From positions 2,502,001 to 2,566,000 of the forward strand of contig OY282368.1 in assembly GCA_958295725.1 (NCBI GenBank): a stretch of DNA of 64,000 nucleotides, in the 5' to 3' direction. The notes beneath the pieces are model-generated. The model had not been told where the DNA came from, did no database searches, and saw only the letters and a list, made by a program, of their open reading frames with translations. Positions 1 through 64,000 of the stretch are shown in pieces. This DNA comes from an uncultured Alphaproteobacteria bacterium. Lineage in GTDB: Bacteria; Pseudomonadota; Alphaproteobacteria; UBA2966. The translations under genes and the position numbers were made by a program. Positions within the stretch are counted from its first letter, which is position 1, and each line of letters opens with the position of its first letter.

Positions 1-833
1 CGGGCGCCGTCGCGCAGTGCGTGGCGGGAATCGACATCGCGTTGTGGGACATGGTCGCCCGGCACCGGGGCATACCTCTTCGCCACCTGTTGTCGCCCTC
101 GGCCCTGGAGGCGGTGCCCGCCTACGCGAGCGGGATCAATCCGGACGGCGCGTCGGACACGGTGGAACGCGCCCGCGCGGCAGGATTCCGGAACTTCAAA
201 CTCAAGATCGGTTTCGGCGAGAATCGGGATCTCGGCAACATGAGGGAGATCGCCGACGGACTCGCCGACGGCGAGCGTTTCATGGTCGACGCCAATCAGG
301 CATGGGATCTGCCGACGGCGGCCGACATGGTAGACCGGATGGCGGGGCTGCCTCTCACGTGGCTGGAAGAGCCGTTGCCGGCGGACCGGCCGGCGGAGGA
401 ATGGCGGGCGCTGCGCGAGGCCTCGGAGTTCGCGCTGGCCGGCGGCGAGAATCTGCGCGGCGAAGAGGCCTACCGGAGCCTCGTCGAGGCGGGTTGGTGC
501 CGTTTCGTGCAACCGGATGTCTGCAAATGGGGCGGAGTCACCGCTTGCCGACGTGTCGCGCGGATGATCGCCGACGCGGGCCTGACCTATTGTCCCCATT
601 TCCTGGCGGGTGGCATCGGCCTCCTGGCCTCGGCGCACCTGCTCGCGGCGGCCAACGGCGATGGGCTGCTCGAAGTGGACTTCAATGCCAATCCGCTGCG
701 GGAAGGACTGGCCACGCCGTATCCGGAACTCGTCGACGGCGCGTTGACGCTCGACGATGCCCCGGGGCTCGGCGTCGCGCCCGATCTGGCCGCGGTGCGC
801 GACATGCAGGTGATGCACGTCGAGATCTCATAG
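1..833 (+). CDS. Mandelate racemase/muconate lactonizing enzyme family protein (5' partial)
   Basis: This is the C-terminal part of an enolase-superfamily enzyme, which abstracts an alpha-proton from a carboxylate substrate using Mg2+. The reading frame is open from base 3, so the true start lies left of the window. Visible catalytic elements are the KLKIG lysine motif near residue 61 of the visible part, the metal ligands Asp (DANQAW), Glu (EEPLP) and Glu (GGEN), an Asp in QPDVCKWGG and a His in CPHFLAGG. The Asp-His pair points to the mandelate racemase subgroup (sugar-acid or hydroxyacid dehydratase or racemase). The exact substrate cannot be read from sequence. It converges with the CMD-family gene and overlaps its end by 6 bases. 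Confidence 0.9.
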   Translation, partial: GAVAQCVAGIDIALWDMVARHRGIPLRHLLSPSALEAVPAYASGINPDGASDTVERARAAGFRNFKLKIGFGENRDLGNMREIADGLADGERFMVDANQAWDLPTAADMVDRMAGLPLTWLEEPLPADRPAEEWRALREASEFALAGGENLRGEEAYRSLVEAGWCRFVQPDVCKWGGVTACRRVARMIADAGLTYCPHFLAGGIGLLASAHLLAAANGDGLLEVDFNANPLREGLATPYPELVDGALTLDDAPGLGVAPDLAAVRDMQVMHVEIS

Positions 834-1394
834 GCCATGACGCCGGTTCGACAGGGACGGCGGCGCACCGTCGGGGACCGGAACCTCGAAACCGTTCAAG
901 GTCAGCGCCACCAGGACGTAGTAGCCGACGATGCCCACCAGATCGACAACGCCCCGCTCGCCGAGCGGCGCCAGCACGTCGGCATAGGCTTCGTCCGACA
1001 GGCGGTGCGTTTCCAGCAGCTCCGTGACCGCCGCGTGGACCGCGCGTTCGTCCTCGCGGGCGAACTCGGGCGGTCGGTCGTTCCTGATGGCTTCGATCGC
1101 GTCGTCCGAAATGCCGGCGTCGCGGGCAACCGGTTCGTGCAGGTGCCATTCCACCTGGCATGTCGTGTGGCGCGCGACGGTCAGGATCGCGAGCTCGGAG
1201 AGACGCGGCGGCAGCGACGAGCCGAAGCGACAGAAGGCGCCCAGCTTCTGGGCCCGCCCACACAGCTCGGGGCTCCTCAGCCAGGCGTGGAAGGGTCCCT
1301 GGACCTTGCCGCGCGGGCCTCCGGCTATCTCGTCGTAGACTTGGCGTTGCTCCGGCGACATGGCGTCGAGGTCGAGTTCCGGAAGGCGGGTCAT
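828..1394 (-). CDS. Carboxymuconolactone decarboxylase (CMD) family protein
   Basis: A 188-residue protein with the all-helical CMD/AhpD fold. The core segment (LSELAILTVARHTTCQVEWH) carries the family's Cys and the Trp-x-x-His arrangement near residues 70-85. AhpD-type peroxidase members have a CxxC pair and this protein has only one Cys here, so a decarboxylase-like or unknown role is more likely than peroxide reduction. It lies between an enolase-superfamily enzyme and a 2-hydroxyacid dehydrogenase, which suggests a part in aromatic-acid or sugar-acid breakdown, but that is inference from neighbours. Confidence 0.85.
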   Translation of the reverse strand: MTRLPELDLDAMSPEQRQVYDEIAGGPRGKVQGPFHAWLRSPELCGRAQKLGAFCRFGSSLPPRLSELAILTVARHTTCQVEWHLHEPVARDAGISDDAIEAIRNDRPPEFAREDERAVHAAVTELLETHRLSDEAYADVLAPLGERGVVDLVGIVGYYVLVALTLNGFEVPVPDGAPPSLSNRRHGL

Positions 1395-1405
1395 CGCGGG
1401 TTCCG

Positions 1406-2368
1406 TTACGCGGGCCGGGGGTTCAGAACACGAATCGGGCTACCGGCCAGCCATGACTCGATATTCTCCACGGTCTCCCCGTAGAACAGCCGGTAACTTT
1501 CCTCGGTGACGTAGCCGATGTGCGGCGTGAGCACCACGTTGGACAGGCTCCGATACGGATGGTCCGCCGGCAACGGCTCGATGTCGTACACGTCGAGGCC
1601 GGCGCCCGCGATGGTGCCTTGCCGGATGGCGTCGACCAAGTCCGATTCCCGAACGATCGGTCCGCGCGAGGTGTTGATCAGGAAGGCGCTCGCCTTCATG
1701 CGGGCGAGTTCCTCGGCGCCGATCAGGTCGCGGGTGCGCTCGCTCAATACCAGGTGGATCGTGACGAAATCGGACCGGGTCAGGAGCTCGTCCTTGCCGA
1801 CCCGCGCGGCGCCGCATTCATCGGCTCGTTCGTCGGTCAGGTTCCGGCTCCAGGCGATGACGGACATCCCGAACGCGGTCGCCACGCGCGCGACCCGGGA
1901 ACCGAGCCTGCCGAGACCCAGAATGCCGAGGGTCCTCCCCGCGAGGTCCGCGCCTACAGTGGTCTGCCACCGTCCGTCGCGCATGTTCGCGAACTCGAGC
2001 GGAACGCGTCGGGCCAGCGCCAGTATCAGGGCCCAGGTCAGCTCGGGAGTGCCGGTCGCCAGGGAGGCCGTGTGACATACCGTAATCCCCCGCTCGTCGG
2101 CCGCGGCGACGTCGATCGAGGCGTTGCGCGGTCCGGTCGTGATCAGCAGCTTCAGATCCGGCAATTCCGCGAAGAGGTCCCGGGGAAAGGGGGTGCGCTC
2201 GCGCATGGCGCAGACGATGTCGAACCCCTTCAACCGCTCGGCCACGGCGGCGGTTCCAGAGAGGTGGTCGTTGAAGACCACGACCTCCGCCCGCGCGGAC
2301 ACCCGGCTCCAGTCGGCCATGTCGAGGGCGACGTCCTGATAGTCGTCGAGAACCGCTATGCGCGTCAT
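1406..2368 (-). CDS. D-isomer-specific 2-hydroxyacid dehydrogenase
   Basis: A 320-residue NAD(P)-dependent dehydrogenase that interconverts 2-oxoacids and D-2-hydroxyacids. The Rossmann fingerprint GILGLGRLGSR is near residue 150. The catalytic Arg is in INTSRGPIV, the Glu in YDIEPLP and the His in TPHIGY. The open frame runs further upstream to 2473, but I chose the ATG at 2368 because GGAAGGAAG sits just before it and the family N-terminus (MTRIAVLDDYQ) begins there. The next gene, the CMD protein, starts 11 bases after the stop and is probably co-transcribed. Substrate is unknown. Confidence 0.9.
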   Translation of the reverse strand: MTRIAVLDDYQDVALDMADWSRVSARAEVVVFNDHLSGTAAVAERLKGFDIVCAMRERTPFPRDLFAELPDLKLLITTGPRNASIDVAAADERGITVCHTASLATGTPELTWALILALARRVPLEFANMRDGRWQTTVGADLAGRTLGILGLGRLGSRVARVATAFGMSVIAWSRNLTDERADECGAARVGKDELLTRSDFVTIHLVLSERTRDLIGAEELARMKASAFLINTSRGPIVRESDLVDAIRQGTIAGAGLDVYDIEPLPADHPYRSLSNVVLTPHIGYVTEESYRLFYGETVENIESWLAGSPIRVLNPRPA

Positions 2369-2532
2369 CCGTCTTCCTTCCGGAGCGTCCAGTGCTCTCG
2401 CGCACCGTATCCGGGCCGCGCCGCGCGTCACAAGCCGGGCATATCCCGTGTAGGGGGACGAAAGTCGGGGCACATGGCGGAAAACGCCGGAAGACGGCGG
2501 AAAACCGCGGATGGCTTTACAGCTTTACGAAT

Positions 2533-2668
2533 CAAGTCGTGTCACTCCCGCGGCAGGCCGAAAGTCCGCATGGGGGTCCTCCTTCACGCCGTCTGTTCGA
2601 ACCAACAGCGTCGGAGACCCTCACCCTTACATCAAGGACCGTGTCTCACATGTGTCTGAACCAGGACA
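2533..2668 (-). mobile_element. IS481-type element, right-end remnant
   Basis: This segment matches the transposase 5' leader and right terminus of the complete element at 34141-35279 (for example the shared CAACAGCGTCGGAGACC and CTTACATCAAGG). It ends in the inverted repeat whose reverse complement starts TGTCCTGGTTCAG. No transposase coding sequence remains. The flanking intergenic stretches 2369-2532 and 2669-2900 show no gene; the first has short repeats around GGCGGAAAAC near 2475-2510. Confidence 0.85.
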
Positions 2669-2900
2669 GATCGAGCATCTCGAGGCATGTGCACTGTGGC
2701 GTTTTCCGAGCGCGAGGCGCTGCCTCGGTGCGGCCGGATATCGCCTGTCTGGTCCAGGCGGGCGAATAGAATCCGCCGGTTCCGAGCAGGTTCGGGACAA
2801 TATATGAACATAATCGCAAAGGCGGCCGCGGCTTGCCGTTTGCCGGCAGCCGGACCGAACCGATACGCCGCCGCTTTCGGCGGTCAGGAGGCGCTGCAGC

Positions 2901-4562
2901 TCAAACGCGCGACCCGCCCTTGCGATCGCGTTCCTCGAGGAGGCGCTTCGCCAGCGCCCGCGCCTCGTCCCGACCGACGATGAAACGGTCTTTCGGCAGG
3001 CGCCGGAAGACGTCGAAGGAGGCGAGAACGCGCTCTACGGGGCCGGAGAGATCCTTGACGATGCACTCGGTGTCCTTCACCCTGGCGGCGTCGACCAGCT
3101 TCTCCACGACCCGCGCGGCGCTGTCGTCCATGTAGACGGTACTGGAAAAGTCCAGGATGACCACCTCGTGGTCCTGGATGTCCATGCTGATCGCCCACAG
3201 CAGTTCGTTGGCCGACGCCATGGAGAAGTAACCGCGCAGATCCACGAAGCCGACGCGAGCCGCGAACGGATCGGCACTGGTGTCGCCCTCTTCGTCGAGG
3301 AAAAACGTCCGGTCCAGCAGCGGCACGGAGACCACGTTGTCGAATTCTACCCGCCCCACCTCGCTCGCTCGCGTCAGCACGGAGACGACCAGACCTACGG
3401 CCACGGCCGTCACCAAGTCGGTGAACACGGTGAGTGCCAGGGTGACCAGTATCACCGTGACATAATCGCGAGAGATATATGGGACGCGGCTGAGGAAATG
3501 CCAATCGACGATATCCCAACCGATCTTCATCATGATGGCGGCGAGGGCGGCGATCGGAATGGCCTCGGTAATCCCTCCGCCCTCCAGAACCAGAGCGAGC
3601 AGCATGATCGAACGCAGCGCGCCGGACACCGGGGTGCGGGCGCCGGCCCGGATATTGACGGCGGTGGTTATCAGCGACGCCGATCCGGGCAGCGTTCCCA
3701 GCAGGCCGGCGGCGATGTTGCCGAGTCCCTGGCCCACCAGCTCCCGACCGGGTTTGTGGCGGGTGAGGGTGAGGGAGTCGTGCATCTGCGACGACAGCAG
3801 GCTGTTGACGGAACTGATGAACGCGAGGATCAATGCCGGTTGTACGGCGCCGGCGAGAAAGTCCGGGGACAGCACCGGCACCTGGAGCGTGGGCAGGCCG
3901 GTCGGGAGCGCCCCGACCGTCGGCACGCCGCCCGGCAGGGCGAACGCCACCGCCGTGCCGACGACCAGGGCAACCAGGTACGCGGGCAGGAACCTGCCGA
4001 TCCGGGACGGCCACCAGATGCATACGGCAAGCGTGACCGCGCCGACGACGGCGGCGTTCGCGTCGAGGGCGGCGAACGCGCCGGGCCAGGCGCGGACGGT
4101 CTCGACCAGCCCTCCCCCCATCGTGGCGGTCGCGCCGAGCAGCGGCGAAACCTGGCCGATCATCACGACGATGCCGATGCCGGCCATGATTCCGGCGATC
4201 ACGGAATACGGCGTATGGGAAACGAAGCGGCCGACGCGCAGGGCACCCAGCGCGATCTGCATCAGGCCGGCCAGCATGACGATGGTGAAGGCCTGGGCCA
4301 GATTGCCGGCGTACTGCGTCAGGACCACGGTCATCGCGACCAGCATCGGTGCGCTGGTATCGGAGCTCTGGGCGCGCGTGCCGCCGAACACCGCTGCGAA
4401 GAAACCGATGGCGATGGTGCCGTAAAGCCCCGCCAACGGCCCCAACCCGGAGGCGACGCCGGCGGCCAGCGCCCACGGCAGCACGATCACCGTCGACGCG
4501 ACCGCGCCGGCAGCGTCCCCGGTGAGCGTTTTGAGGTCATAGGACAAGCGCACGCGCCACAA
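2901..4562 (-). CDS. SulP family inorganic anion transporter with STAS domain
   Basis: A 553-residue inner-membrane transporter of the SLC26/SulP family, which moves sulfate, bicarbonate or other small anions. Residues about 15-410 form the multi-helix membrane domain (for example AGAVASTVIVLPWALAAGVA). Residues about 430-535 form a cytoplasmic STAS domain with VVILDFSSTVYMDDSAARVV, where the family's phosphorylatable Ser/Asp loop lies. Length is typical. It stands alone and is bracketed by remnants of one IS type (2533-2668 and 4624-5048), so it may have moved as part of a composite element. The transported anion cannot be deduced. Confidence 0.92.
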   Translation of the reverse strand: MWRVRLSYDLKTLTGDAAGAVASTVIVLPWALAAGVASGLGPLAGLYGTIAIGFFAAVFGGTRAQSSDTSAPMLVAMTVVLTQYAGNLAQAFTIVMLAGLMQIALGALRVGRFVSHTPYSVIAGIMAGIGIVVMIGQVSPLLGATATMGGGLVETVRAWPGAFAALDANAAVVGAVTLAVCIWWPSRIGRFLPAYLVALVVGTAVAFALPGGVPTVGALPTGLPTLQVPVLSPDFLAGAVQPALILAFISSVNSLLSSQMHDSLTLTRHKPGRELVGQGLGNIAAGLLGTLPGSASLITTAVNIRAGARTPVSGALRSIMLLALVLEGGGITEAIPIAALAAIMMKIGWDIVDWHFLSRVPYISRDYVTVILVTLALTVFTDLVTAVAVGLVVSVLTRASEVGRVEFDNVVSVPLLDRTFFLDEEGDTSADPFAARVGFVDLRGYFSMASANELLWAISMDIQDHEVVILDFSSTVYMDDSAARVVEKLVDAARVKDTECIVKDLSGPVERVLASFDVFRRLPKDRFIVGRDEARALAKRLLEERDRKGGSRV

Positions 4563-4623
4563 ACCCTCCTCGCCATGCGGAAGCAGGACAGTATAGCCCG
4601 CCGCGTGCGCCGCGCCGACGGTA

Positions 4624-5048
4624 TGTCCTGGTTCAGGACATATGAGACACGGGGGTCTCTTTGGCTGTCAGTGAGTGAAGGTACTCGGCGGGGGTGTGTC
4701 CGCCAAGGGCTTGGTGCGGTCTGAAGGTGTTGAATTCATCGGCGAAGGCGTCGATCCATCGGTCGATGTGGTCGAGGTTGTCGTCGGGCAGATCCCATGA
4801 GGCGTAGAACTCGCATCGCCAGGCGCCGTTGTTGCGCTCGACGTGTCCGTTGAGCTTGGGCGAGCGTGGCGGGAGTTCGAAGAGGTCGATGCTGCGGCGC
4901 TGGCATTCGGTCTCGAAGTCGGCCTTATGGCGGGTCGGTCGGGGTGTGGCGAGACGGTGAGGGTGTCGAGTTGGACGGTCTCGCCGAGTGTTGTGGGCTT
5001 GTGGCCCCTGAACAGGCGTATGGCCTGACGCGCCGGTCGGCGGGCGTC
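4624..5048 (-). mobile_element. IS481-type element, left-end remnant with internal deletion
   Basis: It begins with the element's left terminus TGTCCTGGTTCAGGACATAT and continues with strong identity to 34141-34443, the 3' part of the transposase gene. After GTCTCGAAGTCGGCCTT it jumps to sequence matching 34600 onward, so about 155 bp of the transposase gene are deleted. Similarity fades near 5048. The transposase frame is broken. Confidence 0.9.
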
Positions 5049-5113
5049 ATTTTCGCCGGGTTCGGCGGCGAGGCCGTGGAGCCGCCCCGGTCACGGCCTG
5101 CGCACCGAACGCT

Positions 5114-8100
5114 CTACCACCTGATGCGCAGTTCGAGTCCGACGCCGTGCTCGGTGTCGGCGCGGCCTTCCTTGCGTTCGGCCTCGATGCCCAGGTCGAA
5201 CCCGGCGCCCAGGCCGAGGCGGACGCCGGCGCGCATGTCGCGCTCGCCGCCTTGCGCCAGACCGAACCCGGCGTAGGGGGTTGTCACTCCGGCGCCGCCG
5301 AACGCGGGCAGCCCGTAGCCCAGTTCCGTCTCCAGGCGCGCCTCGTTGCCACCGTCCGCCGGGCGCGCCGCCGCCACGCCCTCGTCCCACAGCCGCGCCA
5401 CGCCGCTCCCGGACGCGCCCCAGCTCGGGAGCAGCCGGAACGACAGGCCGAACCCGTCCGCGTCCGGGGCCAGACGCATCGACCCCGACGCGCCCCACTC
5501 CTCGACGTCTTTGTTGTGGACCAGAAGCGCGCGGCCCTCCGCCTCCACCGTCAGGCCCCGCGCCGGGTCCGTCCAGGACAGACCGCCGCCGGCCTCCAGG
5601 CCCGCCCCCGTCGCGCCGTCGCCGCCGTCCCAGCGCACGCCCGCTTCCAGCGTCGGCGTCAGGGACGCGCCATCCGGCAGCGCATGGGCCCGGCTCCCCT
5701 CCGCCGCCAGACGCAGACGTTGCGTCTCCGCCGACACCGCCGCGATCGCCACCCCGTTGTCCTTCACCCGCCAGCGCGTCGCCTCGGCCGATCCCTTGGC
5801 CTCCAGAGTCGCGGGGCCTCGCGACCACACCGGCACGGACCCGCCCGCGGCGCCCGCCAGGAACCGGCTGTCCGCTTTCTGCGCCCCGAACCGCTCGCGC
5901 AGGTCCGCGTCCACGATCTCGATCTCGCCCCAGCCGTAACCGGCCGCCCCCCACAGCCGCGCCCCGTCGCCCGCGGCCCAGCCCAGGTAGGGCGTCAGAG
6001 ACGTCATCCGGCTCTCGTGCGAACCCGCGATCGCTTCGCCCTGGCTCCGGTCCGTGTAGTCCACGTCGCTCAAGAACCACGACGCCGCCAGACCGCCCCG
6101 AAGGTCCGGCCGCAACGCCGCGTCCGCGCCCAGGTGCGCCGAGAACGCATCCCCCGACCAGTCCAGCGCATTCTCGTCCCGCGACAGGCGCCGCCAGTCG
6201 CCCGAACCCCACGCCACGACGCCGCCGGCGCCCGGACCGCCCTCGCCGTCCGCGGCCAGGCCGAAGGCGAAGGACTCGCCCCCCAGAAGCTCCTTCCACG
6301 ACACGTCGCCTTCCTCCAGGGCGCTCTCGTTGGCCCGCGCGAACCCCGCCGCCGTCTCCAGCCCATCGGCCACCGTGGGCGCCGCCGCATCGGGAGACTC
6401 CAGACGCCCCGTCACCGCGTCCAGCGCGCTCCCCCACAGCGCACGAGACAACTCTGGCAACACCGACTCGTTGATCGCCTTCAGGCGCACCCACAGGGCC
6501 GCATCGTCGTCGACAATCGTCCCGGTCCCCTCGCTCGCGTCGGCGAGGGTCGCGTTCACCGGGCCGCTCAACCGGACCACCACCGTCTCGTCCGCCTCGT
6601 CCGTCGCGTCCCCGGTCACCGTCACGGCGATGGGCTGGCTGGTCGTCCCCGCCGCGAAGGTGAGCGTCCCGGCGGGAATCGCCGTGTAGTCGGTGCCCGA
6701 GGTGGCGGTGCCGGTGCCCGCGTCCGCGTAGCCCACCGTCACCTGGTTGCCGCTTGCGGCGTTCAAGGAGACCAGGAAGCGCAGGGTCCCGCCCCTGGTC
6801 CCCGTCCCCTCCGTGACGATCGGACTGTCGATAGAGAGCGTGGGCGCGACGGCGATGGTGAACGTCAGCGTCTTCTCCGACCCGTCCGCGTCCCGCGCCG
6901 TCCAGCTATACTCCGTCGCAGAGAACGCCTCCGTCGGCCTCCCCGACAACGTCCGCGTCGCCGCGTCGAACGTCAGCCCCGGCGGCAGCGACTCCGCCGG
7001 CGTGAGCGCGTAGGTTATCGGCGGGACTGCCGTCCCCTCCTTCACCAGAGGCAGCACCAGCGGCTCGATCGCCTCGTCCACCGTGTAGACCTGGTTGGAG
7101 CCCGCGAACTCGATGCTCCTGTCCGAGAACTCGATGCTCCTGTCCGCGTAGCCCAGAGCGAAGGGCGAGAACGACGTCACCCCGCCGGCGCAGACCAGCA
7201 TCCGCGTCGCGTCCCAGGCCGAACCCGTCACCGGCGCCCAGGCGCTGCCCGCGTAGTGCAGCAACGTCAGGTCTTGGCCGCCCGCTACCTCGCGCGCGGC
7301 CGTCGCCGGAAGGCAGACCTCCACCCCGCCGGGCGGCACGGACGCCATGTCCGCCACGGAGATATCCACCGCCGTGCCGTCCACGACCGCGAACCCGGCC
7401 CCGGACGGCGGCAGGTTGTCGGGCGCCGGCGCGATGGTGAGCGCGATGCTGTCCAAGAGCGTCGCCGGAAAGTCGAGCTCAATCCCCGGGGGAACGCCGG
7501 CCCCGACCGTCACCTCCACCTCCCGCCTCTCGATGAAGTAGGTCCTCGTCCCGGACGCGCCGTCCGTCCTGACCGCGGTCTCGCCCGTCACCGACACCTG
7601 CAGCGACCCGGACACCCCGCCATAGCCGCCGCCCGACGCCGTGTGCGACACCGACGACGGCTCCGCGTCCGCGTAGTCGTTCCCGTCGTCCGTCGCCGTC
7701 ACCGTCACCGCCTGCGCCGCATCCCACCGGTTCACGCTGTTGGCGCTGTCGGCGATGGCGGCGAACTTCAGGGTGGTCGGGCTTGCCGTCACCCGGCCGC
7801 GGCCACTGACGGTCACCGTCACCGTCCCGGTCGGCCACGAGGTCAGCGCCACTGTGTAACCGGTCCCGTCCGGGTTCCCCTCCGTCACTTCGAGCACCCT
7901 CGAGCGATCGAAGTCCGGATCCTCCGCCCGCGCGAACGCCAACCCCATCTCGTCGTCCCTGATGGTCAGCGACGCTCCGGTGACCGTGCCCGCACCCTGG
8001 CTGTTCGCGGCCGTCCCCGAGACCGTCACCGTCTTGTCCTCTGCGTCCACATCGTTGTCCACCGCCGCGATGGTCACCGTGCCGGTCCTCGTCGTCGCGT

Positions 8101-9853
8101 TCGCCGCGATCGTCACCGTCGTCGCCGCGCTCAGCGTGTAGTCGCCCGCCACCGCGTTCGTCCCCGGCGCGGCCGACACCGTGATCGTCGTCGCCGCGCT
8201 CGACGGGTGCGACAGCGTCGCCGACACCGTCGCCACCCCGCCGTTCTCCGAAATCGACGCCGGCGATACCGCCAGCGTCACCCCCGGCGCCGCGTCGTCG
8301 TCGGTCAGCGTCAGCGTCGCCCCGGTCACGCTCCCCGCGCCCTGGTCGTTGGCAACCGTCGCCGTCACCGTCACCGTCCGGTCCGGCGAGTCCGTGTCGT
8401 TGTCGTTCGCCGTAATCGTCACCGTCCCGGTGCTCGTCGTCGCGTTCGCCACGATCGTCAGCGTCGTCGCGCTCGACAGACTGAAGTCCGCCGCCACCGC
8501 CGGGGACACCGCCGCCGCCGAGACCGTGATCGTCGTCGCGGCGCTCGACGTCCCGTCCAGCGTCGCCGTCACCGTCGCAACGCCGGCGTTCTCCGCGATC
8601 GAGGACGAAGACAGCAGCAGCGTCACCCCCGGCGCCGCGTCGTCGTCGGTCAGCGTCAGCGTCGCCCCGGTCACGCTCCCCGCGCCCTGGCTGTTGGCGA
8701 CCGTCGCCGTCACCGTCACCTGCTTGTCCGGCGAGTCCGTGTCGTTGTCGTTCGCCGTAATCGTCACCGTCCCGGTGCTCGTCGTCGCGTTCGCCGCGAT
8801 CGTCAGCGTCGTCGCGCTCGACAGACTGAAGTCCGCCGCCACCGCCCCCGCGCCCGCCGCCGCCGACACCGTGATCGTCGTCGCGGCGCCCGACGTCCGG
8901 TTCAGCGTCGCCGTCACCGTCGCAACGCCGGCGTTCTCCGCGATCGAGGACGAAGACAGCAGCAGCGTCGTTTGCGGCGCGTCGTCGTCGGTGATCGTCA
9001 GCGTCGCGCTCGACGGCGCCGCCACCCCGTTGCCGCCCGTGGCCGTCGCCGACACCGTGACCTGCTTGCTTCCCGACGCGACGCTGTTGTCGTTCGCCGT
9101 CACTGTCACGGTTCCGGTGCTCGTCGTCGCGTTCGCCGCGATCGTCAGCGTCGTCGCGCTCGACAGACTGAAGTCCGCCGCCACCGCCCCCGCGCCCGCC
9201 GCCGCCGACACCGTGATCGTCACCGCCGCGCTCGACACGCTCGACAGCGTCGCCGTCACCGTCGATACGCCGCCGTTCTCCGAGATCGAGGCGGGCGTGA
9301 GGACCAGCGCCGCATTCGGAGCCGATACAAGAGGAACCCACTCGGTCATGACAACGTTGCCGGCAGTGCCGCCGTAGTTCCTCCAACTAAGTCTGATGAC
9401 GACCCCGCCATTGTCGATCATCGCTTGGGTCGGAACGAAATTCGTCACCGTGAATTGGGATCCGGTGGAAGCAGTATCTCCTATGGACCTGAGTGACTGA
9501 CACGAGGTAGATGGGAGCGGCGGAGTCACCCTCGTCCAGGGACAAGCGGAAATCCCAGTGGGTTCCCAGAAACCACTTCCTCCTCCGGTGGAGAGTGTGA
9601 CTGACTGCTGAAGCATCAGCTCGCCTGTGAGGCTCGTCGTGGTCACGTCATGATTCCAGACACCGCCCGGCGTCCATCTGTCTCCCGGGCTCGGCGTCGT
9701 CTGGGCGAACGCCCGCGGCGCCAGAGCCGCGACCGTCACCAGCAGCAGGAGAACGGCCCGCGCCGGGACGCGAGAAGGGCCTCCTCTCCGGGGGGATCTC
9801 CGCCCATGCGCGCCAGCGAACGACCGTGAGCGTCGGGGCATGAACCATCCCAT
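5114..9853 (-). CDS. Calx-beta repeat autotransporter adhesin
   Basis: A 1579-residue predicted surface protein. The ATG at 9853 is preferred over one at 9913 because AAGGAG lies just upstream. A signal peptide with hydrophobic core VLLLLVTVAALAP is cut after AFA at residue 50. Residues about 180-620 hold tandem Calx-beta-like repeats, each ending in an acidic DDDA turn. Then come a putative Ig-type domain (LPPGLTFDAATRTLSGRP) and one more Calx-beta domain. The last 300 or so residues look like a beta-barrel with alternating polar and hydrophobic strands, ending in LELRIRW with the terminal aromatic typical of outer-membrane proteins. Role is inferred to be adhesion or surface binding. It is the largest gene here and lies next to IS fragments. 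Confidence 0.85.
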   Translation of the reverse strand: MGWFMPRRSRSFAGAHGRRSPRRGGPSRVPARAVLLLLVTVAALAPRAFAQTTPSPGDRWTPGGVWNHDVTTTSLTGELMLQQSVTLSTGGGSGFWEPTGISACPWTRVTPPLPSTSCQSLRSIGDTASTGSQFTVTNFVPTQAMIDNGGVVIRLSWRNYGGTAGNVVMTEWVPLVSAPNAALVLTPASISENGGVSTVTATLSSVSSAAVTITVSAAAGAGAVAADFSLSSATTLTIAANATTSTGTVTVTANDNSVASGSKQVTVSATATGGNGVAAPSSATLTITDDDAPQTTLLLSSSSIAENAGVATVTATLNRTSGAATTITVSAAAGAGAVAADFSLSSATTLTIAANATTSTGTVTITANDNDTDSPDKQVTVTATVANSQGAGSVTGATLTLTDDDAAPGVTLLLSSSSIAENAGVATVTATLDGTSSAATTITVSAAAVSPAVAADFSLSSATTLTIVANATTSTGTVTITANDNDTDSPDRTVTVTATVANDQGAGSVTGATLTLTDDDAAPGVTLAVSPASISENGGVATVSATLSHPSSAATTITVSAAPGTNAVAGDYTLSAATTVTIAANATTRTGTVTIAAVDNDVDAEDKTVTVSGTAANSQGAGTVTGASLTIRDDEMGLAFARAEDPDFDRSRVLEVTEGNPDGTGYTVALTSWPTGTVTVTVSGRGRVTASPTTLKFAAIADSANSVNRWDAAQAVTVTATDDGNDYADAEPSSVSHTASGGGYGGVSGSLQVSVTGETAVRTDGASGTRTYFIERREVEVTVGAGVPPGIELDFPATLLDSIALTIAPAPDNLPPSGAGFAVVDGTAVDISVADMASVPPGGVEVCLPATAAREVAGGQDLTLLHYAGSAWAPVTGSAWDATRMLVCAGGVTSFSPFALGYADRSIEFSDRSIEFAGSNQVYTVDEAIEPLVLPLVKEGTAVPPITYALTPAESLPPGLTFDAATRTLSGRPTEAFSATEYSWTARDADGSEKTLTFTIAVAPTLSIDSPIVTEGTGTRGGTLRFLVSLNAASGNQVTVGYADAGTGTATSGTDYTAIPAGTLTFAAGTTSQPIAVTVTGDATDEADETVVVRLSGPVNATLADASEGTGTIVDDDAALWVRLKAINESVLPELSRALWGSALDAVTGRLESPDAAAPTVADGLETAAGFARANESALEEGDVSWKELLGGESFAFGLAADGEGGPGAGGVVAWGSGDWRRLSRDENALDWSGDAFSAHLGADAALRPDLRGGLAASWFLSDVDYTDRSQGEAIAGSHESRMTSLTPYLGWAAGDGARLWGAAGYGWGEIEIVDADLRERFGAQKADSRFLAGAAGGSVPVWSRGPATLEAKGSAEATRWRVKDNGVAIAAVSAETQRLRLAAEGSRAHALPDGASLTPTLEAGVRWDGGDGATGAGLEAGGGLSWTDPARGLTVEAEGRALLVHNKDVEEWGASGSMRLAPDADGFGLSFRLLPSWGASGSGVARLWDEGVAAARPADGGNEARLETELGYGLPAFGGAGVTTPYAGFGLAQGGERDMRAGVRLGLGAGFDLGIEAERKEGRADTEHGVGLELRIRW
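7950..9310 (-). repeat. Four ~344-bp tandem repeats inside the adhesin gene
   Basis: The landmark CTGAAGTCCGCCGCCACCGC occurs at 8481, 8825 and 9168, and a more diverged version lies near 8133, giving a period of 343-348 bp (about 115 codons). Long stretches between the middle copies are identical at DNA level. This indicates recent duplication or gene conversion of the Calx-beta module, and copy number may vary among strains. Confidence 0.85.
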
Positions 9854-10039
9854 CGATTTTCTCCTTATCTCCACCGCCTGCGCATTCCGGTGCAGCGGAA
9901 CAAAGCGATGCAAGTGGTGATTGTACTGTGCAGCGACCGGCGTAGGTCAATTTTCAAACGCGCCATCACCAGCGTGGTCGCGAATGGTGTCTCCAACGAC
10001 CTGCGACATGTGGCGCATCACATGTGGCGCATCAGAAGA

Positions 10040-10399
10040 TCTCGCGTGGACGCCGTCGTCCGGGAACGTGCCCGGAGACGACTCGTGCGCGGCGGGTGAG
10101 TAGCCCCTCGTGAACGCCAGCCGCACCTCGCCTTGAGCCGGACCTGGACGACGCCGCTCTGGCCGGGGTGGGAGGTGAAGACGGTCGTGCCGGTCGGGTT
10201 TCCCGACAACGTGTACTGTCCGGTGGAGACAGACGCAGTGCCGAAGCGGCGACCGGTCTGCGCGCACGGATCTGCGCGCCGTTCAGGTTGTTTTCGGTCA
10301 GCAGCCCCGGATTGCTGCTATGGTAAAAGACACGTTCGCGGCGGCCGGCTGCGCGCAGAGCAGCAGCGCCGCGAGGGCCAACGGCCAGAAGGCGATCAT
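10040..10399 (-). pseudogene. Decayed secreted-protein gene (signal peptide plus N-terminal domain)
   Basis: From an ATG at 10399 the frame encodes a clear signal peptide (MIAFWPLALAALLLCAQPAA) and stops at 10298 after 33 codons. The protein continues in a second frame (LLTENNLNGAQI) and then a third (TGQYTLSGNPTGTTVFTS, then HPGQSGVVQVRLK), so at least two frameshifts separate the pieces. The combined sequence looks like the start of a secreted or surface protein similar in style to the neighbouring adhesin. The start codon is 3 bases downstream of a 15-base C run on this strand. It could be a true pseudogene or reflect base-call errors near low-complexity sequence. Confidence 0.6.
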
Positions 10400-10402
10400 T
10401 GC

Positions 10403-10417
10403 GGGGGGGGGGGGGGG
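10403..10417 (-). repeat. 15-base homopolymer (poly-C on the minus strand) next to a start codon
   Basis: Fifteen consecutive G on the plus strand, read as C on the minus strand, end 3 bases before the ATG of the secreted-protein pseudogene. Long G/C runs are slippage-prone and in other bacteria switch surface genes on and off. Here the run would change the spacing between upstream signals and the start codon. It is also a classic place for sequencing error. Confidence 0.8.
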
Positions 10418-10554
10418 TAAAACGCGCCACGCAAGGCCGCAGACGCACACCCGGATCGGTTCCGGAAAACCGGGACCCCTCCGGGTGCGTTCCGGGCGCC
10501 GCCTTCGCCATGGGGGCGATTCAATTCCACGGACGCCGGCGCGTGTCAATCCCG

Positions 10555-10765
10555 TGTCCTGGTTCAGGACATATGAGACGGAGGGGGTTCTTCGGCTGTG
10601 TGTTTGGCAAGGTACTGGACAGGGGTATGTCCGCCAAGGGCCCGGTGCGGTCTGAAGGTGTTGAATTCATCGGCGAAGGCGTCGATCCATCGGTCGATGT
10701 GGTCGAGGTTGTCGTCGGGCAGGTCTCATATGGCGTAGAACTCGCATCGTCAGGCGCCGTTGTTG
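10555..10765 (-). mobile_element. IS481-type element, left-end remnant
   Basis: It starts with TGTCCTGGTTCAGGACATAT and follows the left end of the complete copy at 34141 for about 210 bp, covering the last ~65 codons of the transposase. It is more diverged than the 4624 copy and is cut off within the transposase gene. It lies 70 bp upstream of ettA, so the natural upstream region of ettA has been replaced. Confidence 0.88.
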
Positions 10766-10836
10766 TGGGCGCGGGGATGATTGCCTAAAACACGGGCCGG
10801 TGACGTCCCGACCGGTCACTCGCTCCGGGAAAGCGC

Positions 10837-12519
10837 ATGGCCTCTTACCGATACGTCTTCACGATGGTCGGCCTCGCGAAGTCCTATCCGGGCGGTCGCG
10901 AGATTCTCAAGGACATCCATCTGTCGTTTCTCCCCGGCGCTAAAATCGGCGTCCTGGGATACAACGGCGCCGGGAAATCCACCCTTCTGCGCATCATGGC
11001 CGGGGTCGAGACCGAGTTCGACGGCGAAGCCTGGGCCGCGGATGGCGCGAGGGTCGGATATCTGCCTCAGGAACCGGAGCTCGACGCGACAAAGGACGTG
11101 CTCGGCAACGTCACGGAAGGCGTGGCGGAGGCCAAGGCGTTGCTCGACCGATTCGAGGAAGTCAGCGCGCGATTCGCCGAACCTCTTGACGAGGACGAGA
11201 TGCGGGCCCTGATCGACGAACAGGGCGCGTTGCAGGAGCGGATCGAGGCTCGGGACGCTTGGGAACTCGACCGCCACATCGACATCGCGATGGACGCGCT
11301 TCGCTGTCCGCCCGGCGACGCCCGGGTGTCGACGCTCTCCGGCGGCGAGCGGCGGCGAGTCGCGCTATGTCGCCTCCTGTTGTCGCACCCCGACCTGCTG
11401 CTTCTGGACGAGCCGACCAACCATCTGGACGCGGAGTCGGTCGCCTGGCTCGAGCGCTTTCTCCATGACTATCCGGGGACCGTGGTCGCCGTCACGCATG
11501 ATCGCTATTTCCTCGACAACGTCGCCGGCTGGATCCTGGAACTGGATCGCGGCCGCGGCCTGCCCTTCGAGGGCAACTATTCGTCATGGCTCCAACGGAA
11601 GCAGGCGCGTCTCGAGCGGGAAGGCAGGCAGGAAGAGGCGCGGCGGCGCTCGCTCGCACACGAGCTCGAGTGGATTCGCCAGGCGCCCCGGGCGCGCCAA
11701 GCGAAGAGCAAGGCGCGAGTCAACGCCTACGAGGCTCTGCTCTCCGAAGAGTTCGAACGGTCCCGTGAAAAGGCCCAGATCATGATTCCCTCCGGCTCCC
11801 GTCTCGGTGATCTCGTTCTGGACGCCGAACACGTCCGCAAGGGTTTCGACGACCGCCTCTTGATCGACGACCTTTCCTTTCGCGTTCCCCCGGGGGCCAT
11901 CGTGGGAATCGTCGGGCCGAACGCGGCCGGCAAGACCACCTTGTTCCGCATGATCGTCGGCGAGGAGACAGCGGACTCCGGCAACCTGCGTCTGGGCGAC
12001 TCGGTGGTGTTGGGTTATGTCGACCAGTCCCGCGACGCGCTGGACCCGGACCGCACGGTCTGGGAGGAGGTATCCGGCGGGCTCGACGAGATCGAGTTGG
12101 GAAAACGGACGATGGCGAGTCGAGCCTACGTCGGCGCCTTCAATTTCCGTGGAGCCGACCAGCAGAAGAAGGTCGGCCAGCTCTCGGGCGGCGAGCGCAA
12201 CCGCGTCCATCTCGCGAGAATCCTCAAGTCGGGGGCGAATCTCATTTTGTTGGACGAACCGACCAACGATCTCGACGTCGATACGCTACGGGCGCTGGAG
12301 GACGCTCTCCTGGAATTCGCGGGCTGCGCGATGGTGATCAGCCATGACCGCTGGTTCCTGGACCGGACGGCCACCCACATCCTGGCGTTCGAGGGCGACA
12401 GCCGTGTCGAGTGGTTCGAGGGCAATTACGCGGCATACGAGGAAGACCGCCGCCGCCGATTCGGCGACGAGACCGCCCGGCCGCATCGCATCGGGTACAA
12501 GCCCCTGAGTCGGACGTAG
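10837..12519 (+). CDS. ettA: Energy-dependent translational throttle protein EttA
   Basis: A 560-residue ABC-F protein with two ATPase cassettes and no membrane part; EttA binds the ribosomal E site and gates the first elongation step according to the ATP/ADP ratio. The N-terminus (YRYVFTMVGLAKSYPGGREI) is the EttA signature. Walker A motifs are GYNGAGKST (near 41) and GPNAAGKTT (near 356). ABC signatures LSGGERRR and LSGGERNR and Walker B motifs LLLLDEPTNHLD and LILLDEPTNDLD are intact. The linker between cassettes is long and charged (about 240-310), as expected. Length matches the family. The start ATG is preceded by CCGGGAAAG. Confidence 0.96.
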   Translation: MASYRYVFTMVGLAKSYPGGREILKDIHLSFLPGAKIGVLGYNGAGKSTLLRIMAGVETEFDGEAWAADGARVGYLPQEPELDATKDVLGNVTEGVAEAKALLDRFEEVSARFAEPLDEDEMRALIDEQGALQERIEARDAWELDRHIDIAMDALRCPPGDARVSTLSGGERRRVALCRLLLSHPDLLLLDEPTNHLDAESVAWLERFLHDYPGTVVAVTHDRYFLDNVAGWILELDRGRGLPFEGNYSSWLQRKQARLEREGRQEEARRRSLAHELEWIRQAPRARQAKSKARVNAYEALLSEEFERSREKAQIMIPSGSRLGDLVLDAEHVRKGFDDRLLIDDLSFRVPPGAIVGIVGPNAAGKTTLFRMIVGEETADSGNLRLGDSVVLGYVDQSRDALDPDRTVWEEVSGGLDEIELGKRTMASRAYVGAFNFRGADQQKKVGQLSGGERNRVHLARILKSGANLILLDEPTNDLDVDTLRALEDALLEFAGCAMVISHDRWFLDRTATHILAFEGDSRVEWFEGNYAAYEEDRRRRFGDETARPHRIGYKPLSRT

Positions 12520-12589
12520 GGCGCTTTCTCCTCTGGACGAAGCGCGGCGAGATCCTGACCGTGGCGGTCCGGGTTCGACGAGAACCGCT

Positions 12590-13201
12590 CTACTCGGCGG
12601 GTCGGACTCTCTCCCGCAGCTCGGCGATCAGGCTCTCGATACTCCCGCCGCCGCGCCGGATCATCGACGCGAATTCCTCGCGCTGGGTAATCACGGTGCT
12701 CACGCCTTCGACGATGATATCGACGATCTTGTGATCGCCGCCCTTCGTCCGCACGCGCCAGTCGACCCGGATCGACGGTCCGTCCAGCGTGTTTATCCGG
12801 CTCGACACGATCGTGTCGCGCTCATTGACTTCGCGCTCTTCGTCCACCGTCAGCGTTTCACCGGAATACTGCCGGAACCGACCGGCATAGGTACGGACGA
12901 TGAAATCCGCGAACAGCGACCGGTATTCCTTTCGCTGCTCCCCGGTCGCCCGCCGCCAATGGCGGCCCAGTACGAAGCGGCTGATGGTGTCGATGTCGAA
13001 GCTCTCGCGGAAAAGCCGCCCGAACTCCTCGAACCGGGCCTCGTCGGAAACGTTTTCCCTGGTGATCGCCGCGATCGTTTTCTCGCCCAGGGCTTCGATG
13101 AACCGCGTGGAGCCGGGCGCTCCGGCGGACACCGACGGCGCGCAAAGCAGCGCGAGCAGCGCGAAGGTCGATACGACGGGGCCGGGACGACGCATGGGCA
13201 T
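12590..13201 (-). CDS. mlaC: MlaC-type phospholipid-binding periplasmic protein
   Basis: A 203-residue protein of the MlaC/Ttg2D family, which shuttles phospholipids between the outer-membrane MlaA complex and the inner-membrane MlaFEDB transporter. A signal peptide (TFALLALLCAPSVSAGAP) is followed by the family core with FGRLFRESFDIDTISRFVLG and RHWRRATGEQRKEYRSLFAD. Two ATGs, at 13201 and 13195, are possible. The open frame extends to 13591 only as a shadow of mlaA. The stop of mlaA is 14 bases upstream, so the two are one operon. The ABC subunits are not in this window. Confidence 0.9.
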   Translation of the reverse strand: MPMRRPGPVVSTFALLALLCAPSVSAGAPGSTRFIEALGEKTIAAITRENVSDEARFEEFGRLFRESFDIDTISRFVLGRHWRRATGEQRKEYRSLFADFIVRTYAGRFRQYSGETLTVDEEREVNERDTIVSSRINTLDGPSIRVDWRVRTKGGDHKIVDIIVEGVSTVITQREEFASMIRRGGGSIESLIAELRERVRPAE

Positions 13202-13215
13202 GACTTGGCGAAAGG

Positions 13216-14028
13216 CTACTTGACGACGGACGAGGCGCGGTCGGTTTCCGACTCTTCGTCCTCGTCCCACGGAATTTCCGGGATTGGCGCGGACCGCGGG
13301 GGCCTGCCGTTGCGGATCTCGTCTTCGCGGCGTTGCCTGTAGAGGCTGCGCACGGTGGCGTAGAAGTCGATGGCGCCGCGCTCGATCTCGTCGAGGGTCT
13401 CGATGTTGCGGGAGCGGGCGTCGATGGCTTCCATGCCGGAGTGGATCCAGGGGACGGCGGCGTGTTCCGCGTCGCGCGCGTACCGGGACACGGGGTCCGC
13501 GAGTGTCTGGCCGGCGAGGCCGGCGGTGTCCCGGACCGACGACGGCCCCAGCAACGGCAGCACGAGATAGGGCCCTTCGTCGATGCCCCATACGGCCAGC
13601 GTCTGGCCCAGGTCCTCGTCGTGAAATTCGATCCCTGTAACCTCGAACAGCCCGCCGAGCCCGACGATGGTGTTCGCCATGAAACGGCCGCCGGTTTCGC
13701 CGGCGCGGTCCTTTTCCCCTTGCAGCAGGTCGTTCGCCAATATCATCGGCGACTTCAGGTTATTGAGAAAGTTCGTCACCATCGTCCGGCCGAAGTCGGG
13801 AACGACCCCACGATAGGCCCGGGCCACCGGTTCCAGCAGCACCCGGTCGACCGCGCGGTTGAATTCGAACATGGCCCGGTTGAACGGCTCCAGGGGATCG
13901 TTGATCGCCGCGAGTTCGGCCCGCGCCTCGGCGTCGTCGGCCGGCGGAATCGCGCAGGCGGTCAAGACGACGCCCGCGGCGAGCGCGGCGCCCGCCGTCC
14001 GAATCGCGAATGTACCGGTCGAAGTCAC
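13216..14028 (-). CDS. mlaA: MlaA family lipoprotein (VacJ)
   Basis: A 270-residue outer-membrane lipoprotein that removes misplaced phospholipids from the outer leaflet. The lipobox LTAC is at residues 22-25. Family blocks are INDPLEPFNRAMFEFN near 42, the GGRFMANTIVGLGGLF block near 113 and GIDEGPYLVLPLLGPSSVRD near 149. It is the upstream gene of the mlaA-mlaC pair. The C-terminal tail is acidic and Arg-rich and lies beyond the conserved domain. Confidence 0.94.
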   Translation of the reverse strand: MTSTGTFAIRTAGAALAAGVVLTACAIPPADDAEARAELAAINDPLEPFNRAMFEFNRAVDRVLLEPVARAYRGVVPDFGRTMVTNFLNNLKSPMILANDLLQGEKDRAGETGGRFMANTIVGLGGLFEVTGIEFHDEDLGQTLAVWGIDEGPYLVLPLLGPSSVRDTAGLAGQTLADPVSRYARDAEHAAVPWIHSGMEAIDARSRNIETLDEIERGAIDFYATVRSLYRQRREDEIRNGRPPRSAPIPEIPWDEDEESETDRASSVVK

Positions 14029-14186
14029 GAAACCGTCCCGCCAACCTCCGCCGTTCGACCCCCGGAGTTCGTTCGCCCGACGTCACGGCCGCACCCGGCT
14101 CCGGGGCCGTGTCAATATCATAGCTCGAGTTTGAACGCCAGGGAGGCGCGGCGGTGACAATGCACCAGCGCGTCGTGGATTTTTTA

Positions 14187-14215
14187 TTGAGAATTATATA
14201 ACGATATGTTTATAT
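14187..14215 (+). promoter_or_regulatory. Predicted sigma-70 promoter of the metF/metH operon
   Basis: TTGAGA at 14187-14192 and TTATAT at 14210-14215 are separated by 17 bases, a near-consensus housekeeping promoter in an AT-rich island of otherwise GC-rich DNA. Transcription would start near 14222, so translation cannot begin at the ATG at 14214. Confidence 0.7.
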
Positions 14216-14220
14216 GATTC
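14191..14220. promoter_or_regulatory. Palindromic operator overlapping the met promoter
   Basis: A 30-bp imperfect palindrome (24 of 30 positions match their reverse complement) with outer arms GAAT/ATTC and inner core ATATAA...TTATAT. It covers the spacer and -10 element of the promoter, so a bound regulator should block transcription. The first gene of the operon encodes an ArsR-type DNA-binding protein. The arrangement fits autoregulation like that known for SahR-type ArsR regulators of methionine-cycle genes; that match is inference. Confidence 0.75.
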
Positions 14221-14267
14221 TCGATTTGGAATTCGATCGCGTGACGCCTCGTTCCCGACACGAACCC

Positions 14268-15227
14268 ATGAATACGCTTTTGAACGCCCTGCGCGCGGCC
14301 GCCGAACCGACCCGGCTGCGCCTTCTCGCGCTCTGCGGGGAAGCCGAACTCACGGTAACCGAGCTGACCTGGATTCTGGGGCAGAGTCAGCCCCGCGTGT
14401 CGCGGCATCTCAAGGTATTGTGCGAGGCCGGGTTGCTGGACCGGTTCCGGGAAGGAACATGGGCCTTCTACAGGCAGGCCGATGCCGGAGAGCCGGGCGG
14501 GCTGGCGCGGACGCTCATGGCGCTCATCCCCCGGCATGACGCGGAGTTGGTCCGGGATTTCGAGCGGCTCGAAGCGGTCAAGGAATCGCGGGCCGTCGCC
14601 GCGGCCGCCTATTTCCGCGCGAACGCCACGCGCTGGGATGAAATTCGCTCCCTCTACGTGCCGGAGTCGGACGTCGAAACGGTTCTTCTCTCGGTGTTCG
14701 CCGGCCGGCGTATCGGCGAATTCCTGGATATCGGCACCGGAACCGGCCGGATACTGGAACTGTTCGCCGACCGGTTCCATCGCGGTATCGGCATCGACCT
14801 TTCCCACGACATGCTGGCGGTCGCGCGCGCGAACCTGGAGCGCGCGGGACACGGCCATTGCCAGGTCCGGCATGGCGACATGTATCACCTGCCCCTGTCC
14901 GGCGAGAGCGTGGACGCGGTGACGTTTCACCAAGTCCTCCACTTCGCTTCCGATCCCGCCGCGGCCATAGCCGAGGCGGCCCGGGTTCTGCGTCCCGGCG
15001 TCGGCACCGCCTTGGCCATCGTCGACTTCGCGCCGCACGAGCTCGAGTTCCTCCGCGAGGAGCACACGCATCGACGCCTCGGCTTTTCCGACGTGGAAGT
15101 CGTGGAGTGGCTGGAAGCCGCGCGCCTCGTTCCCGGCGGCCGCGTCCGGCTGGAAGGCGACCCGCTCACCGTCGTCGTCTGGGCGGCGACGAAAGTGGAC
15201 GCCGGGGAACGGCGGGCGGCGGCATGA
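14268..15227 (+). CDS. ArsR-type regulator fused to a SAM-dependent methyltransferase
   Basis: A 319-residue two-domain protein. Residues about 1-85 form an ArsR winged helix ([20 protein letters not shown], then [18 protein letters not shown]) with no metal-binding Cys cluster. Residues about 145-280 form a class I methyltransferase with motif [16 protein letters not shown]. Fusions of this type stand upstream of metF in alphaproteobacteria. A likely role is to sense SAM or SAH and repress the operon. The open frame allows an ATG at 14214, but that lies inside the -10/operator; 14268 (MNTLLNAL) is the first plausible ATG. Its stop overlaps the metF start in ATGA, implying translational coupling. 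Confidence 0.88.
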
Positions 15228-16153
15228 CGACCGACGCCGCGATCCAACCCGTGGTCGATCGGCTGAGCGCGCTCGCGCTCAGGTTCTCGGGAATGGTGAA
15301 TCTCAGGGTTTCGTTCGAGTTCTTCCCGCCGAGGACGGGGGAGATGGAACGGATGTTGTGGAAGTCGATCCCCCGGCTCGCTCCGATCGAACCGGACTTC
15401 GTGTCCGTCACCTATGGCGCGGGCGGCGGCACGCGCGACCGCACGCACGCCACGGTCCGCCGTATCCTCGAGGAGACGACCCTGACGCCCGCGGCGCACC
15501 TGACCTGCATTGCCGAGACCCGGGACGAGGTGGACGACGTCGCCCGCGCCTACCGGGAGGCGGGCGTGCGGCACATCGTGGCTCTGCGGGGAGACCCGCC
15601 GGAGCCCGGCGCGGCCTACGCGCCCCATCCGGGGGGATACCGGTACGCCGCCGACCTGGTCGAAGGCCTCAACCGGATCGCCGACTTCGATATTTCGGTC
15701 GCCGCATATCCCGAAACCCACCCCGAGGCGCCGAGCGCGGACTTCGATCTCGACAATCTCAAGCGCAAGATCGACGCGGGTGCCCGGCGCGCGATCACCC
15801 AGTTCTTCTTCGACACCGAGGTGTTCCTGCGTTTTCGGGATCGTATCCGGCGGGCGGGGGTCGACGTACCGCTGATTCCGGGAATCCTTCCGGTGACGAA
15901 CTTCGATCGGGTGGTCCACTTCGCCAGCATGTGCGGGACCGGCGTCCCCGGCTGGCTTTCGCGCCTCTTCGAGCCCCTGGGCCGGGATCCGGAGACCCGC
16001 AAGCTCGTCGCCGCCATGGTGGCGGGGGAGCAATGCCGCATTCTGGCAGGCGAAGGCGTTTCGCGCTTCCATTTCTACACGCTCAACCGGGCCGACCTGA
16101 CCTTCGCCATGTGCCACGCGCTGGGGCTGCGCGCACCCGCGGACGACGGTTAG
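15224..16153 (+). CDS. metF: 5,10-methylenetetrahydrofolate reductase
   Basis: A 309-residue FAD enzyme that makes 5-methyl-THF, the methyl donor for MetH. The N-terminal block [17 protein letters not shown] carries the catalytic Glu. [15 protein letters not shown] and the [10 protein letters not shown] block, which binds FAD and NADH, are present. [14 protein letters not shown] near 190 is also conserved. The ATG at 15224 overlaps the stop of the upstream regulator by ATGA. A longer open frame from 14858 is a shadow of the regulator gene. Only 14 bases separate it from metH. Confidence 0.96.
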
Positions 16154-16167
16154 GCGCGAGGCCGACC

Positions 16168-19100
16168 GTGCGCGATACCGTTCCGCGCTCCGACTCCTCG
16201 GAGACTCTCGAGCTCCTGCTCGACGAGAGAATCCTTCTGCTCGATGGAGCCATGGGGACGATGATCCAGGGGTACGGTCTCGGCGAGGCCGACTTCCGCG
16301 GCGAACGGTTCGCCGACCATTCCCGGGATCTCGCGGGCGACAACGACCTCCTGACTCTCACGCGGCCGGAGGTGATACGGGAAATCCACCGCGCCTTCCT
16401 GGATGCCGGAGCGGACATCGTCGAGACGAACACCTTCAACGCGACGTCGATTTCGCAAGCCGACTACGGGCTACAGCGCCTCGCCTACGAGCTCAATCGC
16501 GAGGGCGCGCGTCTCGCGCGCGACGTCGCGGACGAGGTCGCCGCGACGACCCCGGACAAGCCGCGGTTCGTCGCCGGCGTTCTCGGCCCGACCAATCGAA
16601 CGGCGTCGATCTCGCCCGACGTGAACGACCCGGGTTTCCGGAACGTTTCGTTCGATACCCTGGCGGCCGCTTATACCGAGGCGGTCCGCGGCCTGATCGA
16701 CGGCGGCGCGGACATCGTTCTGATCGAGACGATATTCGATACGTTGAATGCCAAGGCGGCCATCTACGCGGTGAGGAAGCACTTCGATACCCACGGAGTC
16801 CGGCGGCCGGTGATGATCTCCGGCACGATCACGGACGCCTCCGGGCGCACGCTCTCCGGGCAGACGGCGGAGGCGTTCTGGAATTCCGTCGCGCACGCGA
16901 GGCCGATGTCGGTCGGGTTCAACTGCGCCCTCGGCGCCGAGGCGCTGCGGCCCCATGTCCGAGAACTCGCGCGCGTCGCCGGCATCCCCGTCAGCGTGTA
17001 TCCCAACGCGGGGCTGCCGAACGAATTCGGCGGTTACGACGACACGCCGGCGTTTCTGGCCGAGCAACTCGGAGAATTCGCCGAGAGCGGGTTCGTCAAC
17101 ATCGTCGGCGGGTGCTGCGGCACCACGCCCCGCCACATCCGCGCCATCGCCGAGGCCATCGCCGACTTGCCGCCGCGCGTGCGTCCGGACGTCGAGCCTC
17201 GTTGCCGGCTCAGCGGTCTCGAGCCCCTGACGATCGGGCCGTTGACCGGTTTCGTGAACGTCGGCGAACGGACCAACGTCGCCGGGTCGGCCAAGTTCGC
17301 CGGACTCATCCGCGAGGGCGACTACGCCGCCGGGCTGGAGGTCGCGCGCCAGCAGGTGGAGAACGGCGCCCAGATCATCGACGTCAACATGGACGAGGCG
17401 ATGCTCGACTCCGAGGCCGCCATGGAGACGTTCCTGCGCCTCGTCGCCGCCGAGCCGGACATCTCGCGCGTGCCGGTCATGATCGACTCCTCGAGGTGGT
17501 CGGTCATCGAAACGGGTCTCAAGAACATCCAGGGAAAGGGGATCGTCAATTCGATCAGCCTCAAGGAGGGGGAAGCGGCGTTCATCGAACAGGCCGAGGA
17601 AATCCTGCGCCATGGCGCCGCCGTCGTCGTGATGGCGTTCGACGAGACGGGACAGGCGGACTCGCGCGAGCGCATGGTCGAGATCCTGACGCGCTCCTAC
17701 GGGATATTGACCGAAAAGGTGGGCTTCCCGCCCTGGGACGTCGTTCTCGATCCCAACGTCTTCCCCATCGCCACCGGACTGCGGGAGCACGACAACTTCT
17801 CGGTCGATTTCATCGAGGCCACGCGCATCGTCAAGGAAACATTGCCGCATGCCCTGGTTTCGGGCGGGGTCAGCAACATGTCCTTCTCGTTCCGGGGCAA
17901 CAACGCCGTTCGCGAGGCCATGCATTCGGTGTTCCTGTACCACGCGCTCGAAGCCGGCATGGACATGGGAATCGTCAACGCGGGCCAGCTCGCGGTCTAC
18001 GCCGACATTCCGGAAAGCCTTCGCGAACGCGTCGAGGATGTCGTGCAGAACCGGCGGCCGGACGCGATGGAACGGCTGCTGGCGGTCGCGGACAACGTTC
18101 GGCGCCAGCGCAGGGACCGGGGGCCCGATCTCTCGTGGCGGGAGGGTCCGGTCGAGGAACGGCTGTCCCATGCCCTCGTCGAGGGGATCGGCGATTTCGT
18201 CGTCGACGACACCGAGGAGGCGCGCCTCGCCGCGGACCGTCCCCTCGACGTCATCGAGGGACCGCTGATGAACGGCATGAACATCGTCGGCGACCTGTTC
18301 GGTTCGGGACAGATGTTCCTGCCGCAGGTCGTGAAGAGCGCCCGCGTGATGAAACAGGCCGTGGCCCACCTGATCCCGTTCCTCGATGCGGAAAAGGGGA
18401 GCGGCGGCGAGATCCTGGCCAAGGGCAAGATCGTGACCGCGACCGTGAAGGGCGACGTGCACGATATCGGCAAGAACATCGTCGGCGTGGTGCTTCAGTG
18501 CAACAACTTCGAGGTCATCGATCTCGGCGTCATGGTTCCCTACGCCAGGATACTGGAGACGGCGAAGGCGGAAGGCGCCGACATGATCGGACTCTCCGGC
18601 CTCATCACGCCCTCGCTCGGAGAGATGGAGATCGTGGCCTCGGAGATGAAGCGGGCGGGCTTCACGGCGCCGCTGCTCATCGGCGGCGCGACGACCTCCA
18701 GGGCGCACACCGCCATCAAGATCGCCCCCAACTACGACCACCTGGTCGTTCACGTGGTCGATGCCTCGCGGGCGGTGGGAGTCGCCGGCGCGTTGGTGAG
18801 CGATACCCGGCGCGACCCGTTCGTGGCGGAGATCGAACGAGAATACGCCGGTATCCGGGACGGCTACCGGGGCCGGGACCGGGACGGCCGCCAGCGCACG
18901 CTGCGGAGCGCACGCGAGGCCGGGCTGCCCATCGATTGGGTGTCGGCGGAACCCGCGAAACCGTCCTTCCTGGGGCTGAAGACGTTCGACCCTTACGATC
19001 CGGGCGATCTCGTGGACCGGATCGACTGGACGCCGTTCTTCCGCGCCTGGGAGCTCGCCGGTGCGTTTCCGAGGATACTCGACGATCCGAAGGTCGGACG

Positions 19101-19872
19101 GGCGGCCCGGGACCTCCACGACGACGCGCGGGCGATGCTGGAACGGATCGTGGCGGAGCGATGGCTGACGCCGCGCGGCGTCATCGGCTTTTTCCCGGCG
19201 AACGCCGTGGGCGACGACATCGAGGTCTACGCCGACGAATCACGCGGCGCGGCGCGCGCGCGCTTCCACTTCCTGCGCCAGCAGATGATGAAGAGCACGG
19301 ATCGGGCGAACCTCTCTCTCGCCGATTTCATCGCACCCAGGGAGACGGGCGTCGCCGACTATCTGGGCGGGTTCGCTGTCACCGCGGGGATCGGGATCGA
19401 GGCGAAGCTCGCGGAATTCGAGGCCGCGCACGACGATTACAACGGCATTCTCCTGAAGGCGCTGGCCGACCGGCTCGCCGAGGCGTTCGCCGAGCGCATG
19501 CACGAGCGCGTGCGCAAGGAGTTCTGGGGCTACGCGCCCGACGAGAACCTGGACAACGAGGCGCTGATCCGCGAGGAGTACCGGGGGATTCGGCCGGCGC
19601 CGGGGTATCCGGCCTGTCCGGACCACAGCGAGAAGTCCCTCCTGTTCGACCTTCTCGACGCGCCGCGAAACGCCGGCATCACGCTGACCGAGGGATTCGC
19701 CATGCTGCCCGCCGCGGCGGTTTCCGGGTTCTACTTCGCGCATCCCCGGTCGCGGTACTTCGGCGTAGGCAAGATCGGCCGCGATCAGGTCGAGGACTAT
19801 GCCGCCCGCAAGGGCGTCCCGTTTCCGCGGGCGGAACGCTGGCTGGCCCCGAACCTGGGGTACGAGCCGTAG
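16168..19872 (+). CDS. metH: Cobalamin-dependent methionine synthase
   Basis: A 1234-residue enzyme that transfers the methyl group of 5-methyl-THF through cobalamin to homocysteine. Domains in order: homocysteine-binding (about 15-340) with zinc ligands in FNCALGAE (near 250) and GGCCGTTP (near 314); folate-binding (about 355-620, starting [13 protein letters not shown]); cobalamin-binding cap and Rossmann domain (about 650-900) with D763-x-H765-x-x-G, where His ligates cobalt; and the SAM-binding reactivation domain (about 910-1234). Translation starts at GTG 16168; the frame remains open further upstream only as a metF shadow. Length matches E. coli MetH (about 1227). The organism therefore needs B12. 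Confidence 0.97.
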
Positions 19873-20038
19873 GGCGCGGCTCGCGACTCCCCCGTTCGAT
19901 GTCCGCGCCGCGGCCGCTTCGTCGCGCCAGTCGGCGGGGAGGCGTCCGTCCCGCGCGGGGACGATCGTTGGATTGCCGCCGACCCCTTATGTAAGGTCGG
20001 ATCGAGAACCCGTCCGGATAGCGTGGAGGATCGGATCG

Positions 20039-20365
20039 ATGTCGCTGACAGCGAAGACTTGCGTGCCGTGCCAGGGAGGAATCCCCCCGTTGACCCGTGT
20101 CGAGTCCGAACGGTTGCTCGAGGAGGTTCCCGAGTGGGCCTTGTCCGACGACGGGACGCGGGTCGAACGACGGTTCTCGTTCGACGACTTCGCGAAGGCC
20201 CAAGCCTTCGTCAACAAGGTCGGCGACCTGGCGGAAGAGGAGGGGCACCACCCCGACATCACGTTCGGATGGGGCTACGCCAACGTGGTCTTCTACACGC
20301 ACAAGATCAAGGGACTGCACGAGAACGACTTCATCATGGCGGCCAAGGTCGACCGGTTCGCCTGA
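20039..20365 (+). CDS. 4a-hydroxytetrahydrobiopterin dehydratase (PCD/DCoH family)
   Basis: A 108-residue enzyme that recycles pterin cofactor after aromatic amino acid hydroxylation. The active-site block EEEGHHPDITFGWGYANVVF contains the essential His-His-Pro. The ATG at 20039 has GGAGG 8 bases upstream. The longer open frame to 19799 is a metH shadow. No pterin-dependent hydroxylase gene lies nearby, so its partner is not known. The 166-bp gap after metH contains the near-palindrome CCTTATGTAAGG at 19985-19996. Confidence 0.93.
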   Translation: MSLTAKTCVPCQGGIPPLTRVESERLLEEVPEWALSDDGTRVERRFSFDDFAKAQAFVNKVGDLAEEEGHHPDITFGWGYANVVFYTHKIKGLHENDFIMAAKVDRFA

Positions 20366-20425
20366 CCCCGCCTTCGAATCGGCCCCGGAGTCCGGGGCGC
20401 GAACGCCGCCCGGTCGTCGGCGGGG

Positions 20426-23400
20426 TCACGACGCCGGTTCCCGGACGGTCTCCGGGGTTCCGTAGCCGCCGCCCGCAGGGGTCTGGATCACGAAGACATC
20501 GCCCGGCGCCATCTCGATCTCGTCGCACGAATCGAGGTCCACGACGGCGCCGTCGGCGCGCTCCACCCAGGCGCGTCCGCATTCGCCGGGCTCGCCCCCG
20601 GCCATGCCGTAGGGCGGGATCTTGCGGCGGCCGGAAACGATGGCGGCGGTCATCGGCCGGAGAAACCGGATACGGCGCAGGGCTCCGTCGCCGCCCCTCC
20701 GTCGGCCCGCGCCGCCGGATCCCCGGCGCACCTCGAACCGCTCCAGGATGACCGGGTAGCGCCATTCGAGAATCTCTGGATCGGTCAATCGGGTGTTCGT
20801 CATATGGGTATGGACGCACGACGCGCCATCGAAGTCCGGTCCCGCGCCCGCCCCTCCGCAGATGGTCTCGTAGTATTGCCAGCGCCCGTCCCCGAAGGTG
20901 AAGTTGTTCATCGTTCCCTGGGCGGCGGCCATGGTTCCCAGAGCCCCGTAGAGCGCGTCGGTGACCACCTGGCCCGTTTCCACGTTCCCGGCAACCACCG
21001 CGGCCGGATACCGCGGGGCCAGCATCGACCCTTCGGGGACGTCGATCTCGAGAGGCTTCAGGCACCCTCCGTTCAGCGGGATCTCGTCGTCGATCAGGGT
21101 CCGGAACACGTACAGCACCGCCGCCTTCACCACGGCCGTCGGCGCGTTGAAGTTGTTGGGCAGTTGCGGCGACGTACCGGCGAAATCGATCCGCGCCGCG
21201 CGCGATTCGCGGTCGATGGAAATGGCGGCGGATACCTGGCTCCCGTCGTCGAGCGGGTAGGTGAACTCTCCGTCGGAAAGCGTATCGAGGACGCGGCGAA
21301 CCATTTCCTCGGCGTTGTCCTGAACGTGACCCATGTAGGCCTGGACGACGCCGAGGCCGAACTCGTCGACGATGCGGCGGAGTTCCTGGACGCCCTTCTC
21401 GTTGGCGGCGATCTGCGCCCGGAGGTCGGCGAGGTTCCGTTCCACGTTCCGCGACGGCCAAGGTCCGGCGGAGAAGAGCTCGCGCGTCTCCGTCTCCCGG
21501 AACGCGCCGCCATCGACGAGAAGGAAGTTGTCGATCAGCACGCCTTCCTCGTCGATGCCCGTCGAGCGCGGCGGGACCGAGCCGGGCGAGATGCCTCCGA
21601 TCTCGGCGTGATGGGCGCGCGAACCGACGAAGAACAACGGCTCCCCGCCCCCTCGGTCGAATACCGGCGTCATGACCGTGACGTCCGGGAGGTGCGTGCC
21701 GCCGTTGTAGGGCGTGTTCAAGGCGTATACGTCGCCGGTCTTCATCGCGCCCCGACGTTCCCGGACGACCGTGGCGACGCTCTCGCCCATGGCACCCAGG
21801 TGGACCGGAATGTGGGGCGCGTTCGCCACGAGGTCGCCCGCGGGATCGAATACCGCACACGAGAAATCCAGGCGCTCCTTGATGTTGACGGAGTGCGACG
21901 TGTTCTGGAGGACGACGCCCATCTGCTCGGCGATGGACATGAACAGGTTGTTGAATATCTCCAGCATGACCGGATCCACGTCCGCGCCGACGGCGGCGCG
22001 GGCGTCCCGCGGCGCCACCCGCGTGAGGACGAGACCGCCGCACGCGGTCAACGAGGCCCGCCAGCCGGGCTCGACGACGTTGGCGCCGTGGGGCTCGATG
22101 ACGATCGCGGGGCCGGTAAGCCGGTCTCCCGGGCGCATCCCCTCGCGGTCGACGATGGGCGCCTCGTGCCGTCGGCCCTCCGTGAACATCATCGCCGTCT
22201 CCAGCCGCGGAATCTCGTCGTCCAGTCGGCCGGAGAGGTCGTCGGGAATCACGGGATCGACGATGTCGGCCCCGCCGCCGGTCGCCTCGACGATCGCCGC
22301 CTCGACGATGAGCCGCCGGTCGGGCGTGATGAAGCCGTAACGCCGCCCGTGGGCCTCCTCGAAGCGGGAGGCTATCTCCTCGAGGGTGCCCGAATCGACT
22401 TGTAGCGGCGAATCCGTCCCCTCGTAGCGGACGAGCAGACGGCGACGGAACCGGATCTCCGTGTCCGGTTCCAGCTGGCACCGCAGTTCGTCCCGCCCGC
22501 TTTCCTCCAGCTCCGCGAATACCCGCGCGAGGCGGGTGACGGCCGTGTCGTCGAGCGCCCGTTCGATCGCCCGCTCGCGCATCGCCGCGACATCGGCGAG
22601 GCCCATCCCGTAGGCCGACAGGACCCCGGCATGGGGATGAACGAATATCCTGGTCATGGCCAGCGAGTCCGCCACCCGACAGGCATGTTGGCCGCCGGCG
22701 CCGCCGAAGCAGCACAGCGTGTATCGGGAGACGTCGTAGCCGCGCTGGACCGATATTTTCTTGATGGCGTTCGCCATGTTGTCGACGGCGATGGCCAGAT
22801 ACCCCTCGGCGACCTCTTCCGGGGTCCGGGAATTGCCCGTCGCGCGCCGGATCTCGTCGGCGAGGGACAGGAACTTCCGGCGCACGATTTCCTTGTCGAT
22901 CGCGGCGTCGCCATCCGGGCCGAACGCCTTCGGAAAGAACCGCGGATCGAGCTTGCCGACCATGACGTTGCAATCGGTGACGGTCAGCGGCCCGCCGTTC
23001 CGATAGCAGGCGGGGCCCGGGTCGGCGCCCGCCGAGTCGGGCCCGACCCGATACCGGGCGCCGTCGAAATGGAGAATGGAACCGCCGCCGGCGGCGACGG
23101 TGTGGATGCGCATCATGGGGGCCCGCATCCGGACGCCGGCGACCTCGGTCTCGAAGGCGCGTTCGAAAGCGCCGTCGTAGTGCGACACGTCCGTCGACGT
23201 GCCCCCCATGTCGAAACCGATGACACGCTCGAACCCCGCCATGAGCGATGTTCGCACGCCCGCCACGACGCCGCCGGCCGGTCCCGAGAGAACCGCGTCC
23301 TTGCCCCGGAACAGCCTGGCGTCGGTGAGGCCGCCGTTGGATTGCATGAACATGAGGCGGGTCCGGCCGTCCGACTCCCGGAGAACGTCCGCCGCCACGC

Positions 23401-24091
23401 CATCGACGTAGCGCCGGAGGATGGGCGAGAGGTACGCGTCGACCACGGTGGTATCGCCCCGCGGCACGAGTTTCATCAGGGGACTGACCTCGTGGCTGAG
23501 CGAAACCTGGGTGAAACCGACGTCGCGAGCGATGTCGCCGATGGCGCGTTCGTGGTCGGGATAGCGGTAACCGTGGATCAACGCCACCGCGACGGAACGG
23601 AGGCCGTCGGCGAACGCGCGTTCGAGATCCCGCCGCGCCGCGTCACGGTCCAGCGGGACGAGGACGTCGCCGCGCGGACCGATGCGCTCGCGCGCCTCGA
23701 CGACCCGATCGAACAGCATGTCCGGCAGGTCGATGCGCAGCACGAACAGCTTGGGACGGCTCTGGTATCCGATGCGCGGCGCGTCGGCGAACCCCTCGGT
23801 GGCGACGAAAAGCGTCGGCTCGCCCTTGCGCTCCAGGAGGGCGTTGGTGGCGACCGTCGTTCCCATCTTGACCGCGGCGATGTCGGCGGCCGGAAGCGGC
23901 GCGTCGGGCTCCAGCCGCAGCACGTCGCGGATGCCCTGAAGGGCGGCGTCCCCGTACCGGTCGGGATTTTCGGAGAGCAGCTTGCGCGTGACGATGCCGC
24001 CGTCCGGACGACGGGCGACGATATCGGTAAAGGTCCCGCCCCGGTCGATCCAGAACTGCCAGCCTCCGGATCCTTCGCTCGCGTCGGTCAT
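20426..24091 (-). CDS. 5-oxoprolinase / hydantoinase, fused A and B subunits
   Basis: A 1221-residue cytoplasmic enzyme of the ATP-dependent 5-oxoprolinase (OplAH) family, which opens 5-oxoproline or related cyclic amides. The N-terminal half is HyuA-like: FWIDRGGTFTDIVARRPDGG near 13, KMGTTVATNALLERKG near 75, and GFDMGGTSTDVSHYDG near 290 (ATPase-fold motifs). The C-terminal half (about 680-1210) is HyuB-like, with EIFNNLFMSIAEQMGVVLQN and the Gly-rich SGGAGRRRGGDGALR. Single-chain fusion at this size is normal for OplAH. The natural substrate could be another lactam. It converges with the pterin dehydratase gene, with 60 bases between the two stops. Confidence 0.92.
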   Translation of the reverse strand: MTDASEGSGGWQFWIDRGGTFTDIVARRPDGGIVTRKLLSENPDRYGDAALQGIRDVLRLEPDAPLPAADIAAVKMGTTVATNALLERKGEPTLFVATEGFADAPRIGYQSRPKLFVLRIDLPDMLFDRVVEARERIGPRGDVLVPLDRDAARRDLERAFADGLRSVAVALIHGYRYPDHERAIGDIARDVGFTQVSLSHEVSPLMKLVPRGDTTVVDAYLSPILRRYVDGVAADVLRESDGRTRLMFMQSNGGLTDARLFRGKDAVLSGPAGGVVAGVRTSLMAGFERVIGFDMGGTSTDVSHYDGAFERAFETEVAGVRMRAPMMRIHTVAAGGGSILHFDGARYRVGPDSAGADPGPACYRNGGPLTVTDCNVMVGKLDPRFFPKAFGPDGDAAIDKEIVRRKFLSLADEIRRATGNSRTPEEVAEGYLAIAVDNMANAIKKISVQRGYDVSRYTLCCFGGAGGQHACRVADSLAMTRIFVHPHAGVLSAYGMGLADVAAMRERAIERALDDTAVTRLARVFAELEESGRDELRCQLEPDTEIRFRRRLLVRYEGTDSPLQVDSGTLEEIASRFEEAHGRRYGFITPDRRLIVEAAIVEATGGGADIVDPVIPDDLSGRLDDEIPRLETAMMFTEGRRHEAPIVDREGMRPGDRLTGPAIVIEPHGANVVEPGWRASLTACGGLVLTRVAPRDARAAVGADVDPVMLEIFNNLFMSIAEQMGVVLQNTSHSVNIKERLDFSCAVFDPAGDLVANAPHIPVHLGAMGESVATVVRERRGAMKTGDVYALNTPYNGGTHLPDVTVMTPVFDRGGGEPLFFVGSRAHHAEIGGISPGSVPPRSTGIDEEGVLIDNFLLVDGGAFRETETRELFSAGPWPSRNVERNLADLRAQIAANEKGVQELRRIVDEFGLGVVQAYMGHVQDNAEEMVRRVLDTLSDGEFTYPLDDGSQVSAAISIDRESRAARIDFAGTSPQLPNNFNAPTAVVKAAVLYVFRTLIDDEIPLNGGCLKPLEIDVPEGSMLAPRYPAAVVAGNVETGQVVTDALYGALGTMAAAQGTMNNFTFGDGRWQYYETICGGAGAGPDFDGASCVHTHMTNTRLTDPEILEWRYPVILERFEVRRGSGGAGRRRGGDGALRRIRFLRPMTAAIVSGRRKIPPYGMAGGEPGECGRAWVERADGAVVDLDSCDEIEMAPGDVFVIQTPAGGGYGTPETVREPAS

Positions 24092-24121
24092 GGCGCGACG
24101 CCGGACGACACGGACCGGCGG

Positions 24122-24880
24122 CTACAGGAACACCGTGCCGCCGTCGACCATGACGGTCTGGCCCGTGACGAATCTGGAATCGTCGCTCGCCAGCCAGACG
24201 ACGGTGCCCGTGAGGTCGTCGGGCTCGAGGTTCCGTTGCAGCGTCTGGGATTTCGCGATGACCTCCTTGGCCCGTTCGGCCTTGTCGCCGAAGAAGCTCT
24301 CGGTCGCCTCGGTGAGCACGGCGGACGGCGCCACCGCGTTAACGCGGATCCAGTCGCGGCCCAGCTCGCGGGCGATGACCCGCGTCATGCCGACCACGGC
24401 GCCCTTGGACGCCGCGTAATCGACGGCGTAAGGCGTGCCGTAGACGAAGGCGAGCGTCGAGATGTTGACGATGCTGCCCCCTCCCGCCTCGCGCATCGGA
24501 CCGACCGCGGCCTTGCAGCACTGCCAGACGCCCTTGACGTTGACGTTCATCACGCGATCCCATTGATCCTCTTCGAGGTTCTCGAACCTGCCGGTGACGA
24601 TATCGCCGTAGAGGGCGGCGTTGTTGACGAGGACGTCGAGCTTCCCGAATTCCTTGACGGCGAGCCCGGCGATCGCGTCGCAACTCGCCATGTCCGTCAC
24701 GTCGTGCGGAGCGCCGACGACCCTGCCTCCGGCTTCCCGGACGAGATCCACGGTTTCCGAGGTGTCGCGGATGTCGCCCACGACCACGGAGGCTCCTTCC
24801 GCCGCGAACCGCCGCGCGTAGGCCTGGCCGATGCCGCGCGCGGCGCCCGTGATGATCGCGACCTTGCCGTCGAGTTGCAT
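24122..24880 (-). CDS. SDR family NAD(P)-dependent oxidoreductase
   Basis: A 252-residue classical short-chain dehydrogenase. The nucleotide-binding motif TGAARGIG is at 11-18, NNAA near 87, the catalytic Ser in NISTLAFVYG, and Tyr-x-x-x-Lys in YAASK near 156. The C-terminal TGQTVMVDGGTV is typical. I start at ATG 24880 (MQLDGKVAIITG). The frame stays open to 25519 only because it runs through a stop-free minisatellite and is not part of the protein. It is the downstream gene of a pair with the 5-oxoprolinase? No: it lies upstream of it by 30 bases on the same strand, so the two are probably co-transcribed. Substrate unknown. Confidence 0.92.
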   Translation of the reverse strand: MQLDGKVAIITGAARGIGQAYARRFAAEGASVVVGDIRDTSETVDLVREAGGRVVGAPHDVTDMASCDAIAGLAVKEFGKLDVLVNNAALYGDIVTGRFENLEEDQWDRVMNVNVKGVWQCCKAAVGPMREAGGGSIVNISTLAFVYGTPYAVDYAASKGAVVGMTRVIARELGRDWIRVNAVAPSAVLTEATESFFGDKAERAKEVIAKSQTLQRNLEPDDLTGTVVWLASDDSRFVTGQTVMVDGGTVFL

Positions 24881-24973
24881 TCCGTCGTCTCCCGTGAGCG
24901 AAGCCGGGCGATGGCCGACGCCGATCCTATGAACGGCCTCCCGGCCGGTCAACGCGGCCTGGCGCGACGCGAC

Positions 24974-25460
24974 GATCCGCACAATCCGCACACCCTCCGG
25001 GGGCCAAGCGCGGCGTGGCGATCCGCACAATCCGCACACCCTTCGGGGCCAAGCGCGGCGTGGTGATCCGCACAATCCGCACACCCTCCGGGGCCAAGCG
25101 CGGCGCGGCGATCCGCACAATCCGCACACCCTTCGGGGCCAAGCGTGACGCGTCGATCCGCACAATCCGCACACCCTCCGGGGGCCAAGCGCGGCGTGGT
25201 GATCCGCACAATCCGCACACCCTCCGGGGGCCAAGCGCGACGCGACGATCCGCACAATCCGCACACCCTCCGGGGCCAAGCGCGGCGCGGCGGTCCGCAC
25301 AATCCGCACACCCTCCGGGGGCCAGGCGCGGCGCGGCGGTCCGCACAATCCGCACACCCTCCGGGGGCCAAGCGCGGCGCGGCGGTCCGCACAATCCGCA
25401 CACCCTCCGGGGGCTAGGCACGGCACGGCGACCCGCACAATCCGCACACCCTCGGCCCCC
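24974..25460. repeat. Minisatellite: 11 copies of a 45/46-bp unit
   Basis: Units start at 24974, 25020, 25065, 25110, 25155, 25201, 25247, 25292, 25338, 25384 and 25430. Each begins GATCCGCACAATCCGCACAC (or GGTCC/GACCC variants), then CCTCCGGGG, then a variable Gly/Arg-codon-rich tail near GCGCGGCG. Unit lengths alternate between 45 and 46 because of a run of 4 or 5 G. There are no unique spacers, so it is not a CRISPR array. It lies 94 bp upstream of the SDR gene and no gene is supported inside it. Confidence 0.95.
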
Positions 25461-25551
25461 ACGGGACGTTTCGATCCGAACCACAATATGTTGTGCTTCG
25501 ACGCGACGAATATCAACATATAGTTAATATCGTGATCCCTTCCCCTTCCGA

Positions 25552-25574
25552 CCGCCCCCCTATCAGGGGGGCGG
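25552..25574. terminator. Perfect 10-bp hairpin in the intergenic region
   Basis: CCGCCCCCCT, a 3-base loop ATC, and AGGGGGGCGG form a perfect stem. There is no clear U-tract on either side, so it may be a weak terminator, a recombination site or a structural element rather than a classical intrinsic terminator. The surrounding stretch 25461-25729 is otherwise without a gene; 25490-25535 is AT-rich with repeated ATAT and CAACATAT motifs. Confidence 0.45.
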
Positions 25575-25729
25575 AGTGCAAATTGCTGCCCCGTCAGGAG
25601 GGGAGGAGCGGCGAACGGGACATCGGGAAGTCATGCAGGTCTTGGCGCGGCGTATGGCAAGCGGACATTCCTAGGGTAGTATAAGGTAGGAATCGACCCA
25701 GGCTGCGGTACCTTGATGGGAGGAAATCG

Positions 25730-25939
25730 ATGAGAATTGTAATGGCCTTGCTGGTCGTGGCGGCATTGGGCGCTTGCCAACAACCCGACAGGGAAGCCCG
25801 GTTGGCGAACGCTTGGCTGTTAGGTCCGATGTGCGCGCCCGACGGCTCGATCGTGTGGGTCGAGTTCGCGAATTCGACGGGGGACTTCGACGATATCGGG
25901 ACCAGCGATGAGAACTGTCTCTGGTACGAGAAGAAGTAG
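25730..25939 (+). CDS. Small lipoprotein of unknown function
   Basis: A 69-residue protein. MRIVMALLVVAALGAC is a lipoprotein signal with lipobox LGAC (Cys16 would be the mature N-terminus). A strong ribosome site GGGAGGAAATCG precedes the ATG. The mature part is about 54 residues, with two further Cys (PMCAPDG and ENCLWYEKK) that might form a disulfide, and it is moderately acidic. I do not recognise the family. It is monocistronic, 134 bp before the DjlA-like gene. Confidence 0.75.
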   Translation: MRIVMALLVVAALGACQQPDREARLANAWLLGPMCAPDGSIVWVEFANSTGDFDDIGTSDENCLWYEKK

Positions 25940-26073
25940 AAAAGGGGCGGACGTCTTCCACGGGCGGCCACCGGCGGCGGTTCCCGAGCGATCCCCGACC
26001 GCGCCCGGGTCCGGGTAGGCGGGACGGGTTCGAAGGGCGTCGTCCCCATCTCTCCTCGCACGGACATTCCCGA

Positions 26074-26811
26074 ATGAGCGTCTGGGGCAAGATCATCGGC
26101 GGCACCGCGGGTTTTGCCATGGGCGGTCCGCTGGGCGCGCTGCTCGGAGGGCTCGCCGGCCACGCGTTCGACAAGATGCGCGGCGCCCAGGCCGAAGCCG
26201 GAGGCGACGGCGACGACGCCAGACAGATCGCCTTCACGATCGGCGTCATCGTCCTCGGCGCCAAGATGGCGAAGGCGGACGGGGTCGTCACCCGCGACGA
26301 AGTCCAGGCGTTCCGCGAGGTGTTCCACGTTCCCGCCCACGAGGCCAAGAACGTGGCTCGGGTCTTCGACCTGGCCAAGAAGGATTCACGAGGGTTCGAA
26401 CCTTACGCGAAGCAGTTGGCGGGAATGTTCAAGGACAATCCCGCGGTGCTCGAGGACTTGCTGGACGGCTTGTTCCATATCGCCAAGGCAGACGATTTCT
26501 ACCACCCCGCGGAAAACGAGTTTCTCGGACGCGTCGCGGCCATATTCGGTTTCAGCGAGGCGGAGTTCAACCGTATCCGGGCGGGTCACGTGGGTTCGGA
26601 CGACTCCGACCCCTACGCCATTCTCGGCCTGGACCGGGAGGCGTCCGACGACGAGCTCAAGAGCCGCTATCGGACGCTCATCCGCGAGCACCATCCCGAC
26701 ACCCTGATCGCGCAGGGCGTGCCGCAGGAGTTCGTGGACGTGGCGAACGAGAAGCTGGCGGTCATCAACGACGCCTACGACCGGGTCGCGAAGCAGCGCG
26801 GGCTGACCTGA
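26074..26811 (+). CDS. DjlA-like TerB/J-domain co-chaperone
   Basis: A 245-residue protein. The N-terminus is a Gly-rich hydrophobic segment (GGTAGFAMGGPLGALLGGLA) like the membrane-associating start of DjlA. Residues about 45-165 form a TerB-like helical domain (KMAKADGVVTRDEVQAFREV). The C-terminal 65 residues are a J-domain (DPYAILGLDREASDDELKSR) with the HPD tripeptide (HHPDTL) that activates DnaK. E. coli DjlA has the same order. It is followed by the amidase gene after 58 bases. Confidence 0.92.
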   Translation: MSVWGKIIGGTAGFAMGGPLGALLGGLAGHAFDKMRGAQAEAGGDGDDARQIAFTIGVIVLGAKMAKADGVVTRDEVQAFREVFHVPAHEAKNVARVFDLAKKDSRGFEPYAKQLAGMFKDNPAVLEDLLDGLFHIAKADDFYHPAENEFLGRVAAIFGFSEAEFNRIRAGHVGSDDSDPYAILGLDREASDDELKSRYRTLIREHHPDTLIAQGVPQEFVDVANEKLAVINDAYDRVAKQRGLT

Positions 26812-26869
26812 CACGGCGGCCGACCCCGCTTCCGGCGCCGACGACCGGGCCGACGGACGGAACATCGAC

Positions 26870-27607
26870 GTGGTGCGGACCCTCGCCTCGCCCAACCACG
26901 ACGCGCGCTCCCGAGGCGCCGTCGTCGATACCCTCGTGTTGCACTACACGGGAATGAGGGACCCCGAGTCGGCGCTCGCGCGGCTGACGGACCCCGCGGC
27001 GAAAGTAAGCGCCCACTACGTCGTCGACGAGGACGGCGAGGTCCTGCGACTGGTGCCGGAGGAAAGGCGCGCTTGGCACGCGGGCGTGTCCTTCTGGCGG
27101 GGCCACGCCGACATCAACGGCCGGTCGATCGGGATCGAGCTCGTCAATCCGGGCCACGAATTCGGATACCGGCCGTTTCCCGCGCGGCAGATGAGAGCGT
27201 TTTTCGAACTGGCCGCCGGAATACTGGCGCGCCACCCCATACCTCCGGAACGGGTTCTCGGACACTCCGACGTGGCGCCGTCGCGTCGTCGCGATCCCGG
27301 GGAGCTGTTCGACTGGCGAGGCGCGGCCGCCGAGGGTATCGGGACCTGGCCCGACTCGTTCTCGTCGCCTCCGTCGCCGCGGCGGGAGAGCGGTGTCCGC
27401 CTGGCGCGGGATGGCGTCGGGGAGCGGGTTCGATCCGTCCAGTCCCGCCTGGCCCGGATCGGATACGGGATCGCGCCGACCGGACGGTTCGACGCCACGA
27501 CCGAGGATGTCGTCGTCGCGTTTCAGCGGCACTTCCGCCCGGAGTGCGTCGACGGCGTCGTCGATGCGGAAACGAACCGTCGCCTGGACATTCTGGCGGA
27601 CGGGTGA
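26870..27607 (+). CDS. N-acetylmuramoyl-L-alanine amidase (AmpD type) with peptidoglycan-binding domain
   Basis: A 245-residue zinc amidase that cuts the muramic acid-peptide bond. The Amidase_2 domain (about 5-150) shows zinc ligands His in LVLHYTGM, His in LGHSDVAP and Asp in RRRDPGELF, plus the catalytic Glu in IGIELVNPG. Residues about 180-242 form a PG_binding_1 domain (VRSVQSRLARIGYGI). The domain pair matches the AmiD class more than cytoplasmic AmpD, but no signal peptide is evident. The start is GTG at 26870. Confidence 0.9.
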   Translation: MVRTLASPNHDARSRGAVVDTLVLHYTGMRDPESALARLTDPAAKVSAHYVVDEDGEVLRLVPEERRAWHAGVSFWRGHADINGRSIGIELVNPGHEFGYRPFPARQMRAFFELAAGILARHPIPPERVLGHSDVAPSRRRDPGELFDWRGAAAEGIGTWPDSFSSPPSPRRESGVRLARDGVGERVRSVQSRLARIGYGIAPTGRFDATTEDVVVAFQRHFRPECVDGVVDAETNRRLDILADG

Positions 27608-27715
27608 CACCAGACATCATGGATCGACCTGCCCCGGCCTCGAGTATCGCGGGTTGCGCTCGGGGTCGAACTCACCGTCTTCGAGTTGCAGGATAGGGGG
27701 GGAATGCGCTGCCCG

Positions 27716-28312
27716 TTACGAGGCCAGGGCGGCGTCGACGCGGCGGCGGAGCTCCGGCAGAAGATCGGTCTCGAACCAGGGATTCCGGCGCACCCAGGCC
27801 GTCGTCCGCCAGCTCGGGTGCGGCGTCGGCAGGTATCGGGGAAGGAACTCCCGCCAGCGCGCGACGGTCCTGGTCACGGTGCGGTCGCGGCGCGGCCCGA
27901 GGTAGTACGCCTGGGCATAGCCGCCGACCAGCAGGATCAGCGCCACCCGATCGAGAGCGGACAGGATCTTCGGGTGCCATTCGGGCGCGCACTCGGGACG
28001 GGGCGGCCTGTCGCCCCCGTTCGCGTCGCGCCCCGGATAGCAGAGGCCCATCGGCACGATGGCGACTTGACGGTCGTCGTAGAAAGTCTCGCGATCCATG
28101 GCGAGCCAGCGGCGAAGGCGGTCGCCCGAGCGGTCGTTCCAGGGTATGCCGCTCTCGTGGACCTTGGTCCCCGGTGCCTGGCCCACGATGAGCAGGCGGG
28201 CCGACCGCCGGGCCCGGAGCACCGGGCGGGGGCCGAGCGGCAGGTATTTCTCGCAGATCCGGCAGCCCCGGGCCCGCGCCAACAGCCGGTCGAAGCCGTC
28301 CTGGTCCGTCAC
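27716..28312 (-). CDS. Uracil-DNA glycosylase family protein
   Basis: A 198-residue protein of the UDG superfamily (family 4-like). Motif 1 is LLIVGQAPGTKVHESGIPWN and motif 3 is TPHPSW. An N-terminal CRIC pair could hold part of an iron-sulfur cluster, with another Cys in GLCYPGR. This compact alphaproteobacterial group is not characterised biochemically as far as I know, so uracil excision is inferred. The start is GTG 28312; the frame upstream is a shadow of ppdK. It begins 38 bases after the ppdK stop. Confidence 0.82.
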   Translation of the reverse strand: MTDQDGFDRLLARARGCRICEKYLPLGPRPVLRARRSARLLIVGQAPGTKVHESGIPWNDRSGDRLRRWLAMDRETFYDDRQVAIVPMGLCYPGRDANGGDRPPRPECAPEWHPKILSALDRVALILLVGGYAQAYYLGPRRDRTVTRTVARWREFLPRYLPTPHPSWRTTAWVRRNPWFETDLLPELRRRVDAALAS

Positions 28313-28350
28313 ACCCGCCCCTGGCCGCGACGTCGGCGCCGGCGTCGCCG

Positions 28351-31014
28351 TCAATCGTCCTCCAACGCCGCCTGGGCGGCGGCGAGGCGGGCGACGGGCA
28401 CGCGGTAGGGGGAGCAGGACACGTAGTCCAGCCCGATGCGATGGCAGAACGCGACCGAGGCCGGGTCGCCGCCATGCTCGCCGCAGATCCCGAGCTTGAG
28501 ATCGGGCCGCGACTCGCGGCCGCGTTCGGCGGCGATCCGCACCAGTTCGCCCACGCCGTCGACATCGAGGCTGACGAAGGGATCGCCGGCGAGGATTCCA
28601 TGCCGGATATAGTCGTCGAGGAACCCGGCCGCGTCGTCGCGGCTGATCCCGAAGGTCGTCTGAGTCAGGTCGTTGGTGCCGAAACTGAAGAATTCGGCCC
28701 CCTCGGCGATTTCGCCAGCCCGCAACGCGGCGCGCGGCAGCTCGATCATCGTGCCGACGAGGTAGGCGGGACGCTCGCCCCGCTCCGCCGCCAGTCCGTC
28801 GGCCACGCGGTCGACCCTGGCGCGCAGCATGTCGAACTCCCCGCGCGTCGCGATCAGCGGCAGCATGATCTCGGGTCTGACGGTCGCGCCGAGCGCGGCG
28901 CCCGCGTCGAGCGCGGCCTCGAAGATCGCACGCGCCTGTATCTCGTAGATCTCGGGATAGGTGATGCCCAGGCGGCATCCCCGGTGGCCGAGCATGGGGT
29001 TGGATTCCCGCAGCTGGTTGACGCGGAGGCGCAGCACCGCCGGATCCACGCCGGCTGCCGCCGCCACCTCGCCGATCTCCTCGTCGGTGTGCGGCAGGAA
29101 TTCGTGCAGCGGGGGATCCAGCAGGCGGATGGTGACCGGCAGCCCCGCCATGATGCGGAAGATCTCGGCGAAATCGTCCCGCTGCATGGGCAGGATCTTG
29201 TCGAGGGCCGTCCGCCGGCCCTCCTCGTCGTCAGCGACGATCATCTCGCGGACGGCCACGATCCGGTCGGCGTCGAAGAACATGTGCTCGGTCCGGCAGA
29301 GCCCGATGCCCTCGGCTCCGAATTCGCGCGCCGTCCGCGCGTCGACCGGCGTCTCCGCGTTGGTCCTGACCTCGAGGCGGCGGACCTCGTCGGCCCAACC
29401 CATGACCCTGGCGAAGTCCCCCGACAGTTCGGGTTGCACCATCTCGACCTCGCCGGCCATGATCTCGCCGGTCGATCCGTCGATGGTCAGGATGTCGCCC
29501 CTGGAGACCGTCCGGTTGCCGACGGTCAGGCGTTGTCCGGCCTCGTCGATGTGGAGCGCCCCGGCGCCCGACACGCAGGGCCGGCCCATGCCGCGGGCCA
29601 CGACCGCGGCATGGCTGGTCATACCGCCCCGGCTCGTCAGAATGCCCTGCGCGGCGTGCATCCCGTGGATGTCCTCGGGGCTGGTCTCCGTGCGCGCGAG
29701 GATGACCTTGTCTCCCTCCGCCGCCAAGCGCTCGGCGTCGTCGGACGTGAACACCACGGCGCCCGACGCCGCGCCCGGCGAGGCCGGGAGACCTCTGGCG
29801 AGCACGTCCCGCTCGGCGTCGGCGGCCAGCGTCGGATGCAACAGCTGGTCGAGCGACGCGGAATCGATCCGCGCCAGCACCTCGCGGGGCGCGATCAGGC
29901 CCTCGTCCGCCATGTCGACGGCGATCTTGAGGGCGGCCCGCGCCGTCCGCTTGCCGGACCGCGTCTGCAACATCCACAGCTTGTTCCGCTGGACCGTGAA
30001 CTCGATGTCCTGCATGTCGCGGTAATGGATCTCCAGTTTCCGGAACACCTCCGCGAGCCGTGCGAAGACCTCCGGCATGGTCTCTTCCATGGCCGGCAGC
30101 CTGGATCCGTTGGCGTCGCGCGCCGCGATCGTCAGATGCTGAGGCGTCCGGATGCCGGCGACGACATCCTCGCCTTGCGCGTTCACCAGGTATTCCCCGT
30201 AAAGGCGCTTTTCGCCGGTCGAGGGATCGCGGGTGAAGGCCACGCCGGTGGCGCAGTCGTCCCCCATGTTGCCGAAGACCATGGCCTGCACGTTCACGGC
30301 CGTACCCCAGTCGTCGGGGATGCCGTGCAGACGGCGATAAGTGATGGCGCGGCGGTTCATCCACGATTGGAACACCGCCCCGATGGCGCCCCAGAGCTGT
30401 TCCCGGACGTTCTGCGGAAAGGGCGACCCGAGACGTTCCCCGACCTTCGCCTTGAAGGCGGCGACGACCTGTCGCCAGTCTCCGACGCCGAGATCGGTGT
30501 CGAGCGTGTAGCCCTTGCGGTCCTTGTGAACGTCCAGCAGGTCCTCGAAGTTCCCGTGGTCGACGCTCAGGACGACATCGGAATACATCTGGATGAAGCG
30601 GCGATAGGAGTCGAGGGCGAAACGCTCGTCGCCGCTCTTCCGCGCCATGCCCTCGACGGTCTCGTCGTTCAACCCGAGATTGAGCACGGTGTCCATCATG
30701 CCGGGCATGGAGGCGCGGGCGCCCGAGCGCACGGAGACGAGGAGCGGATTCTCGGGGTCCCCGAACCGGGATCCCACGACCGACTCGATGTGGTCCATGC
30801 CGGCCTCGACCTCGGCGGCGAGCGCTTCGGGATATGTCCGGTCGTTCTCGTAGTAGGCGGCGCACACCTCCGTCGTGATCGTGAAGCCCGGCGGAACCGG
30901 CAGTCCCAGGCTCGCCATCTCCGCGAGGTTCGCCCCCTTGCCGCCCAGCAGGTCGCGCAGGTCGGCGCGACCTTCCGTTTTGCCGCCGCCGAAGGTGTAG
31001 ACCCAGTTCGTCAT
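28351..31014 (-). CDS. ppdK: Pyruvate, phosphate dikinase
   Basis: An 887-residue enzyme that interconverts pyruvate + ATP + Pi and PEP + AMP + PPi. Residues about 1-340 form the ATP-grasp domain (GGKGANLAEMASLGLPVPPG). The central domain carries the phosphorylated His in GGMTSHAAVVARGMGRPCV (near 455). The C-terminal TIM barrel binds pyruvate (GIGLCRTEHMFF, SFGTNDLTQTTFG). Full length. It is the third gene of glyQ-glyS-ppdK, starting 7 bases after glyS, an order common in Rhodospirillales. Confidence 0.97.
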   Translation of the reverse strand: MTNWVYTFGGGKTEGRADLRDLLGGKGANLAEMASLGLPVPPGFTITTEVCAAYYENDRTYPEALAAEVEAGMDHIESVVGSRFGDPENPLLVSVRSGARASMPGMMDTVLNLGLNDETVEGMARKSGDERFALDSYRRFIQMYSDVVLSVDHGNFEDLLDVHKDRKGYTLDTDLGVGDWRQVVAAFKAKVGERLGSPFPQNVREQLWGAIGAVFQSWMNRRAITYRRLHGIPDDWGTAVNVQAMVFGNMGDDCATGVAFTRDPSTGEKRLYGEYLVNAQGEDVVAGIRTPQHLTIAARDANGSRLPAMEETMPEVFARLAEVFRKLEIHYRDMQDIEFTVQRNKLWMLQTRSGKRTARAALKIAVDMADEGLIAPREVLARIDSASLDQLLHPTLAADAERDVLARGLPASPGAASGAVVFTSDDAERLAAEGDKVILARTETSPEDIHGMHAAQGILTSRGGMTSHAAVVARGMGRPCVSGAGALHIDEAGQRLTVGNRTVSRGDILTIDGSTGEIMAGEVEMVQPELSGDFARVMGWADEVRRLEVRTNAETPVDARTAREFGAEGIGLCRTEHMFFDADRIVAVREMIVADDEEGRRTALDKILPMQRDDFAEIFRIMAGLPVTIRLLDPPLHEFLPHTDEEIGEVAAAAGVDPAVLRLRVNQLRESNPMLGHRGCRLGITYPEIYEIQARAIFEAALDAGAALGATVRPEIMLPLIATRGEFDMLRARVDRVADGLAAERGERPAYLVGTMIELPRAALRAGEIAEGAEFFSFGTNDLTQTTFGISRDDAAGFLDDYIRHGILAGDPFVSLDVDGVGELVRIAAERGRESRPDLKLGICGEHGGDPASVAFCHRIGLDYVSCSPYRVPVARLAAAQAALEDD

Positions 31015-31021
31015 GCCGCGT

Positions 31022-33154
31022 TCAACCCTCGATCCTGGAAAAATCGGCGACGCTCTCCAGAGCGGAGCCGATCCGGGAGAGCAGGAACAGACGATTCCGA
31101 CGAAGGTCGGGCTCGTCGCAGTTCACGGTGACGTCATCGAAGAACCTATCGACCGGGCGTCGCAGCCGGCCGAGCGCCGCCATCGCGTCGACATACCGTT
31201 CCGCCGCCAGATGCCCCGCGATCTCCTTCTCCGAGGCCGTCAGGGCCTCGAACAGCTCGCGTTCCGGCGGTTCGCACAGCAGCGCGCCGTCGGCCCGCCC
31301 CCGATAGGCGACGTCGTCGTTCGTCTCCTCGATGCGCACGATGTTGGCGGCGCGCCGGTAGGCCGTCAGCAGGTTCCCGCCATCCTCGCCGGCCAGGAAT
31401 TCGTCGAGCGCGCCGATTCGCGCCACGAGCCGCGACAGATCGTCCTCGCCCGTCCGCGAGAAGACGGCCGTGATCCGGTCATGGCGGATTCCCCGGTCGC
31501 GCAGATACGTCTCGAGACGGTCGGCGACGAACTCCATGAGCTCGCACGCGACCTCGTCGGCGCGCGCCGGCGCGGTCGCCGACACGTCATAGCGCTCGAG
31601 AGGATTCTCGCTGTCTTCGAACTTGAGCTTCATTGCTACGTTCGAATAGTGCTTGAAAGCCTCCACGAACACGCCGCGGAGGCCGAGGCTCAACGCGTTC
31701 TCCAGGATCAGGCGGATGACGCCCAGGGCCGCGCGCCGCAGCGCGAACGGGTCCTTGGAGCCGGTCGGTTTCTCGCCGATGGCGAAGAACCCCGCCAGGG
31801 TGTCGATCTTGTCGGCGAGAGCCACGGCGACGCTCACCGGCGCCGTCGGGCAGCGGTCCCGAGGCCCCCGCGGCGCGTAGTGCTCGGCGATGGCCTCCGC
31901 GACCTCGGCGTTCTCTCTGTTGGCGAGCGCGTAATACCGCCCCATCACGCCCTGCAACTCCGGAAATTCCCTGACCATGCCGGTGACGAGATCGGCCTTG
32001 GCCAGCCGCGAAGCGGAGCGCGCCATGCCCTCGTCCGCGCCGGGAACGTGCTCGGCGATCGAGACGGCGAGCGCCTCCATGCGCCTGGCCTTCGCGCGGA
32101 GCGTGCCGAGCCCGGCGCGAAAGACGACGTTGGCGAGCTCCGGCGCCCGGCTCTCCAGCGTGCGCTTACGATCCTCGTTCCAGAAGAACCTGGCGTCCGA
32201 AAGGCGCGCCCGCAGCACCCGCTCGTTACCCGCCACGATGGCCCGGCCACCGTCGGCCGCCTCGGTATTGGCGACGACGACGAAGCGGGGCGCCAGCGCG
32301 CCGCCAGCGTCCTCCAGCGCGAAATACTTCTGGTTCGCGCGCATCGTCGCGGTCATCACCTCGGGCGGCAGGTCCATGAACGCCGCGTCGATCCGCCCTA
32401 TCAGCGGCACCGGCCATTCGACCAGTCCCGTGACTTCATTGAGAAGTGCCTCGTCGGGGACGACCTTCAAGCCTCCGGGCGCAGCGAGCTTCCCGGCGCC
32501 CTCGACGATCGTCCGGCGCCGCTCCACGGGATCCAGGACGACGCGCGCCCGCCGCAGCTTGTCCGCGTAGTCGGCGAAGCCGGTGACGGCGAAGGGCCGC
32601 GGCGCGAGGAACCGGTGACCGACGGTCGTATCCCCGGAAACGACGTCATCCAGGGCGAATCCGACGGTTGCGCCGTCGAACAGGCACAGGATTCGATGTA
32701 ACGGACGAACCCAGCGCAGGGACCGGCCGCCCCAGCGCATGGACTTCGGCCACGGCAGCCTTCTCAGCGCGTCGGGCAGGATGTCGGCGAGCACCTCCGG
32801 GGTGTCCCGTTCGGCGCGCGCGGTCACGGCGAACAGGAAGACGCCCTTGCCGGTCTCGCGTTCCTCAACTTGATCGCGGTCGAGACCCACGGAGCGCAGG
32901 AACCCGGAGATCGCCTTTTCCGGCGCGTCGACGCGAGGCCCCTTGCGTTCCTCCCGAACGTCCGGCTGGCGCGCGGGCAGGCCGTCGGCGACCAGCGTCA
33001 GGCGGCGCGGCGTGACGTAGGTGTCGACGGACGCGCACGGGAGGCGCGCCTCGTCGAGGGCCCCGCCGACCAGCCTCCCGAGGTCCGCGGCGGCTCGTGC
33101 CTGCATACGGGCCGGGATCTCCTCGGACAGGAGCTCGAGCAGCAGTTCCGGCAC
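31022..33154 (-). CDS. glyS: Glycine--tRNA ligase, beta subunit
   Basis: A 710-residue subunit of the bacterial alpha2beta2 glycyl-tRNA synthetase. The N-terminus MPELLLELLSEEIPARMQ is diagnostic. Other blocks are KSMRWGGRSLRWVRPLH near 145, the HD-like segment, and a C-terminal anticodon-binding part near 590-690. Length is normal. Start 33154 is 3 bases after the glyQ stop. Confidence 0.97.
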   Translation of the reverse strand: MPELLLELLSEEIPARMQARAAADLGRLVGGALDEARLPCASVDTYVTPRRLTLVADGLPARQPDVREERKGPRVDAPEKAISGFLRSVGLDRDQVEERETGKGVFLFAVTARAERDTPEVLADILPDALRRLPWPKSMRWGGRSLRWVRPLHRILCLFDGATVGFALDDVVSGDTTVGHRFLAPRPFAVTGFADYADKLRRARVVLDPVERRRTIVEGAGKLAAPGGLKVVPDEALLNEVTGLVEWPVPLIGRIDAAFMDLPPEVMTATMRANQKYFALEDAGGALAPRFVVVANTEAADGGRAIVAGNERVLRARLSDARFFWNEDRKRTLESRAPELANVVFRAGLGTLRAKARRMEALAVSIAEHVPGADEGMARSASRLAKADLVTGMVREFPELQGVMGRYYALANRENAEVAEAIAEHYAPRGPRDRCPTAPVSVAVALADKIDTLAGFFAIGEKPTGSKDPFALRRAALGVIRLILENALSLGLRGVFVEAFKHYSNVAMKLKFEDSENPLERYDVSATAPARADEVACELMEFVADRLETYLRDRGIRHDRITAVFSRTGEDDLSRLVARIGALDEFLAGEDGGNLLTAYRRAANIVRIEETNDDVAYRGRADGALLCEPPERELFEALTASEKEIAGHLAAERYVDAMAALGRLRRPVDRFFDDVTVNCDEPDLRRNRLFLLSRIGSALESVADFSRIEG

Positions 33155-33157
33155 GGG

Positions 33158-34048
33158 TCAGGCCTCCCCCTCCGGCCGGTCGAGCCATCGTTCGCAACTC
33201 GCCCGGGCGAGCGCCCGCACACGGGCGATGTAGTCGGCACGCTCGGCGACGCCGACGACGCCGCGGGCGTCCAGGAGATTGAACAGATGCGAGGCCTTCA
33301 TGCACTGGTCGTAGGCCGGCAGCGCCAACCCGGCTTCCACGAGCCGTCCGCAGGCGGCCTCGGCATCCTCGAACTGACGCCGCAGAACATCGGTATCCGC
33401 GTACTCGAAGTTGTAGGCGGAGAACTCCCGCTCGCCGCGCAGGTAGATGTCCCCGTAGGTGAAACGCCCCTCCCCCTCGACGCCGTTCCAGTCGAGGTCG
33501 AAGATGTTGTCGATGCCCTGGATGTACATGGCCAGACGTTCGAGCCCGTAGGTGATCTCGCCCGAAACGGGATCGCAGTCGAATCCGCCGACTTGCTGGA
33601 AGTAGGTGAACTGCGAGACCTCCATGCCATCGCACCAGACCTCCCACCCGAGGCCCCAGGCGCCCAGGGTCGGGCTCTCCCAGTCGTCCTCGACGAAGCG
33701 GATGTCGTGGCTGGCGGCGTCGATGCCGATATGGGCGAGGCTCGCCAGATAGACGTCCAGGATGTCGTCGGGCGATGGCTTGAGGATCACCTGGTACTGG
33801 TAGTAACGCTGCACCCGGTTCGGGTTTTCGCCGTAACGGCCGTCCGCGGGCCGTCGCGAGGGCTGCACGTAAGCCGCCTTCCAGGGATCCGACCCCAGGG
33901 CGCGCAGCGTCGTCGCCGGATGGAACGTCCCCGCACCCACCTCCATGTCGTAGGGCTGAAGGATCACGCACCCCTGCTCCGCCCAGAATCTCTGAAGCTC
34001 GAGGATCAGGCCCTGAAAGGAATGCGTGGAGAGGCCGGAAGCCGCCAT
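33158..34048 (-). CDS. glyQ: Glycine--tRNA ligase, alpha subunit
   Basis: A 296-residue catalytic subunit. Family blocks include [38 protein letters not shown] and [20 protein letters not shown]. The ATG at 34048 gives the usual length; the open frame continues to 34339 through the neighbouring IS and is spurious. A complete IS sits only 93 bp upstream, so the native promoter or upstream gene coupling is displaced and expression may now depend on sequence in the IS end or in the 93-bp gap. Confidence 0.97.
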
Positions 34049-34140
34049 CGAACGGTTCCTCACCGGTAGGAATTCAAGCGTCTGGCAGGGGGTCGGTTGG
34101 CGTCGGAAGGTAGCCATGTACCCCACGGCGGTCAAGGAAG

Positions 34141-35279
34141 TGTCCTGGTTCAGGACATATGAGACACGGGGGTCTCTTTGGCTGTCAGTGAGTGAAGGTA
34201 CTGGGCGGGGGTGTGTCCGCCAAGGGCTTGGTGCGGTCTGAAGGTGTTGAATTCGTCGGCGAAGGCGTCGATCCATCGGTTGATGTCGTCGAGGTTGTCG
34301 TCGGGCAGGTCCCATGAGGCGTAGAACTCGTATCGCCATGCGCCGTTGTTACGCTCGACGTGTCCGTTGAGCTTGGGCGATCGGGGCGGGAGTTCGAACA
34401 GGTCGATGCCGCGGCGCTGGCATTCGGTCTCGAAGTCGGCCTTGAACTCGGAGCCTCCATCGACCTGGATGGCTTCGATGGGGAAGGGCATGTCGGCCTG
34501 GAGCTTGTCGAGGAAGCGCCTGGCGTTGTGTGCGGTTGCGCGTCTCCAGGCCTGTGCGCAGGTCCACTTTGCGACGGGGTCATGGGCGGTGAACTGCTTG
34601 ATGGCGGGCCGGGCTGTGTGTGGTGAGACGGTGAGGGTGTCGAGTTGGACGATCTCGCCGGGACTTGTGGGCTTGCGGCCCCTGGGCAGGCGTCTGGCGT
34701 ATGGTCTGAGGCGCCGGGCGGCGCGCGGTCCGTTGCGGCGCAAGGTCGGGACCGGGGTGACGGCGCCGCGCTCCATGAGGGTCTTGAGGATGCGGCCCGT
34801 GGTGCTCTCGCTTACCGCGTGCCCGTTGCGTCGGAGCAGGACGGCGATCTTGGCCTTGCCCCACATGGGGTAGTCGGCGCGTGTCTCCCGGACCGCCGTC
34901 ACCAGCGCCGCCGACCAAGTGGGCCGGCGCGGGGTGTGCGGGCGGCGCGAGCACGGCTTGAGGCGGTTGCGGTCCGCCAGCCTCTGCCACCGGTAGAGGG
35001 TCGATCTCGGCACGCCGACGGCGTTGGCGGCCGCTCGTGCGGTCAGGCCGTCGGCCCTGGCTTGGCGCCAGCGCTCAAGGGCGTCGCGCCTGTGCGCTTC
35101 GTCGCTCCGCTCCTTGCCGCACAGGCGCGACGCCAGGGCGGCTCCTCGTGTAATCTGCCGGGGCAGGCCGAAGGTCTGCATGGGGGTTCTCCTTCACGCT
35201 GGTTGTTCAGCACCAACAGCGTCGGAGACCCCCGCCCTTACATCAAGGGCCGTGTCTCACATCTGTCTGAACGAGGTCA
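34141..35279 (-). mobile_element. Complete IS481-family insertion sequence with target duplication
   Basis: This 1139-bp element has 29/30-bp imperfect inverted repeats: the left end begins TGTCCTGGTTCAGG and the right end, read inward, TGACCTCGTTCAGA. Both share TGAGACACGG at their inner edge. It is flanked by a direct repeat GGAAG at 34136-34140 and 35280-35284. It holds one intact transposase gene, so it is the probable source of the three remnants in this window. Confidence 0.93.
34150..35181 (-). CDS. IS481-family transposase
   Basis: A 343-residue DDE transposase. The N-terminal 100 residues hold a helix-turn-helix ([20 protein letters not shown]). The catalytic rve-type core shows Asp in [10 protein letters not shown], Asp in [10 protein letters not shown] and Glu in [14 protein letters not shown]. 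The C-terminal [19 protein letters not shown] is typical. The gene fills the element and is uninterrupted, so it may be active. The frame ends 10 bases inside the left inverted repeat. Confidence 0.93.
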
Positions 35280-35300
35280 GGAAGCTCGCGGTCGCGGGCG

Positions 35301-35531
35301 TCACCGACGGGGGCAGTCGTCGCGGTCACAGGTCGACGCCGCGTCGGGCGCCACGAACGTGCCGCAAACGTCGCACTGCCGCAGGTCCTCCACCGTGGCG
35401 GTGGATCCGCCCTTGTCTCCATCGGATCCCGAAATACGGCCGCCAAGGCGTCCCAGGTACTTGAAGCCGTACCAGACGGCGAGGATCACGGCCCCGGTGA
35501 GAAGGATCTTGAAGAGGCTTATGCCGAACAC
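35301..35531 (-). CDS. Small membrane protein with zinc-ribbon-like tail
   Basis: A 76-residue protein. An N-terminal membrane helix (FKILLTGAVILAVWYGFKYL) is followed by a short linker and a Cys cluster CDVCGTFVAPDAASTCDRDDC that resembles a rubredoxin or zinc-ribbon knuckle (CxxC...CxxxxC). Similar small proteins lie near tRNA methyltransferase and glyQ genes in Rhodospirillales. Function unknown. The IS insertion at 34141-35279 separates it from glyQ. Confidence 0.75.
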   Translation of the reverse strand: MFGISLFKILLTGAVILAVWYGFKYLGRLGGRISGSDGDKGGSTATVEDLRQCDVCGTFVAPDAASTCDRDDCPRR

Positions 35532-35759
35532 GGGTCTGGATCGGGGCGCGGGCGGATGTCACAGACCGAAGCGGGACCAGAGCGCGCGCCGCGTGGCGCG
35601 GTCGACCGATCGCCGCGGCATGGATGCGAAGGGTGTACCGGACATCGAACCTCAAGTGTAGTGCGATCCCGACGCGATGGGAATGCGCGTCTTTCGACCG
35701 GGGCGGTCCCGGCGGTCTCCGTGATCTGGAAGGTTCCGTCCGGTCGAGGCTCCGTCCAG

Positions 35760-36527
35760 TCAAAGCATCAGCACGGCACCGGCGCGAAGGACGGCATCGG
35801 CCGCCGTCGTATAGCCTCCGTCGTCCTCGTGCAGGACGAGGCCCGGCGCCATGCGCAACGGCATGTCGCGACGCACGGCGCCGCGCACGATCACGCGCCT
35901 GGCGTCCCCGTCCCTCTTCGGCCAAAGGGGAAACACGACCAGCCCTCCGCACGACTCGCTCAGCACCGGCACGATCTCGTCCAGACGATCGGCCCGGTGA
36001 ATGACCGTGACGGTGCCTCGCGGCCTGACCGCGCCCGCGCAGAAGCGCAACCAGGACGCGAGGCCGACATTCCGCTCGACGGTCGCGATGGCCTTCGTCA
36101 TCGATGACGGACAGCGGGATTCCGAAGCCCGGCGGTAGGGCGGATTGGTCATCGCGTGATCGAACCCGGCCCGCCCGATATCGGGCGGTGGCGCCGCGAC
36201 ATCGCCTTCGAGTATCCGGACGGCGTCCGACGCTCCGTTCAGCGCCGCATTTTCGACCGCCAGCGCCACGAGCGCCGGCTGGATTTCGAGACCCACGACC
36301 CGACACGCGGCGACCCGGTGGGCGAGGCACAGCGCCGCCGCGCCGGTTCCCGCGCCGACGTCGAGTACGGTCTCGCCCGCCGCCGCCGGAACGGCCGCCG
36401 CGAGCAAGACCGGATCGATGGCCACGCGATAACCGGCGGCCGGCTGACGGAGGCGAACCCGCCCTCCGAGCAGCGTGTCCGCCGTGGTCCCGCCGTCGCC
36501 GGGCTCAGGAGACGCCCGAGCGGTCAT
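35760..36527 (-). CDS. tRNA1(Val) (adenine(37)-N6)-methyltransferase-like protein
   Basis: A 255-residue class I methyltransferase of the TrmN6/YfiC type. Motif I is VLDVGAGTGAAALCLAHRV near 54, and the N6-adenine motif is NPPY near 128 (HAMTNPPYRRA). It overlaps the upstream DUF2007 gene by 23 bases, so the two are translated together. The region 35532-35759 downstream shows no gene; in related genomes I would expect an S49 peptidase around here, which is missing. Confidence 0.87.
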   Translation of the reverse strand: MTARASPEPGDGGTTADTLLGGRVRLRQPAAGYRVAIDPVLLAAAVPAAAGETVLDVGAGTGAAALCLAHRVAACRVVGLEIQPALVALAVENAALNGASDAVRILEGDVAAPPPDIGRAGFDHAMTNPPYRRASESRCPSSMTKAIATVERNVGLASWLRFCAGAVRPRGTVTVIHRADRLDEIVPVLSESCGGLVVFPLWPKRDGDARRVIVRGAVRRDMPLRMAPGLVLHEDDGGYTTAADAVLRAGAVLML

Positions 36528-36732
36528 GGTCTATGCCGGCGTCGTCGAGCAGCCGACGGGCGCGGAGAGCGTGCTCGTCACGCACCATGACCCGGCGCGG
36601 GATAGCCGAGATGCTGCCTTCCATCACCGACATATGGGAGTCGAGAACGATGACCTCGATCCCGCCGTCCGCCAACAAGGCGCGCAGCCACGAGATCAGC
36701 ACCGGGTCGTTGGTTCGCAGCAGTTCGATCAT
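36505..36732 (-). CDS. DUF2007 domain-containing protein
   Basis: A 75-residue protein with the DUF2007 pattern: LLRTNDPVLISWLRALLADG, then IEVIVLDSHMS and VMVRDEHALRARRLLDD. These resemble PII-like signal-transducer folds, but the role is unknown. It is the promoter-proximal gene of the DUF2007-TrmN6 pair. The 252-bp gap up to the next gene (36733-36984) shows no further gene. Confidence 0.88.
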   Translation of the reverse strand: MIELLRTNDPVLISWLRALLADGGIEVIVLDSHMSVMEGSISAIPRRVMVRDEHALRARRLLDDAGIDHDRSGVS

Positions 36733-36984
36733 GGGGACGCGGCCATGGCCGTGGGGGCGGGCTGATTCACCCCGGATTTCTCATACTGCCGGACTTCTCG
36801 TACCGATCGGGTGCATCGGGGATCCGGTTGCAAGATAATGTTCCATTCCAAGGACTTATCCTGGATCGGAGGAGTTCCCCGACACGGACGGAGCGTAGCG
36901 CGGCGCGGATGGCGTTTCAAGCGATTGTCCCGAACCGGGACACGCGGCGGGTCGCCGCGGCCACTTCGCGGCGGGGTTCGAGGC

Positions 36985-37569
36985 CTACGCGGTGGAATCG
37001 CCCGCGTTCATCGGCGCCGTCGCGACGAAACGCATGAGCGTCCGGAACGGTATCAGCAAGGCAAGCGCCATCGCCACCTTCACACCGAAATCGCCCAGTC
37101 CCCAGGTGATCCACGGCAGGCCCGTGCCGGCGAAGGCCAGCGAGAAGAACAGCGCCGTGTCCAGGGCCGACCCGGAAAGCGACGAGGCGAGCGGCGCACG
37201 CCACCATGCTTCGGAACGGCGCAGACGATCGAAGATCAGGACATCGAGAAGCTGGGCGGCCAGGAAGGCGCTTCCGGAGGCAAGGGCGATTCGCGGTCCG
37301 GCCGTCCAGACGGAGAGCGCCACGGCGATCGCGAAGCCGGCATAGACCACGCGGCGCGTGACCGCGGCGCCGAAGCGCCGGTTCGTCAAGTCGGTCACGA
37401 GAAAGGCGACGGGGTAGGTGAGCGCACCCCAGGTCAACCAGTCGTTGATCGGGAACTGCACGGCTACGTTCGATACGACGACCACGATCGACATGGCCGC
37501 TATCGGTGGCCAGAACGCGAACAACGGGCGAGACGCCGACTGTCGCCGGTCGCTCATTCCGGTCTCCAA
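36985..37569 (-). CDS. Queuosine precursor transporter (VUT/YhhQ family)
   Basis: A 194-residue inner-membrane protein with about six hydrophobic helices. Family features are ALTYPVAFLVTDLTNRRFG near 50 and ASGSAFLAAQLLDVLIFDRLR near 97. E. coli YhhQ imports preQ0 or preQ1 for queuosine in tRNA. The call is by similarity of pattern. It lies downstream of rpmB on the same strand, beyond a strong hairpin. Confidence 0.88.
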   Translation of the reverse strand: METGMSDRRQSASRPLFAFWPPIAAMSIVVVVSNVAVQFPINDWLTWGALTYPVAFLVTDLTNRRFGAAVTRRVVYAGFAIAVALSVWTAGPRIALASGSAFLAAQLLDVLIFDRLRRSEAWWRAPLASSLSGSALDTALFFSLAFAGTGLPWITWGLGDFGVKVAMALALLIPFRTLMRFVATAPMNAGDSTA

Positions 37570-37597
37570 TCCGAGGGAAACGGGATCATGTTCCTGT

Positions 37598-37622
37598 CGC
37601 CGGCGCGGTCCTCGCGCCGGCG
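37598..37622 (-). terminator. Hairpin directly after rpmB
   Basis: CGCCGGCGCG, loop GTCCT, CGCGCCGGCG: a perfect 10-bp GC stem that begins 1 base after the rpmB stop. The downstream bases have no U-run, so this is either a GC-type terminator or a stem that protects the rpmB 3' end. Confidence 0.6.
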
Positions 37623-37623
37623 G

Positions 37624-37911
37624 TCAGGACGCGGCTCGCGCCTTCAGAATCTCGCGCCGTGCTCGGCGGGCGTTGGGGGAGAGGTCGGCTTCCCTGGCGC
37701 CGGCCAGGAAGTTGTCGAGGCCGCCCGCATGCTCCACCGTCCGGATAGCCTTGGCGCTCACCTTGAGACGGACCGGGCGATCCAACGCCTCGCTGAAGAT
37801 CGACAGCCGCTGGATGTTGGGCAGATAACGCCGCCGCGTCCTGTTGTGCGCATGGCTTACGTTGTTGCCCGACATTACCGACTTCCCGGTCAGTTCGCAT
37901 CGCCGCGCCAT
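37624..37911 (-). CDS. rpmB: 50S ribosomal protein L28
   Basis: A 95-residue ribosomal protein. MARRCELTGKSVMSGNNVSH is the classical start and the TRRRYLPNIQRLSIFSEAL block follows. The ATG at 37911 is preferred over 37959, which would add 16 non-homologous residues; GGACAGGTGACCGAG precedes it. Length fits the alphaproteobacterial L28 size. Confidence 0.97.
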   Translation of the reverse strand: MARRCELTGKSVMSGNNVSHAHNRTRRRYLPNIQRLSIFSEALDRPVRLKVSAKAIRTVEHAGGLDNFLAGAREADLSPNARRARREILKARAAS

Positions 37912-37973
37912 CTCGGTCACCTGTCCTGCCGTCCGATAGGATGCCCGAAGCCGTGTCACGGCTCCAGTGAAGC

Positions 37974-38195
37974 GTGCGCTCCATACGGCATCGTCCGCGG
38001 ACCGTCAAGGCGTTCGCCGGGGAATACCTGCGCCGCTGCGGTCCACGCTGGAAGCCCTCCGGGCGGAAGACCGTGCGCACCTATCTCAAGGCCCGCATCC
38101 TGCCCGCCTTCGGCCGAATGCGGATCGACGAGATCGGCCCGGTCGAAGTCGCCGCGTGGTTCGACGCCGCGAGCCGGGACCGAAGATCGAGGTGA
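37974..38195 (+). pseudogene. Tyrosine recombinase (integrase) N-terminal remnant
   Basis: A 73-codon frame encodes a segment like the SAM-like core-binding domain of phage integrases (TVKAFAGEYLRRCGPRWKPS, then LKARILPAFGRMRIDEIGPV and EVAAWFDAASRDR). The catalytic domain with the Arg-His-Arg-Tyr residues is absent. From about 38186 another frame gives PKIEVTPEQAARAIFSAV, probably the tail of a different small protein fused by deletion. The remnant stands between rpmB and the IS630 element and suggests a former integration site. Confidence 0.7.
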
Positions 38196-38373
38196 CTCCG
38201 GAGCAGGCCGCCCGCGCCATCTTCTCCGCCGTCAAGCCGCCCGGTCCAAAGCGCCGCGCCGAACGACCGCTGCGCACTCCACGGCAACGCCGTGGCTAGT
38301 GTCGTGTCACACATGATACGTCGTATTTTTGATGGTAGCTTTCTCGTCGTCCAGCGACGGCGAGGAGGTTGGC

Positions 38374-39509
38374 ATGAAGCGTTACGTGGTGACTTTGGAG
38401 AAGGAGGAGCGGGACGAGCTCGCGGGGATCACGCGCAAGGGTTCGCATCAATCTCAGAGGGTGATCAACGCGCTGGTCCTGCTCAACTGCGACGAAGGCG
38501 AGTTCAACGAGCACCGGGCGCGCGGGGAGGCCATTGCCGGGATCCTGCGCATCAGTGCGCGCAAGGTGGATCGGGTCAAGAAGCGTTTCGTCGAGGAGGG
38601 CATGGAGGCGGCGCTCGGCGGTCGGCAGGGTCGCCGTCCCAGCTACGTGTGCAAGGCAGACGGCGCGTTCGAGGCGCGCTTGGTGGCGCTGAGTTGCGCC
38701 GAGCCGCCGGAGGGCCGCTCGCAGTGGTCGCTGCGGTTGCTGGCGGACCGCGCCGTGGAACTCGGCCACATCGACAGTGTGTCGCACGAGACGGTGCGCC
38801 GGGTTCTAAAAAAAACGCAATCAAGCCGTGGCGGCGCGTCGGCTGGGTGATCCCCCCACAGGGCAACGCGGACTTCGCGGCGGCGATGGAGAGGGTTCTC
38901 GACGTCTACCGGCGTCCCTACGATGCGGCCTTTCCCGTGGTGTGCATGGACGAGACGCCCCGGCAACTGATCGGCGAGACGCGGAAACCGGTTCCGGCAG
39001 CACCGGGGCGGCCGACGCGCGAAGACTACGAGTATCGGCGCTGCGGAAGCTGCAACGTGTTCATGGCAACCGAACCCCTGGCCGGGCGGCGCATGACCAA
39101 GGTGACGGCGCGCAGAACCAAAACCGACTGGGCGCTCTTCCTCAACGACATTGCCGAGCGCCACCCCGGCGCCAAGAGAATCACACTGGTGATGGACAAC
39201 CTGAACACCCACCGCCCCGGTGCCTTGTACGAGGCCTTTCCGCCGGCCGAGGCCAAGGCCCTGTGGGACCGCTTCGAGTTCGTCTACACGCCCAAACACG
39301 GCAGTTGGCTCAACGTCGCCGAGGTCGAACTCAACGTCATGATCCGTCAGTGCCTCAACCGCCGCATCGCCTCCCTCAAGGTCCTGCGCAACGAGGTCGC
39401 AGCCTGGCAGGCGTCCCGAGACCGCATCCAGGCCAAGGTCAACTGGCAGTTCACTATGGACGATGCCCGCGTGAACCTCAAACGCCTTTATCCGACACTC
39501 GATGAATGA
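38374..39509 (+). CDS. IS630-family transposase, expressed by -1 frameshift
   Basis: The first frame starts at ATG 38374 after GAGGAGGTTGG and encodes helix-turn-helix domains (RGEAIAGILRISARKVDRVK), ending off-frame at 38850. The DDE domain is in the -1 frame from about 38808 to 39509: Asp in PVVCMDETPRQL, Asp in ITLVMDNLNTHRPGAL and Glu in GSWLNVAEVELNVM. The frames meet at a run of eight A (38808-38815), a slippery site. The joined protein is about 378 residues, normal for this family. Either programmed frameshifting or a mutation in the A run explains it; conserved fusion frames in IS630 make the first plausible. Confidence 0.88.
38808..38815 (+). promoter_or_regulatory. A8 slippery site for -1 frameshifting
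   Basis: In the upstream frame the codons are CTA AAA AAA ACG. A one-base backward slip gives AAA AAC GCA, which continues into the DDE domain (KNAIKPWRR). Poly-A slippery runs are used by several IS families. Confidence 0.7.
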
Positions 39510-39623
39510 CAGAACACTAGCCAAGCGTATAATCCCCAAGATAATCAACAACATAGTCGCGAAATTTTCTCAATTTCCCCAATCTTCTTTCATTTTCCCA
39601 GGATGCGATATTCCTGTAGCTGT

Positions 39624-42600
39624 TCATTTTGAGAGATCCTGATGTTCGACCGCTACTATTCGCCTTGCCGCATCCGTGAAGTGTTGAACCTCCTCCGGTG
39701 AGAGCGGGCGGTCGAGGATGGGGCGTTCGCGGTAGGAAAGCCATTTCTTGAGGACCTGGTAGCCGCCGAGCTTGTAACGCCACACGGCGGCCGGGACGTT
39801 GCGCCAGAAGGCGCGGTCGTTCAGGTAGACATCGAACGTGGTTTCGCCGAGGGCCGGGATCGAACCGCTCAGCGCGGCGCGTTCTCCCGGGGTGTAGGGG
39901 CGTTCGACGGCACGGCCTTGGCCGGGCATGACGGCGGCGCCTGCGCCGATGTGGCCCCAACTGGCGGTCAGTGCGAAGTCGTCGCCGGCCATGTTGCGCC
40001 CGTCCACGGTGGCGGGGATAGCGATGGCGGTTATCTCCGGTCGCAGCGGGCCCTGCGTCACGCCGGGGACCGGGGTTTCGGGGTCGAGCAGCGCCGCCAG
40101 TTCACGGCCCCGTTCCGCCGACCGGGCGAGCGTGTCCGCGGCGTCGGCCTCCCCGCCGTCAGGCCAGCCGGGGAGCGGGATGCGCGGCCATTCCATGCGC
40201 AGAGCCCCGGCGTTGGCCTCGTGGTAGGCGGGATCGTGCAGGACGGCCAACGCGTGATGGAACAGGTCCTCGACGCCGAGACCCAGACGCCTGAGGTAAC
40301 AATGCGCCGCCTCGCTCAGATTGGCCCGGCGCGCGCCGGCGCCATTGCCGCCGAGGTCATCGTCGCGCAGCCATGCGGGAAAGAGGTTGGCGCCGCGTTC
40401 GATCAGATGCAGCGAACCCATATGCGCCGTGGTGTACGCCTGCGGCTCCGCCTCCTCCTTGCGGAGATGCCGGGCCGCGGACAACCACAGGTTCCCCTCG
40501 AACACGTGCGGGCGGTAGTCGGCGCGCTTCTCGTCGAGCAGCTTGGTGTCCGCCTCCCAATAGAGCCAGCGGTTATCGAACGGACGGTAGGCGTGGCGCA
40601 CGAAGCCGCCTTCGTCCGGCCCGCCACGCTTGAGCAGCGCGTCCCGCACCGCGCGGGCGTCGAACCGCGCCGCATCCCTCATCGCCGGCGGATAACGCCG
40701 GGCGACCTCCTCGTGGCTCAGCGCCGGGTCGAAGTAATCCGCGATCCGCGCCCTGAGCCGGTCGAGATCGGTATCGACCAGGAAGCCGTTGCGGCTGGTC
40801 TTGACGCCCGGGAACGAGACCGGGAACAGGTCCGGCAGCGAAGGCCAGTCGAACCAGCCCTCGCTGACGGTCGTCCGCACGAAGGGCAGGCCGAGCGGCA
40901 GCACCGGCGCAATCGGCTCGTATAGCGCGCCCGGCTCATCGTCTTCCGTCGCCAGCAGGTCCGCGCGCTTGGATTGCCCCCACAGGTGGCGGAAACCGAT
41001 GCGCTCCGTCGGGCTGTGATCGGCCTTGCGCACCAAGGTTGCGATGGCGGTGCCGACCTGGATGCCTATCGGGTCGCTCTCGGTCGAAAACACGCTCGGG
41101 TCGGGTGAACCGTCCGGCGCGACCTTGCCGGTCTTGTACTTGTCCCCGTTCAGGCAGTCGACGCGGATGGCGTCGAACGCCTCAAGATAACGTTCCCGCA
41201 TCCCCGTGAAGGACAGCCCGTCGAGCCACGAGTAGTTGGAGATGAAGCACACCACGCCGCGGCCCGTCTCCTCGGCGATGCGCCGCTCCGCCATGCGGAA
41301 GAAGCGGACGTAGAGATCGTTCAGCCCCTGGCCATCGGGCTCGCGGACGCGCCTCGTCGAACGGTACGCCTCCGAAAGCTCCCGCTCCTCGTCCATCGCC
41401 ATGCCGGCGAAGCCGTTATAGGGCGGGTTGCCGAGGATGACGAGGATGGGCCGGTCCCGTTTCACCCGCTCGGCGCGGTCGCGCTCTTCCTCCAGCTCCG
41501 GGAAGGGCAGCGGCTTGGTCGTGCGCGGCTCCCAGCCCGTCAGCGCGTTGGTGAGGAACACCCCGGCCCGCTCCGTCCCGTCGTCGGTCAGCGGCGCGTC
41601 GAGGTCCTGCATCGCAAGCCCGACCTGGAGATGCGCGACCACGAACGGCGCCGGCATGATCTCGAACCCGAACACGCGCTCCGTCGCCGCCTGCCTGACC
41701 CGCGCGCCCGCCAGCGCCCCGAGGCCGCGCCCTTCGAGATTGGCGGCGATGCGGCGCAAGACTTCCGCCAGATAAGCCCCGGTGCCGCAGCACGGATCGA
41801 GGACGTAGACGTTCTCCGCCGCCAGACCGTCCGCGACGCCGAGATCGTCCTTCAGCGCCCGGTCCACCCGCGCCACCATGTAGCGCACCACTTCCGACGG
41901 CGTGTACCAGACGCCGAGCTGCTTGCGGAGCTCGGGGTCGAAGGCTTCGAGGAACGGTTCGTAGAAGTAGGGCACCGCCGCGCCCTCGTCGAAGCGCGAG
42001 AAGAACGCCGCCCGGTCCACCCGGTCCAGTGCAGCGGCCGTCCAGTCCAGCACCTCCACCAGCCCAAGCGGTTGCAGCCGGCCGGGCTGCGATAGCTGTT
42101 GGAACAGCGCCGCGAGCACCGGCGCGCGCAGATGCCAGACCGCCGTGCGCCAGTCGAACGCACCGGACGGCGGCGGCGTCTGTCGCGCCCACAGCACCCA
42201 GGCGGCGAAGACGCCGTAGAACAGCGTCTGCACCAGCGTCGAACGGAAGAAACGCGCGCCCTTCTCGCCCTCGAAGCGCACCCCCAGCGCCTCCTCCAGC
42301 GCGCCACGCACCGCCGCCAGCGCCGGCGCCTCGCCCGCCGCCTCGACCCGCGCCAGACCGTCGCGGGCATGGGACGCCAGAAGCCACGCCAAGTCCTTCG
42401 GCTCGGCCAGCGCCGCACGGTGCGACAGCGCCCGGGCGAGATATTCGATCAGACCGGCGCCCACATCGCGGGCGAAGGCGCGGGGATGCTCAAGACGCCG
42501 CGCGAAATCTTCCGCGCTCTCCGCCAAGCGGAAGCTCTCCAGCCGCGCCGGACGGCCCGCCGCGTCCTCGCCCACGAACACGAAGTCGCGCGTGTTGGTC

Positions 42601-42968
42601 ACCAGGACCAGACGGTAGCGGCCCCAATAGCGGCTGACCTGATCGCTCGCCGCCGTCAGCCATGCGTCGTCATCGGGCGCCTTCACCTCGACCACGCCGC
42701 GTTCCGGCGCCTGCCCTTCGCGTGGATGGCCCCTCTGCACCTGCCTCGCCGCATACAGGCCGAAGTCGGGATGGCCCGCGCCCTGATCGGCGAGCTCCTG
42801 GACGCAGAACACCTTGGGCTTGAGCGTCGCGCCGATCGCGTTCAGCAACTCCGCGAGCGGCCCGTAGCTCGACCGCTCCCCGGTCGCCCCGCCCGAAGCG
42901 CGCACCCGCCGCAAGTCGGCGAAGTACGCCTCGACCGCCGCCGCGAGTTTCACGTTCGTTCCGACCAT
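39624..42968 (-). CDS. Type IIG restriction-modification enzyme (single-chain nuclease and N6-adenine methyltransferase)
   Basis: A 1114-residue protein predicted to both methylate and cut its DNA target. The N-terminus has a PD-(D/E)XK nuclease pattern: GHPDFG (65-70) and VVEVKAPDD (92-100). Methyltransferase motif I is VLDPCCGTGAYL (389-400) and motif IV is NPPYNGF (514-520), which identify an adenine-N6 enzyme. Residues about 700-1100 should be the target recognition domain. No helicase motif is present, which separates it from type ISP enzymes. It stands alone with no separate specificity or restriction gene, next to IS630 and an integrase remnant, so horizontal transfer is likely. Confidence 0.87.
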   Translation of the reverse strand: MVGTNVKLAAAVEAYFADLRRVRASGGATGERSSYGPLAELLNAIGATLKPKVFCVQELADQGAGHPDFGLYAARQVQRGHPREGQAPERGVVEVKAPDDDAWLTAASDQVSRYWGRYRLVLVTNTRDFVFVGEDAAGRPARLESFRLAESAEDFARRLEHPRAFARDVGAGLIEYLARALSHRAALAEPKDLAWLLASHARDGLARVEAAGEAPALAAVRGALEEALGVRFEGEKGARFFRSTLVQTLFYGVFAAWVLWARQTPPPSGAFDWRTAVWHLRAPVLAALFQQLSQPGRLQPLGLVEVLDWTAAALDRVDRAAFFSRFDEGAAVPYFYEPFLEAFDPELRKQLGVWYTPSEVVRYMVARVDRALKDDLGVADGLAAENVYVLDPCCGTGAYLAEVLRRIAANLEGRGLGALAGARVRQAATERVFGFEIMPAPFVVAHLQVGLAMQDLDAPLTDDGTERAGVFLTNALTGWEPRTTKPLPFPELEEERDRAERVKRDRPILVILGNPPYNGFAGMAMDEERELSEAYRSTRRVREPDGQGLNDLYVRFFRMAERRIAEETGRGVVCFISNYSWLDGLSFTGMRERYLEAFDAIRVDCLNGDKYKTGKVAPDGSPDPSVFSTESDPIGIQVGTAIATLVRKADHSPTERIGFRHLWGQSKRADLLATEDDEPGALYEPIAPVLPLGLPFVRTTVSEGWFDWPSLPDLFPVSFPGVKTSRNGFLVDTDLDRLRARIADYFDPALSHEEVARRYPPAMRDAARFDARAVRDALLKRGGPDEGGFVRHAYRPFDNRWLYWEADTKLLDEKRADYRPHVFEGNLWLSAARHLRKEEAEPQAYTTAHMGSLHLIERGANLFPAWLRDDDLGGNGAGARRANLSEAAHCYLRRLGLGVEDLFHHALAVLHDPAYHEANAGALRMEWPRIPLPGWPDGGEADAADTLARSAERGRELAALLDPETPVPGVTQGPLRPEITAIAIPATVDGRNMAGDDFALTASWGHIGAGAAVMPGQGRAVERPYTPGERAALSGSIPALGETTFDVYLNDRAFWRNVPAAVWRYKLGGYQVLKKWLSYRERPILDRPLSPEEVQHFTDAARRIVAVEHQDLSK

Positions 42969-43175
42969 CGCCCCGTTGTCGCCGAGTGTGGCCCATCATG
43001 CAAGCACCGTCCGCGATGGCACAGGACAAATTCTTGACGCCGCTCTGGATCACGTGGTACCGATAGCTCCATACTCCATGGTTGCATGGCCGGGTGTCGA
43101 AAAATCGGTTGGACTGATTGCCGTGCGGATTGGTGATATGATTTCGACGGGGCCCGTTGCAGGAGACTGAAGACG

Positions 43176-43517
43176 ATGATGGATGTGACGACCGAACGAC
43201 ACGACGGCGTTCTGTCCGCCGACGTGGGCGGACGCATCGACGGCTCCAATGTCGTCCAGTTCGAGGAGGCCATCAGAACCGCGGTCGAGGACAGTGACCG
43301 CGCCGTGATCATGGACTTCGAGAAGCTGGCCTACATCAGCAGCGCGGGCTTGCGCGCCGTCCTGTTGACGGCCAAGACCCTTCAGAACCGTAACGCCAAG
43401 TTGGTGTTGTGCTCGCTTGCCGACCCGATCCGCGAGGTCTTCGAGATCAGCGGGTTCGACAAGATCCTGCCGATTCACCCGACCAGGGCCGAGGCGCTCG
43501 CGTCACTGGAGAGCTGA
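43176..43517 (+). CDS. STAS-domain anti-sigma factor antagonist
   Basis: A 113-residue SpoIIAA-like protein. The core is SDRAVIMDFEKLAYISSAGL, whose SSAGL holds the Ser that a partner anti-sigma kinase would phosphorylate. GGAGACTGAAG precedes the ATG. No anti-sigma kinase or phosphatase gene is adjacent, so its partner lies elsewhere. A role in a general stress or partner-switching circuit is inferred. Confidence 0.9.
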   Translation: MMDVTTERHDGVLSADVGGRIDGSNVVQFEEAIRTAVEDSDRAVIMDFEKLAYISSAGLRAVLLTAKTLQNRNAKLVLCSLADPIREVFEISGFDKILPIHPTRAEALASLES

Positions 43518-43636
43518 CGCCGGGACACCGGTCGCCCGCGGCGCCGATGGCGCTGACGGTTATGGGTGACTTCTCGCCGAGCACGGCGAAGACATCGACC
43601 CTAGCGGCTCCTTCGCTACATTCTGGCCCTCCGGGC

Positions 43637-43747
43637 GACCCGGCGCTCCGAGGGCGGCCATGGCCATTAAGCGGACTCCCGGCCACGGCAAGACCGGATA
43701 CCCACCAGCCCGATGGACCGTGTCTCACGCGTGTCTGAACCGGGACA
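43637..43747 (-). mobile_element. Terminal remnant of a sibling IS481-type element
   Basis: Read on the minus strand it begins TGTCCCGGTTCAGACA and keeps TGAGACACGGTCC, the same terminal repeat as the 34141 element, but then follows a different inner sequence. About 105 bp match the segment at 61685-61790 (both have GGCCGG(G/A)AGTC and GCCCTCGGAG). No transposase gene remains. Confidence 0.7.
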
Positions 43748-43752
43748 CAGCC

Positions 43753-43781
43753 TTGCGAACCATCTCGCCCGGCGCTATAAG
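43753..43781 (+). promoter_or_regulatory. Promoter of tRNA-Pro
   Basis: TTGCGA (43753-43758) and TATAAG (43776-43781) with a 17-base spacer. Transcription would start near 43788, five bases before the mature tRNA. The promoter begins 5 bases after the end of the IS remnant. Confidence 0.75.
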
Positions 43782-43792
43782 TCCGTCCTTCT

Positions 43793-43869
43793 CGGGGAGT
43801 AGCTCAGCCTGGCAGAGCACCACGTTCGGGACGTGGGGGCCGGAGGTTCAAATCCTCTCTCCCCGACCA
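43793..43869 (+). tRNA. tRNA-Pro (anticodon CGG)
   Basis: A 77-base cloverleaf. Acceptor arms CGGGGAG and CTCCCCG pair perfectly, with discriminator A and encoded CCA at 43867-43869. The D arm has AGCTCAGCCTGGCAGAGC. The anticodon stem is CCACG/CGTGG around loop TTCGGGA, giving anticodon CGG, which reads CCG. The T arm has GGTTCAAATCC. The first base C and its G partner are typical of bacterial proline tRNA. Confidence 0.96.
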
Positions 43870-43937
43870 GCCGAGGGACCTCTGTTCCGTACTTGCCGCC
43901 TACGCGCCGAGGCGGCACCGGTCTGCCGGACATCCCG

Positions 43938-44498
43938 CTAGAGTTCGCGGCCCTTGACCTTCCGGGTGAGAAACTCGATGGCGGATCTGGCGCCGGGCAG
44001 GTGCGGGTTCGCCGCCAACGCACGGCGGTAGGCTTCGACGGCTTCCTCCTCGCGCTCGGTATCCTGGTAGATCATGCCCATGCCCGCCAACGCCCCCCAA
44101 TGGCGTGGCTCCAGCGCCAGCGTGCGATCGATGTCGCGAAGCGAATGCTCGTAGTTCCCCATCATGTAGTGGAGCGTGGCCCGCGCGTTCCACCCCTCCG
44201 AGAATTCAGGATCGATCTCGACCACGGCGTTGAGCATGGCCAGTGCCGTGTCGAACTCCCGCCGGTTCATGGCCCGAATGCCGCGCGAGAACAGAAGGTC
44301 AACCGTGTGGCTCCCCGATTCCGACCAGATCCGCCAGATCATGGTCATCACGAGTTTCGCCTCGTCGCCCTCTTCGATACTGTGAAGACGGTCGAAGAGC
44401 GCGTCGAGGCGGGGGTCTTCCTGCCGCGCCTCGGAAGATGCCATGTCCAATCCCCAAAGACCGACCGCGATGATGAACGCCGTGAACCATTTTCTCAT
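43938..44498 (-). CDS. Secreted tetratricopeptide-repeat protein
   Basis: A 186-residue protein. MRKWFTAFIIAVGLWGLDMA is an N-terminal signal or anchor. From about residue 65 there are three TPR-like units (VDLLFSRGIRAMNRREFDTA; EGWNARATLHYMMGNYEHSL; GALAGMGMIYQDTEREEEAV). It probably acts as a periplasmic protein-binding scaffold. The ATG at 44498 is taken because it starts the signal peptide. Convergent with tRNA-Pro. Confidence 0.85.
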   Translation of the reverse strand: MRKWFTAFIIAVGLWGLDMASSEARQEDPRLDALFDRLHSIEEGDEAKLVMTMIWRIWSESGSHTVDLLFSRGIRAMNRREFDTALAMLNAVVEIDPEFSEGWNARATLHYMMGNYEHSLRDIDRTLALEPRHWGALAGMGMIYQDTEREEEAVEAYRRALAANPHLPGARSAIEFLTRKVKGREL

Positions 44499-44590
44499 GC
44501 GTGCCAGCCTACTTCCCCGGCCGGCCGCCGCCAATTCACATTCTCGCGAGTGACGGTCCGGTCCATGCGCGAACCGGCAAGGGAGCGTCC

Positions 44591-45667
44591 ATGAGCGGAG
44601 CCGACATCCATATCGAGCACACGGTCCTTATCGACTTCATCCGCAAGATCTTCACGAGAATCGGCTCCAACGACACCGAGGCCGAGGCGATCGCGACATC
44701 GCTCGTCGGGACCTCGCTAATGGGTCATGACTCGCATGGCGTCGGCATCGTGCCGAGCTATGTGGAGCGGGCGCTCGATGGCCGCATCGCGCCCAACCGG
44801 GACATCGCGGTCGTCAGGAACGACGGGCCGGTGCTCGTCGTCGACGGACGAAGGGGATACGGGCAGTCGATCGGCCGGCAAGCGATGGCCATGGCCATCG
44901 ACAAGGCGAGAACTTCCCGTTTCGTCCTGATGGGCATCCGCAACACCCATCATCTCGGGCGTATCGGGGAGTGGGCGGAGATGTGCGCCGAAGCCGGCTT
45001 CGTTTCCATGCACTTCTCCAACGGAACGAATCGCCCGCCGGTCGTGGCACCTTTCGGCGGCGTTGTGGCCCGGATGGGAACCGCGCCCTATACGGCGGCC
45101 TTCCCGCGCCGGAACGCGCCGCCGATCCTCGTCGACATGGCCTCCAGCGTCGTTGCCATGAACAAAGTGCGCGTGGCGTTCAACCGGGGCACCGAGATGC
45201 CGGAGGGCGCGATCATCGACAGCGAGGGCAATCCGACGACGGACCCCGCCGCCCTTTACCGACCGCCCGTCGGGGCCCTGCTCCCCGCCGCCGGCCACAA
45301 GGGCTACGCCCTTGGCGTCGCGGCGGAGATGTTCGCCGGCGCGCTCACCGGCGGCGGCGTGATGCTCGCCGGGCGCCACGGCGACGGCGCCACTCTCAAC
45401 GGTCTCTTCTCGGTGATCTTCGATCCCGAACTCATGGTCGACCGCGCCTGCTACGACGCCGAGATCGAGGCGTTCTACGAATACCTGAGGTCGACTCCCC
45501 CGGCGCGCGGCACGGAGGCGGTCCTGGTGCCGGGCGATCCCGAGCGGATATCACTCGAGGCCCGAACGGAGTCGGGCGTGCCCATGGACGCGACGACCTG
45601 GGCCGAGGTGCGCCGGGCGGCGCGCGACGCCGGCCTCGACGACACCGAGATACCGGCGGTGACGTAA
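44591..45667 (+). CDS. Ldh family (malate/lactate dehydrogenase type 2) oxidoreductase
   Basis: A 358-residue NAD(P)-dependent enzyme of the LDH2/MDH2 fold. Landmarks are SLMGHDSHGVGIVPSYVERA with the catalytic His near 49, RNTHHLGRIGEWAEMCAEAG near 118, FSNGTNRPPVVAPFGG and GHKGYALGVAAEMFAGALTG. The family includes malate, ureidoglycolate and Delta1-pyrroline-2-carboxylate reductases. The last would pair well with the aconitase X gene 2.3 kb away, but this is inference. The start is ATG 44591 after GGGAGCG. It converges with the next gene. Confidence 0.9.
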   Translation: MSGADIHIEHTVLIDFIRKIFTRIGSNDTEAEAIATSLVGTSLMGHDSHGVGIVPSYVERALDGRIAPNRDIAVVRNDGPVLVVDGRRGYGQSIGRQAMAMAIDKARTSRFVLMGIRNTHHLGRIGEWAEMCAEAGFVSMHFSNGTNRPPVVAPFGGVVARMGTAPYTAAFPRRNAPPILVDMASSVVAMNKVRVAFNRGTEMPEGAIIDSEGNPTTDPAALYRPPVGALLPAAGHKGYALGVAAEMFAGALTGGGVMLAGRHGDGATLNGLFSVIFDPELMVDRACYDAEIEAFYEYLRSTPPARGTEAVLVPGDPERISLEARTESGVPMDATTWAEVRRAARDAGLDDTEIPAVT

Positions 45668-45679
45668 CGGCCGGGGTCG

Positions 45680-46588
45680 TTACCCTTTCTCGGCGCCGGG
45701 CGGCGGCAGGGGGACGGCCGCCTTCTCGCAGGCAGCGGCGAAGGCGGCGGAGAAGTCCTTGCCGCCATACCCGCGCTCGATCATCGACGCGAAGGACTTC
45801 CGGATCGCCTCGCCGAAGTCGAGAGGCGCACCGATGCTCTCGGCGAGTCGCAGCGCCAGATCCACGTCCTTGTTCTGAAGCGCGATGGAGAAGCCGGGCA
45901 CGTCGTCGCCCTTGAGGATCTTGTTGGGCCAGGTGATGGAGAGATGGCCGGTCCGGGCGGCGGTGCCGGTCAGAACCTCCATGACCTTGCCGAAGGGCAG
46001 GCCGAGCTTGAGAGCGAAGGCGACGGCGTCGGCGCTGGCCTGGTTGGTGAAGCCGGCAAGCAGGTTGTTGATCAGCTTCATGCGGATGCCCTGGCCGGGC
46101 GGACCGACGTGGACGATGGTATCGCCCATGATCTCGAGCAGAGGCCGGACACGCGCCATGCCCCCGTCCGTGGCGCCGACCATGAACATCAGCTCGCCCG
46201 CTTCCGCGTGCGCCTGCTGACGGCCGACGCCCGCGTCGACGAACTCCATTCCCCTGTCGGCGAGGCCTGCGGCGATCTTGTCGGTGACTTCCGGGTAAAT
46301 GGTGCTCGTGTCGACGACCATGATCCCCTCCCGGCCGCTCTCGACGATACCGTCGGGACCGAGAACCACCGCCTCGACATCGGGCGAGTCGGGCACCATC
46401 GTGAAGACGATGTCGCTGGCCTCGACCAGTTCCGCGATCGATCCCGCGGCGCGGGCGCCGAGCTCGACGAGCGGCGCGGTCGCGTCGGCGGCGATGTCGT
46501 GGACGGTCATGGGATAGCCCGCCCTGACGAGGTTGGCGGACATCGGCCGTCCCATGGTCCCGATGCCGATGAACCCGACGCGTTCCAT
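45680..46588 (-). CDS. Beta-hydroxyacid dehydrogenase (3-hydroxyisobutyrate dehydrogenase family)
   Basis: A 302-residue NAD(P)-dependent dehydrogenase. The Rossmann motif GFIGIGTMGRPM is at 5-16, the substrate loop FVDAGVGRQQAHAEAG near 120, and the catalytic Lys in RMKLINNLLAGF near 172. The usual family motif in the loop is DAPVSGG, so DAGVGRQ is a variant that may reflect a different hydroxyacid. It is the last gene of a five-gene minus-strand operon headed by aconitase X. Confidence 0.9.
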   Translation of the reverse strand: MERVGFIGIGTMGRPMSANLVRAGYPMTVHDIAADATAPLVELGARAAGSIAELVEASDIVFTMVPDSPDVEAVVLGPDGIVESGREGIMVVDTSTIYPEVTDKIAAGLADRGMEFVDAGVGRQQAHAEAGELMFMVGATDGGMARVRPLLEIMGDTIVHVGPPGQGIRMKLINNLLAGFTNQASADAVAFALKLGLPFGKVMEVLTGTAARTGHLSITWPNKILKGDDVPGFSIALQNKDVDLALRLAESIGAPLDFGEAIRKSFASMIERGYGGKDFSAAFAAACEKAAVPLPPPGAEKG

Positions 46589-46617
46589 GGCTTCCTCCCC
46601 CGTGGTACTCGTGGCGA

Positions 46618-46992
46618 TCAGGGCAGCGGCCCCGCGGCGAGAGCCAGCTCCTTCGAGCGAGCCAGCAGCTCCCGGGCGCGGCCGGCCGCCTTGTCGCCGC
46701 CCGCCGCGTCGCCGCGCACGTGCATCGGCCTCGTCTTCTCGATCTCGTCGAGCGCCCGCAGCAGTTCCTCGGCCACGATGCCGTACCTCTGCCAGTCGTT
46801 CCCGCTCAGGAAGTAGGTATGCTGGACGTCGTCGCCCGCTTCCGTGACCCCGAATTGATGCAGTGCGTAGTTCAACCAGTGGGTGGCGGCGAGCATGGCG
46901 CCCTCGATGGTCATCTCGTGGTCCTCGGGTCCCAGCTTCTCCATGGTGCCCATGATGCGCTCGGCGAACTTCCGGTGCCCCGCGCTGTCCAC
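46618..46992 (-). CDS. Uncharacterised helical protein, paralogue of the upstream gene
   Basis: A 124-residue protein starting at GTG 46992, which is preceded by GGGAGG inside the end of the upstream gene; only one base separates the two genes. The central segment AATHWLNYALHQFGVTE aligns with AGTNAVNAALHATGVTE of the neighbour (10 of 17 identical), so they are paralogues from a tandem duplication. It is predicted to be mostly helical and has no signal or membrane segment. I do not recognise the family. Its place in the aconitase X operon suggests a role with that enzyme or its substrate. Confidence 0.75.
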   Translation of the reverse strand: MDSAGHRKFAERIMGTMEKLGPEDHEMTIEGAMLAATHWLNYALHQFGVTEAGDDVQHTYFLSGNDWQRYGIVAEELLRALDEIEKTRPMHVRGDAAGGDKAAGRARELLARSKELALAAGPLP

Positions 46993-46993
46993 G

Positions 46994-47455
46994 TCAGCCT
47001 CCCATCGCCTCGGCGGCCACCTCGCGGGCCAGGGCGATGGCCTCGCGGTACGCGGCGTCCACCGTGTCGACGATCTCCGGCGTGACGGGCGCCCCGTCCC
47101 GCACGCAAGGGTCGCGCCACTCCTCGATGACATCCATGAGACCGGCGATACGCCGGACCTTCTCCGGGATCGGCTTCTCGATCTTCGGCCGGCCCACGTG
47201 CAGCACGTCGCCCAGCGGCCTGAAGGCGGGTACGAAGGTATCGGGCTCGTCGCCCGCCACCATGTATACGCCGGGCTGCTGGGGATACCAGGGATCGTCC
47301 TCCGTGACTCCCGTGGCGTGCAACGCCGCGTTCACCGCGTTGGTCCCCGCGTTCATGGTGGTCCAGAACCAGATCTCGAAATCGTCGAAACAGTCGAGAC
47401 GGTTCCTGAGCGCCTCGAACCGCTCGATCTTCTCGAAGTGGGATTCGACCTTCAT
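46994..47455 (-). CDS. Uncharacterised protein in the aconitase X operon
   Basis: A 153-residue soluble protein. Landmarks are FDDFEIWFWTTMNAGTNAVN near 24-43, then a Pro/Tyr-rich WYPQQPGVYMVAGDEPDTFV. It shares the A-x-T-x3-N-x-ALH-x2-GVTE segment with the downstream gene but has its own middle region. Family unknown. It starts 61 bases after the aconitase X small subunit and appears co-transcribed. Confidence 0.75.
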   Translation of the reverse strand: MKVESHFEKIERFEALRNRLDCFDDFEIWFWTTMNAGTNAVNAALHATGVTEDDPWYPQQPGVYMVAGDEPDTFVPAFRPLGDVLHVGRPKIEKPIPEKVRRIAGLMDVIEEWRDPCVRDGAPVTPEIVDTVDAAYREAIALAREVAAEAMGG

Positions 47456-47515
47456 GGCACCACCCTTCCCAAGCCGTTTCCGTTGTCCCGACTGTAGGAA
47501 TCCGGGCCACCCCAG

Positions 47516-47938
47516 TCAACGCGATCCTCGGCCGTGGACCGTCACCGCGCCCGCTTCGGGATCGACCGTGACCCGCTCGCCGGTCCGGATCGCGTTCGTG
47601 ATGTCGACCTCGAAGCGATCGATCAGGGCAACGCCTCCGAACGCGGCGCCCTGGGCCATGATCGGATTGGCGAAGTTCAGCAACAGGGCCAGGGGGCACA
47701 TGCCGCGGGCCGCCATTTCCCGCAGCATCCACGCCGTCGCCACGCCGCCCTTGGCGACGTTGAGCGCCAGCACCCTGCCCACGTAGCTCCGCCCGGCGAG
47801 TTTGTGCGTCGGTCGGGAGAAAACACCCTCCAGACGATCGAGGTCGTAACGGGCGCTGAAGTTGTCGTCGGCCACCAGCGCCTCGCCCGTCACCTTGGGG
47901 CCGATCCCGACATGGCCTCTGAGGATGCGATCGGCCAT
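47516..47938 (-). CDS. Aconitase X swivel domain (small subunit, DUF126)
   Basis: A 140-residue swivel-domain protein. ADRILRGHVGIGPKVTGEAL and GGVATAWMLREMAARGMCPL, then FANPIMAQGAAFGG, are DUF126 blocks. In bacteria it pairs with the DUF521 subunit to form an iron-sulfur dehydratase, shown for cis-3-hydroxy-L-proline. The ATG at 47938 overlaps the stop of the large subunit by one base (TGATG), giving equal translation. Confidence 0.92.
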   Translation of the reverse strand: MADRILRGHVGIGPKVTGEALVADDNFSARYDLDRLEGVFSRPTHKLAGRSYVGRVLALNVAKGGVATAWMLREMAARGMCPLALLLNFANPIMAQGAAFGGVALIDRFEVDITNAIRTGERVTVDPEAGAVTVHGRGSR

Positions 47939-49185
47939 CACACGATCCTCCCTGCCACGGCCGAATCGATGCAATGCTCCATGGTGCCGAGCACCGGTTC
48001 GTAGCCGTAGCCGCCGAGGATATTGACGATCTTGGCCGAGTTGCTCATCAGGCGCCGCCAGCCGTTGGCCTCACCGATCTCGCGGGCGTGCATCTGATAG
48101 AAGCACACGCCTTCGAGCACGACGGCCCCGGAGGCCTCGATCGTCCCGGTGATGCCCATGCGGTCGCACGCCGCCTTGATCTCGGGCGACGTCGCGGCCA
48201 GTACCGTGACGTCGGGATGAACCGAGCGGTCGCGGAGCAGTAGCCCCACCTGCTGCATCTCGACCAGGGACAACTGCGGCGCGGCGAAGACGACCACGTC
48301 CAGCTTGTCGTCGCCCGGCCGATAGGCGCTATAGACCCCGTCGATATCGGCGCGGGCGATCACCGCGGCGTCGGGCGGCGCACCCTCGAATACCGACGCG
48401 AGGTCCGGCGCCTCGGGCGTGACGCCGACCATGTGGAAGAGGGGGGTCGAACCGAAGCTCGCCAGCGCCGCGCCGAACTGCTTGAGCTGGTCGGACGTGG
48501 GCGCGCCGTCGACGCCGACGATCACCGGGACCTCCCAGTACGAGCTCTGCGCGCGACCGACGATGGCTCCGGCCGCGCCCCAGTCAGACAGGGACTCGGG
48601 CCGGCATCGGAGCTCCCACAAATTGGTGCCGCGCCGATGCTCGTCGAGATGGAACCCGTACCGCGGCACGCGGCCGGTGAGCGCCGCGGCCAAGGCCGAA
48701 GGGCCGCCCTGGAAGTTCGTGCGCGCGCCCATCACGCTGTTGGCATAGATCGACGAGCCCGTGTCGCCGTAGGCCAGGTGCTCGCCCAGGACCGGCGGCA
48801 GGATGGTCTGATAGTTGATGCAGGTCTGGGTGATGAGAATGCCGAGGTTCCGAAGGGCGGCGCTGAGGCGCCGTTCCTGGGCGACGAATTCCCGCGGGTG
48901 ATTGATACGGTCCGCCTTGGCGAAGTCGCATCCGAGCGGATCGGTCACGGTCGGCACCAGCACCCGTCGCTCGTCCTCGGGATACGCGCCGAGCATCTCA
49001 AGGTACCCGAGCCCGGCCTCGCCGGTGGATTCGGTATCCGCCATGAGATGGACATGGCTAACTTCCACCAGATCCTCGGCATCGAAGAATCCGCCCACCT
49101 GGAGGATGTGCTCCATGGAGAGTTTGCGCGGCTCGCCCAACTCGCCTGCGAGCATCGCCCGTTCTTCGCCGTTCAGCTTGACCAT
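47938..49185 (-). CDS. Aconitase X catalytic domain protein (DUF521, large subunit)
   Basis: A 415-residue subunit of an aconitase-superfamily dehydratase. Conserved pieces are EPRKLSMEHILQVGGFFDAE, ILITQTCINYQTILPPVLGE with a probable cluster Cys, GDTGSSIYANSVMGARTNFQ, and the VLEGVCFYQ and YEPVLGTMEHC Cys segments. Known two-subunit bacterial members act on cis-3-hydroxy-L-proline. The ATG at 49185 follows GGGAGAAG; the open frame to 49278 is an unneeded extension. It heads the operon acnX large-small-two unknowns-hydroxyacid dehydrogenase. Confidence 0.92.
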   Translation of the reverse strand: MVKLNGEERAMLAGELGEPRKLSMEHILQVGGFFDAEDLVEVSHVHLMADTESTGEAGLGYLEMLGAYPEDERRVLVPTVTDPLGCDFAKADRINHPREFVAQERRLSAALRNLGILITQTCINYQTILPPVLGEHLAYGDTGSSIYANSVMGARTNFQGGPSALAAALTGRVPRYGFHLDEHRRGTNLWELRCRPESLSDWGAAGAIVGRAQSSYWEVPVIVGVDGAPTSDQLKQFGAALASFGSTPLFHMVGVTPEAPDLASVFEGAPPDAAVIARADIDGVYSAYRPGDDKLDVVVFAAPQLSLVEMQQVGLLLRDRSVHPDVTVLAATSPEIKAACDRMGITGTIEASGAVVLEGVCFYQMHAREIGEANGWRRLMSNSAKIVNILGGYGYEPVLGTMEHCIDSAVAGRIV

Positions 49186-49316
49186 GTCTTCTCCCGCAAG
49201 GGGGGCCGGCTCGGGCGCCGGGACGTCGGCTCGCTTCTTCGCCGACCCGCTGCCCTTATAATGAGTGACGCCCGGCAACGCACGCCCGGGCCGATCCAGG
49301 GGACAGGGAAGACACG

Positions 49317-50123
49317 TTGAGCGATTCCGGGACTTACGAGGTCTACGCCATCCGTTACGGGACCTTCGCGGAGCGTCGGCGCCGCGACAACTTCATCACG
49401 CCGCCGGACCCCCACGAGGGAATCATGCCGATCGACTATTTCGTCTGGGCCATCGTCAACGACGACCGCGCCGTCGTCGTCGATACCGGGTTCGATGCCG
49501 AAGAGGGCGCGCGGCGCGGCCGCACGGTCGAGCGCTTGCCGCGCGAGGGGCTCGGCATGATCGGCGTCGATGCCGCGCGGGTGGAGGACGTCGTCATCAC
49601 TCATCTGCATTACGACCACGCCGGCACGCTGGGCGACTTCCCGGCCGCGCGGTTTCACATCCAGGACAGCGAAGTCACCTACGCCACTGGACGCCACATG
49701 TGTCGGCCGGCGTTCGGGAACGCGTACACGTGCGATCACGTCGTCGAGCTGGTGAAACGGGTGTTCGCCGGGCGCGTCGCGTTTCACGACGGCGACGGCG
49801 AGGTGGCTCCGGGGATCACGGTCCATCACGTGGGCGGCCATACCATGGGCCTGCAGTTCGTCCGTGTGATGACCGGGCGGGGCCCGCTGGTGCTGGCTTC
49901 CGACGCCGCCCACTTCTACGAGAACATGGACGCCGGCGCGCCGTTCCCCATCGTCTACAACGTCGCCGACATGCTGGAGGGGCACCAGCGCATGCGCGAC
50001 ATGGCCAAAAGCGCCGACCGCGTGATCCCTGGCCACGATCCCCTCGTCATGACGCGTTACCCGGCGCCCCGGTCCGACGTGGAAGGTGCGGTCGTCAGGC
50101 TCGACGTCGACCCGGGAACCTGA
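49317..50123 (+). CDS. Metallo-beta-lactamase-fold hydrolase (N-acyl homoserine lactonase family)
   Basis: A 268-residue dinuclear metallohydrolase. The metal motif THLHYDHAG (HxHxDH) is near residue 96, a second His is in VGGHTMGLQF, Asp in LASDAAHFYE and His in VIPGHDPLV. The family includes quorum-quenching lactonases, but substrate lactones differ and autoinducer breakdown is not proven. The start appears to be TTG at 49317 with CAGGGAAG upstream; there is no ATG in frame nearby. Divergent from acnX with a 131-bp shared upstream region. Confidence 0.88.
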   Translation: MSDSGTYEVYAIRYGTFAERRRRDNFITPPDPHEGIMPIDYFVWAIVNDDRAVVVDTGFDAEEGARRGRTVERLPREGLGMIGVDAARVEDVVITHLHYDHAGTLGDFPAARFHIQDSEVTYATGRHMCRPAFGNAYTCDHVVELVKRVFAGRVAFHDGDGEVAPGITVHHVGGHTMGLQFVRVMTGRGPLVLASDAAHFYENMDAGAPFPIVYNVADMLEGHQRMRDMAKSADRVIPGHDPLVMTRYPAPRSDVEGAVVRLDVDPGT

Positions 50124-50227
50124 TGCGGCGCTTCGTTGAAGCGGGGGCGGGCACCGTGTAGGTTCGCGCGTCCCGATACGCCGGTCCGGATCGAGACCGA
50201 ACGACAACCGCCAGGGGGGAAGGATAC

Positions 50228-51127
50228 ATGAGCAAGATCGAACAAGTGGGTTTCATCGGCCTCGGCCTCATGGGCGCGTCGATGGCCAACAACCTGCTCA
50301 AGGCAGGCTTCAGGGTGAAGGGATACGATCCCCTTCCCGGTTCCGGAGACCACGTGAAGGCCAATGGCGGCGAGATCGTCGACACGCCCGGCGCCACCGG
50401 CGAGGGATCGCAGCTCGTCATCGTCATGGTGCCCGACGTGCCCGAGGTCGACGCCGTGCTAAACGGCGACCACGGGCTGCTGAAGAGCCCGGGCGACGGA
50501 CGCATCGTCATGGTCATGTGCACGATCGATCCGGGCGCCGTTCTCGAGTTCGCCGGGCAGGCGAAGGCCGCGGGCTGGGGCTATGTCGATTCGCCGGTAG
50601 GCCGGACGGCGGACGATGCCCGGGACGGCACGTCGATGTTCATGGCAGCCGGTTCGGCGGAGGACAAGGCCGCCGCCATGCCGGTGCTCGAGGCCATGGG
50701 CACGACGATCATCGACTGCGGCGACGTGGGCCACGGCATGACCTGCAAGATCGTCAACAACTTCATGTCGACGGTCGGCGCCGTGGTGCTCGCCGAGGCG
50801 TTGAGGCTCGCCGAATCGGGGGGCGTGGGTCCCGACAAGGCGCTCGAAGTGATCAACGGCACTATCGCGGGCAACGGGCACTCGCGGCAGCATTTCCCGA
50901 ACAAGGCGCTGGCGGGCAACCTCGATCCCGGCTTCGCGGTCAAGCACGCGCGAAAGGACGTCAACATCGCGCGCATGGTGATGGAACGGGAGGGCTTGCC
51001 CGGCTACACCCCGACCGCCGCGCTCGCGGCCTATGACGCGGCGCTGGAGCGGGGCCATGGAGACAACGACTGGAGCGACCTCTACAACGTGATCGACGAG
51101 GTCTGGCGGGAGAACAGGAAGGACTAG
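50228..51127 (+). CDS. Beta-hydroxyacid dehydrogenase (second copy type)
   Basis: A 299-residue NAD(P)-dependent dehydrogenase with GFIGLGLMGASMANN at 8-22, the substrate loop YVDSPVGRTADDARDG near 120, and catalytic Lys in MTCKIVNNFMSTVG. The closest named relatives would be 3-hydroxyisobutyrate, sulfolactaldehyde or tartronate semialdehyde reductases. It has a strong ribosome site (GGGGGGAAGG). It differs clearly from the 45680 gene, so the two probably reduce different substrates. Confidence 0.9.
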   Translation: MSKIEQVGFIGLGLMGASMANNLLKAGFRVKGYDPLPGSGDHVKANGGEIVDTPGATGEGSQLVIVMVPDVPEVDAVLNGDHGLLKSPGDGRIVMVMCTIDPGAVLEFAGQAKAAGWGYVDSPVGRTADDARDGTSMFMAAGSAEDKAAAMPVLEAMGTTIIDCGDVGHGMTCKIVNNFMSTVGAVVLAEALRLAESGGVGPDKALEVINGTIAGNGHSRQHFPNKALAGNLDPGFAVKHARKDVNIARMVMEREGLPGYTPTAALAAYDAALERGHGDNDWSDLYNVIDEVWRENRKD

Positions 51128-51147
51128 GCGCGCGAACGTGCGCCTCC

Positions 51148-52440
51148 CTACCCCGCGACGATGATCTCGTGGGGCAGCGTCGTGAAGCGCTCCAGTCCGG
51201 TTTCGGTGACTCGGGTCGTGTCCTCCATGTGCATCCCGCCGTGCTCGGGGTGCCGGTAGAAGACCTCGAAGTTGACCATGGTGTCGGTCTCCATGACCCA
51301 GCCGTCGGCCGCGTCCTCCGGCGTCCCGAAGTCGAAGACGTTGAGCCCGATCGGGTGGTAGATCACCGTGGCGCCTTCGGTGGGCAGATCGCTTTTCTCG
51401 AACACCTCCATGCCCCTGCGCTCCAGGTCGGCGGAGTGCGCGCCGGCCTTGAGATTGTCCTCGCCCGCCGCGACCGCCTCCTTCACGACGTCGTGCATCA
51501 TCCGCTGATAGGCGCTCGCCTCTCCCACCGAGGCGGTTCGCGCGCTGTCCGCGTGATACATCCGGTAGAGGCAGATGCAGTCGAGGATCACCGTCTGGCC
51601 GCGCTCGAAGGTCATGCGTTCGGTGTAGTCGTGATCGAGGACGAACGACCCGTCCGGGCCGGCGCCGAAGAGCATGCCGCGCTCTCCCAGCCACTTGCCG
51701 CCGCCGCGCTGCACCGCGTCGCGATAGGCGTTCACCATCTCCATGCAGGAACGGCCTTCCTTGACGGCGGCACCCGCGGCGCGAACGGCGTTCTCGTTGA
51801 CGACGATCCCCCGCTTGAGGATCTCGATCTCGGGCCCGGTCTTGACCAGACGGACGCGCCTGAACGCCCGCTTGCCGTCGACGACCTCAAGACGCGGGCC
51901 GATCCTTTCCCGGACTTCCCCGCCCATACGCAGGTCGTCGAAACCGACGCGCAGGCGACCCTTGGGCATCTCCGTTTCGATGAAGTCGATCACGGAATCG
52001 TAGTACGTCGCCTTGCGCCGGGGTAGCGTGGCCTCGTAGAGCTCCCGGAGGGGTCCGTGCAGCTCGGTCCCGAGTCCCATTCCCCCGTGGACCTTCTTGA
52101 GCATGGTGGAGATCGCCGTCCACTCCGTTCCGTAGAAGCGCGTCTCCATCCACGTCGGATGGGTCAGGCAGTACGTCATGTCGTACTCGCCGGTGATCAG
52201 CGTCGGCGGAATGCCGTCGTGGCGCGGGTAGACGGCGCACGCCCACGGTTCGTAGAAGTGGGCCAGCACCGAATCGGGCGCGTGCCCGGACAGGTAGTAG
52301 AGGTTCTCGTCCTCGGACGCGAACAGGGCGTCGAGGCCGTCCTCCGCCATGATTCCCTTCGCCCGTTCGTGGTTGACGAAACAGACGGGCTCCGGCGGTG
52401 CGAACGGTCGGACGTCGTCGTATGCTTCGGCGTGGGCCAT
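51148..52440 (-). CDS. M24 family metallopeptidase-fold protein
   Basis: A 430-residue protein of the creatinase/aminopeptidase P fold. The five metal ligands of the pita-bread domain are all visible: Asp in VILDCICLY, Asp in YHADSARTA, His in VIYHPIGLN, Glu in VNFEVFYRH and Glu in GMHMEDTTR. So it is probably an active metalloenzyme. M24 relatives include Xaa-Pro peptidases, ectoine hydrolase and the DMSP lyase DddP; I cannot choose among these from sequence. No signal peptide. Confidence 0.88.
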   Translation of the reverse strand: MAHAEAYDDVRPFAPPEPVCFVNHERAKGIMAEDGLDALFASEDENLYYLSGHAPDSVLAHFYEPWACAVYPRHDGIPPTLITGEYDMTYCLTHPTWMETRFYGTEWTAISTMLKKVHGGMGLGTELHGPLRELYEATLPRRKATYYDSVIDFIETEMPKGRLRVGFDDLRMGGEVRERIGPRLEVVDGKRAFRRVRLVKTGPEIEILKRGIVVNENAVRAAGAAVKEGRSCMEMVNAYRDAVQRGGGKWLGERGMLFGAGPDGSFVLDHDYTERMTFERGQTVILDCICLYRMYHADSARTASVGEASAYQRMMHDVVKEAVAAGEDNLKAGAHSADLERRGMEVFEKSDLPTEGATVIYHPIGLNVFDFGTPEDAADGWVMETDTMVNFEVFYRHPEHGGMHMEDTTRVTETGLERFTTLPHEIIVAG

Positions 52441-52506
52441 GGCTCGGCTTTCCTCGATGATTCCGGCGCTACGGTAGCACCCGCGCCCGCCGAATCGAAG
52501 CGGGCG

Positions 52507-54351
52507 TCACCGTATCCGCCGCCGCACCGAGGTCATGGCACCGAACGGGTCCGGGTTCCGCAGCCGCTCCCGGCTTTCCCCGTCGTCCCCCAGGTGCCAG
52601 TCGAACCACGCCTTCGCGTACCAGTCGCGGACCGCGTGCGGCAAGTACACTTCGCCCGCTTCGCCGATCTCGGCCCAACCCAGCTGGGTGTAGCGTTCGC
52701 CGGGTTCCGCCTTCGGCGGACCGAAAGCCGCGGCGCCGGTCGGCTTGCGAGTACGTTCCGGCGACGGGCCGAAAGGCAGCTCGCCGCGCCGGAACGCCGG
52801 CCACGGGAACAGCCGCGCGAAGTCCTCGGCGACGGTGAAGTGGTCGGTGTCGCGCACGATCACCAGCACGCGGTCGGCGGTCGCGCGTCGCCACGCGCTC
52901 AACGCCACCGGCTGCGGGTTCTCCGCCCGATCCGGGGCGGCGCGCTCGGGCGCCAGCGGAAAGGCCTCCGCGGGGTCGCCCCCGGCCGCCGCCACCGCCG
53001 ACTGAAACAACCCGACGAATACCCTCTGCACGAAGTCGTCCTCGTCGCCAATCATGATCAGCAGCGGCTTGCGGCTACCCGTCGGCAGCGTATCGCCGCC
53101 GTCCCGCGTTTCGCCAGCGCCGAACATCTCTTCGGGCGTCCAGGTGAAGGGCGGGGCGTTGTTGAGGCTCATCGCCGCGGCCACGCCCGGCAGATGGTTC
53201 GCCGCCAGTTGCGCGGTCATGGAGCCGAGCGAATGTCCGGCGACTCCCACCCGTTCGGAGTCGACGCGCCCCGCCAGCAGGCCGCACAGGTCGCGGGCGG
53301 CGCTGGTCGCGCCCCTCGCCGCCAGGGCGGCGCGGCAGGTCTCCGTGTCGGCGCCGAGCAAGCGCACGGTGCGCAGCAGCAACCCCAGATCGGCGACGCG
53401 CTGGCGGAACAGGTTACGCATCATGGTGGTGGCGCGCGTCACGCCGCCGGGAACGATTCTCTCCGCCGGCGGGTCGAATCCGGGCGGCGGCGCAAACCCC
53501 CGGCCCTCGCGCCCGAACAGCAGGCGGTAGAAGTAGGGCACGACTCTGACCTCGCCCAGAAGCAGCGCGTAGGCCCGCTCCAGCTCCTCGGCCGACGCCT
53601 GTTTCGCGAACGGCGAATCGGGGTCGTGGAACACCAGCGGCAGGCCGCCGTCCGAGATGAAAGTGGGCGCCGCCACCACGTATCCATGGGAGGCGAGAAA
53701 CTCACCCAGCGAGCTCCACATACCGTGGTTGCCGGCGAGCCCGTGGGCGAGAAGGATCAACGGGAATCTGCCTTCCGCCGGCCGCGCGTCCTGCCAGGCG
53801 CCGCGCGGCATGTCGAGAATCCGCCGGCCGATGTCGGCATGGACCGCGCTTCGGGTCTCGTCGTCGGCCGCGGACAGAACGCCGCCGTCCGGCAGGCGGA
53901 CGAACTGGGGCATGACCACCTGAGCGCCGCCGCCGATCCGCCGCGACAGCGGGCCGCCTTCCCGGAAGAAGAAGTCGAAGTAGTTGGCGCGCCGCCCGCT
54001 GGCCGCGGGGAAGGGGGAGCGAGGTCCGGCGAGTCGCCCGCGCGCGGTGTCCGGGGTCGCCGGATACCAGAGATGGAACACGACCGTCCGTGTCTGCCCC
54101 GCGGCTTCGACCTGTCGCAGCAGGGCGCGGTATTCGGGGCGGCCGTAGGCGCCGTTCCAGGGATCGAAGCGCTGGTGGTTGTCGACGGCGAAGCCGGTGG
54201 CGGCGCCGACGGCGTAGTCGCCGTAAACGGCGCCCGCCGGCAAGGCGTCCAGCGATTGCCCCGCCACGCCCGGAATGCCGGCAGCCAGCGTCAGGGTGGC
54301 CAGCAACGCTGCGGCCGCGGTTCTCGATATCGAGTGGGTCATGCGCAACAT
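52507..54351 (-). CDS. Secreted alpha/beta hydrolase (PAF-acetylhydrolase-like)
   Basis: A 614-residue exported hydrolase. The ATG at 54351 has GGGAG 8 bases before it. A signal peptide (AAAALLATLTLAAGIPGVAG) is followed by a start-of-domain segment AVYGDYAVGAATGFAVDNHQ. The nucleophile elbow is VGVAGHSLGSMTAQ (GHSLG) near residue 370, and LILLAHGLAGNHGMWSSLG near 220 provides the oxyanion region. FVQRVF and VRDTDHFTV near the end may contribute the acid and His. It probably cleaves esters of lipids or polyesters in the periplasm; substrate unknown. Confidence 0.82.
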   Translation of the reverse strand: MLRMTHSISRTAAAALLATLTLAAGIPGVAGQSLDALPAGAVYGDYAVGAATGFAVDNHQRFDPWNGAYGRPEYRALLRQVEAAGQTRTVVFHLWYPATPDTARGRLAGPRSPFPAASGRRANYFDFFFREGGPLSRRIGGGAQVVMPQFVRLPDGGVLSAADDETRSAVHADIGRRILDMPRGAWQDARPAEGRFPLILLAHGLAGNHGMWSSLGEFLASHGYVVAAPTFISDGGLPLVFHDPDSPFAKQASAEELERAYALLLGEVRVVPYFYRLLFGREGRGFAPPPGFDPPAERIVPGGVTRATTMMRNLFRQRVADLGLLLRTVRLLGADTETCRAALAARGATSAARDLCGLLAGRVDSERVGVAGHSLGSMTAQLAANHLPGVAAAMSLNNAPPFTWTPEEMFGAGETRDGGDTLPTGSRKPLLIMIGDEDDFVQRVFVGLFQSAVAAAGGDPAEAFPLAPERAAPDRAENPQPVALSAWRRATADRVLVIVRDTDHFTVAEDFARLFPWPAFRRGELPFGPSPERTRKPTGAAAFGPPKAEPGERYTQLGWAEIGEAGEVYLPHAVRDWYAKAWFDWHLGDDGESRERLRNPDPFGAMTSVRRRIR

Positions 54352-54432
54352 TCCGTCGTCTCCCGAGTTTCCTGTTCGATGGCGCCGTTCGACGGACCGA
54401 TCCATACCGGCGCGGCGGACTCCCGGCGCCGC

Positions 54433-55209
54433 TCACCGCAACGTTTGATGGCCCGCGTCGATGTGGATGGATTGTCCCGTGATCGACCGGCCCATGGGGG
54501 AGCTGAGGAACAGTATCATAGCCGCGATCTCCTCCGGCCGCTGCATCCTGCCGAGAAGATTTCCCCCGACATAGCGTTCGGTCATGTGGTTCGCGCCGAC
54601 GTCGGCGGCCGCGGCGTGACGTTGGATCGTGCGCCGTATGCGGGGGCCGTCGACCGATCCGGGCAGGATCGAATTGACGCATATGTCCTTGGGACCGAGC
54701 TCCACCGCCAGGGCCCGCGAAAAGCCGACGACGCCGGACTTCGCGGCAGCGTAGGGCGAACGCTCCGCCGCGCCGAGATGGCCGACGACGGACGACATGT
54801 TGACGATCACGCCGTTCCCGGTCCGCTCTATATGGGGGACGGCATGCCGGCAGACGTAGAACATGCCGTCGAGATCGACCTCCATGCAGCGCCGCCAGTC
54901 ATCGGGGTCTATGTCGACGACGGGCGCGATCGGTCCTGCGATGCCGGCGTTGTTGACCAACACGTCGAGACCTCCCATGGCGTCGGCGGCCGCCGCCACC
55001 ATCTCGCCGACGGAGGGTTCGTCCGCGACGTCGCAGACCATGGCGCCGGCCTCGGGATTTTCGGACAGGAACCGCGCCACGGCCTCGTCCGAAACGTCGC
55101 ACACGTACACGCTCGCCCCCTGGTCGAGGAATTCACGGGCGGTGACGGCGCCGATCCCGCCGGCGCCCGCCGTGATCAGGACCTTTCGGTCGGCGACATC
55201 GTACCGCAT
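54433..55209 (-). CDS. SDR family oxidoreductase
   Basis: A 258-residue classical SDR. Cofactor motif ITAGAGGIG at 12-20 (TGxxxGxG variant with Ala), NNAG near 89, catalytic Ser in VNMSSVVGHL and Tyr-x-x-x-Lys in YAAAK. The start ATG 55209 has GGGGGGAGC upstream; the open frame to 55599 is not supported. The gap 54352-54432 separates it from the upstream side of the hydrolase gene, so it precedes that gene in transcription. Substrate unknown. Confidence 0.92.
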   Translation of the reverse strand: MRYDVADRKVLITAGAGGIGAVTAREFLDQGASVYVCDVSDEAVARFLSENPEAGAMVCDVADEPSVGEMVAAAADAMGGLDVLVNNAGIAGPIAPVVDIDPDDWRRCMEVDLDGMFYVCRHAVPHIERTGNGVIVNMSSVVGHLGAAERSPYAAAKSGVVGFSRALAVELGPKDICVNSILPGSVDGPRIRRTIQRHAAAADVGANHMTERYVGGNLLGRMQRPEEIAAMILFLSSPMGRSITGQSIHIDAGHQTLR

Positions 55210-55430
55210 GTCGAAGCTCCCCCCTGGCTGTGGCGCAGCGACCATGCCGCCCCCGACCGGGACGCGCAAGCTCGTGTCCCGCTCCATACGAGACGGTTGG
55301 GCCTCTTGGGTTACTTGTCTCGCGGGGTATCGCGCCGGGGTTCGTCCGCCAGGGGGCGCCGCGACGAGGGGGCGCCGAAGCGCCCCCTCCCTCCCTTGCC
55401 ATTCCGCCTGCGGGGCGCGGCGCGGCGGCC

Positions 55431-57347
55431 TCAGCCGACGAGCCCCCCGTCTTCGCGGCCGATGGCGATGACCGCCGACCGCGGGACCGTGTCGCCGCCG
55501 TCCGGGAAGTGGCTGTCGCCACCCTTCTCGCCCGGATGCTGGATACCGACGAACAGCGTCCTCCGGTCGGCGCTCCAGGCGATGCCAGTGACCTCGCACT
55601 GCCTCGGACCCACCATGAAACGCCGGATTTCTCCCGTCGCCGGGTCGCCGACCAGCATCTGGTTATTGCCTTGTCCCGCGAAACCCCCGGCGTCGGAGTA
55701 GTCGCCGTCGGTCTGGATCCACAGCAGGCCGTTACGATCGAAGGCGAGGCCGTCGGGCGAATTGAACATGTTGTCCAGGGTCACGTTTCTCGATCCCGCG
55801 TTGGCGTCGCCGTGGACGGCCGGGTTGCCGGCCACCACGAAGAGAGTCCACGCGAAGCCGCTCGCGAGGTGATCGCCCCCGTCCGGCGCCCACCGGACGA
55901 TCTGGCCGTACAGGTTGCCGGCGCGCGGATTCGGTCCTCCGACGGGGGTCGGATCGCCGCCTTTGTTCGGCTTCTTGCCCCGGTACTTGTTGTTGGTGAG
56001 GCAGCAGTAGACCTCGGCCCGATTCGGATTCGCGGCCACCCATTCCGGGCGATCCATCGTCGTCGCCCCCACCGCGGAAGCGGCCATGCGGGTGTGGACA
56101 CAGACCTCGGCCCGCGAGGCCATGCCGGCGGCCTCCGGGGTGAGCTCCACCCACTCTCCGCGGCCCTCGTCGGCGAACCTGGCCGCGAACAGCCGCCCGC
56201 TCTCCAGCAGATCCGCGTTGTCGCCGCCCTCCGCGTAGCGCCCGTCGCTCACGAACCGGTAGAGGAACTCGCCCCGTTCGTCGTCCCCCATGTAAACGAC
56301 TACCTGTCCGTTCGCGGCGAGGACCAGCTCCGCGTTCTCGTGCTTGAAGCGTCCGAGGGCGGTGCGCTTCTTCGGGATGGATACCGGATCCAGGGGATCG
56401 ATCTCGACGACGTAGCCCGCCCGGTTCGGCTCGTTGGGATGCCTGGAGATGTCGAAGCGCTCGTCGGCCGTCGCCCACGCGTATCCCCAATCCCTGAGGC
56501 CGATGCCGTAGCGCTTGAACGCGGGGCCGATCCGGACGTCCGGGTCGCTCGACGAGAAATAGCCGTTGAAGTTCTCCTCGCACGCGAGATAGGTGTCCCA
56601 CGGGGTGCGTCCGTTGCCGCAGTCGTTCCAGGTGCCGAGGCTTTCGACCCCGGAGGGGTCGGCGGCGGTCTTGAGGAGAGCGTGGCCGCGGGCCGGTCCG
56701 GTGATCTCCATCGGCGTATCCGCGGTGATGCGCCGGTTCCAGGGCGAGTCCTCGACGATGGACCAGGCGCCGTCCCTGCGCTCGATCTCCACCACCGAAA
56801 CCCCGTGGCCGGCCTTGCCCTTGCGCACGTCGTCGGCATCCCGCGGCTCGCCGGCGCCCGCGCCGCCGTAGATGATGTCGCGGTTCACGTATTCGTTGTT
56901 GACCACGAGGACGTTCCGCCCGCCGCGGTGGAAGAGGGCCATGCCGTCGGCATTATCGCCGAAGGCGAGTTCCTGGCTCTCGCCGGAGCCGCGCGTCGTC
57001 TGATCGAACTCGAAGGAGCGGGACCACATCGGATCGCCCCACTTCGCGACGACCTGCCAGCGGTACCCGGGAGGAACGGTGACCGTGTCGAGGCCGTTGG
57101 CGGCGACGGGCTCGAATCCGAGCCGGTCGGTCGCGGCCGCCGCCGCGACCGGGAGGGGCTTGAGCGCTCCCGCGCTCATGACGAAGGCGGCAGCGCCGAA
57201 CGAGGCTCCCGCGCCCAGGAATCCGCGCCGCGAGACCGCCCTCTCGGCCAGCCCGCCGAACTCGGTCGCGAGGGGCCGCGGGGAGTGGATCTCGTCGAAT
57301 TCGTCGAACGAGAGATCGTGGATCGTGTCGGTTCGAGTCTGGGACAT
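55431..57347 (-). CDS. PhoX family phosphatase (DUF839)
   Basis: A 638-residue periplasmic enzyme. A Tat signal is present: SRRGFLGAGASFGAAAFVMS, exported folded with Ca/Fe cofactors. DUF839 landmarks are GLDTVTVPPGYRWQVVAKWG near 86, VLVVNNEYVNRD near 146, WDTYLACEENFNGYF near 250, NPRAGNLYGQIVRW and SPDGLAFDRNGLLWIQTDGD near 555. PhoX-type proteins release phosphate from organic esters. The ATG at 57347 follows AAGGAGAG; an open frame to 57701 is not used. No clear Pho box is seen upstream. Confidence 0.9.
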   Translation of the reverse strand: MSQTRTDTIHDLSFDEFDEIHSPRPLATEFGGLAERAVSRRGFLGAGASFGAAAFVMSAGALKPLPVAAAAATDRLGFEPVAANGLDTVTVPPGYRWQVVAKWGDPMWSRSFEFDQTTRGSGESQELAFGDNADGMALFHRGGRNVLVVNNEYVNRDIIYGGAGAGEPRDADDVRKGKAGHGVSVVEIERRDGAWSIVEDSPWNRRITADTPMEITGPARGHALLKTAADPSGVESLGTWNDCGNGRTPWDTYLACEENFNGYFSSSDPDVRIGPAFKRYGIGLRDWGYAWATADERFDISRHPNEPNRAGYVVEIDPLDPVSIPKKRTALGRFKHENAELVLAANGQVVVYMGDDERGEFLYRFVSDGRYAEGGDNADLLESGRLFAARFADEGRGEWVELTPEAAGMASRAEVCVHTRMAASAVGATTMDRPEWVAANPNRAEVYCCLTNNKYRGKKPNKGGDPTPVGGPNPRAGNLYGQIVRWAPDGGDHLASGFAWTLFVVAGNPAVHGDANAGSRNVTLDNMFNSPDGLAFDRNGLLWIQTDGDYSDAGGFAGQGNNQMLVGDPATGEIRRFMVGPRQCEVTGIAWSADRRTLFVGIQHPGEKGGDSHFPDGGDTVPRSAVIAIGREDGGLVG

Positions 57348-57699
57348 GGTTTCTCTCCTTGTGCTCGCGACGCGAGTGCCGGAACCGGTGGGAGCGGGAT
57401 CGCACCGAGCCCGGGACACGGCCGGGCGCGACCGAACCGTCGAGGCTCGACGCGCGGTGAATCCCGCGAAAGGCGAACCCTGCGGAAGAAGCGTTACACC
57501 TGTGCGACCGGACATTGACGGCTTCGTGAACCGGTCTCCGGCCGCGACCGTGAAATGGCGAGTTCGAGATGGGAGGGCGGCACCCCGCGTAACGTGACGG
57601 GACGAGCCGGGCCGGCCCGGACATTTGCGCGGTCGAACGCGTTCGGCCAGAGTCCCGAGCGCGCCCGAAACCGGCGGCGCGGGAATACCGGGGCACGCC
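57348..57699. other. Divergent intergenic region between phoX and the amidase gene
   Basis: A 352-bp stretch without a supported gene. It must hold the promoters of both divergent genes. I see no convincing -35/-10 pair, operator or RNA element; the frames open here are extensions of the neighbours. Confidence 0.6.
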
Positions 57700-59130
57700 A
57701 TGGAACCTTTTCCCGAGTACGAGAACTATGACGCGCTGGGTCTGGCGGAACTCGTCCGGAACCGGGAGATCGCGGCCGCGGAGCTGCTGGACGCGGCGGT
57801 CGCCCGGGCGGAGGCGCGAAATCCGGCGGTCAACGCCATCGTCGACAAGCTCTACGACCACGGCCGCGACGCCATCGCCGCCGGATTGCCCGACGGGCCG
57901 TTCACCGGCGTCCCGTACCTGTTGAAGGACATCGGCGGGGCGTTGGGCGGCCACGCACAGACGCGCGGCAGCCGCTTCTTCGACGATCTCGCGCCGCCCC
58001 GGGACAGTGTCATCGTCGAACGCGGCAAACGGGCCGGACTGGTGATCTTCGGCAAGACCAATACGCCCGAGCTCGGCCTCAGCCTGACGTGCGAGCCGCA
58101 GCTGTTCGGTCCCTCGCGCAATCCCTGGGATCGCGAACGGACGCCGGGCGGATCCTCGGGCGGGTCGGCTGCGGCGGTCGCGGCCCGTATCGCGCCGATG
58201 GCGAGCGGCGGCGACGGTTTCGGATCGATCCGGGTGCCGGCGTCGTGCTGCGGCCTCGTCGGTCTCAAGCCGACACGGGCGCGGAACACGCAGGATCCGT
58301 ATTCGGGCGAGGGCAACGCGGGACAGACCACCGAACACGCCCTGACCCGTTCCGTGCGCGATTCCGCGGCGCTCCTCGATGCCACGGCGGGGCCCGGGTC
58401 GGGCGATCCCTACGTCGCCCCTCCCCCCGAACGCCCCTTCCTCGACGAGGTCGGCGCCGACCCCGGCCGGCTTCGCATCGCCATGACCTCGCGGGCGCCC
58501 AACGGCGCGCCCATCGAACGCGAGCTCCTCGACGTCTTCGAGGATGCCGCCAGACTGCTCCGCGACCTCGGCCACGACGTCGAGGAGGCCGATCCCGATA
58601 TCGACCGAGGGAGCGTGATCCCCACGTTCCGCGCCATCAGCGCCGCGAACGTCGCGGCGACCTTGCGCGGCCACCCCGCCGGCCGGAAGGCCGGACCCGA
58701 CGATGTCGAGCGGGTCACCGCCGCCGCCGCCAGGCTGGGAGAGGAGATGTCGGGCGCCGACTACGTGCGGGCGACGCAGGCGGCGCACCGGCTGGGACGC
58801 CGGATGGCGGCCTTTCACGAATCCTGGGACGTGCTTCTGACGCCCGCCCTGGGAACGCTGCCGCCCAGGCTCGGCTGGATCGACATGATGCTGGAGGACG
58901 CGGACGAATACTGGAACCGGGTGTTCGGCTTCAGCCCGTTTACGGTGTGGTTCAACATCACCGGACAGCCCGCCCTCACGCTGCCCATGGGGGTGAGCGA
59001 GACCGGTTTGCCCATAAGCGTGCAACTCGTCGCTCCCTACGGCGACGAAGCCACGCTCATCCGGCTGGCGGCCCGGCTCGAGGCCGCGCGTCCGTGGACC
59101 GATCGATGCCCGGAGATCGTCGCCGACTGA
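57700..59130 (+). CDS. Amidase (amidase signature family)
   Basis: A 476-residue Ser-cisSer-Lys hydrolase. The catalytic Lys is in GVPYLLKDIGGALGG near 84, the cis-Ser in RTPGGSSGGSAAAVAAR near 155, and the nucleophile Ser in GFGSIRVPASCCGLVGLKPT near 178. All three are intact. Members cleave aryl or aliphatic amides or help in other amide chemistry; GatA is unlikely because the companion gat genes are absent. The ATG at 57700 begins MEPFPEYENYD. Confidence 0.92.
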   Translation: MEPFPEYENYDALGLAELVRNREIAAAELLDAAVARAEARNPAVNAIVDKLYDHGRDAIAAGLPDGPFTGVPYLLKDIGGALGGHAQTRGSRFFDDLAPPRDSVIVERGKRAGLVIFGKTNTPELGLSLTCEPQLFGPSRNPWDRERTPGGSSGGSAAAVAARIAPMASGGDGFGSIRVPASCCGLVGLKPTRARNTQDPYSGEGNAGQTTEHALTRSVRDSAALLDATAGPGSGDPYVAPPPERPFLDEVGADPGRLRIAMTSRAPNGAPIERELLDVFEDAARLLRDLGHDVEEADPDIDRGSVIPTFRAISAANVAATLRGHPAGRKAGPDDVERVTAAAARLGEEMSGADYVRATQAAHRLGRRMAAFHESWDVLLTPALGTLPPRLGWIDMMLEDADEYWNRVFGFSPFTVWFNITGQPALTLPMGVSETGLPISVQLVAPYGDEATLIRLAARLEAARPWTDRCPEIVAD

Positions 59131-59134
59131 AGGC

Positions 59135-59467
59135 TCACGCGCCGTCGCGGCGAAGGCGGACGAGCGCCGACCAGAGATAGATCGACAGAAACACCGCCAA
59201 GAGGAATTCCTGGAGTTCCGACTCCCGCACGTCGAACGGCGGGGACGGCTGGCCGCCGAGGCTCTCCAGGATGCGTTTCGGCAGCATGACGGCCAGCGCC
59301 AGGACCGACGCCGGGACGAGCTCGCGCGTCGGTCAGAACCAGTGCGCCCAATGGTCCCTGGGAAAGGTCCGGCCCGTCGCCCGCGACCAGACATGGAACA
59401 GCACGCCGCACGCCAGGACCCACAGTTCCAGCAGCAACCTCGGCCTCTGGTCGAACCAGCTCGACAT
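59135..59467 (-). pseudogene. Small membrane protein interrupted by an in-frame TGA
   Basis: From ATG 59467 the frame encodes MSSWFDQRPRLLLELWVLAC and a hydrophobic helix, then meets TGA at 59335-59333 after HWAHWF (44 codons). The same frame continues without a break to TGA 59137-59135: VPASVLALAVMLPKRILESL, then LQEFLLAVFLSIYLWSALVR. The whole would be about 110 residues with three hydrophobic helices. A nonsense mutation or base error is the simplest reading. No Cys partner and no correctly placed hairpin follow the TGA, so selenocysteine is unlikely. Family unknown. Confidence 0.6.
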
Positions 59468-59501
59468 GTTATGAAGAATTCGTCTCGCCCTGGTCGTTCG
59501 C

Positions 59502-60971
59502 CTATTCCGCGGCCTGGGCTCGGGACTCCGCCGCCAGGAGCGCGTTCACCGAGTCCTCGACGACGGTGCCCTCGAAGAAGTCGGGCCGGTTCAGGGTCTG
59601 AAGGCGGACCGTGTTGGTGAACACGAAGTCGCGGAAATCGGCCTCGTCGATCAACCCGTCGTCGACCAGCTCGTAGGCCTCGGCCAGCACGCCGGCGATG
59701 TCGGGCACGTCCCAGTGGCCGATGTCCGAGCTGAACAGCGCGTTGAGGCGGGCGCCGAACGGGTTGACCCTGGTGTCGAAGGCGCCGGCGACGGCGCGGT
59801 CGTCGGCCTCGCAGCCGAAGTAGAAATGACGGGAGAAAATCCCGGCGAAGTCCTCGTCGCCGCGGATGCCGCTCCCGGCCCATTCGTCCTCGGTCTCGGG
59901 CGCCTGCTCGAGGTCGGCCGCGAAGAACCAGTGGCGGTTCTCGGCGAAGGACTCCAGCGCCGCGCGATGGCCCGGCGCGGCATATTCGTCGCAGAGCTCG
60001 CGGAAGCGCGCGAGATCGATGGTCTTCGGGTCCAGGGACCGGATGGCGTCGCCGTTGCGCTTCTCCCAGTGGGCGATGAGGTCGCCGTAGAGCGTCGTCG
60101 CCCAGCCGACGCCGCCTTCCAGGAACCCGAAGGCCAGGTCCGGAAAGCGCTGGATCACGCCACCGAACAAAAGGGCCTTGCAGCAGGCCTCGTGCGCCGA
60201 GGCGAAATGACCGATGTGGTTGTAGACGTAGTTGCTCGGCGAGGCGCGCATACCGACGCTCATGGCACCCGTGTGCATGTTCGCCGGGATGCCCCGGTCG
60301 ACCAGCGCCCGCCACAGCGGGTCGTAGTCGTGGAGGCTGTCGATGCCGAGGGGGTCGATCCACACCGGGTTGCCGGGCGCGGGCTTGCCGTCGTGGCCGA
60401 GGAACGGCCGGCGGACGATGCCCTGGAGCATGACCACCTTGTAGCCGAGCTCGTCGCAGGCGTACTCGATCTCGTCGAGCGCCTCGCCGGGCGTCTGCAT
60501 GGGAATCGTCGCTGCCGGAATCAGGCGGTCGGCGTGACCCGCGAACAACTCGTGATGCATGAGGTTGAGCGCCCGGCACATGGCGCGGCGGATCTCGTCG
60601 TCCGCGATGCGGGGCACTTGAAGCCCGAAGGTCGGGTAGACGATGCCGAGGTCGACGCCGATCTCGTCCATGCGCGCGCGCATGAGGCCCGGCAGCACGG
60701 CGGTAGCCAGATCGTAGCTGTTGGATGCCGGGTGGACCCAGAACGGCGGGCGGGTGAGATGGCGGGCGAACCGCTCCTCCTCGTTCAGGTCGTACCAGAG
60801 GCGAAGCGCTCCTTTCATGCTGTCGACCGCGCGGTCGCGAACCTCGGGCCCGGCCGTCTTGGCGATGTACTCCTCGTAGACCGGGGCGATTTCGACGATG
60901 TGTCCGTCCGCGTCGATGACCGGATGATCGAATTTCGCGCGGATCTCCGTGGCGCTCAAACCAGATGACAT
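59502..60971 (-). CDS. Amidohydrolase family protein (ACMSD-like)
   Basis: A 489-residue TIM-barrel metal-dependent hydrolase or decarboxylase. The N-terminal metal motif is VIDADGHI (DxDGH variant), His in ANMHTGAMSVG near 250, His in YNHIGHFASAHE and the C-terminal Asp in FSSDIGHWDVPD. The general pattern matches the aminocarboxymuconate-semialdehyde decarboxylase group. The ATG at 60971 has GGAGGAGACGG upstream. The long open frames overlapping this region on the same strand are shadows. Substrate unknown. Confidence 0.9.
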   Translation of the reverse strand: MSSGLSATEIRAKFDHPVIDADGHIVEIAPVYEEYIAKTAGPEVRDRAVDSMKGALRLWYDLNEEERFARHLTRPPFWVHPASNSYDLATAVLPGLMRARMDEIGVDLGIVYPTFGLQVPRIADDEIRRAMCRALNLMHHELFAGHADRLIPAATIPMQTPGEALDEIEYACDELGYKVVMLQGIVRRPFLGHDGKPAPGNPVWIDPLGIDSLHDYDPLWRALVDRGIPANMHTGAMSVGMRASPSNYVYNHIGHFASAHEACCKALLFGGVIQRFPDLAFGFLEGGVGWATTLYGDLIAHWEKRNGDAIRSLDPKTIDLARFRELCDEYAAPGHRAALESFAENRHWFFAADLEQAPETEDEWAGSGIRGDEDFAGIFSRHFYFGCEADDRAVAGAFDTRVNPFGARLNALFSSDIGHWDVPDIAGVLAEAYELVDDGLIDEADFRDFVFTNTVRLQTLNRPDFFEGTVVEDSVNALLAAESRAQAAE

Positions 60972-61069
60972 GATCCCGTCTCCTCCCTGATGGAGTGCGT
61001 CGAGGCCGCCGAGGCGCCGGCCGAGCACAGCGCGGCCCGCCGACCGTCGACACCATGAACGATCGAGGC

Positions 61070-61089
61070 GATCCGCACAATTCGCACAC
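61070..61089. repeat. Single copy of the 24974-25460 minisatellite core
   Basis: GATCCGCACAATTCGCACAC matches the start of the minisatellite unit at 19 of 20 positions. It is 99 bp upstream of the amidohydrolase start and is followed at 61125-61165 by AT-rich DNA with GTTATCAACATGTTATC. The minisatellite has a similar AT-rich neighbour with TATCAACATATAG. Confidence 0.7.
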
Positions 61090-61182
61090 GGTGCGGGGGT
61101 GTGCGACTTCTTGGCGGATTTCTGAAAACAATACGTGTTATCAACATGTTATCCGAGACTCGTGGCGAATCCGCCACGCCAG

Positions 61183-61626
61183 CTACGCGTTCATCGCCGC
61201 GAGACCGACCAGGGCGAGCTCCTCGTCCTCCTTGCCGGACAGGTAGCCGCCGACGCCGATCCCGCCCATGACGTTGGTGTGGAAGTCGTCCTGGTCATGG
61301 ATGCTGGAGCGCACCACCACGCCGCCGAAGCCGGGGGTGAGCTGAAGATCGCCGCCGATCTCCCTCACGGCGAGCCCGCGCGAGGCCAGCCACTCGCCGT
61401 GCGCGCCGCTGTTCATGCCGGTGATCGCCGCCGTGTAGGCCTTGCGGATGGCGTGGGTGCGGGTGAACATGCGCAGCCGGTCCATCTGCCGGTAGGCGAG
61501 CAGGACGCCGCCGTCATCGACGATGGCCATGGCCACGGGGTGCTCGGGTTTCTTCCGCGCGGCTTCGAGCATGGCGGCCATGGCGGCCTGACACTGATCG
61601 AGGGTGATGTAGGGTGCCTGTTCCAT
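61183..61626 (-). CDS. GlcG/HbpS family heme-binding-like protein
   Basis: A 147-residue protein of the GlcG/HbpS (DUF336) family. Typical pieces are VAMAIVDDGGVLLAYRQMDR near 31, RTHAIRKAYTAAITGMNSG near 56, and GGVVVRSSIHDQDDFHTNVM, then GGIGVGGYLSGKEDEELA. These proteins often lie in catabolic operons and may bind heme or small molecules; function is not established. The stop-proximal end runs to 61183. It lies upstream of the amidohydrolase on the same strand, 211 bp apart. Confidence 0.88.
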   Translation of the reverse strand: MEQAPYITLDQCQAAMAAMLEAARKKPEHPVAMAIVDDGGVLLAYRQMDRLRMFTRTHAIRKAYTAAITGMNSGAHGEWLASRGLAVREIGGDLQLTPGFGGVVVRSSIHDQDDFHTNVMGGIGVGGYLSGKEDEELALVGLAAMNA

Positions 61627-61684
61627 GTCGGGTCTTGCCTCCTGAAGGATCGGGAATCGACGCGTGTCCTGACTCTACAACGTC

Positions 61685-61795
61685 TGTCCTGGTTCAGATA
61701 CATGTGAGACACGGTCCATCAGGCCGGTGGGCATCCGGTTCTGCCATGGCCGGAAGTCTGCTTATGGCCGTGGTTGCCCTCGGAGTTGCCGGGAA
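61685..61795 (+). mobile_element. Terminal remnant of a sibling IS481-type element
   Basis: It begins TGTCCTGGTTCAGATACATG and keeps TGAGACACGG, then follows the same inner sequence as the remnant at 43637-43747 in opposite orientation. Only about 110 bp of terminal sequence remains. The selenoprotein gene begins 60 bp downstream, so part of its promoter region may derive from the element. Confidence 0.7.
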
Positions 61796-61855
61796 CGGCG
61801 AGAACCGGTATACCCCCGCCCGTTGGACGAAGAACGACACCGCGTGGAGGCGGCA

Positions 61856-63154
61856 ATGGCGCATTGGGAAGACCTTCCGAAGTACGAGCGGGATTATCTC
61901 TCGGGCCTGCGGTTGCCCGAGTTCGACGGCACGCCGTGGACCCCGGCCAAGCCGGCGTCGGAGAGCCGGATCGCGCTGATCTCGACGGCCGGTATCGAGC
62001 GCCGGGGCGACAAACCCTACCCGTTCTTTTCCGGTGAGTTCCGCCTGATTCCGACCGACGTCGACCCGGGCGAACTGGTCATGAGCCACATGTCGCCGAA
62101 CTTCGACCGCACGGGGTTCCAGCAGGACATCAACGTGGTCATTCCCATCGAGCGTATGCGCGAGCTCGAGGCCGAGGGCGCCGTCGGGTCGGTGGCGAAG
62201 TTCCACTACGCCTTCATGGGCGGGAGCAGTCCCCAGGACATGGAGCCCCACGTGCCGGAGCTGGCCCGACTGTTGCGCGGCGACGAGGTCGACACGGTGC
62301 TGATGTGTCCCGTGTGACCTCGCTGTACGCGCGCCGTCGGCGCGCTCGGCCACTATCTGGAGCGCGAGGGGATCGCCACGGCGAGCATCAGCCTGATCCG
62401 TTTTCAGACGGAAAGGATGAGGCCGCCGCGGGCACTGTGGGTGCCGTTCGAGTTGGGGCGTCCCTTCGGCGCGCCGAACGATCCGGAGTTCCAGACCCGG
62501 GTGTTGAAGGCGCTGCTCGGGACGCTGGAAGCGGAGAGCGGCCCGGTCCTGGCGGACTTCGATGAGGACGCGCCGTTGTCGGCCGATGCCGACGACGACG
62601 GGGAGGGCTGGGCCTGCCCGATCGAGCTCAAGGCCCCGCCGCCGCGGACGGAGGGCGACGCCGCCGCCCTGGAGCAGGCGCTGTTGCGCGAGATCGGCCA
62701 GCTTCGTCCGTGGTACGAACTGTCGGTCGAGCGGCGCGGACGCACGACCGTCGGCGTCAGCCCCCTCGATATCGAGGGCAACGCCCGCTACGTCACGGCG
62801 TTCCTCGGCGATGCGTGGCCCGAGTCCCCGTCGGAAGACATGGACGCCGCCGTGGCCCTCAAGCATGCCTTCGAGGACATGCGCGCCTGGTATTTCGAGG
62901 CCGTCGCCGCGCAACCGGGACGGGCAGCGGGGACCTCGACCCAGGTCGTCGACTGGTTCTGGAACGAAACGACCGCCGGCGCCGTGCTCAGGAAGCTCGA
63001 CGAGGTCTGCCGCGGGAGCGACGACGAGGTGATGCAGGCCCTGGGCGGGTTCCTGCTCCTCCCCCGCCGCGTGACGGGTTCGGTCGGCGACGGGTCGGAC
63101 GGCCGCCTGAATTCGGAGTACGGGAACAACCCGGCGATCATGGCGGCGGAATGA
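61856..63154 (+). CDS. GrdB-like (glycine/sarcosine/betaine reductase selenoprotein B family) protein with predicted selenocysteine
   Basis: A 432-residue protein if TGA at 62315-62317 is read as selenocysteine (residue 154). The ATG 61856 follows GTGGAGG. Before the TGA: MSHMSPNFDRTGFQQDINVV and VPELARLLRGDEVDTVLM. The active-site motif is Cys151-Pro-Val-Sec154-Pro-Arg-Cys157, then TRAVGALGHYLEREGIATA. After it come MRPPRALWVPFELGRPFG and a C-terminal domain to 63154. The frame is exactly continuous across the TGA, and I recall family members that have Cys at this place (CPVC). A hairpin fitting a bacterial SECIS follows. Likely a redox enzyme on amine or related substrates; selA, selB, selC and selD are not in the window. 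Confidence 0.82.
62329..62345 (+). promoter_or_regulatory. Predicted bacterial SECIS element
   Basis: GCGCGCC, loop GTC, GGCGCGC: a perfect 7-bp stem. The loop starts 18 nt after the TGA (62315-62317) and its first base is G, followed by U. Published bacterial SECIS rules ask for a loop 16-37 nt after UGA with G among its first two bases. High GC makes chance stems common, so the fit supports but does not prove the element. Confidence 0.65.
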
Positions 63155-63246
63155 CGCTGCCGCCGCGGGTCTGAACGGCCCGCGATGTCGGGCGGCGGGC
63201 CTGAACGGCCCGCAATGGCGAGGAGAACACGGGGGAGGCGCGAAGG

Positions 63247-63618
63247 ATGCCGATCGTCAGGGTGCAGATTCCGGAAGGATACTCGAACGAGGTCAAGGAC
63301 CGGGTCGCGAACGGGCTTCGCGACGCCATCAACGGGTCCATCGACCCCGGCCAGAACGACCGCTTCCCCGAGACGCGCAAGTGGATATATCCGGCGATCA
63401 CGGAGGCCTACGGCGAACTGGGCAAGGGCCTGCCGACGGTGACCATCGACACGCGGCCGGGGCGGACGCGGGAACAGAAGGACCTCTGCGCCAAGCTGAT
63501 CTGCGACCTCTTCGAGGAGGTCATGGGGACGCGCGACGTCTACGTCCTGCTGCGCACCACGGAGGCGGGCGACCACCTCGCCGGCGGGACGGCTCTGCCC
63601 GAGTGGAAGCCGGAATAG
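63247..63618 (+). CDS. Tautomerase (MIF/4-oxalocrotonate tautomerase superfamily)
   Basis: A 123-residue protein. Pro at position 2 becomes the N-terminal catalytic Pro1 after Met removal (MPIVRVQIPEGYSNEVKDRV). LPTVTIDTRPGRTREQKDLC in the middle is the usual second beta-alpha-beta entry, which suggests a fused double unit. GGGGGAGGCGCGAAGG precedes the ATG. It lies 92 bp after the GrdB-like gene on the same strand and may be co-transcribed with it. It would handle enol/keto conversions of a catabolic intermediate. Confidence 0.87.
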   Translation: MPIVRVQIPEGYSNEVKDRVANGLRDAINGSIDPGQNDRFPETRKWIYPAITEAYGELGKGLPTVTIDTRPGRTREQKDLCAKLICDLFEEVMGTRDVYVLLRTTEAGDHLAGGTALPEWKPE

Positions 63619-63651
63619 GGGGCGCCCGGCGGCGCCTCGGTACGGCGCGCG

Positions 63652-64000
63652 TCAGAAATTCTCGACCCAGGGGCGGAGCTCGATCTCCCAGGCCCAGGCG
63701 CTGCGATCCTGCTTGAGGAAATGCAGATAGCTCCGGGCGATGGCGTCCGGGTCCAACATGCTGTCGGGATTGTCGGGCGGGTCCATCCGCTCGGTCCGGA
63801 GCGGGTTGCGGATACCGCCGTCGATGATGAAATGCCCGACGTGGACGCCTTGGGGGTGGAGTTCCCGCGCCATGCTCTGGGCGAGACCGCGCAGCGCGAA
63901 CTTGCCCATGGCGAACGAGGCGGACTGCACGTAACCCTTGACGCTGGCCGACGCCGCCGTGAACAGGATGGCGCCGTGGCCCTTGGGCGCCATGCGCCGC
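63652..64000 (-). CDS. Atypical SDR family oxidoreductase (3' part; start outside window)
   Basis: About 116 codons of the C-terminal half of an SDR whose N-terminus lies beyond base 64000. GAILFTAASASVKGYVQSAS carries the Ser region. At the usual Tyr-x-x-x-Lys site the sequence is FAMGKFALRGLAQSMARELH, so the catalytic Tyr is replaced by Phe while Lys stays. VHVGHFIIDGGIRNPLRTER follows, as in other members of this sub-group. Reduced or altered catalysis is expected. Confidence 0.85.
   Translation of the reverse strand, partial: RRMAPKGHGAILFTAASASVKGYVQSASFAMGKFALRGLAQSMARELHPQGVHVGHFIIDGGIRNPLRTERMDPPDNPDSMLDPDAIARSYLHFLKQDRSAWAWEIELRPWVENF

Follow-up and report, generated by a model that had tools for sequence, protein, structure and literature searches.

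The palindrome in front of the sahR-metF-metH operon is very probably the operator of SahR, a regulator that would repress this operon and be released by S-adenosylhomocysteine (SAH), a by-product of methylation. The operator core, a strand-neutral 20-bp palindrome (ATATAACGATATGTTTATAT, 14196..14215), was located in the window, i.e., the whole 64-kb stretch of DNA that was analysed. Downstream follows sahR (14268..15227, plus strand), coding for a protein of 319 amino acids with an ArsR-type HTH and a class I SAM methyltransferase domain. The analysis itself showed that the site exists, is conserved, is confined to regulator-bearing genomes and lies at methyl-cycle genes, and which domains make up the protein. 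SAH as ligand, the repressor sign and the release upon SAH binding were adopted from the literature. SahR would bind as a dimer to the 20-bp core, between the probable -35 and -10 elements and over them, and block the transcription of its own operon. Upon accumulation, SAH would be bound by the C-terminal methyltransferase fold and SahR would leave the DNA. The resulting rise of MetF and MetH would allow the remethylation of homocysteine and restore the SAM cycle.

Orthologues of the regulator occurred in many relatives and on 65 named contigs, most of which belong to uncultured Alphaproteobacteria. The preliminary description had staked its reading on a recurrence of the palindrome upstream of orthologous regulators, and there it is conserved: sequences with at most five mismatches to ATATAAAGATATGTTTATAT were present upstream of 60 of 62 orthologues, and shuffled controls reached five mismatches once in 310 trials. 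A symmetric position weight matrix (PWM) was built from the sites of 58 relatives, with the window and its genus left out. With 36.9 bits the core was the best site of the window, the runner-up scored 6.8 bits. In its own genome the core was the sole match at three or fewer mismatches. Near-exact sites were observed in 33 of 40 genomes with the regulator versus none of 21 genomes without it (n = 61; Fisher p ~1e-10). The 51 genomic matches were affiliated to sahR (32 matches, no more than about 150 bp upstream), ahcY (15 matches), metF or metH (2 matches), metE (1 match) and a PPK2-like gene (1 match). The genes at the matched sites are a methyl-cycle regulon. The conserved palindrome at the orthologues and at ahcY supports the proposal that a single protein may serve as sensor and as repressor of methionine synthesis.

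The PPK2-like polyphosphate kinase gene, the only one of the 51 matches away from methyl-cycle genes, had a strong SahR-type site directly upstream (34.8 bits; L138, G023:C1:2978000-2984000, site 3093-3118). Relatives of sahR with an alphaproteobacterial-type site were also present on seven contigs labelled Chloroflexi or Dehalococcoidia (L043, L053, L056, L059, L065, L068 and L091), all with sahR-metF and no metH within the stretch. These contigs are either mislabelled bins or cases of horizontal transfer.

Within the operon, the start of metF (methylenetetrahydrofolate reductase; 15224..16153, plus strand) overlaps the sahR stop codon, and metH (cobalamin-dependent methionine synthase; 16174..19872, plus strand, start approximate) follows. 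The identity of metF was based on the reading frame, tblastn comparison to relatives and the metF annotation next to the orthologues of the two rhizobia. The gene order sahR-metF-metH was kept in 51 of 63 related contigs, the pair sahR-metF in 61 of 63. A probable -35 element (TTGAGA, 14187..14192, plus strand) is separated by 17 bp from a probable -10 element (TTATAT, 14210..14215, plus strand) within the right operator half. The former is a TTGAC-like hexamer with the same offset in relatives: position -9 from the core was the commonest offset (13 of 61 relatives). TTATAT was present at the -10 place in 37 of 61. The operator thus probably sits between and over the promoter elements. The initial characterization as a near-consensus promoter is less clear, the recurring -35 offset speaks for it, but a mechanical promoter scan yielded no site with nine of twelve consensus matches. 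For sahR, the start codon ATG 14268, to which the preliminary description had moved the start, is better supported than ATG 14214. The latter falls within both the operator and the probable -10 element and would therefore be absent from any transcript starting downstream. Relatives align from the residue encoded at 14268, where an ATG is also present in the two genomes of the same genus. GTG 14241 may be an alternative start.

Beyond the intergenic region, an mlaA/vacJ-type gene is oriented divergently (13216..14028, minus strand), and ettA is located at 10837-12519. The reverse strand carries TCGAGA-17-TTATAT across the operator, and 31 of 63 relatives have mlaA upstream in the opposite orientation, as expected for a bidirectional promoter/operator that also controls mlaA. 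Such a double role is unlikely: the site persists in relatives without mlaA at this place, the outer arms of the palindrome are not conserved and the mlaA start is about 160 bp distant. The mlaA-like gene divergent from sahR represents a conserved neighbourhood with no obvious functional link.

Against the SahR reading, ahcY, a core target, is without a site in this genus, and the promoter is weak by consensus. In the window's own genome, no site was detected at ahcY or at the chromosomal metK (best PWM scores of -13.4 and -13.7). The two other genomes of the genus also lacked the ahcY site, so that none of the three has it. The remaining two genera of the family keep it (21-34 bits), as do all seven sister-family genomes where ahcY was found (21-34 bits). 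The idea that the same palindrome might recur at ahcY and metK holds for ahcY in many relatives (15 matches), but not for ahcY and the chromosomal metK of the own genome. The SahR regulon of this genus has apparently lost ahcY as a target. As a target, ahcY belongs to the regulon content that varies by genome and is not a defining feature of the SahR protein. The metK region was present twice in the window's genome (L099 on C1, L100 on C2), with 99.4 % identity over 3911 bases, and a weak SahR-like site (L100:3944-3969; 18.7 bits) lies directly beyond the end of the near-identical stretch. The second region may be a duplication or an assembly variant. The 18.7-bit candidate upstream of the qor-metK copy on C2 was not counted, as its score falls at the lowest end of those of true sites and C2 is perhaps an assembly variant.

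A change of the effector from SAH to SAM, acting as corepressor in a MetJ- or SamR-like manner, would match the loss of the ahcY target, whose site is absent from the three congeneric genomes and present in related genera. Methyltransferase folds bind SAM and SAH alike, and for SamR a response to SAM was proposed on similar grounds of regulon content. However, the protein is 60-69 % identical to family members that retained the ahcY site, and metK had no compelling site either, so that a SAM-responsive regulator appears rather improbable. We also give little credence to a broader variant, in which SahR without ahcY has become a local autoregulated switch for remethylation only in this genus, perhaps with another ligand preference and with a symmetric promoter that maybe drives mlaA as well.

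The protein itself agrees with SahR. The predicted fusion of a DNA-binding domain with a methyltransferase domain was confirmed: the ArsR-type HTH spans residues 6-72 (PF01022, 43.6 bits; NF033788, 72.6 bits) and the class I methyltransferase fold residues 153-244 (PF08241, 87.5 bits). Reference SahR also has a class I methyltransferase domain. Motif I (D-GTGTG; DIGTGTG) was almost invariant across 60 orthologues, which fits a retained binding of SAM or SAH. Among solved structures, the matches spanned one domain or the other, and no full-length relative was found. The orthologues of S. meliloti (51 % identity) and R. leguminosarum (49 % identity) both adjoin metF and ettA, an arrangement also seen here, and their sites scored 37.2 and 40.3 bits, respectively. 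Their records are annotated as ArsR family, without the name SahR. The NCBIfam model name would make the regulator a metal-responsive ArsR/SmtB protein, and the match to NF033788 exceeds the cut-off (72.6 versus 55 bits). This assignment is very improbable and was rejected: the paired cysteines of a metal site are missing in the recognition-helix region, where the counterpart of the ELCVCDL-type stretch has no cysteine, and the targets of the regulator are methyl-cycle genes.

The palindrome that had been described as 30 bp long with 24 of 30 symmetric positions is real and lies exactly at 14191-14220. Symmetry is strongest over the full imperfect palindrome at 14186..14225, on neither strand in particular, with 32 of 40 symmetric positions (ATTGAGAATTATATAACGATATGTTTATATGATTCTCGAT). 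It is the only AT-rich stretch in the intergenic region between the start of the mlaA-like gene (14028) and the sahR ATG (14268). Its outer arms GAGAAT/ATTCTC are not generally conserved and differ in both same-genus genomes; among relatives the outer symmetry was mostly near chance. Seven stretches of 30 bp with at least 24 of 30 symmetric positions occurred in the window versus two to six in Markov-resampled windows, and 7 of the 20 resampled windows contained a 40-bp stretch with 32 of 40. Symmetry was rejected as proof of function, since chance yields similar palindromes; the palindrome is significant because its 20-bp core is conserved, not because it is symmetric. A functionless chance occurrence is extremely improbable: the symmetry alone lies within chance for a 64-kb window, but the conservation of the core and its genome-wide association with the regulator refute this explanation.

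Novichkov 2014 is reportedly the original experimental paper on SahR in Proteobacteria. In the account of Leyn et al. 2014, SahR belongs to the ArsR family, responds to SAH and has a 20-bp palindromic motif; its core targets are sahR, ahcY, metH, metF and metK, and it was present in all alphaproteobacterial groups studied (PMC4239095). In Ensifer aridi, the activity of the sahR promoter increased in a sahR deletion, consistent with autorepression (PMC8877191). The system described here shares the ArsR family, the autoregulation, the targets metF and metH, ahcY in relatives, the alphaproteobacterial distribution and a 20-bp palindromic site before sahR, the published motif being compared by its description. 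It differs from the SahR regulon in the missing ahcY site of this genus, and no strong metK site was found. SamR of Xanthomonadales, with about 30 % identity to SahR and a 24-bp motif with ATC-N10-GAT, was proposed to respond to SAM from its regulon content (PMC4239095). It is likewise a SahR-like regulator adjoining metH, but occurs in another taxon, and the core consensus AYATAAAGATATCTTTATRT does not agree with its 24-bp ATC-N10-GAT motif. SAH riboswitches also exert SAH control over methyl-cycle genes, but are RNA elements, and Rfam revealed no riboswitch in the window or at ahcY. MetJ and MetR likewise control metF, metH or metE; they differ in belonging to other protein families, with the motifs AGACGTCT and ATGAA-N5-TTCAT.

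The SahR system has already been described, and the operon has to be seen as a further SahR operon, real but ordinary. It leaves the understanding of methionine control unchanged and gives an uncultured lineage of Alphaproteobacteria a well-supported regulatory annotation. It also corrects the label 'metalloregulator' that automatic annotation puts on such proteins, and points to a lineage-specific loss of ahcY from the SahR regulon.
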